Assembly (NCBI GenBank): GCA_029939835.1
Contig: JAOZSE010000005.1
Span: 1-35,669, forward strand
Origin: Pontiellaceae bacterium
Lineage (GTDB): Bacteria > Verrucomicrobiota > Kiritimatiellia > Kiritimatiellales > Tichowtungiaceae
DNA length: 35,669 nucleotides
Direction: 5' to 3'
Positions 1-35,669 of this stretch are shown here, in pieces. How positions within the stretch are numbered: the stretch's first letter is position 1; every line of letters begins with the position of its first letter. The position numbers and the translations under genes were made by a program. The notes under the pieces were generated by a model. The model worked only from the letters and a program-made list of their open reading frames with translations, ran no database searches and was not told the DNA's origin.

Positions 1-2658
1 CGGAAGTTTGGAGCGCAGAATGTCGGTGATCAGCTTCCGCAACTGGGCATGTTCCCCAAGTGCGCTGTAGATTTGAATCAATTCGAAGGCATTGTTCACG
101 TCCGCGCCCGCGCCGCCGCTTCGCAATTTCTTTTCAAGGGCCGCACGTCGCGCGGTCATTTTTTGCATCTGTTCGATCTGCTTCAGGAATCCGGCGGCAC
201 TCTCGTTGTTCACATCTTTTTCTGAAAATGCAGAAATCACGGCGCGGGCCTCATCGAACCGGCGAGTGCTCATATACAAATTAGCGAGCCGGAAGGTGGC
301 CTCCGGACTGAGCGGATAAAGCTGAACCGCCTGTTTGAAAGCATACTCCGCTTCGGCCTTTTCGCCGCGTGCATCATAGAGCCCGGCGATCGCACTGCGC
401 AGTTTGGAGAAGGTTTTACGAGCTACAATATCACGAGTGAACTTCGAATCGCTTACAAGACGACCCACATACCAATCCCAAAAATCATGGTCGTTTTTGA
501 TCATCTCTTTGGTGATTTTGGTCGGCTGGTTATTGATCTTCATGATGAGCCCGTGCGGCGTGAGGTAGGGATACATCCATGGGATCACATAGCTCTCTTC
601 GACGAAGAAATCGCGCTTGCGCAGTTTGCCGGTTTCGGGATCAATCGGATCGCGAGGTACGACGGCGAAACCCGCCTGACGGGTCGCTTCATCGGTTTTG
701 GTTTCGGTGATGAATTGATTGTGATCAAAAATCATTTTGCAGAGAATCCCGTTGATCTGCATGACCCCGCCGACGCCCTGCACCTGCACTTTTCCACCCT
801 CCATCTGCACGTCGGCGCCCGCCTTGATTTTTCCGCTTTTTATGCCCCGCACGTATTCATTGAAGGCGCGATTGCTGTCGAGCTGGGATGGAATCCAGAT
901 TTGATCGCCGTAGAGGTCGCGGGTCACGGCCATAAAGGTGTTGTCGGCCAGCGCATTCTGAGTGATGAGGTAGACATCGGGCCGCACCTGCGGGCAGTAG
1001 ATCATGTAGGTCGGCACGAAACGGCCCGGGTCGGTTCCGCCGAAGAAGATAGCATTGGTGCCCATCGGCGGCGGATAGTCCGGGTTCGGATATTTTGCCC
1101 ATTCGGCGTCAAATTTTTCCTGATCCTGATCGCAGTAGTACCAGATATCCTCCTTGATCCCCTCGGCTCCGCGCAACTGCCAGTTGCCAAACTGCCAGCC
1201 GAAGTCGTGCCCGTTCTGCTCTGAGCCGCCAACCACCTTAAGCTGTTTAGGGTTGTAATAATTTTTATGAATCAGCGAAAACGGCAGCAGGAATACCAGC
1301 AGGGTGCCGATCCAGCGGGTAAGAGGGTTGTTTTTCACCAGTGTTTCGAGCCACGCCATCAGCAGTAGTAGCCCGTAGCCGAGCCAGATGGCGTAAACCG
1401 CGTGGGACTGAATGTACTGCACACGCGCAATGAAAAGCGTCTGCATATCAATCTTCGGGTTCTGCAAAATAATGAAGAGAATTCCCACACCGACAAACGC
1501 CAGCACGGTTGTTAAAAACCACGCGCGGTTCTTTTTACCGATCCACGGAAGCGAGACGAAGGGAATCAGGGCCAGCAGGGCCGTGGGGCCGAAGAACTGA
1601 CTGCGCAGGTCGTGCAGGTAAGCCCCGATCTGATGGACAAAGCGAAGCGTAAACACATTGGCCAGCGTCACTTTTTCATACTGCCCGCGCGTGATGGCAT
1701 GCATAAGCCCTTCCCACGTGCGCGGGTAGCCCCAGTTGATGGGCGGGTTCTGCTCAGAAGCAAACGGCATATAGAGGTAAAACGACAGCCCCAAAAACAT
1801 CAGCAGATACGTCGCGCAGACCGTTTTGCCGTTGGGGAGAAAAAGACCGAGCACGGGAATGACGAGTGCGTAAATCGTCCAAAACCAGAAAGCCGTTTTT
1901 TCCGGCCCCTGATTCCACGCCCATTCCGCCGGACCGAATTTGTTAGCGGCAAGCATGATGGCATAAAAAACGGCGATGATGGCAAAATCACGACAAAGAC
2001 GAATTTTGCGCAATAATATGGCCAATCCAACAGCCAGCCCCATGAAAAGGATGGTCTGGTGATTGGTCATTCCAAGGCCATAGGTGAAGGCCATCAGGAA
2101 AAGCGGCTTCGGGTTGTCCGGCTCGACCATCCAGCGGTAGAGAAAGAGCAGCATCAGCGTTTGGAAAAAGATGTTGAGGCTGTACACCTCGGCAATCACC
2201 GACTGCGACCACATGCCCTGGCTGAAGGCCAGCAGCAGCCCGGACGAAATACCGGCCACGCAGCAGAAAATGCGCTCGGTCCGGTCGCCCAGTGTTGCCG
2301 ACACCCTCTTCAGGCTTCTCAGAAAATCAGTACCCGAACGGCTGACCAGCAGGGCCAGCACCCCGCAAGCCGCCGCGCCGGCAAAGGCCGAGAAAAAGTT
2401 GACCGCCCATGCGGGGTTCGGATGGCCGTGGTATTTCATAAAGTGAAACACCCACTGAAAACCCCAGGTGAGCAGACTCCAGATGGGATAGCCCGGCGGA
2501 TGCGGCACGCCCAGGTAGTCGGAAGCGACGATCAGTTCGCCGGAGTCCTCCAGCGTAACCGTCGGTGCGAGCGTGAGCGTATAGACGGTCAGTGCAATCA
2601 GAAACGTAAGCCCGAGGGCAATCCAGTCGGCCCGGTGGAAAAATGACGGTTTATTCAA
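1..2658 (-). CDS. DUF2723-family multi-pass membrane protein (protein O-mannosyltransferase/GT-like) with C-terminal TPR-like segment; C-terminus truncated by window edge
   Basis: Not in the ORF track, probably because it runs off the edge. Reverse-strand reading from TTG at 2658 gives LNKPSFFHRADWIALGLTFLIALTVYTLTLAPTVTLEDSGELIVASDYLGVPHPPGYP..., then ...NAIFFGGTDPGRFVPTYMIYCPQVRPDVYLITQNALADNTF..., then ...ADVNNAFELIQIYSALGEHAQLRKLITDILRSKLP at the edge. The sampled segments share one frame (886 codons). An RBS-like AGAGAGG precedes the start. Confidence 0.85.
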   Translation of the reverse strand, partial: MNKPSFFHRADWIALGLTFLIALTVYTLTLAPTVTLEDSGELIVASDYLGVPHPPGYPIWSLLTWGFQWVFHFMKYHGHPNPAWAVNFFSAFAGAAACGVLALLVSRSGTDFLRSLKRVSATLGDRTERIFCCVAGISSGLLLAFSQGMWSQSVIAEVYSLNIFFQTLMLLFLYRWMVEPDNPKPLFLMAFTYGLGMTNHQTILFMGLAVGLAILLRKIRLCRDFAIIAVFYAIMLAANKFGPAEWAWNQGPEKTAFWFWTIYALVIPVLGLFLPNGKTVCATYLLMFLGLSFYLYMPFASEQNPPINWGYPRTWEGLMHAITRGQYEKVTLANVFTLRFVHQIGAYLHDLRSQFFGPTALLALIPFVSLPWIGKKNRAWFLTTVLAFVGVGILFIILQNPKIDMQTLFIARVQYIQSHAVYAIWLGYGLLLLMAWLETLVKNNPLTRWIGTLLVFLLPFSLIHKNYYNPKQLKVVGGSEQNGHDFGWQFGNWQLRGAEGIKEDIWYYCDQDQEKFDAEWAKYPNPDYPPPMGTNAIFFGGTDPGRFVPTYMIYCPQVRPDVYLITQNALADNTFMAVTRDLYGDQIWIPSQLDSNRAFNEYVRGIKSGKIKAGADVQMEGGKVQVQGVGGVMQINGILCKMIFDHNQFITETKTDEATRQAGFAVVPRDPIDPETGKLRKRDFFVEESYVIPWMYPYLTPHGLIMKINNQPTKITKEMIKNDHDFWDWYVGRLVSDSKFTRDIVARKTFSKLRSAIAGLYDARGEKAEAEYAFKQAVQLYPLSPEATFRLANLYMSTRRFDEARAVISAFSEKDVNNESAAGFLKQIEQMQKMTARRAALEKKLRSGGAGADVNNAFELIQIYSALGEHAQLRKLITDILRSKLP

Positions 2659-2708
2659 AATCAAATCCTCTCTTACAGTTCCAGAAGTTTATGGAATAAG
2701 CCTTTTTT

Positions 2709-3512
2709 GTGCGCGATGGTCAAGAGTACAGAGTTCTCTTGCGAAAAAACGTTCAACAGCTTATACAACTTTTTATGGAAACGGGCACAAATACAGAAGA
2801 GAGCCGCTTTGCAAAAGTGTACGGAAGTCCCGGGCAGGGTCCCCGAACCCTCGGCCCGTTGCGCGTCTTCTGGCCGCTCGCCCCGATTTGTCTGGCGGCA
2901 GGCTGGGTGCTGCACGCCGCCCTGCCCGTTCCAAAAATTTCCACCTCGCAGGCCGGGTTTCTTTTCATCCTGCTGGCCGTGGTACTCGCCCTCTTCACCA
3001 CGTGGAGTGCAAAGCGGCTTCGCAGTTTCCTTAAAGGGGCCGAGGGCGAAGAAACCGTCGCGCGTATTCTTTCCTTCCTGCCTTCCGGCCACACCGTCTT
3101 CAACGACCTTCAACTTGATCCCGGCGGCCCCGCCTTCGATCATATCGTTGTCGCTCCCGCCGGCATCTTCGTCATCGAAACCAAAAACTGGAGCGGAAAG
3201 ATTACCTTCGAAGAGGGACAGGTACTCTGTAACGGGCGCACACCGAGCCGCCCGCCGATCAAACAGGTTAAAGAGGAAGCCGCAGCACTGCTTGATCATC
3301 TTTCTTCGGTAGGCTGTCCCGACGCACCGGTCTATCCGGTTGTCTGCTTCGTCGGCAACCGTCCGCAGGACGGCCTTTCCAATATCGGCGGGGTGCGCAT
3401 CTGCACCGAGACCGATTTGCGTACGCTTTTTGAGAACACCCTCGAAACACCGGTGCCTGCCGGGACGCTCGGCATGATTGCCGACGAACTTGTCCGCTGC
3501 GCGGAAAGCTGA
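2709..3512 (+). CDS. NERD (nuclease-related) domain membrane protein
   Basis: 267 aa from GTG; contains GAEGEETVARILSFLPSGHTVFNDLQLDPGGPAFDHIVVAPAGIFVIETKNWSGKI, typical of NERD, with two N-terminal hydrophobic segments. Confidence 0.82.
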   Translation: MRDGQEYRVLLRKNVQQLIQLFMETGTNTEESRFAKVYGSPGQGPRTLGPLRVFWPLAPICLAAGWVLHAALPVPKISTSQAGFLFILLAVVLALFTTWSAKRLRSFLKGAEGEETVARILSFLPSGHTVFNDLQLDPGGPAFDHIVVAPAGIFVIETKNWSGKITFEEGQVLCNGRTPSRPPIKQVKEEAAALLDHLSSVGCPDAPVYPVVCFVGNRPQDGLSNIGGVRICTETDLRTLFENTLETPVPAGTLGMIADELVRCAES

Positions 3513-3534
3513 AAAACAGAATGACTAAATACCC

Positions 3535-3634
3535 AATGACGAAGGAAGCTCTAAACCCAAAGCTCGAACAACTGTCTTTGCCATTTTTTCATTCGTGTTT
3601 CTTTGGGTATTTGGGTGTTTCGAACTTCGTCATT
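3535..3634. repeat. Intergenic palindromic element
   Basis: Terminal inverted arms AATGACGAAG (3535-3544) / CTTCGTCATT (3625-3634); inner arms ACCCAAAG (3555-3562) / CTTTGGGT (3601-3608); AAATACCCAA at 3527 is also the reverse complement of TTGGGTATTT at 3602. Confidence 0.55.
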
Positions 3635-3668
3635 AAAAAATCCGGCCTTGCCGGATAAGGAGGTTCCC

Positions 3669-4214
3669 ATGGCCAGGGTACTGATTCCAATCGCTGACGG
3701 CTGCGAAGAAATGGAAACCGTCATTACCACCGACATCCTGCGCCGTGCCGGCTGGGATGTGGTGCTCGCCGGCATTCAGGGCGATAAACCCGTCACCGCT
3801 TCACGCCAGGTGAAACTCATTCCCGATGCCCGCTGGGAAGAGCTGGAACTGCTTTCATTCGACGTGCTCGCCCTGCCGGGTGGTGGCGGCGGCACAGAAG
3901 CCCTCTGCAAACACGACGGCGTGCAGGAAACCCTGCGCATCTTCGACATCAAGGAAAAATGGATTGCCGCCATCTGCGCCGCGCCGCTCGCGCTGCACAC
4001 AGCAGGCGTGCTCAAAGGCCGCGAGTTCACCTGCTATCCCGGCGTGGAAAAAGATATCGGCCGTGCCGACCGGTCAGACGATGCCGTTGTCGTGGACGCC
4101 CACATCGTCACCAGTCAGGGGCCCGGCACGGCGATTGCCTTTGCCCTGAAGCTGGTCAAACTCATTGACGGCGTGGCGGCCACCGAAAAAGTCCGCAACG
4201 GCCTCCTATGCTGA
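3669..4214 (+). CDS. DJ-1/PfpI family protein (class I glutamine amidotransferase-like)
   Basis: ATG at 3669 preceded by AAGGAGG; MARVLIPIADGCEEMETVITTDILRRAGWDVVLAG...LALPGGGGGTEAL...WIAAICAAPLALHTAGVLKG. The track's start at 3603 is upstream of the likely start. Confidence 0.88.
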   Translation: MARVLIPIADGCEEMETVITTDILRRAGWDVVLAGIQGDKPVTASRQVKLIPDARWEELELLSFDVLALPGGGGGTEALCKHDGVQETLRIFDIKEKWIAAICAAPLALHTAGVLKGREFTCYPGVEKDIGRADRSDDAVVVDAHIVTSQGPGTAIAFALKLVKLIDGVAATEKVRNGLLC

Positions 4215-5119
4215 AGAAGCCACTCGTGTCGACAAGCAACCAGCGTGTCCGGATACTGATCAACCCGAGCTCCGGTATGGGGTTCGCGCTTGACCGTATT
4301 CGTGACGCCCTCATGGAGCACTGGGATCTGCCCGGCACCGAACTTTCGCTTCAGTTCAGCAAATCCAAAGAGGACGGACAGGCCAAGGCACGCCGCGCGG
4401 TGGAAGAAGGGGTTGGCCGGCTGCTGGTTATCGGTGGGGACGGGTTTGTCAACAATATCGGCAGCGTACTCATCGGTACAGATGTCGCGTTAGGCGTGAT
4501 TCCCGCCGGAAGCGGCAACGGATTTGCACGACACTTTGACATTCCGCTCGATCTGGTCAAAGCCACCGTGGCATTGGCCTCCGCCGAGATACAGCCCATT
4601 GATGTCGGTGTCGCCAACGGGCATCCCTTTTTCGTTACCTGCTCGCTGGCATGGGATGCCGCGCTGGTGAGGGTGTTCGATAAATCGCCCGTGCGCGGTG
4701 TGCTTCCCTATGTTTTTGCCGCTGTGTATGAACTCTTCGAATACACACCCGAACCTTTTACGCTGCTGATCGACGGCGAAGAAGAGATCATTATTGAAGA
4801 CCCGATACTCTGCACCATCGCCAATCTCACCCAGTATGGCGGCGGCGCGCAGATCGCGCCCGGCGCGCGGGCCGACGATGGAAAGCTTCAGCTCGTTACG
4901 CTCCGCCAGCGCGATGTGCCCTGGTTTATTCCCATGCTTGGAAAGTTGTTTGACGGCACCATTGACCGCATCCATGAAATTCATACGCGCTCTTTCCGCA
5001 CCCTCACCGTCCGGCGCAAAAAGGAGGGGCCGATGCAGATCGACGGCGAACTGCTCTCGGCCCCGGCCAAAGTTGAAATCAGCGTGCGCCCGTGCGCGCT
5101 GACCGTTCTCGTTCCTTAG
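4208..5119 (+). CDS. Diacylglycerol/sphingosine-kinase-like lipid kinase family protein (YegS/BmrU type)
   Basis: VRILINPSSGMGFALDRIRDAL..., GGDGFVNNIGSVLIGTDVALGVIPAGSGNGFARHFDIP; canonical DAGK catalytic motifs. Overlaps the previous CDS by 7 nt (ATGCTGA). Confidence 0.88.
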   Translation: MLKKPLVSTSNQRVRILINPSSGMGFALDRIRDALMEHWDLPGTELSLQFSKSKEDGQAKARRAVEEGVGRLLVIGGDGFVNNIGSVLIGTDVALGVIPAGSGNGFARHFDIPLDLVKATVALASAEIQPIDVGVANGHPFFVTCSLAWDAALVRVFDKSPVRGVLPYVFAAVYELFEYTPEPFTLLIDGEEEIIIEDPILCTIANLTQYGGGAQIAPGARADDGKLQLVTLRQRDVPWFIPMLGKLFDGTIDRIHEIHTRSFRTLTVRRKKEGPMQIDGELLSAPAKVEISVRPCALTVLVP

Positions 5120-6000
5120 GCTTCGTGTTTATAGACGTGCACATCACGCTGCGGGAACGGGATGGAAAGCCCTTCGGCTTCGATCCGTTTTTTGATGGCT
5201 TCATTGAGGGCGAAGAAAACATCCCAATAGTCTGCCACCTTCACCCACGGCCGCACCGCCAGATCAATACTGCTGTCGCTCATCGCCAGCACGCCGACCA
5301 TCGGCGCAGGGTCTTTCAGTACACGCGGATCTTTGGTGACTTCATCCATGATGGCCGCTTTGGCCGTATCAATGCTGTCGCCGTAGCTGATGCTTCCAAC
5401 CAGATCGAGGCGGCGAATGCCCTCGACGGAATAGTTGATGATGCTGTCACCCATCATTTTGGCGTTGGGGACAATGACACGTTTATTGTCGGGTGTAGTC
5501 AGCGTTGTCGTAAAAATATGAATATTTTTTACAACCCCTGCTGTACCGCCGCCTTCAATGTAGTCGCCCGTTTTGAAAGGGCGGAAAAGAATAATGAGCA
5601 CGCCGGACGCAAAGTTAGCCAGCGAACCCTGGAGCGCCAAACCAACGGCTAAACCGGCAGCACCGAGCACGGCAATGAATGACGTGGTTTGAATCCCAAT
5701 CTGACCCAGCGCCGCGAGAATCACGAACACCATCAGCGCCACGTAAACCATACTGCTCGCAAACCCGACAATTGCAGCATCCACCTTCGCGCGCTGCATC
5801 ATTTTCTCCAGCAGCTTCCGAAGAAGTTTCGCCACCCAGCGCCCGATAACAAAAACCAGAATCGCCGCGACGATTTTGAGCCCGAACTCCATCAGCAGTT
5901 CCTGCGCTGTCACCAGCCATTCCGGTTTAGCGGTAAACATTTCCTGAACATTGCTCAGTGCGTTCTGCACCGCATTGGTTTGCACCACATTTGTTTCCAT
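5116..6000 (-). CDS. MscS-family small-conductance mechanosensitive channel
   Basis: 294 aa; FIAVLGAAGLAVGLALQGSLANFASGVLIILFRPFKTGDYIEGGGTAGVVKNIHIFTTTLTTPDNKRVIVPNAKMMGDSIINYS is the MscS TM3/beta-domain signature. Confidence 0.93.
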   Translation of the reverse strand: METNVVQTNAVQNALSNVQEMFTAKPEWLVTAQELLMEFGLKIVAAILVFVIGRWVAKLLRKLLEKMMQRAKVDAAIVGFASSMVYVALMVFVILAALGQIGIQTTSFIAVLGAAGLAVGLALQGSLANFASGVLIILFRPFKTGDYIEGGGTAGVVKNIHIFTTTLTTPDNKRVIVPNAKMMGDSIINYSVEGIRRLDLVGSISYGDSIDTAKAAIMDEVTKDPRVLKDPAPMVGVLAMSDSSIDLAVRPWVKVADYWDVFFALNEAIKKRIEAEGLSIPFPQRDVHVYKHEA

Positions 6001-6218
6001 GGCCTCCTCCTTTATTTTTATAACCTGTCCCGGAGCAGGCTGTACCTTGCCGCTGCCGTGCCGAGGAGAGAAACTTTAGCTTTTATTTTTAAAAACCGAA
6101 TCTTTTTTGTCGGGTTTTTACGGCATCCGAAAACGAGGAGTCTGAATAGCCCCCTTGTCAAGTAGCTCATTTTTCTTTAGCGTGCTCTATATTAGCGTGC
6201 TTTATAAGGAGGGGTGCC

Positions 6219-7244
6219 ATGAAAAGAATGCTGTTTATACTGTTTCTGGGAGTCGCCACGATTGTAACGGCGGATCAAGTTGAAATGCAGGACGGTTCTG
6301 TTCTAAAGGGACAGATTCTTTCCATTTCTGAAACATCCATTGAGCTGGAAACAGCCTATGTGGGCACTCGGAAGGTGGACCGCGCCCAAGTGGCGTCGTT
6401 CTCGACCGATGAGCCCATCTATATTCGTCTGACCGGCGGAACGGTTGTTCCCGGGCCTGTGCTGGCAGATGATGCGAACGAACTGATCCTCAAAGGTCCC
6501 GACGGAATGTTCCGGACAGAGCTCGTTATGATCAAAGAGGGTTGGCGAACGCCAGATCAGGATCCCCGGACCAAGGATCTCCTGCGAAAATGGAGATATC
6601 GTGCTGAAGCCCGACTCAGTGGAAAATCCGGCAATACCAGTGAAAAGAATACGAGCGCCGCGTTTGACGCAACGCTTTCGGGAAAAAATGACGAACTCAA
6701 ATTTTACGTTTTATACAGTCGCAGTGAATCCGAGGGCGTCAAAATCACGGATGAGCGAAAGGGCGGCCTTCGCTACACCTCCTATTTCAGTGATCCCTGG
6801 GGCTGGTATATACGCGCAGAGCTGGAAAACGATGAGTTTGAAAACATCCGGTTGCGTACGACAACAGCCGGCGGCTTGAGTTACCGCTTCTGGTCCGAGG
6901 CGCATAAAAAGTTGAGTGCCAGTGCCGGTGTAAGCTATCGCTATGAAGATTATTACGACGCTTCACCCAGCGAGGGCGCCGTGGGGCTGGACTTCGGCTT
7001 GCAACACTATTATCGTCTGAATAACCGGTTCGAGATCAACAACGAACTTTCCTATATCCCCTCTGTAGAGGATGCCGCAAGCTATCTGATCATTCATGAC
7101 AGCTGGGTAAACTTTCCGCTGGGCGACTCTGATATGTGGAAAATCCGGCTGGGACTGCACAACGATTACAATGCCACGCCCAAGGGCGGGCGCGACCGGC
7201 TCGACACCACCTACTACAGCGGTCTTGTGGTGGATTGGGAATAA
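6219..7244 (+). CDS. Secreted/outer-membrane protein, DUF481-like beta-barrel with N-terminal LSm-like segment
   Basis: Signal peptide MKRMLFILFLGVATIVTADQ; EMQDGSVLKGQILSISETSIELETAYVG; C-terminal alternating beta strands ending in aromatic residues (VVDWE); RBS AAGGAGG upstream. Confidence 0.7.
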   Translation: MKRMLFILFLGVATIVTADQVEMQDGSVLKGQILSISETSIELETAYVGTRKVDRAQVASFSTDEPIYIRLTGGTVVPGPVLADDANELILKGPDGMFRTELVMIKEGWRTPDQDPRTKDLLRKWRYRAEARLSGKSGNTSEKNTSAAFDATLSGKNDELKFYVLYSRSESEGVKITDERKGGLRYTSYFSDPWGWYIRAELENDEFENIRLRTTTAGGLSYRFWSEAHKKLSASAGVSYRYEDYYDASPSEGAVGLDFGLQHYYRLNNRFEINNELSYIPSVEDAASYLIIHDSWVNFPLGDSDMWKIRLGLHNDYNATPKGGRDRLDTTYYSGLVVDWE

Positions 7245-7359
7245 CTTGTCACGCCTCGCGTGGCCTTCCGCTCTTCAATAAACTCTCGTTCAAGTCTAAG
7301 CCTGATAGCTCATCTCTCAGAGCCGAAAAGGATGCGCTAATTTCGGTGCAGTAACGTTT

Positions 7360-8541
7360 TTACAGCAATCCGGCCGCGCGGTGTTTGGCGGCGATGGTTT
7401 TGGCCAGTGCGTCGAGCTCCTTAAACGCTTCGGCCTTGGGATGACCTTTGGCGACGACGGGTTCAAGCAGTTCAACTTTGAGCGACGGCAGCAGCTCGCC
7501 CGCTTTTTTGAGCGGGCCGGGGCTCCAGCCGTAAGAACCGAAGACGGCGGCAAATTTTGCCTTGGGTTTGAGCCGGTCGATCAGGAAGGCCGTGTTGACT
7601 GCGCAGGGGTGGAGCGCAGCCATGACGACGGAGGAGCCGAGCACAATCGTGGCCGCGTCAACAAGACTGCTTGAAATGTCGTTGAGCGAAAGACCAACCA
7701 GGTCAAAGAGTTTCACGGCAACGCCCTGCTTCTCAATTTTCTCTGCAAGATACTCGGCCATGATGCGGGTGCTTCCGTGCGTGGAGACGAATGCCAGCAG
7801 CGCGAGGTTTTTGGGCTCGCCGCGCATCCAGTCGTCGTAGAGGTCGAGGATTTTCTGCGGCTGGTCATAGACGGGGCCGTGACTTGTGCAGATGGTTTCA
7901 ATATCGAGTTCGGCGAGACGGTCGAGGTGCCTGACGCTCACTTTGGCGTAAAGCATCATGATTTCGGCATAGTATTCCTTGGCCTCTTTGTAGACGACGG
8001 GGTTGTCGCCCGCGAAGAGTTCATCGCCGAAGGAATAGTGCGAGCCGAACAGATCGCAGCTGAAGAGCAGCTTATCTTCCGGGATGTAGGTAGCGGTGGT
8101 TTCCGGCCAGTGTACCCACGGCAGGTGCAGGAAGCGCAGGGTTTTATTACCAAGCGAAACTTCTTCGCCATCTTTTACCAGCTGAAAGCGGTCGTCGGAA
8201 ACAGTCACCAGATCCTGAAGCATTTCTTTGGTCTTCTGCAGGCAGAGGATTTTTGCATCCGGATATTTGCCGAGTACTTCTGGAATGGCTCCGGAATGGT
8301 CCTGTTCGGTGTGGTTGCAGACGATGTAATCTATCTTCTCCACCCCTTCGAGATTGCGGAAAAGATCGTCCATCTTGTCGGGATCGACAGTGTCGATCAG
8401 CGCGGTCTTTTCCGACCCCTCTATAAGGTAAGCGTTATACGTCGTGCCGTACGGCAGCGGCATCAGCGCGTCGAACAGCTTGCGGTCCGGATGCAGCGCC
8501 CCGACCCAGAAAACACCCTCTTTAATTGCTCTTTTGCTCAC
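7360..8541 (-). CDS. Flavodiiron protein (A-type flavoprotein, FprA/ROO-like)
   Basis: Diiron beta-lactamase-like motif HTEQDHSGAIPE, LPWVHWPETTATYIPEDKLLFSCDLFGSH, plus C-terminal flavodoxin domain (ALLAFVSTHGSTRIMAEYLAEKI). Confidence 0.92.
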   Translation of the reverse strand: MSKRAIKEGVFWVGALHPDRKLFDALMPLPYGTTYNAYLIEGSEKTALIDTVDPDKMDDLFRNLEGVEKIDYIVCNHTEQDHSGAIPEVLGKYPDAKILCLQKTKEMLQDLVTVSDDRFQLVKDGEEVSLGNKTLRFLHLPWVHWPETTATYIPEDKLLFSCDLFGSHYSFGDELFAGDNPVVYKEAKEYYAEIMMLYAKVSVRHLDRLAELDIETICTSHGPVYDQPQKILDLYDDWMRGEPKNLALLAFVSTHGSTRIMAEYLAEKIEKQGVAVKLFDLVGLSLNDISSSLVDAATIVLGSSVVMAALHPCAVNTAFLIDRLKPKAKFAAVFGSYGWSPGPLKKAGELLPSLKVELLEPVVAKGHPKAEAFKELDALAKTIAAKHRAAGLL

Positions 8542-8591
8542 GTTTCACTCTCCCTGTAAATGAGCGTATACGTTTCCATCTGCTGTTCCGG

Positions 8592-10279
<1,688 letters not shown>

Positions 10280-10339
10280 AAGTGCTATCCCCTTGTTGCG
10301 GAGATGCTTTCCGAAACCGCAAAAACGTATCTATACTAG

Positions 10340-10558
10340 GTCTTCGTCCAAAGACACCTCCCGGGCACCAAAAGGGTTGCACGTCGTCGGTCTAGCCCCG
10401 AATATCTGGGCCTTCAAATTCAAAAGTTCCGGCGAAACGAACGGCCGGACAGGGGGTAGCGGAGTACCGATTCGAAAATTACAGAGGCGTGAAGCCTCTA
10501 TGCATTGATCTTACTCAATGTTTACAGTTGCTTGGTGAGCTCCCGTGTAAAATTACAG
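10340..10558 (+). other. Candidate structured leader RNA upstream of the Ig-repeat protein
   Basis: Ordered complementary segments: TCGGT (10387-10391)/ACCGA (10466-10470); TCCGGC (10428-10433)/GCCGGA (10444-10449); AGAGGC (10483-10488)/GCCTCT (10494-10499); CATTGA (10503-10508)/TCAATG (10515-10520); AAAATTACAG repeated at 10475 and 10549. Manual pairing only. Confidence 0.4.
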
Positions 10559-10639
10559 TTTTCGATGTTTGTTTAACCAGTTGGCATGAGACCTGCTTTT
10601 ATACCTGCCCAAATTGCAACCATCTTAGCGCAGGGGACA

Positions 10640-12673
10640 ATGACAGTGAAACCACATACAATCATTCGAATAATCGCTGTTTTACTGATGACAGCTTTAT
10701 GCAGTGCAGCCGTGGAGGTGACCGTCGAATGGGATTCTTCAACAGTTGATATTGGCGGGAACCCGCTTAATGAGACCCCCACTTACAAGCTTTTTTACGG
10801 TGAAGCGCCGGGCGTTTATACGGATTATGCGGAGGCCGGCACCGGAACCCTTACAACGGTAACGGGGCTGGACTATGAGACCACCTACTTTTTTGCGGCA
10901 AAAGCCTACACCGAAAGCGCTGAGAGCGCCTATTCCGAAGAGATGCAATGGGACAGCCCGCCACCTCCGGTCGTGGTGACTGCCATCACGATCTCCGGCC
11001 CGGAAAGCGTCGAAGAAAACAGCTCCGCGCAGTACACCTGCACGGCCAGCTACAGCGACGGCAGCACCCAGACGGTCGCGCCGGTCTGGAGCGAAAACCG
11101 TTCCTTCACCACGATCGACAGCTCCGGCCTGCTCACGGCTTCAAGTGTATCGTCTGATCGATCCGTTACCATCACAGCCGTCTACGACGGATTCAACGAT
11201 ACGCATGCCGTCACCATTGTGGATGTTCCGCCTGTGCTGACCGGCCTTACGATCTCCGGCCCGGCGAGTGTGGATGAAGACGACACCGCGCAATACACCT
11301 GCACCGCTAACTACGACGACGGCAGTACTCAGACGGTCACTCCCGTCTGGGGCGACAATTCCCCCTTCGCCTCGATCAACGGCTCCGGGCTGCTTACCGC
11401 ATCAAGCGTTACGACCGATCAGTCCGTTATCGTCACCGCTGCCTATGGCGGGTTCAACGATACGCATGCCGTGACCATTGTGGATGCTCCGCCTGTGGTG
11501 ACCAGCCTCACGATTTCCGGCCCGGCGAGCGTGGATGAAGGCGATACCGCGCAATACACCTGCACGGCCAGCTACGATGACGGCAGTACGCAGACGGTTG
11601 ATCCCGCATGGAGTGAAAACTCTCCTTATGCTTCGATCAACGAATCCGGCCTGCTCACCGCCTCGACCGTGACGGCAGACCAGTCTGTCACCGTCACCGC
11701 CACGTACGGCGGACAGAACGATACGCACGCGGTGACCATTGAAGTGCTGCCGCCGGAAGCGCCGACGAATGTAAGCCCCTCTGATCAGGCCATGAACGTC
11801 GAACGGACGGTCACGCTGGAGTGGACAGAAGTGGCCAGTGCCGCAGGCTACGAGGTTTGGTTTGGAGAAAGTCCTGGAGAAATGAGTAAGATATCAACCC
11901 AAACCGCCGAAAGCTATTATACCGGCCTGCGGCGACCGGGCCGAACGTTTTGGTGGCAAATCACAGCCACAAACGAGGCAGGGTCCGCTACAGGCGGGCC
12001 TTGGTCGTTTACGACCCTTAATGAAGAAACAATCGAAGAGGCACTGGGTACCGTAAATCAGGAGTGGAATACGTCCGGAGCCGCAGAATGGTTTGTACAG
12101 ACGGACGTGACGCACGACGGAATCAGTGCGATGCAGAGCGGAGCGATTGCCGCCGGTCAGGAATCAGTTCTGGAAACCACCGTGGTCGGCCCCGGTACGA
12201 TTTCGTTCTGGTGGAGGGTTTCTTCTGAAGCCAATGGAGACTTTTTGAATTTCTATACGAACGACAGCTTGCAAACCGGTATTTCAGGTATGGAGGGATC
12301 CGGCGACGGCTGGATTCAGGAGTCGTTCCCCATTGATCGCGGAACACAACAACTGACGTGGACATATGAGAAGAATGGTTCCGGAGTCGGTGGCGACGAC
12401 GCCGGCTGGCTGGACGAGGTTCAGTGGCTGAGTGCTAACACCACCACCTTCCCTCTTTCCGGATTTACCGGAAAATGGATCGCGTTTTATCTGTGGGACA
12501 ATACCGACCAGATATGGATACCGCTTGGACAGGAATTTGAGCCGGAAGAACTTCTGATTCAAAACATCAAACCGGAGCGATGGTACTGGCTCAGTGTAAT
12601 GGAATATGACGCGGCGACAAAAACCTGGTCGGCCGTGCATGGCAGCTGGATTAACCACTGGGATGAAATTTAA
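10640..12673 (+). CDS. Secreted multidomain protein: FnIII-like, three Ig-like (Big_2-like) tandem repeats, FnIII, C-terminal W-rich domain
   Basis: ATG 10640 with signal peptide MTVKPHTIIRIIAVLLMTALCSAA; three copies of TISGPxSVxExxxAQYTCTAxYxDGSTQTVxPxW...GLLTAS...; C-terminus ...GKWIAFYLWDNTDQIWIPLG...RWYWLSVMEYD...SWINHWDEI. Confidence 0.82.
   Translation: MTVKPHTIIRIIAVLLMTALCSAAVEVTVEWDSSTVDIGGNPLNETPTYKLFYGEAPGVYTDYAEAGTGTLTTVTGLDYETTYFFAAKAYTESAESAYSEEMQWDSPPPPVVVTAITISGPESVEENSSAQYTCTASYSDGSTQTVAPVWSENRSFTTIDSSGLLTASSVSSDRSVTITAVYDGFNDTHAVTIVDVPPVLTGLTISGPASVDEDDTAQYTCTANYDDGSTQTVTPVWGDNSPFASINGSGLLTASSVTTDQSVIVTAAYGGFNDTHAVTIVDAPPVVTSLTISGPASVDEGDTAQYTCTASYDDGSTQTVDPAWSENSPYASINESGLLTASTVTADQSVTVTATYGGQNDTHAVTIEVLPPEAPTNVSPSDQAMNVERTVTLEWTEVASAAGYEVWFGESPGEMSKISTQTAESYYTGLRRPGRTFWWQITATNEAGSATGGPWSFTTLNEETIEEALGTVNQEWNTSGAAEWFVQTDVTHDGISAMQSGAIAAGQESVLETTVVGPGTISFWWRVSSEANGDFLNFYTNDSLQTGISGMEGSGDGWIQESFPIDRGTQQLTWTYEKNGSGVGGDDAGWLDEVQWLSANTTTFPLSGFTGKWIAFYLWDNTDQIWIPLGQEFEPEELLIQNIKPERWYWLSVMEYDAATKTWSAVHGSWINHWDEI
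10988..11750 (+). repeat. Three tandem 261-bp coding repeats (87 aa each)
   Basis: ACGAT(C/T)TCCGGCCCGG starts at 10988, 11249 and 11510, exactly 261 nt apart. Confidence 0.9.
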
Positions 12674-12685
12674 CGAGCGAGGTAT

Positions 12686-12982
12686 ATGATGAAAAAAGCA
12701 ATTCTAATACTGTTTATGCTTGCGGGTCTCACGGCCTTCGCCGGGCAGGTCGGCCTGCCTACCGAGCAGATTGCATTTCCGGCCGTTCAGGGAAATTTCC
12801 TGGTGTGCATCTGGGATGACGCTGCGGATGGATGGGCAGGCCCCTTTATTTCTTATGACCATACGGGCTCCTACCGTTTCGAAGTTCCCGAGTGGGGAAA
12901 ATGGTACTGGATCGGGCTGTGGGACCGGGCGAATGAACAGTACGTCTTCGCCAAATGGATCGGCCATTTTGAAGCAGAATAA
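12686..12982 (+). CDS. Small secreted W-rich protein related to the C-terminal domain of the preceding protein
   Basis: 98 aa; signal peptide MMKKAILILFMLAGLTAFAG; GNFLVCIWDDAADGWAGP...GKWYWIGLWDRANEQYVFAKWIGHFE; 12 nt after the upstream stop. Confidence 0.72.
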   Translation: MMKKAILILFMLAGLTAFAGQVGLPTEQIAFPAVQGNFLVCIWDDAADGWAGPFISYDHTGSYRFEVPEWGKWYWIGLWDRANEQYVFAKWIGHFEAE

Positions 12983-13008
12983 GAGCGATGAAAACAGGAG
13001 GAATAAAA

Positions 13009-13452
13009 ATGAAAATTCGCAAAACAGCCAGCTGGTTGCTGATGTCGGCAATACTTACCATCTGCGCAACGGCTGAAGGAACAGACACCGCACGCGGCCC
13101 GAGGCTTTTAACATCGGGCCATGTCACAGAAAACGGGCAGTATGCAGAGGTCGGATTTGAGTTCAGCACGTGGGGCGATTTTGTCGCACTGGTTTCCCCC
13201 ACCCGCTGGAAATCGCCGTTAACGACCGGCGGAAGCCTGTCGTGGCTCAACCCCGTTGCATGGGGTGAGGATGCCGGAAGAACCGGTCGAATCCTGATCG
13301 GTCAAGCGGCGGTGGCCGGCGGTCTTGCCGCGGCTTTCGGCGGCGGCGGTGGCGGCGGCGGAAGCAGCGGTGGCTCGACGCCTGACACGCCGTCGGGCGA
13401 CAATCCCGGCGGCGGCGGCACCCCCGGCAATCCTGGCGATCCACCGATGTAA
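13009..13452 (+). CDS. Small secreted protein with Gly/Pro-rich C-terminal tail, unknown function
   Basis: ATG 13009 preceded by AGGAGG (track start 12988 is further upstream); signal peptide MKIRKTASWLLMSAILTICATAEG; tail GGGGGGGGSSGGSTPDTPSGDNPGGGGTPGNPGDPPM. Confidence 0.7.
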   Translation: MKIRKTASWLLMSAILTICATAEGTDTARGPRLLTSGHVTENGQYAEVGFEFSTWGDFVALVSPTRWKSPLTTGGSLSWLNPVAWGEDAGRTGRILIGQAAVAGGLAAAFGGGGGGGGSSGGSTPDTPSGDNPGGGGTPGNPGDPPM

Positions 13453-13490
13453 TGGGCAGCCGCTGTCAAAAAGTGGCAGGATAAAGTTAA

Positions 13491-13531
13491 TGAAAACCGG
13501 CATGGCGCTCTCTGAGCACGGCCGGTTTTCA
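13491..13531 (+). terminator. Candidate terminator hairpin after the small secreted-protein genes
   Basis: Perfect 11-bp arms TGAAAACCGGC (13491-13501) / GCCGGTTTTCA (13521-13531), with inner GCTC/GAGC pairing; no strong downstream T-run. Confidence 0.5.
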
Positions 13532-13645
13532 CTGTAAAAGCTGAGTCCAGCGATAATAAATTAACGTTTCTTATTGATCTTTCCCACTTTTCTTTGCTAA
13601 AAGGAACGGCTTTATCATCAATTTCGGAAAAGCGGGGTGATTTGG

Positions 13646-14692
13646 ATGCGGAACAAACCTAATATCGGTGTGGTGGGGTGTGGCTACTGGGGGCCGAATT
13701 TAATTCGGAACTTCAATTTACTGAAGGAATGCACTCTTAAAGCGATCTGTGATACGGATGAAACCAGGCTGGCCTCAGTTTCGGCTCATTATCCCCACGT
13801 AGAAACATATACCGATTACGAGGCATTCCTGAACGATGCCGACCTTGATGCTGTGGTTATTGCCGTGCCCGTCCGGTTTCATTTCGATCTGGCCAGCCGC
13901 AGCCTGCTGGCCGGTAAACATACATTCATCGAAAAGCCCATGGCCTCCTCGATTGATGAGTGCAAAAAACTCAATGAACTTGCTGAACAGCAAGGTCTGG
14001 TACTCATGGTTGGCCATACCTTCCTGTATTCTCCGGTGGTGCGGAAAATCAAGGAAATCGTTGACTCCGGGGAACTTGGAAAAATCAACTACATCAGTTC
14101 CCGGAGATTAAATCTTGGCCTCTACCAAAAAGACATCAATGTGGTCTGGGATCTGGCCCCTCACGACCTGTCCATCATCCTCTTTCTGATGAATGAGTGT
14201 CCCCGGGAAGTTAACTGCCGCGGGAAAACCACTTCCGCCGCCAATATTTATGACGTGGCGAATATGAGCCTGGGCTTTTCCGACGGAGGCTTTGCCGCTG
14301 TGCACAGCAGCTGGCTGGATCCCAAAAAAGTGCGCGACATGGCTATCGTCGGTGACCGTAAGATGCTCGTTTATGACGATCTCGATCCTGCAACGAAAGT
14401 GAAAATCTACGACATGCGGGTCGAACAGCCGGGAACACCGCATGAATCCCGCATCTCGTATCACTACGGAGATATGTGGGCACCCTATATCTCGCCGAAT
14501 GAACCGCTCCGAATTGAGGCCACGCATTTTATTGATTGCATTCTGACGGGGGAAACCCCCATGACCTGCGGCGCCCACGGACTGGAACTGGTCTGCATTC
14601 TGACGGCCGCCTCGGAATCCATGCGGAATAACGGCGCCAATATCCTGATCGAAAATCACATTCCCCGCGACGGGCAGCTGATCGGGAAATAA
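13646..14692 (+). CDS. Gfo/Idh/MocA family oxidoreductase, WbpB/WlbA-like nucleotide-sugar 3-dehydrogenase
   Basis: IGVVGCGYWGPNLIRNFNLL...CDTDETRL...HTFIEKPMASS...VGHTFLYSPVVRKIKE...WDLAPHDLSIILFLM. Neighbouring acetyltransferase and aminotransferase support the pathway call. Confidence 0.87.
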   Translation: MRNKPNIGVVGCGYWGPNLIRNFNLLKECTLKAICDTDETRLASVSAHYPHVETYTDYEAFLNDADLDAVVIAVPVRFHFDLASRSLLAGKHTFIEKPMASSIDECKKLNELAEQQGLVLMVGHTFLYSPVVRKIKEIVDSGELGKINYISSRRLNLGLYQKDINVVWDLAPHDLSIILFLMNECPREVNCRGKTTSAANIYDVANMSLGFSDGGFAAVHSSWLDPKKVRDMAIVGDRKMLVYDDLDPATKVKIYDMRVEQPGTPHESRISYHYGDMWAPYISPNEPLRIEATHFIDCILTGETPMTCGAHGLELVCILTAASESMRNNGANILIENHIPRDGQLIGK

Positions 14693-14697
14693 CGGTT

Positions 14698-15189
14698 ATG
14701 GATGCAGAACCGGTCAGCACAAAAAAAATCGCAGCCGACGTGCGGCTGGGGAAGAATGTAACGATTTATGATTTCACCAATCTTTACGGATGTGAAATCG
14801 GCGATGATTCCCGCATCGGTACCTTTGTCGAAATCCAGAAGGGAGCCCGAATCGGAAACCGCTGTAAAATATCGAGCCATACCTTCATTTGCGAAGGGGT
14901 TACCATTGAGGACGAGGTTTTTGTCGGACACAATGTGACCTTTATTAATGACCGCTACCCCCGTTCTGCAAACAGCGACGGAACCCTGCAAGCCGGTGAT
15001 GACTGGGAATGCCTCCCGACCCTCATCCGCAAGGGCGCTTCCATCGGATCGAGCGCCACCATCCTGTGCGGTATTACCGTTGGCGAAAATTCGATTATCG
15101 GCGCAGGAAGTGTCGTCACCAAAAATGTCCCCCCGAATATGATTGTTGCCGGAAATCCGGCGCACGTTATGAAACCCGTCCAACCCTAA
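14698..15189 (+). CDS. Left-handed beta-helix (hexapeptide) acyltransferase, WbpD/WlbB-like
   Basis: LGKNVTIYDFTNLYGCEIGDDSRIGTFVEIQKGARIGNRCKISSHTFICEGVTIEDEVFVGHNVTFINDRYPR...; hexapeptide repeats. Confidence 0.88.
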   Translation: MDAEPVSTKKIAADVRLGKNVTIYDFTNLYGCEIGDDSRIGTFVEIQKGARIGNRCKISSHTFICEGVTIEDEVFVGHNVTFINDRYPRSANSDGTLQAGDDWECLPTLIRKGASIGSSATILCGITVGENSIIGAGSVVTKNVPPNMIVAGNPAHVMKPVQP

Positions 15190-15206
15190 CAACCAAAGGA
15201 ATGCAC

Positions 15207-16319
15207 ATGAACGTCCCCTTTCTGGATCTGAAAGCCCAATACCTCTCGATGCGTGACGAACTCGATAGCGCCATGCAGCAAGTAATTAACGATACCGCTT
15301 TTGCAGGCGGCCCCTACGTCGAAAAGTTTGAACAGGAATTTGCCCCCTACTGCCAGTGTTCCGCCGCCGCGGGAGTCAGCAGCGGAACCAACGCGCTTCA
15401 TCTGGCCCTGCTGGCACTGGGGATCAAACCGGGTGACGAGGTGATTACCGCCGCCAACACGTTCATCGCCACGGCGGAAGCTATCAGTCATTGCGGCGCC
15501 ATACCGGTATTCGCCGATTGTGATCCAAAGACCTACACGCTGGATCCGGCCGCGGTCGAAGCCGCCATTACCGAAAAAACCCGTGCCATTATTCCGGTGC
15601 ACCTCTTCGGCCAAACCGCCGACATGGACGCTATTATGGAGATTGCACAACAGCACAGCCTGCCGGTAGTTGAAGACGCCTGTCAGGCCCACGGCGCCGA
15701 ATACAAGGGACAGCGGGCGGGCTCCATGGGCGAGATCGGCTGTTTCAGCTTCTACCCCGGAAAAAATCTGGGGGCCTACGGGGATGCCGGGGCGGTCGTT
15801 TCCAATAATGTGGAACTGATTGATCGCGTTAAAATGCTTCGGGATCATGGATCGAGCCGCAAATACGAGCATCCCATGATCGGCTGGACGGCTCGGATGG
15901 ACGGTTTGCAGGGTGCGGTGCTCAGCGTAAAACTGCGTCATCTGGAAACCGCCAATCAGGCTCGCCATGCTCACGCTCTCCGCTATAAAGAACTGCTGGC
16001 GGACTGCGCCGAAGCCGCCCTGCCGTTTGAAGCGGAGGGAAACCGGCATGTCTTCCACATTTTTGCTCTGTGCTGCGACGACCGCGATGCGTTGATGAAA
16101 CATCTGTCGGAACAGGGAGTCGGCTGCGGAATCCATTACCCCAAACCGCTGCACTTGCAGGATGCCTATGCATTTCTTGGAAAAGGGCCGGGTTCATTTC
16201 CAGTCGCGGAGAATTGCGCCAGTAAATATGTCTCTTTGCCGATGTTTCCGGAACTCACGGAAGAGCAGATTCAATACACGGCGAACGCAGTAAAAAGTGG
16301 ACTCTGCGGCGCAAAATAA
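15207..16319 (+). CDS. DegT/DnrJ/EryC1/StrS PLP aminotransferase, WbpE/WlbC-like
   Basis: MNVPFLDLKAQYLSMRDELDSAMQQVINDTAFAGGPYVEKFEQEFA...SGTNALHLALLALGIKPGDEVITAANTFIATAEAI...GCFSFYPGKNLGAYGDAGAVVSN (PLP lysine). The true start is 15207 or 15201, not 15009. Confidence 0.92.
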   Translation: MNVPFLDLKAQYLSMRDELDSAMQQVINDTAFAGGPYVEKFEQEFAPYCQCSAAAGVSSGTNALHLALLALGIKPGDEVITAANTFIATAEAISHCGAIPVFADCDPKTYTLDPAAVEAAITEKTRAIIPVHLFGQTADMDAIMEIAQQHSLPVVEDACQAHGAEYKGQRAGSMGEIGCFSFYPGKNLGAYGDAGAVVSNNVELIDRVKMLRDHGSSRKYEHPMIGWTARMDGLQGAVLSVKLRHLETANQARHAHALRYKELLADCAEAALPFEAEGNRHVFHIFALCCDDRDALMKHLSEQGVGCGIHYPKPLHLQDAYAFLGKGPGSFPVAENCASKYVSLPMFPELTEEQIQYTANAVKSGLCGAK

Positions 16320-16374
16320 CGTAGGGTTCCGCACATGGCTCTGCAACAGAGCCAATCTATCGGAAGGGAATACG

Positions 16375-17175
16375 ATGACGATAAATCTCAAAAAGACAGG
16401 GCTCGGTATATCCTGCGCCTTCGCAATCATCACAATGGGTCTGATTCTGACGGGATGTCAGACGACAGATTCGGCGAAACGGTCACAGGACAACGCAGCC
16501 GACATTCTGCGCGAACTGCGTCAGACAACGGATTCGGCAAAACCGCTGTCCCTGCCGGACACCAGCGTAACACTGGCCCCCGGCGACATGGTGGATATTA
16601 AATTTTTCTATACCCCCGAGCTTAATGAGTCTCAGCAGATCCGTCCGGATGGAAAAATAACCCTCCAGCTGGCGGGAGATGTCACCGCGGCGGGCCTGAC
16701 ACCGGCTGGGCTGCAGAAAGAGCTGGAAGAGAAATACAGCGGACTGATCGAAGACCCGGCCGTAGCGGTCATCGCCCGCACACTGAATCACCGCAATGTG
16801 TATGTCGGCGGAGCCGTCAACCGGCCCGGTATGCTGACCATGCCCGGACACCTGACGGCGCTGAGTGCCGTCATGGAAGCCGGCGGGTTCGACCTGCGCG
16901 CGGCCAGACTCAAAAACGTTATTGTGATCCGGCATGAAGACGACATCCGGACGGTCTTCAGTCTGGATGTCCGGGACGCGCTCAAAGGCGACACCCCGCA
17001 CGCCCCGTTCTATCTGCATCCGCAGGATATCGTCTACGTCCCGCGTACAAAGATCGTCAACGCAGGCCAATGGGTTGACCAGTATATTAACCGGATCGTC
17101 CCGCAAACCGGGTTTACCTATTTTTACACCGATGGTTCGGGTAGACACCGCGGCGGAGTGGACACCTCTTATTAG
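16375..17175 (+). CDS. Polysaccharide export lipoprotein, Wza-like (Poly_export/SLBB)
   Basis: ATG 16375; lipobox LILTGC; LAPGDMVDIKFFYTPELNESQQIRPDGKITLQLAGDVTAAGLTPAGLQKELEEKYS...VYVGGAVNRPGMLTM... Confidence 0.9.
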   Translation: MTINLKKTGLGISCAFAIITMGLILTGCQTTDSAKRSQDNAADILRELRQTTDSAKPLSLPDTSVTLAPGDMVDIKFFYTPELNESQQIRPDGKITLQLAGDVTAAGLTPAGLQKELEEKYSGLIEDPAVAVIARTLNHRNVYVGGAVNRPGMLTMPGHLTALSAVMEAGGFDLRAARLKNVIVIRHEDDIRTVFSLDVRDALKGDTPHAPFYLHPQDIVYVPRTKIVNAGQWVDQYINRIVPQTGFTYFYTDGSGRHRGGVDTSY

Positions 17176-17204
17176 CCGGCAGCCGGACCGAAGAAGGGAT
17201 TGTT

Positions 17205-19229
17205 ATGCTGAAGACAGACACAAAGAAGGAACACACACGCACACTGCGGGATTATCTGGAGACGGTTTTCCGGCATAAGAACAAGGCAATTCTGTTTTTT
17301 CTGGCCGTGGTAATCTCGTCCGTGATTGTGCTGAAGCTCACGCCCGGCAGCTACACCTCCACCTCCACGCTAATGATTCGCCGCGGGCGGGAAAATGTAG
17401 TTCTTGATCCGACCACCGCTACCGGTGCCATGTTGCCGATCTATAAGGACTGGGCGAGCGAAATCAATTCTGAACTGGAAATTCTCAAAAGCCATGAACT
17501 GGTGGAAAATGTGATCATGCGCCTCGGACCAACGGTATTTCTGACAGATCCGAAACCGGATCGGGGCGGCAAACTGAGCCTGATTCGCAGCGCCCTGAAT
17601 CCGGCCCGCCAATGGATTGCAAACGTTCTGAAGCGGTTTCAAAAACCAGAGAATGAAAACGGGGACGGCGAGCTCGGCCAACGGAATAAAGCTGTACGAG
17701 CGATGGAAAAAAACCTGCATATCCATGTTCAGGAAAACAGCGATATTATCACGGTCTCTTATACCGCCACCCGCCCGGAGCTTGCAAAGCAGGTCGTTAC
17801 GCTCCTGATTGACTCCTACTTCGAAAAGCGGATTGACGTGCGCAAAACGCCCGGCGCCTACCAGTTCTTCACTGATCAGAGGGAACAGCTGCTGGATGAA
17901 CTGCAGCAAACCGAAAAAGCCATCCGCACCATTAAAGAGGAAGCAGACATCCTTTCACTGGAAGACAGCCGCCTGACCCTGCAAAGCGCACTGCAGGAGA
18001 CCCGGACCCGGCAGTTAAGCGCCCGGTCTTCCCTGGCCGCCGCCAACGCCCGCGTCAACACGCTGCGCACCCTGCTCTCGCAGCAGTCCTCTGCCGACCC
18101 CAGCCTCCAGAACGGCGGCGCACTGCTTGATCGTGAGGAGCGCAAGGAACTCCAGGCCGAACTGCGGCGGGAGGAAACCGCGCAGTCCGCCCTCAGCGCG
18201 GAAAATCTGGAAATCAGCCGGCAACTCACACAGTTGCGTGCGGAACTCGCCGCTTTAGACAAAGTGGAGCCCTCCATCCGCAGTCTCCAGCGCGAGCAGG
18301 ATCTGCTTGAAGAAAAGTACCGCAAATACTCGGAAAATCAGGAACAGGCCCGCATCAACCAGGCGCTGGAAACGGAAAAAATATCCAATGTCAGCATCGT
18401 GCAGCATGCCACCCTGCCGACCCAGCCCGACCCCTCCCGCAAAATGTTTAAACTCCTTGCAGCGATGTGTCTGGGACTGGCCGGCGCCATCGGCATTGCC
18501 TTCGGCGCGGACTATCTGGATCCGACACTGCACTCCGCCGCAGATATTTCCGAGCGTCTGCATTTAACCACCCTGATTGAACTGCCGGACCTGCCGGCCC
18601 ATGAGCTGGATCCCTGCGCCCTTCCCCCTGAGGACATCCCAAGAGAGACCTCGGGCAGAACTGCAAAAGACTGTTTTCAGGAGCTCTGCTTTAAAATCCT
18701 CGCGCTGCGCACCGATGAAAAACCCGTTCCGGTGGTCATTGGTATAACCAGCACCTCAACCGGCGAAGGGGTCAGCACCATCGCCGCCAATCTGGCCGCC
18801 GCCTTCTCCCGCGACGACCGGTTCAGCAGCCTGCTGCTGCTGGATGCCAACCCGGAGCAGCTGCCCGTTGAATGGGGTGAACATACCCCTCCGTTTACTT
18901 ATCAGCATATTAACGACCTTGCGGAAGATGATGAATCTGAACCCGAACCGCCCGGTACCGCTGCGTTTGCTGAGTATCTGGCCAAGCTTAAAAAACAGCA
19001 GCATGATATTATCGTGGTGGATATTCCGCCGGTCAGCGAAGGCGGTTATGCCGTGCGGGCCGCCGCCGAACTGGATATCGTGATTCTGGCGGTTGAGGCC
19101 GGTCGCGTTCCCTGGCGGACTCTGCTCCGGACCGCCGGACTGCTGAGGGCGGCCCAGGCATCGCTGGGCGGCATCATCCTGAACCGCCAGCGTTTTGCGA
19201 TGCCGGCATGGCTTTATCGAAAGCTCTAG
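17205..19229 (+). CDS. Wzz/Wzc-like polysaccharide co-polymerase with a degenerate BY-kinase-like ATPase domain
   Basis: N-terminal Wzz TM segment and long coiled coil; C-terminal VIGITSTSTGEGVSTIAANLAAAF, LLLLDANPEQLP, DIIVVDIPPVSEGGYAVRAA; ends ...AWLYRKL. Confidence 0.87.
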   Translation: MLKTDTKKEHTRTLRDYLETVFRHKNKAILFFLAVVISSVIVLKLTPGSYTSTSTLMIRRGRENVVLDPTTATGAMLPIYKDWASEINSELEILKSHELVENVIMRLGPTVFLTDPKPDRGGKLSLIRSALNPARQWIANVLKRFQKPENENGDGELGQRNKAVRAMEKNLHIHVQENSDIITVSYTATRPELAKQVVTLLIDSYFEKRIDVRKTPGAYQFFTDQREQLLDELQQTEKAIRTIKEEADILSLEDSRLTLQSALQETRTRQLSARSSLAAANARVNTLRTLLSQQSSADPSLQNGGALLDREERKELQAELRREETAQSALSAENLEISRQLTQLRAELAALDKVEPSIRSLQREQDLLEEKYRKYSENQEQARINQALETEKISNVSIVQHATLPTQPDPSRKMFKLLAAMCLGLAGAIGIAFGADYLDPTLHSAADISERLHLTTLIELPDLPAHELDPCALPPEDIPRETSGRTAKDCFQELCFKILALRTDEKPVPVVIGITSTSTGEGVSTIAANLAAAFSRDDRFSSLLLLDANPEQLPVEWGEHTPPFTYQHINDLAEDDESEPEPPGTAAFAEYLAKLKKQQHDIIVVDIPPVSEGGYAVRAAAELDIVILAVEAGRVPWRTLLRTAGLLRAAQASLGGIILNRQRFAMPAWLYRKL

Positions 19230-19302
19230 CGTCCTCCTCTGTGTCGTGAAGCGAGACGAGATATCTCAGCGTGGAAGAGCCGCAACCAGACAGGGAAAGC
19301 AT

Positions 19303-19366
19303 GCAGAATAATTGACGGCAAATGATGTGCCTGTTTTTCTCATCATTCTGCCGTTCATCATTCTGC
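19303..19366. repeat. Intergenic long inverted repeat (hairpin)
   Basis: Left arm GCAGAATAATTGACGGCAAATGATG (19303-19327); right arm CATCATTCTGCCGTTCATCATTCTGC (19341-19366), whose reverse complement is GCAGAATGATGAACGGCAGAATGATG. Confidence 0.7.
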
Positions 19367-19426
19367 GACAATAGAAATTTGTTTGTGAGACTTTTTGAGA
19401 AACCTGCAAGAGATTGACGATACAGT

Positions 19427-20314
19427 ATGAACAACTCTCCTTATATCCTCGTGACGGCGGCCCGCAACGAAGCGAAGCATATTGCGCAGACCATCCGGTC
19501 GGTCACCGCGCAGACCCTTCCACCGAAACGCTGGATAATTATCAGCGATGGTTCCACCGATGAAACGGATGATATCGTCCGTGGTTTCATTGCGCAGTTT
19601 CCTTATATTGAACTGTTGCGTTTGGAGCCCGACGGGGAGCGGAATTTTGGATCGAAGGCACTGGCTGTAAATGCCGGTTATAAAAAAATCTGCAACATTG
19701 AGCATTCGTATGTCGGGATTCTGGATGCGGATATTTCCTTTAATGCGAATTATTACGAGCAGGTCGTTGAGCGTTTTGAAAACGATCCGAAGCTGGGTAT
19801 CGCTGGCGGCATATTGATAGATGTAATAGATGGTCGTCTTATCCCGCAAATGAATGCGTTCGAATGGAGCGTCGGCGGGGCGATACAGATGTTTCGCAGG
19901 GAATGCTGGCAGGCCATCGGCGGCTATCTTCCGATCCCCAGCGGCTTGGATGCGACGGCAGAGGTCATGGCGCGCATGAACAGCTGGACGGTGCGCACAT
20001 TTCCGCAACTGGAGATTATCCATCACCGTGAGACTGGGAAAGAAAACCACAACATGATCGGCCGTTTGTTCTATCTGGGAATTCATGATCATCATCTCGG
20101 ATATCACCCCCTGTTTTTTCTGGCCAAATCGGTTCGCCGCTTCCGGGCCCGTCCCATTATGATCGGCGGACTGCTCATGCTGTTCGGCTATGCCTGGGCC
20201 GTGCTGTCGGGAAAGCCGAAAAAAGTCCCGGACGAGGTGGCCCGCTATTTGCGACAGGAACAGATGGATCGGCTGTGCGCCTGTCTGAGCCGGCGAAAGG
20301 AAAAGACAGATTGA
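19427..20314 (+). CDS. Glycosyltransferase family 2
   Basis: PYILVTAARNEAKHIAQTIRSVTAQTLPPKRWIIISDGSTDETDDIV...VGILDADISFNANYYEQV. Confidence 0.9.
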   Translation: MNNSPYILVTAARNEAKHIAQTIRSVTAQTLPPKRWIIISDGSTDETDDIVRGFIAQFPYIELLRLEPDGERNFGSKALAVNAGYKKICNIEHSYVGILDADISFNANYYEQVVERFENDPKLGIAGGILIDVIDGRLIPQMNAFEWSVGGAIQMFRRECWQAIGGYLPIPSGLDATAEVMARMNSWTVRTFPQLEIIHHRETGKENHNMIGRLFYLGIHDHHLGYHPLFFLAKSVRRFRARPIMIGGLLMLFGYAWAVLSGKPKKVPDEVARYLRQEQMDRLCACLSRRKEKTD

Positions 20315-20348
20315 ACAAGGTTGCGCTTCAAGCCGAAAGGGCCCGAGC

Positions 20349-21542
20349 ATGAAAAAGATTAACAAACGGGTCTGTGTTGTCCGGCACGGATATTATCCGG
20401 AAGGCACCCGGATTTATAAAGAGATCCGGGCGCTGGTTGATTCCGGACACGAAGTGGATGTGATCTGTCTGAGCGGTTTCGGTCGTTCGGGCTGCGAGCA
20501 GATGGGCGGTGTGCGGGTGTACCGCATGCCGCATACGCACCGGCGCGGATCTAAAGTCCGCTATATGCTGATGTATATTTTCTCGATTCTGCTGATGGGC
20601 CTCGTCCTTTCCCTGCTCTACTGCCGCCGACGGTATGCCTGCATTCAGGTCAACACCCTCCCGGACGCGCTGGTTTTTATCACGATCCTGCCGCGCCTCT
20701 TCGGCGCCCGCGTCCTGCTGGATCTGCACGAACCCACGCCGGAACTGCTGCTCAGCAAATATAACGGCAACGTGCATAAACATCTGCTTCACTTCCAGAT
20801 TCTGATCGAACGGTGGGCCATCCGCTATGCGCACCGGGTCATCACCGTCAACGACACCATTCGACAACGCTTTATAGAACGGGGCGCCGACCCGGAGAAA
20901 ATCGCTGTCATCCGCAACGTTCCGGCCGAAGATTTCGGGACATCGGCTCCACCGCGAACACCGCATGAGGGCCTGGCGCTTATGACCCATGGAACCCTGC
21001 AGCCGCGCTACGGACACAGCGTACTGCTGCGCGCCCTGCCGCTGATCCGTGACCGGCTTGACGGTGTCCATCTGGTCGTGGCCGGCCGGGGCGAAACGGA
21101 AGATGAACTGAAACGGTTAACGGCGGAACTGGGATGTGAGGGGATCGTTACGTTCACCGGGCCCGTTTCCCACCGGCGCATCGCAGAACTCATTACGGAG
21201 GCCGATATCGGCATTGTGCCGCTCCTTCCGGGGCCTTTTTCTGAACTTTGCCAGCCGAACAAACTGTTCGAATACATGGCCTTGAAGGTGCCGGTTGTCG
21301 CCGTGCGCCTGCCCGCTATCGAAGAAAGTTTTGATGATTCCTGCCTGCAATATTTTACGGCCGGAGATGCACAGGATCTGGCGAACTCTATCGTGACGCT
21401 CGCAGAGAACAAAACCCGGCGGGAATCGCTGGCCGAGAATGCTTTTACCCGCTATCAAACCACCCTGTGCTGGCGCGAAGCCAAAAAAGAATATATCCGG
21501 ATTGTTGATAAACTGATTGAATCAGGCCGTTATGCAAACTGA
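20349..21542 (+). CDS. Glycosyltransferase family 4 (GT-B)
   Basis: RVCVVRHGYYPEGTRIYKEIRALVDSGHEVDVICL...HGTLQPRYGHSVLLRALPLIRDRLDGVHLVVAGRGE...FTGPVSHRRIAELITEADIGIVPLLP...LFEYMALKVPVVAVRLPAI. Confidence 0.9.
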   Translation: MKKINKRVCVVRHGYYPEGTRIYKEIRALVDSGHEVDVICLSGFGRSGCEQMGGVRVYRMPHTHRRGSKVRYMLMYIFSILLMGLVLSLLYCRRRYACIQVNTLPDALVFITILPRLFGARVLLDLHEPTPELLLSKYNGNVHKHLLHFQILIERWAIRYAHRVITVNDTIRQRFIERGADPEKIAVIRNVPAEDFGTSAPPRTPHEGLALMTHGTLQPRYGHSVLLRALPLIRDRLDGVHLVVAGRGETEDELKRLTAELGCEGIVTFTGPVSHRRIAELITEADIGIVPLLPGPFSELCQPNKLFEYMALKVPVVAVRLPAIEESFDDSCLQYFTAGDAQDLANSIVTLAENKTRRESLAENAFTRYQTTLCWREAKKEYIRIVDKLIESGRYAN

Positions 21543-21867
21543 AATCCCGGCGCAACAACTTGTCGCGCCGTATTGAAAAAAAGAGCGGAAGCCGTCCCGT
21601 GACCACAATAAAAGGGAGAGTTTTATCAGAATGATTGAAGAGGGGGAAGGGGTGACACTCGATCATAGTGATACGGAATCAAGTGAAGTTGTATTGAACT
21701 GTCAGGTGGAACGCGACCTCCGGGCGCGTTTGGGCGTGCTCGGAGATCACGCGCCACCCAATGAATCACTTCAGTTCAGGTTAATTGCATACGAGAGAGG
21801 CCGCGTTACTGCGCGGCAACGCCCGAAGGATGTGACAAAATAATGGACAACCCCGAGCGAATGCGAC

Positions 21868-21991
21868 GGATAATTTTCGGAGCCGAAGCGAAGCACAGAT
21901 AATTTTTCGAAGGAAAATAACGAGTGAAACGAGAGGTTCAAATAACGAAGTGGTTCAAATTATTTTTCCGCCTCGGCGGATCTGCCGGAGG
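21868..21991. repeat. Intergenic repeat-rich segment
   Basis: Near-copies of GGATAATTTTCGG / AGATAATTTTTCG and of GGTTCAAATAACGAAG / GGTTCAAATTATTTTT, followed by near-palindrome CCTCGGCGGATCTGCCGGAGG. Confidence 0.4.
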
Positions 21992-22099
21992 CACGATAAC
22001 CGCTCTATAAAAAATCTTCATGATCCTATCATCAATTATTCTGTCAAAAACCGCCTCTGTTGAGGTGTTATTCAAAAACGAATTGTAAAAAATAAGGAA

Positions 22100-23554
22100 A
22101 TGACGAATAACAGTACAAATGACAGCGGCCCGAAACGGCGTGTCCTGTTCCGCGTTCTGCTTACACCGGTCGCGCTGCTGGCGGGCGGCATAGCCGTCGG
22201 CGCCCTGACAGGAAGGCTGCCTCTGATGCTGACCATCACGGCGTTTGCGGGCGGACTGGCGTTGCTGCTCACGGTTTTGCGCCCCGACATGGCGCTGATC
22301 CTGTTTTTTTGCGGAACGATTATGATGACCGACGCCTTCGGCCTCTCAGGCAAAGACTGCTTCACAATCCCTGATGCGGATATCATTCAGGGACTGCCGT
22401 CCGCACTGACCATTTTTTTTCTGCTCCTGTTTTGCATAGCTATGGCACGCACCCTTTTCTTTGAAAAGCGGCCTCTACCGGTTTCACTGCGGGGACTGGG
22501 CGTGTATATCGTAATCCTGCTTCTGGCTCTGTTGACCGGTCTGTTCAGGGCCAGCGACCCAGGAATGATCCGTGTAGATCTGATGAAAATGCTTTTCCCG
22601 GTGCTCTGCTTTTATCTGTGCATAACCCTGTTGAACAACCGCGAGCGCATTAAACGTATGCTGATGGTATTATTGGCGGCTTCCGCGCTGAAAGCACTGA
22701 TTCTGGACGGTTTCTATCTGGCGGGACGCGGCTGGCCATACGACTCAATGACCGGTCGCATTGTAACGCTGGACTCCGCCGATCTGCTGGCCTTTATCAC
22801 GCTGACGCTGATTGCCGTCCATCTGCTGGCGCGCCGGGATATTCGCGGATTTCAAGCGGGACTGGTCGGCGCGGCCTGCATTCCCATGATTTTTGCCATT
22901 ATCTTTTCCTACCGTCGCGCACAGTGGGCCGGGATGGCCCTCTCCATGGGTTTGCTTTACCTCGGCGCGGAACAAGCCGTTCGTCGCCGAATCGTGATTG
23001 TTGTGGTGATTGTATTGTGTATCGGCGGCACTGTGGCGGTCGCGAACGGTATAAACAAAGAGAATCTGGTTCGTATCGGATCCCGTATAGCCACAATCTT
23101 TGATCCAAATCAGCACTCCAATCTTCACCATAAGCTCGAGGCCCAACAGGTGATGCAGGATATTTCCCGCTCCCCGCTGCTTGGTTTGGGTTTTGGCAGC
23201 CAGCACGGCGGGGTTGCCCACTACGATAGCATCCCCACCAATGTTGTGCATAATACGTTTCTGTACATTTGGATGAAACTAGGATTGCCAGGAATGGTTT
23301 TCTTCCTCTGGGCTTCTTTTCTTTATGGGAAAAATATTCTGCGGGCTCGTAAAAAATATCTACACGATGAAACTTGGGGTTTGCTCCTGCCGCTGGCGGC
23401 CTCTTCCGGCCTGTGGCTGACCATGTTTCTGACCAGCCCGATTCCGTGGTATTTACACCAGACGTTTTTTAAAGCGCTGGTTGCCGCCATGGTCATGTCG
23501 TTGATTCTGCAAGCTGACAAAAACGCAAAAACGCAACTGGAGGCAGGCACATGA
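22100..23554 (+). CDS. O-antigen ligase/polymerase-like (Wzy/WaaL-type) membrane protein
   Basis: 484 aa, many TM segments; IFSYRRAQWAGMALSMGLLYLGAEQ, LLGLGFGSQHGG...NVVHNTFLYIWMKLGLPGMVFFL is Wzy_C-like. Confidence 0.85.
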   Translation: MTNNSTNDSGPKRRVLFRVLLTPVALLAGGIAVGALTGRLPLMLTITAFAGGLALLLTVLRPDMALILFFCGTIMMTDAFGLSGKDCFTIPDADIIQGLPSALTIFFLLLFCIAMARTLFFEKRPLPVSLRGLGVYIVILLLALLTGLFRASDPGMIRVDLMKMLFPVLCFYLCITLLNNRERIKRMLMVLLAASALKALILDGFYLAGRGWPYDSMTGRIVTLDSADLLAFITLTLIAVHLLARRDIRGFQAGLVGAACIPMIFAIIFSYRRAQWAGMALSMGLLYLGAEQAVRRRIVIVVVIVLCIGGTVAVANGINKENLVRIGSRIATIFDPNQHSNLHHKLEAQQVMQDISRSPLLGLGFGSQHGGVAHYDSIPTNVVHNTFLYIWMKLGLPGMVFFLWASFLYGKNILRARKKYLHDETWGLLLPLAASSGLWLTMFLTSPIPWYLHQTFFKALVAAMVMSLILQADKNAKTQLEAGT

Positions 23555-23714
23555 GGGTACTGCCGGGCAATGACTTTCCCGCGGGACTGGCGGGCGCAAA
23601 AAGAAAGAAAGTTTTTGGATCGCTAATTGCGCTAATTTGCGCGAATGGGAACGCTTCAGAGTCTTATATGGAATCAACCTGATTGGTATCGACAGAGTCC
23701 ATGAATCGAATAAT

Positions 23715-23884
23715 AGATTTTTTACCACCCGCTAACGCTAGAGGAAGTCAGAGTAAGCCCGAGGGAGATTTAGAAACAGGTTTTCATATGAACTCTCTAC
23801 TCAAAATCCAGATCATTTAGTTCCTCTTCTCTGACTTGCTCGGAGGTTTCTCTAATGACCAACGGGAATGGGTGGTGAAAATCT
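23715..23884. repeat. Palindromic element, copy 1 (left of flippase gene)
   Basis: AGATTTTTTACCACCC (23715-23730) ... GGGTGGTGAAAATCT (23870-23884); internal core (23774-23818) is the reverse complement of a core in copy 2. Confidence 0.8.
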
Positions 23885-23956
23885 TAATTAAGTTCATTTG
23901 ATATTATTTGCGAAAATTCGTAATCCAATAGATATTGTGTAAAAGGAAAACTCTCT

Positions 23957-25495
23957 ATGAAAATCGGAGAACGCACCGTTAATAACGCTCTGTTTAACAC
24001 CGTCAGCGGCATGCTGCCGCTCCTGCTCAGTTTTATATTCTGGCCTTATATCGTCTCAAAACTGGGCGATTCATCCTATGGCATATATGCGCTGGTCGGT
24101 TCGGTCATCGGCTATTTTGCCCTGCTTGACCTCGGACTGGGCAATGCCGTCGTCAAATATGTCGCGGAATATGCCGGACAGCACGACGACGACCGCACAC
24201 AGGAAGTGATCGGGGCGGCCCTTTTGATTTTTATGACAGCCGGACTGCTGGGTTTGCTGATAATCCTCTCGATTGCCAGAGTACTGGTTACCACGCTGCT
24301 TAAAATCCCCCCGAACCTGATTGATACCGCCTATTATGCATTCTGCGCCGCCTCGCTTGGATTTTTCTTCACGATGCTGCTGACCCTTCTGACCTCAATC
24401 ATCAATGGCTTAAACCGTTATGATATAAGCGGTATCACCATGGCCGTCATGGGCGCGACCACCACCCTGGGCTCAGTGCTGCTGCTGCGAACAGGATTTG
24501 GCCTGCTTTCACTGGTCTGGCTGAATGTCGCAGTTCCCCTGCTGGCGACCCTCTTCTATTTTAGAATAATCCGCCGTCTGGTGCCCGGCGTTTCCCTGCG
24601 CCTGAAGTACGGCCTGTCCGTCATGAAACGTCTCTTCCACTTTGGTATGTATTCCATGCTGAGCCGCGCGACGGATGTCATCATTCGCCAGGTCGGCCCG
24701 CTCATTATCGGCGCCATTCTGGGAGTAACATCTGTCACCTACTACATCATTCCTTTTACGATCCTGAACCGGTTGACTGTTTTAATCGTTCGCATCGGTA
24801 GGGTCATTTTCCCGGCCATCAGCGAACTGCAGGGGCAGCAGCGCCACGATACCATCCGTGATCTGTACCTGACGTCCTCGCGAATGATCCTCTCTTTTGC
24901 CACGGCCCTGACGGTGTCTTTGCTGATCTTCGGCCCGAGATTTCTGCATCTCTGGATGAGCCCTGAATTCGCGGAACGTGGCAGAACAGTACTCCTCCTG
25001 ATTACGGTCGGGGTTTTTATGGATCAGAGTACTAATGTCCCCAGTTTTGTAGTCAACGGGCTGGGTAAGCCGAAATTAAGCGGATTTATGTCCGTCGCGC
25101 GCGCGGTACTATTTCTTGGGCTGATGGTGCCCGGCGCCATCTATTTCGGTATCATCGGCGTAGCCGCCGCGTTTACTTGCAGCAATGCCATTGTTTCTCC
25201 GGTTTTTATCTGGTATGTCACCTGCAAAGTGCTTGGATTGCCCTTGCGTCAGCTTTTAAAAGAGGTGTTCATACGCCCTGTGTTGGCCGGCATTGCTGTG
25301 GCCATTCCTCTGTGGTTCGTGCCTCAGGCGCGCATCGAGAACATATTCCTTCTGCTCCTCGTAATGGGCAGCGGAATGGGGCTTTACTTTGTAATCGCCC
25401 TGCTGCTCGGGGTGTACCAAAAACGCGAGCGCAGGGTTTTAATGGACTATCTGACCGGGGTGATTGCCCGCCTCCGGTTTAAAAGGAAATCGTGA
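23957..25495 (+). CDS. Wzx-like polysaccharide flippase (MATE/MVF-type oligosaccharide exporter)
   Basis: 512 aa; LFNTVSGMLPLLLSFIFWPYIVSKLGDSSYGIYALVGSVIGYFALLDLGLGNAVVKYVAEY..., ~12-14 TM segments. Confidence 0.9.
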   Translation: MKIGERTVNNALFNTVSGMLPLLLSFIFWPYIVSKLGDSSYGIYALVGSVIGYFALLDLGLGNAVVKYVAEYAGQHDDDRTQEVIGAALLIFMTAGLLGLLIILSIARVLVTTLLKIPPNLIDTAYYAFCAASLGFFFTMLLTLLTSIINGLNRYDISGITMAVMGATTTLGSVLLLRTGFGLLSLVWLNVAVPLLATLFYFRIIRRLVPGVSLRLKYGLSVMKRLFHFGMYSMLSRATDVIIRQVGPLIIGAILGVTSVTYYIIPFTILNRLTVLIVRIGRVIFPAISELQGQQRHDTIRDLYLTSSRMILSFATALTVSLLIFGPRFLHLWMSPEFAERGRTVLLLITVGVFMDQSTNVPSFVVNGLGKPKLSGFMSVARAVLFLGLMVPGAIYFGIIGVAAAFTCSNAIVSPVFIWYVTCKVLGLPLRQLLKEVFIRPVLAGIAVAIPLWFVPQARIENIFLLLLVMGSGMGLYFVIALLLGVYQKRERRVLMDYLTGVIARLRFKRKS

Positions 25496-25514
25496 AAACC
25501 CGATTGCCGTTTTA

Positions 25515-25778
25515 AGATTTTTACCACCCGCTAACGCTAGAGGGGCCCCGAGAGGCTCCGAGAGAAAAATGAACAACATCTGGTTTGAGATCTGAAGAAA
25601 TGATCTGGTTTAGAATAGAAAGTTCACATGAAAACCTGTTTTCAGTTGAGCTTTCTGTTCCAAATCAAACCCTGCCTGTTGCAGGGCTGCGGGCACGGCC
25701 CGCATCATTTCTTATGGATGTTCTCGTGACTTGCCCGGCTGTTTGCTCTAACGAGCAGCGCGAGCGGGTGGTGAAAAC
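25515..25778. repeat. Palindromic element, copy 2 (right of flippase gene)
   Basis: AGATTTTTACCACCCGCTAACGCTAGAG at 25515; right end AGCGCGAGCGGGTGGTGAAAAC is inverted relative to it; core 25598-25642 matches copy 1 in inverted orientation. Confidence 0.8.
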
Positions 25779-25821
25779 AGGAAGATTTTTAGATTCTTTT
25801 CGAAGAATCCGGGAGGGAATC

Positions 25822-26205
25822 ATGAGAATCAGAGGCTGGGGACGAATTCAAAACAGTATACGAACGGTTCAAAACCGGCTCGGTGCCAATGCCGTTATTC
25901 TGCTTTACCACCGGGTCACCGAAGACATGCCCGATCCGCAGCGTCTGGCTGTTTCCCCCGACAATTTTTCACAGCAGATGGAGGTGCTCGCCGCAACCAC
26001 CTGCCCGGTTCCTCTCGAAGAACTGCCCGACCGGCTGAAAAAGCGAAAACGGTCTTTGTCGCCGGGATCCCGTATGACCCACCAACACCTTATTCTTATT
26101 TTTGAGAACAAGGAAAGTCCGCCCTGTGTAATTTGCTCGTGTCAGCGCAAAATTCTAATAAACGCAGGAGCTGGCGCAAATAATGCTCATTTATATGCAA
26201 AATAG
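25822..26205 (+). pseudogene. Truncated polysaccharide deacetylase (N-terminal remnant)
   Basis: GANAVILLYHRVTEDMPDPQRLAVSPDNFSQQMEVLAATTCPVPLEELPDRLKKRKRS matches the start of EPS-type polysaccharide deacetylases, but the TFDD catalytic region never follows; the ORF then continues with unrelated sequence to a stop at 26205. Confidence 0.65.
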
Positions 26206-26302
26206 ATTTGGCGGGCCGCTTGACAAGATTCCACGTTTCGAGGAACGTTGGTTGTTAATGCGGAAACGAGTACTGAGCCCTGCCCGTCTTACGGGGAAAA
26301 TT

Positions 26303-27850
26303 ATGAAATATCGAATGATTGCAATTTATATTTTGGTGGGACTGCTGGCAGATGTAACAAATGCGGCGGATTATTATGTTTCAACATCGGGTAAGGACTC
26401 CAACCCTGGAACGGCCAGCTCTCCTTGGAAATACTGCCCCGGCATGAGGGCATGGAGCGGCAATGTGTCCCTTAATCCCGGTGATACAGTATATTTTGAC
26501 AACTCGGATACATGGGAACACAACGAAGGATATCTGTTATATGTTGAAGGCGGAGTAACCTATGATGGGGAAACGTGGGGTGGCGGAAATAATGCGATTC
26601 TAAAGTCCACCGGAAATATGGCCGTCTTGGTGCGTATGTACGAAGATGACGCCATAGAACCGACGGTTTTAAAGGGATTTGAAATAGATGGCGGCAATTA
26701 TGGCGGGGTAACGCATACGGGTGCGGGAGTCGGTATAAACTGGCCAAATTCCTATAATAATCTAACGGGTGCGGTGAAGCGAATAGAAAACTGTCATGTT
26801 CACCATACTGGATACGATAGAGAGCAAGGGGATGGGGGTTACAGTTATGGCATTTTGGTTGGCGCAATCGGGAAGAAAACCAAAAATGTAGAGGTGCTTA
26901 ACTGCCTGGTTCACGATACAGCCCGAACCGGAATTACCATTTATCCAGAAACCACCCCAGCCGGAGCGATAGAGTCGGTGGTGGTTCGCAACTGCGAGGT
27001 GTATAATACGGGGGTCAACTCAGAATCGGTCGGCCGGAGTATTTCGGTGATAAGCGACTGCAAAGATATTCTGGTTGAATATAACTACATACACACTGGC
27101 GCAGGAGAACTCGGCGTCCACGCCGTACAGTCGCATAACAGAGGCCCAACAAATGTAACTTTTCGGTATAATGTAGTAATTGGTGGTGATCGTAAGGGTT
27201 TTGCTGATGAAAGCGCGCGTACACAACAAAGGCAGTATAATGTGTACGGAAACCTTTTTATCCAATGCGCTGATTATGGAGTCCATATTTTCAATCCGTC
27301 ACCCAACTGTATTGCTAAATTCTATAACAATACGTTTTTTGATAACTGCCAAGATTCCAACGCCCGGGAAGTTTATTTTGCATCGGCATCATCTACACCC
27401 GATATTGAGTTTATTAACAACATCGTATGGGCGCGGTCGGGAAGCTATGCAATGTATGACTCAAGCGGCGACACTATTATGCACAGCAACAATCTCTATT
27501 ACCGGAATGGGGGCGGGAATGTGGTTTATAACGGCGGCTCCACCTATACGGCCGCGACGGCTTCTAATTACGAAGATACCGCGCAAAGCGCCGACCCTCT
27601 TTTTATCGACACCAACAGCCTGCCGACATCGGTTAATTCGACAAGCGGTGTTAATAACGACGGCCTGCAACCGCAATCCGGATCGGTAGCCATTGACAAT
27701 GGAACATCCGGATTTGGCTCTATTGACATCGATGGCACATCCATTCCGGTCGGAGATCGGGATATCGGTGCTTATGAGTCCAGCCCAGACGGCGGTGAGA
27801 TTCAAATTCCAGAACCTCCTTCTCGTCCACGCGTGGTTCCTGATATTTAA
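26303..27850 (+). CDS. Secreted right-handed parallel beta-helix protein (pectate-lyase-like fold)
   Basis: Signal peptide MKYRMIAIYILVGLLADVTNAADYYVSTSGKDSNPGTASSPWKYCPG; repeated coils (VKRIENCHVHHTG, VEVLNCLVHDTARTGITIY, VVVRNCEVYNTG, ILVEYNYIHTG, AKFYNNTFFDN). Start 26303 is preferred to the track's 26183. Confidence 0.82.
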   Translation: MKYRMIAIYILVGLLADVTNAADYYVSTSGKDSNPGTASSPWKYCPGMRAWSGNVSLNPGDTVYFDNSDTWEHNEGYLLYVEGGVTYDGETWGGGNNAILKSTGNMAVLVRMYEDDAIEPTVLKGFEIDGGNYGGVTHTGAGVGINWPNSYNNLTGAVKRIENCHVHHTGYDREQGDGGYSYGILVGAIGKKTKNVEVLNCLVHDTARTGITIYPETTPAGAIESVVVRNCEVYNTGVNSESVGRSISVISDCKDILVEYNYIHTGAGELGVHAVQSHNRGPTNVTFRYNVVIGGDRKGFADESARTQQRQYNVYGNLFIQCADYGVHIFNPSPNCIAKFYNNTFFDNCQDSNAREVYFASASSTPDIEFINNIVWARSGSYAMYDSSGDTIMHSNNLYYRNGGGNVVYNGGSTYTAATASNYEDTAQSADPLFIDTNSLPTSVNSTSGVNNDGLQPQSGSVAIDNGTSGFGSIDIDGTSIPVGDRDIGAYESSPDGGEIQIPEPPSRPRVVPDI

Positions 27851-27882
27851 TCAGTCGCTGAATTCACTATACGCAAGGATAT

Positions 27883-29685
27883 CTAATCCTGAAATGCCTC
27901 GTAATAAAAAAGCGTAGCAATCCGGCAAAGCATGTCCGTATAAGCCGTACGGGTGTTAGCATCGGTATCCGGTTTTATGATTTCCTCAAAGCGCCTGCGG
28001 TCTAAGAAATCCCATAGTGGCGAGCTGGTGTTGTCCATACAGAAGGTTCTTATCCTTTGACTCTCGCCCACTATCATTCTGTGAATATTAAAGAATGTTC
28101 CTGTCTGAATTTGTTTTGCACATCGCAGTTTTCTCGTAAGTGGCTGAATCACCTTCTTTCTAATAACCAAATGAGGAAACGCCAGCCCAGACAACTGAGT
28201 CAACCAAGGATCCTTGCCAAACGGCATTGCGTGAAGCTCGGGGATTAAACGAGTAAGCTGGTAATGAAGCGGCTCAGCATAGCGGTTCCACACTGGGAGA
28301 TGGAAAGCCGCCTCCACAAATGGCCGAGTACAGAGCGGTGAAAAAACGTCGTGAGACTCCTGAACTTTTCTATAGTCAACACCTCCCCAGCGCCGAATCT
28401 TTTCAAAGGTGTGAAAAAAGTCCGGCATTTCTGAAAAGCTGTATCCGGTGTCCGCCCACTTTGCAACCCAGTCGCGTACAAATTGACGCGCCAATGTCAT
28501 CGCCGATTCTTTTACAAGTCCACTATAGGAGTAGAGCGTCTGTCGCTCCAGCCAAAGAGTCGCACCATTCAAGTCGTTCTTTTTCAAAAAGAACACTCTG
28601 GGATCACGATACGCCCGGCGAGCAATTCCGCCGCCAATGCCCAACAGCCGAATCGGTATTTCAGGCGGGGTGCGCTCTCCCGGAAGCAGGTCTGCTATCT
28701 GGTAAAGACTCAGTAATCCGTCATGCTGGCGGACTAGCCGACAAATCAGTTTGTCCCACTGGCTGGAGAAAATATCGGGGTCGGGGCGATGAATTCTAAG
28801 CGGAAGATGGAGCCGTTCGGCAATGGCAACGGCCGTATTAACATCACTCTCGTGAGTAGTAGCGTCAGTGTAATAGTCGGCAGACAATTTTCCTCGCAAT
28901 ATAAATGACAGCATAAGACGTGTGTCGCGTCCTCCCGTCAAAGGGCATTGTATCTTGTAATCATTTTCAAAAGCGCGCAACAGTGCAACCATGCGATCAC
29001 TCAGTTCACGTGCTTCAGAACGCCCAACTTTCTTTTTCTTACGGTATCTGAAGAGATCGGTTGGAGAATAGTATTGTAACTGGGCAGGTGTTGGTCTATT
29101 CGCCGTCCAGCGCCAATGTGCACCACTTGGAACAATCTGTACTGCTCGGTTCAGTGTCCGATCGCCGCTGGCCCATCCAAGGCTAAGCGTCAGACTGATA
29201 CCCAGGGGATCGAGGGTGGAGTCCTTACAAAGCCGCGCCAGCAAGCGCGCACTATTGCTTATCATAAGTTTACCATCGACGGATGCATAGAAAACCTGCG
29301 TCATTCCCAGATAATCCGTCAGAAGCTCCATCTCCGGTATCTCAGGACGGATGCGAAGAATGGAAAAACAGCCTTCCAACCGTTCCGGCAGACTATCCCA
29401 ATGTGCAGCCAGATTTTCAGAACGCATTGCATTGATCCGGCCTTCGGCATCCACCATACAACCATCGAACAATACGATCTCATTCGGCTGCTGGTGTAGA
29501 TACTGTCGCGAACCTCTAACGTCACTGCTGCTCTGTACGCACGCAACAAAAGCGCGTCCGGCAGGAGTACGCCAAACCGGCTCTGCATCAAGGGAGGGAT
29601 AATCTTGGGCAATTTCCTGGAGGCAATGGAGCGCAATCGCCTGTTCCTGTTCCGAGAGACCCCACCCTGCCACATAAAGATTCAT
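27883..29685 (-). CDS. Asparagine-synthase-family protein (AsnB-like) lacking the N-terminal catalytic Cys
   Basis: 600 aa; ATP-pyrophosphatase-like motif CPLTGGRDTRLMLSFIL, GATase-II-like N-domain (LPERLEGCFSILRI, DYLGMTQVFYASVDGKLMISNSARLLA) but begins MNLYVAG rather than MCGI. Confidence 0.82.
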   Translation of the reverse strand: MNLYVAGWGLSEQEQAIALHCLQEIAQDYPSLDAEPVWRTPAGRAFVACVQSSSDVRGSRQYLHQQPNEIVLFDGCMVDAEGRINAMRSENLAAHWDSLPERLEGCFSILRIRPEIPEMELLTDYLGMTQVFYASVDGKLMISNSARLLARLCKDSTLDPLGISLTLSLGWASGDRTLNRAVQIVPSGAHWRWTANRPTPAQLQYYSPTDLFRYRKKKKVGRSEARELSDRMVALLRAFENDYKIQCPLTGGRDTRLMLSFILRGKLSADYYTDATTHESDVNTAVAIAERLHLPLRIHRPDPDIFSSQWDKLICRLVRQHDGLLSLYQIADLLPGERTPPEIPIRLLGIGGGIARRAYRDPRVFFLKKNDLNGATLWLERQTLYSYSGLVKESAMTLARQFVRDWVAKWADTGYSFSEMPDFFHTFEKIRRWGGVDYRKVQESHDVFSPLCTRPFVEAAFHLPVWNRYAEPLHYQLTRLIPELHAMPFGKDPWLTQLSGLAFPHLVIRKKVIQPLTRKLRCAKQIQTGTFFNIHRMIVGESQRIRTFCMDNTSSPLWDFLDRRRFEEIIKPDTDANTRTAYTDMLCRIATLFYYEAFQD

Positions 29686-29879
29686 TTTAAGTCAAAGCCG
29701 GAATTACATTAATTAGATTGGCATCGTATCGGGAGCTTGGTGTCGGTGCAATATTAAACAGACCTTAACTGTCAATTAGCGGTCGACAAACCACGTATAA
29801 TGATCGCAGATAGCCGCTAAACTCTTTATAAAAATGGGTCTTCCGAAGAATCTGAAACAGTCACAGTCTGACTGGATAT

Positions 29880-30626
29880 TCATTGCCCCTGATCTCCAAC
29901 TGCATCCAAAACTTGGTTAACTGTCATGACTTTGATTTTCGTTTCATAACATTTTTTGACAACGGCTTCAAAATAGTGCTGGGAACAGCCGTATGCAGAA
30001 TAGTTTCTTCGCACATCATGCGTGTAAAAGATAAGCCAGCCGTTTGATCGTTTCACTTCAGCAATTTGTTGATAAATATAGTCTAAAGCATTTCTGTCTT
30101 CATACAGTTGGATCGCTTTTAAACTATTTAAATCCGTTCTTCCCCGATTAATGCCGGGTGCAATCCCCCGGGCGCTTCTGAACCGGTCGCGCACCAGCTT
30201 TTTTCCGACGAGAGTCTGCTCGCCAAGCGGATAGGCAAAATTCTTGAAACGCCGCCCCGGAAACAGTTTCTTAAGCTCCTCTGAATTCTTATCTAAATCC
30301 TCTTCGATAGTTTTTTCATCCGTCTTGTAAAAATTGATGTGGCTAAAGGTATGGCAGGCCAGCTCATTTCCCGCGTCAAGACACCGTTCAAGATGTTTGC
30401 CGGTAAAGCAGACCTCCGATGTTTTATTATCCAGAAAAGACAGGGCGATATAGTACGTTCCTGCAAAGCCGTATTTTGATAATACGGCTCCGCCGTTTTC
30501 AAAAGCGGATGCCGGAGCATCATCAAAAGTAAACGAGATTACCGGCTCATTGAGTTTGATTTTAGCCGTTTTAACGTAGCCGGCTTTAATAATCCGGTTG
30601 GCGGCAGACTGGATGATATCTTTCAT
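29880..30626 (-). CDS. Polysaccharide deacetylase (NodB homology domain)
   Basis: VISFTFDDAPASAFENGGAVLSKYGFAGTYYIA...NELACHTFSHINFYK...FAYPLGEQT...IFYTHDV. Confidence 0.9.
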   Translation of the reverse strand: MKDIIQSAANRIIKAGYVKTAKIKLNEPVISFTFDDAPASAFENGGAVLSKYGFAGTYYIALSFLDNKTSEVCFTGKHLERCLDAGNELACHTFSHINFYKTDEKTIEEDLDKNSEELKKLFPGRRFKNFAYPLGEQTLVGKKLVRDRFRSARGIAPGINRGRTDLNSLKAIQLYEDRNALDYIYQQIAEVKRSNGWLIFYTHDVRRNYSAYGCSQHYFEAVVKKCYETKIKVMTVNQVLDAVGDQGQ

Positions 30627-31597
30627 TTTTTATGCGGGGTGACCAGATATTTAATCAGATACAGGCTGCGCGAAAGACAGTTGACCATCGGAATAGCGTG
30701 CCGCAGCCAGTCCGGGACAGAATGGCGTGTAAACCATCGAACACATAGGATGGAACAGAAAAAATAAACAAGTATTCTGCCGGTGCACTGCACAAATGTA
30801 AAAGCGTTCCGCATCAGGTCGGCATTTGCTGATTCAAACGCCTGATAACAGCGCGCCGTCTGAAAGTTGCGGGAAAGGATATACGTAATGGACATATTCC
30901 GTTCCGGAACCAGATGGTACACCACGAGTTCGGGATCGTACCAGAAGTGCGGATATCTGCGCGCAATTCGGCTCGACAGCTCGGCGCCTTCCCCAAAAAT
31001 CATTTTATCCCCTTTGGGTCCTAAATCCGTTGAAAATCCGCCGATTTCGTCCAGTGTGCTTTTACGAATGCAAAAGTTGGATTCCGAAAAGCCGAATAGG
31101 CACTCCTTCGGGCAGAGAAACCGCGCATGGTTTCCCTCGCTTCTTATCTCCAGCGAATCGGTAAACCACGCAGGTTTTTCGGTCGTATAATACGGAAGAG
31201 TCCTGCCGCCCACGACAGCTGGCGGCGGGCCAACCGTTTCAAACGCATTCAGAACTCTTTCCAGCCAGCAGTCGTCAGCATATGCATCGTCATCCATGAA
31301 ACAGATATAACGGCCTTTAGCCGCTGAAATGCCTTTATTGCGCGCAGGACTTACCCCCTGTCTGGATTCACTCAGGAGAGAAAAGTTTTCATGCGCTTCA
31401 ACATATTTTGAGGCCACCTTGGCGGTATCGTCGGTTGAGTTGTTATCAACGACAATGACCTCGTATAAACCGCAGGGAACGGCCTGTCGGGTCAGGGATT
31501 CCAGACAGCGGCCAATAGACCCCGCTCCGTTATAGGAGGCAATGACAACCGATAATTTAATGTTTCCGCTTTCCATTTTTCTTAACACCAAATTCAT
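30623..31597 (-). CDS. Glycosyltransferase family 2
   Basis: IKLSVVIASYNGAGSIGRCLESLTRQAVPCGLYEVIVVDNNSTDDTAKVA...SPARNKGISAAKGRYICFMDDDAY. 4-nt ATGA overlap with the downstream deacetylase. Confidence 0.92.
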   Translation of the reverse strand: MNLVLRKMESGNIKLSVVIASYNGAGSIGRCLESLTRQAVPCGLYEVIVVDNNSTDDTAKVASKYVEAHENFSLLSESRQGVSPARNKGISAAKGRYICFMDDDAYADDCWLERVLNAFETVGPPPAVVGGRTLPYYTTEKPAWFTDSLEIRSEGNHARFLCPKECLFGFSESNFCIRKSTLDEIGGFSTDLGPKGDKMIFGEGAELSSRIARRYPHFWYDPELVVYHLVPERNMSITYILSRNFQTARCYQAFESANADLMRNAFTFVQCTGRILVYFFCSILCVRWFTRHSVPDWLRHAIPMVNCLSRSLYLIKYLVTPHKK

Positions 31598-32559
31598 CAG
31601 TCACCGTGAACGCTTTTGTATTCGGCATAGCGTGAACCGAACATTCCGGCGAACATCCCGGCTCCCCAGAAAATGTATTGAAGATAAAGAACGGGATATT
31701 CCCGCCCCAGCGGCCACGTTAGCGGAAGAAAAAAAGCGCCCCGTACTACACACCAGCAGGCACGTGTAACCAGACGCAGTCTGGTTTTCAGGCTGTCTAT
31801 GTTTGCAATGTCAACCACGCTCAGTGTGTTACCCAAGCGATAGCTTCGTTGCAGGAGCCACCTTGCACGAGCCCGGCTTTCGGGCACAGTTTCATGCACG
31901 CAGGCGTCATCCGCCCAAATGATCCGGTAACCGGCCAGGCCGATACGTTGAAAGAAATCCCGATCTTCACCGCCCATTAATGCGAAGCGATGGTCAAAGC
32001 ACAGGTCGAGTTCACGGAGAATTCGCGTGCGGAAGATGACGTTGTTGGTGAAGCAATACGGAAGGCATGTGCCGGTTGTATAGCGGAGCTGACTAAAGAA
32101 ATCCCCCGTCGTAATCCATCGCGGAGTGTCCGGGGGAAATTCAGCGATGACCGGCCCCGAAACGACATCGGCATCGTATTCACGCTGGACGCGGAAAAGT
32201 TGATCAAGCCAGTCGGGACTGGGGATTTCATCGTCGTCTATAAAGCCAATCCATTCACTGTCACCAGCTTCGGACAGCGCGCGATTACGGGCATAGGTGA
32301 TGCCGCGCCGCGGCTCAACGTGATAGCTGACCGGCCACGGAATGGATTTGGCGGCATCGGTTACGGCCACGCGCGCACTGGCATCGGGGTCGTTATCAAC
32401 GATCACAATCCGTAATTCAGGCGGCAAGCCAGTGAAAGTAAGTTGACCCAGACCCGCCAACATCTGCGCAACGCCAACGGGACGATGATACGTCAGCGCG
32501 CAAAGTGTAAGCGTGGGCGGGGACTCCTTCCCTGATTCAGATAGACCGAGTTTAGACAT
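31597..32559 (-). CDS. Glycosyltransferase family 2
   Basis: LTLCALTYHRPVGVAQMLAGLGQ...RIVIVDNDPDAS...GITYARNRALSEAGDSEWIGFIDDDEIPSPDWL. Confidence 0.92.
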   Translation of the reverse strand: MSKLGLSESGKESPPTLTLCALTYHRPVGVAQMLAGLGQLTFTGLPPELRIVIVDNDPDASARVAVTDAAKSIPWPVSYHVEPRRGITYARNRALSEAGDSEWIGFIDDDEIPSPDWLDQLFRVQREYDADVVSGPVIAEFPPDTPRWITTGDFFSQLRYTTGTCLPYCFTNNVIFRTRILRELDLCFDHRFALMGGEDRDFFQRIGLAGYRIIWADDACVHETVPESRARARWLLQRSYRLGNTLSVVDIANIDSLKTRLRLVTRACWCVVRGAFFLPLTWPLGREYPVLYLQYIFWGAGMFAGMFGSRYAEYKSVHGD

Positions 32560-32595
32560 GTTAGATTTTCTCCAGCAGCCCGGAGCCTTCGCTTT

Positions 32596-33294
32596 TTAAA
32601 ACAAATTTATATTCGTTCGGATGTCTGCAGCTTGCGCATGGTTTAATATTCGCTCCGTCAACGTAAGCGTAAATCGCTTGCAAAACGCATAATCCACTGG
32701 CCGATCATAGTCATGCATAAGGATCACCTGACAGGGATCGGCTACAATCTTTTTGAAAATATCATCATCAGGCAAATGCTTCCGTGCATCCCCGCTGTCC
32801 AGGGTCCAGTAGATAACCGGCGCCTTTTTCAGCCACAAATAGACTAAACTGATACCGTTAAGCCTCCCGTAGGTTGGCCGGAAGGGATAAACGCCTCGAC
32901 TTTCACCTAAAACACGATCTATGGCGCTCCACCCTTTTTTAATGTCGCTTACGGCTCTCCATGGCGCAACTTTCAGATGATGCAAATGTTCATATCCGTG
33001 CGAGGCGACGACCTGTTCCTTGTGGATGGACCGAAGGATTTCTGGACAGGCTTCAGCCCTTTCGCCTGTCACAAAAAAGGTCGCCGTTCCGCTAAATGTT
33101 TTCAAAAGGTCGAGCAACTGGAGGGTCAGTGCATCACCGGGGCCGTCATCAAACGTCAGAAACAGTGCGTTCTTTTTATCCGCCTTCTTTTTGAGCAATC
33201 GTGTCGCAAAGTATTTCAGCCAGAAAGCGGGAAAAACATAATAAAACCCGACTCCGGCGCACAGTATGAATACCGCTCCAACAAAATAGATCAT
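32596..33294 (-). CDS. Polysaccharide deacetylase (NodB homology domain), membrane-anchored
   Basis: ALFLTFDDGPGDALTLQLLDLLKTFSGTATFFVTGERA...VASHGYEHLHHL...PFRPTYGRLN...VILMHDYDRP; N-terminal TM segment. Confidence 0.92.
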   Translation of the reverse strand: MIYFVGAVFILCAGVGFYYVFPAFWLKYFATRLLKKKADKKNALFLTFDDGPGDALTLQLLDLLKTFSGTATFFVTGERAEACPEILRSIHKEQVVASHGYEHLHHLKVAPWRAVSDIKKGWSAIDRVLGESRGVYPFRPTYGRLNGISLVYLWLKKAPVIYWTLDSGDARKHLPDDDIFKKIVADPCQVILMHDYDRPVDYAFCKRFTLTLTERILNHAQAADIRTNINLF

Positions 33295-33371
33295 GCCAGA
33301 GTGATGCCCGAATCAGACCCGAAAAGCAAGACCGGATGCGAAGCGAACTGTTTGCCGAATAGTTGTTACTT

Positions 33372-34232
33372 TCATTCCAGCGGCAGAATCGCTTTGACGC
33401 CGTAGAAACGCACCCAGCTGTTGGTGGCGGGTTCATCCTGCACGGTGAGTGTGCCGGTTCCATCGTGCAACAGGCCGGAGCCGGTGTTCATCCAGTCCCC
33501 GGAAACCAGATTCGTCGCGAACCGAAGCCGATAAAGACGCGTCGGGCGTGTCTGCCACGAAAGCGTATTGGTCGCGCCGCCCGCTTTATCAAGCGTCACC
33601 CACAGGTAATCGTTGGCATCGAACGGATCGGTATCGGTGCCGTATTCGTCAACATCTGAAATTCCGTCGCCATCCGAATCAGCTCCGCCATCGGCAAGTA
33701 CGGTAAGAACGTTGGTGTATCCGTATTCCCACGCGTCGGGAATACCATCGGTATCGGAATCCGGCCCGGCATCAATCGTTTCGGTGCGGACATAAGCCTG
33801 TGCATTGCTCAGTGAAATCCAGCCGGTATTGGCGCTCCAAGCATACCCGCCCAGATTAGCGGTCAGCAGGTCAACGTGCGGCTGCCCATGGGTCTGCTCA
33901 AAGGTGATCCAGCCGATGTTCGCGCCATAGGCATAGCCGGAGAGGTTTCCGGCCCCGTCATGATTCACCCCCCAGTCGCTGTCCAACAGGTTTGAATACT
34001 GCCAGCCGTTGGTCGGGCCGCTGCCTAAGCAAATCCACCCGCAGTTGGCGGAATAAACGTAACCGGTGCAGTACGCCTGCCCGATCACCGCACCGTGCGT
34101 CACGTTCCCGAGCGCATTGATCCAACCGGTGTTGGCACCGTAGGCGTAGGGATGATTTGCGTCAATCGTCGTGTCGGCCATGCAGGTGATAACGGCAATG
34201 AGAGCCATCATTGCCAGTATCCGCTTTTTCAT
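33372..34232 (-). CDS. Secreted protein with four 'AYxANxGWI' repeats and thrombospondin-type-3-like Ca-binding repeats
   Basis: Signal peptide MKKRILAMMALIAVITCMAD; YAYGANTGWI, YVYSANCGWI, YAYGANIGWI, YAWSANTGWI; then DSDTDGIPDAWEYGYTN, DSDGDGISDVDEYGTDTDPFDANDY. Confidence 0.8.
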   Translation of the reverse strand: MKKRILAMMALIAVITCMADTTIDANHPYAYGANTGWINALGNVTHGAVIGQAYCTGYVYSANCGWICLGSGPTNGWQYSNLLDSDWGVNHDGAGNLSGYAYGANIGWITFEQTHGQPHVDLLTANLGGYAWSANTGWISLSNAQAYVRTETIDAGPDSDTDGIPDAWEYGYTNVLTVLADGGADSDGDGISDVDEYGTDTDPFDANDYLWVTLDKAGGATNTLSWQTRPTRLYRLRFATNLVSGDWMNTGSGLLHDGTGTLTVQDEPATNSWVRFYGVKAILPLE

Positions 34233-34249
34233 CTTGATATCACCCCCCC

Positions 34250-35557
34250 TCAGAATTCAAAATTGTCCCATGCTCCCGCGCCAACCGGTGTGGTCTGAAT
34301 AGTTCCGATATCGTTGCCCGCCGCAAAATGGTAGTTGGAGATGGTGTTCCCGCTCGCAGTGTTGCGCACAATAATATTCCCAGCACCAATTACATCAATC
34401 CCATAGTAGGCGTTACTCGTCACATTGTTTCCATCAATCCGGTTGCCGGAGCCGATCACACGAATTCCCGCGACTTCAAGTGTGCTGTTGTGGCCGTTGT
34501 GGTCACAGGTATTGCCGATCACTTGGCATCCGGAATCTACCTGTATGCCGTAACGCGAGTTTTTGACGGCTGTGCAGCCGCTGATCGTGCTGCCGGAACC
34601 GGCATTAATGCCTTCATAGCCTGCATAATTTCCGTTGACCGTACAGTCAATGACCGTGCTACCAGTGCCGACGTTAATGCTGACCATACTTTTCCCGCTG
34701 ACCGTGCAGCTGATGACTGTACAGCCAGATCCTCCATTAATGCCATCATAAAAGGTGTTCTGCCGGACCGTACAGTCGCTGATCGTACTACCTGAACCAG
34801 CGTTAATGGCCACCGCTTCCCCAGACAAGGCTGAGCAAGCCTTGATCGTGCTGCCAAAACCCACCACAATGGCACCGCTGGAACCTCCTCTAGCAACACA
34901 ATTGTTGACTGTGCTCCCAGCACCGGCACGAATAGCGCAATTGTTCGCGCCCTCAGTTACGATTCCGGCTATGCAACAGCTGATTGTGCTCCGGTCGCCC
35001 GCAATAATGCCTCCATTGACCACACAACCGCTGATTGTGCTTCTGGCGCCTGTGGTAATGCCAAACCCTGAGTCTATCAAGCAATCGCTGATTCTGGAGT
35101 CGTCGCCTACAGTGATGCCATTAGGGTGGGATTTAGAGGTCTGACGAACGTTCCGGATGTGGCACGCGGTACCCGCAATGACGGGTTCCGGCCAATCGAT
35201 TATGCTACCGTTAAGTACCGTCAGGTTACGAAAGATGTTTTTTTGATAAATACCCTGTTCGCCTTCCCCGCTGCCGTCGTTATAGGTGAGCGTAAAGCCG
35301 TTGAGATCGATCGTCACGTCGTCGGCGTTGACTGTAATGCCGGTCTGCCCGCTCGTGGCCGTGAGGTTCGTCGTCAAATAGTACGAGCCGCTTTGACTGA
35401 TCACATATCCGGCACTGGATATTGGAGTTCGCGGCTCGACTTGATCAAGCGTTTTCATCATCGGCGCTGGTGCGCCCGGTGGCACCAGCGGCCCCTGCGC
35501 AAAAGCATTCAGTACACTTACAAATACCAAAAGACCTATTGATATTACAGACTTCAT
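34250..35557 (-). CDS. Secreted right-handed parallel beta-helix repeat protein
   Basis: ATG 35557 with strong RBS (AAAGGGGGATATA-ATG), signal peptide MKSVISIGLLVFVSVLNAFAQ; GPLVPPGAPAPMMKTLDQVEPRTPISSAGYVISQSGSYYLTTNL...ITVNADDVTIDLNGFTL; many GSTISDCTVxxN coils. The track start 35614 adds 19 residues before the RBS. Confidence 0.85.
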   Translation of the reverse strand: MKSVISIGLLVFVSVLNAFAQGPLVPPGAPAPMMKTLDQVEPRTPISSAGYVISQSGSYYLTTNLTATSGQTGITVNADDVTIDLNGFTLTYNDGSGEGEQGIYQKNIFRNLTVLNGSIIDWPEPVIAGTACHIRNVRQTSKSHPNGITVGDDSRISDCLIDSGFGITTGARSTISGCVVNGGIIAGDRSTISCCIAGIVTEGANNCAIRAGAGSTVNNCVARGGSSGAIVVGFGSTIKACSALSGEAVAINAGSGSTISDCTVRQNTFYDGINGGSGCTVISCTVSGKSMVSINVGTGSTVIDCTVNGNYAGYEGINAGSGSTISGCTAVKNSRYGIQVDSGCQVIGNTCDHNGHNSTLEVAGIRVIGSGNRIDGNNVTSNAYYGIDVIGAGNIIVRNTASGNTISNYHFAAGNDIGTIQTTPVGAGAWDNFEF

Positions 35558-35669
35558 TATATCCCCCTTTTTCCCTAACGGGCGGACTTTAAGCCGGTCG
35601 TCGGCTACGCGCAAGAGTTGTGTGCGTCAAGTTCTGCAAAAAGGATTTCCGGCATCTCCTATTCGTTCC

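Follow-up and report, generated by a model that had tools for sequence, protein, structure and literature searches.

The window analysed here, a stretch of 35,669 nucleotides on contig JAOZSE010000005.1 of a Pontiellaceae bacterium (assembly GCA_029939835.1), carries a wzx-like flippase gene that stands between two solo palindromic elements, W1 and W2, and is followed by a truncated polysaccharide-deacetylase-like gene (Table 1). The similarity of this last gene to a 376-residue protein of the related genome G009 (locus L125, 9069-10199) is confined to the N-terminal region of that protein, the remainder being missing here. At the syntenic locus of G009 the wzx orthologue (67% identity) has the same orientation and abuts its neighbours, and no palindromes are present. 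G009 also contains an extra glycosyltransferase-like gene between the ligase gene and wzx, at the position of W1, which the window does not contain. No relatives of the flippase were found in a search of genome contigs.

Table 1. Positions of W1, W2, their parts and the adjacent genes in the window
Feature	Position	Strand	Length	Remarks
W1, solo palindromic element	23715..23884	.	170 bp	AGATTTTTTACCACCC...GGGTGGTGAAAATCT
W1 left arm, CCCGCT type	23719..23744	+		identical to W2 left arm
W1 core	23774..23818	-		reverse complement aligns with W2 core, 40/45
W1 right arm	23847..23881	+		80% identity with W2 right arm
wzx-like flippase gene (Polysacc_synt)	23957..25495	+		between W1 and W2; outside the elements
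W2, solo palindromic element	25515..25777	.	263 bp	nested interior hairpins; orientation opposite to W1
W2 left arm, CCCGCT type	25518..25543	+		direct repeat with W1 left arm
W2 core	25598..25641	+		pairwise alignment with W1 core
W2 right arm	25743..25777	+		57-nt surroundings 81-88% identical to copies on contigs C20, C96 and C54
polysaccharide-deacetylase-like gene, truncated	25822..26205	+		after W2; outside the element

The initial annotation had described two related palindromes of opposite orientation at these sites, and both a repeat search and pairwise alignment bear this out. The near-identity it claimed for the first ~28 nt reappears as a direct match of the left arms over 26 of 26 positions (TTTTTACCACCCGCTAACGCTAGAGG, 23719-23744 and 25518-25543), and the core match that it had counted by hand at about 40 of 45 holds in a proper alignment (inverted, 40/45 or 89%; E = 9e-9 pairwise and 3.9e-9 against the whole genome). 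The inverted end pairs of W1 and W2 are 86% identical according to the repeat search. Ends that match directly are compatible with cores that match in inverted orientation because each element is itself a palindrome. Without mismatch, ACCACCCGCT is confined within the window to the ends of W1 and W2. Single-stranded W2 folds far better than its shuffled versions (z = -6.1, 0/200 shuffles as good), and the folding of W1 is weaker (z = -2.3 versus shuffles).

At least eight other contigs of the same genome (C96, C54, C136, C153, C116, C20, C61, C78) contain further copies or arms of W1 and W2, and part of the W2 interior is 71-76% identical to two sites in the genus mate G003. The end pattern ACCACCCGCTTCGCTAGAG, allowing up to two mismatches, is present in 26 of the 40 related genomes, with a peak of 50 matches in G025; the reversed pattern, used as control, gave 0-1 matches per genome and strand. 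The search of the host genome and its relatives that had been suggested for W1 and W2 has thus returned copies in both. Several dispersed palindrome copies in G025 are near-identical across about 140 bp, as expected with recent spread. This 8.7 Mb genome holds amplified near-identical compound palindromes of at least ~140 bp, some of them in tandem (L182-L187, L190, L193-L195). In the genome of the window (G000), one partial element occurs twice with the same flank (C153:29294-29344 and C78:128-178), one copy lying at a contig end; this duplication is either genuine or an artefact of assembly.

Arms of the kind found in W1 and W2 also bracket genes of the GxxExxY family (TIGR04256; PF13366, PDDEXK_3), and the partner genes considered here exceed the curated cut-off. 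This partner family is a new result, which the earlier reading of the sequence had missed. PF13366 genes occur in 37 of the 40 related genomes, many GxxExxY copies being found among these relatives, and their immediate flanks are often short inverted repeats with the outline TTTTNACCAC...GTGGTNAAAA, as in W1 and W2. To quantify this arrangement, we scored the local alignment of the sequence just upstream of each gene against the reverse complement of the sequence just downstream. With this score, 32 of 45 GxxExxY genes of the order (a set that includes a few duplicates) reached at least 15, in contrast to 2 of 45 control stretches taken about 300 nt further out; the other 13 genes are without scored arms. 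The same test on loci of other phyla, which were collected by scanning 84,980 species genomes, gave scores of at least 18 in 44 of 77 loci and in 0 of 70 controls. Arm-bracketed GxxExxY genes range over many bacterial phyla and the Methanosarcinales, and the cross-phylum set tested for arms includes the isolates Stieleria tagensis, Psychroflexus maritimus, Thioalkalivibrio sp. ALJ16 and Mariprofundus sp. EBB-1.

Many of these arms consist of approximately three tandem blocks of 8-10 bp of the CACAGAG, CACGAAG, CGCAAAG, CACTAAT and ACAGGAT types. Often one arm reaches the start codon and the other starts at the stop codon. GAGG or AAGG stands near the ATG in many arms, and this part of the arm could double as a ribosome-binding site. 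Homologues of GxxExxY were found on six plasmid records, and a search of 50,697 phage records returned no match. Different species share several operon junctions that hold a GxxExxY unit, namely before a ribD-like gene, before gcvPB and before a GTPase-like gene (L056, L070, L080; L066, L068; L060, L073), a pattern suggestive of insertions that have long persisted or of sites that are preferred. Two G009 genes (L171, L172) belong to a divergent GxxExxY clade of the GNGYLEKVYENAL type, whose C-terminal tails are longer and whose flanks gave no scored inverted repeat; this branch may be domesticated or no longer mobile.

The type of arm goes with the clade of the protein. Over 81 de-duplicated loci, arm similarity correlates with protein identity (r = 0.39, 0/2000 permutations), both within the order (r = 0.68, 0/5000 permutations) and between the order and other phyla (r = 0.26, 30/5000 permutations). 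The CCCGCT arms typical of W1 and W2 adjoin 5 of 5 genes of a clade with the motif SIYEKSLAHEL and 0 of 36 others (p = 1.3e-6). Since this clade was spotted in the same data as the 5/5 count, two members found later, in G027 and G012, provide the cleaner test, and both have CCCGCT arms. In G024, a relative with 74% identity has mixed arms. This co-variation establishes that the arms and the gene go together; joint descent as one unit would equally yield the correlation, so the pattern falls short of proving recognition of the arms by the protein.

Comparison between species revealed filled and empty orthologous sites. The junction between gatA and gatB contains a full unit in G027, G028, G014 and, with one stop, in G013 (L126, L128, L134, L153), an internally deleted unit in G022 (L130), and solo palindromes of two arm types in the genome of the window (L146) and in G010 (L147). 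The same junction is empty in G033, G031, G036, G034 and others (L127, L129, L133, L137). Because these states differ by species, the solo palindromes are plausibly the residue of, or a replacement for, the gene-bearing unit. Upstream of purH the genome of the window contains a CCCGCT element, most relatives contain none and G004 contains a partial arm. The wzx locus of G009 provides a further site free of elements. The compared filled and empty sites are too diverged for a target-site duplication to be readable between them. W1 and W2 have the characteristics of MITEs in that they are short, non-coding, dispersed in several copies and bounded by terminal inverted repeats. The clade genes with CCCGCT arms supply a partner that shares these ends, with a putative role in mobility. 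Dispersal, palindromy and presence or absence between species together support the MITE- or REP-like, non-autonomous nature proposed in the initial annotation.

The GxxExxY protein itself resembles a nuclease. Eleven diverse members share the invariant residues E28, D68, E78, K80, Q92 and Y96, and this pattern (E, D, ExK, QxxxY) contains the conserved residues of PD-(D/E)XK nucleases of the RecB/Cas4 type. A structure model (pLDDT 95) has chains of Cas4, MGME1, LHK-Exo and lambda exonuclease as its top fold neighbours, with modest E-values (best 1.4e-3), and chains of the R2 retrotransposon endonuclease among its weak ones. A sequence search of the PDB returned nothing. By predicted fold and motif, GxxExxY is therefore best described as a putative PD-(D/E)XK nuclease that resembles the RecB/Cas4 type.

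We propose that W1 and W2 are solo, non-coding members of a family of small units, each of which in its full form would consist of one GxxExxY gene between short inverted arms, and that the nuclease may drive their spread. We assign this explanation as a whole a probability of roughly 0.7. Its first part, that gene and arms form one unit of which W1 and W2 are gene-less members, is very probable. Solo palindromes could be what is left after loss of the gene from between its arms, or they could be gene-less copies with hairpin-rich interiors that spread as such. The GxxExxY nuclease would recognise its cognate arm or hairpin and cut or nick the DNA there, and the unit and its gene-less derivatives may thereby be copied into new, mostly intergenic sites. 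Arm- or hairpin-specific cleavage is proposed as the driver on the basis of the conserved residues, the confident model and the nuclease-like fold neighbours, and we put the odds for it at about even. No gene of the cognate SIYEKSLAHEL clade was found in the 87%-complete assembly of the window's own genome, and W1 and W2 are thus probably remnants, or else were copied in trans. We also looked within W2 for a remnant of a GxxExxY reading frame; the frame from 25585 is unlike the family by eye and has no Pfam match.

It is unlikely, although worth weighing, that an unrelated enzyme moves the palindromes and that GxxExxY is a passenger or a frequent target between such repeats. Palindrome number would fit this idea, as copy number shows no visible correlation with whether a genome has the cognate clade (there are 20 and 50 end patterns in G014 and G025, respectively, neither of which contains a close clade member), and so would the genes at L063, L069 and L158, which are flanked by apparently complete palindromes instead of single arms. 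Evidence against it is that the arms abut start and stop codons at many loci, that arm type goes with protein clade, and that the association of gene and arms recurs in unrelated phyla.

Two other identities are very improbable. That W1 and W2 are REP or REPIN sequences moved by a RAYT (Y1_Tnp) would agree with their palindromic, intergenic and dispersed nature and with the occurrence of Y1_Tnp genes in all 20 genomes searched, that of the window included. The matching ends anticipated for such a transposase did not materialise: the CCCGCT arm is found at 0 of 20 Y1_Tnp loci, several of which are bracketed by a different repeat. REP palindromes are 20-40 bp long and have a GTAG- or CGTC-type tag (PMC3733652), whereas W1 and W2 measure 170 and 263 bp and have TTTTNACCAC ends. 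The Y1_Tnp genes at L301, L303, L305, L308 and L310 stand between copies of an inverted repeat peculiar to them, (A)GGGGTCAG..., and these RAYTs are a separate REP-type system beside the GxxExxY one. A role of W1 and W2 in the polysaccharide operon, as terminators of transcription or as structured RNAs with a regulatory function, has similarly poor prospects. The elements do form strong intergenic hairpins and contain two weak terminator-like sub-hairpins (23828 and 25688), but the outer hairpin is preceded by T and followed by A on both strands, which is the wrong polarity for intrinsic termination. A search of Rfam with E up to 1 returned nothing for them, and this role would leave the presence and absence between species and the link to GxxExxY unexplained.

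Finally, the earlier suggestion that W1 and W2 act as recombination sites for inversion or exchange of wzx, prompted by one gene flanked by two oppositely oriented elements, is not supported and is very improbable, since G009 has wzx in the same orientation with no elements, the longest exact inverted run common to W1 and W2 is 14 bp, which is short for homologous recombination, and the same kind of element stands alone at many other sites. The bracketing of wzx looks like two independent insertions and not like a switch.

Assignment of W1 and W2 to a family of GxxExxY units invites comparison with known systems. REP/REPIN sequences and their RAYT (TnpA-REP) are likewise dispersed intergenic palindromes that stand alone or flank a single cognate gene, and gene-less copies likewise outnumber gene-bearing ones (PMC3116915, PMC8266576, PMC3733652). 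The partner differs, being a Y1 (HUH) transposase in that system and a member of a PD-(D/E)XK nuclease family here, and W1 and W2 are longer and have other arms. With MITEs they share small size, terminal inverted repeats, AT-rich insertion flanks, several copies and the lack of coding sequence. MITEs, however, derive from DNA transposons, whereas the partner of W1 and W2 is GxxExxY, and no DDE transposase turned up whose ends match theirs. Homing endonucleases and other nuclease-driven selfish genes resemble GxxExxY units in combining a small nuclease gene with recurrent sites; unlike homing endonucleases, the units occupy intergenic positions, outside conserved genes and introns, and have inverted arms of their own. 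The models of the GxxExxY family (TIGR04256; PF13366) name no function, and the arms and solo palindromes are added here. We found no report on GxxExxY mobility, arms or solo palindromes in open-access papers, which set the scope of this search.

A bolder generalisation, which we offer tentatively and at somewhat less than even odds, is that GxxExxY together with its iterated inverted arms constitutes an unrecognised, phylum-spanning minimal mobile element, in which a Cas4-like nuclease of ~125 residues, with no transposase, would read clade-specific arms or hairpins and spread itself as well as gene-less palindromes.

GxxExxY is a widespread family with no assigned function, and a unit of gene plus arms, with arms tied to protein clade, gives it a testable role as an arm-specific nuclease. 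Such a role would account for the palindromes of the CACAGAG, CACGAAG and CGCAAAG types that lie scattered through intergenic DNA in many phyla. Were the nuclease to drive their spread, this mechanism of mobility would run parallel to that of REP/RAYT with an unrelated enzyme.
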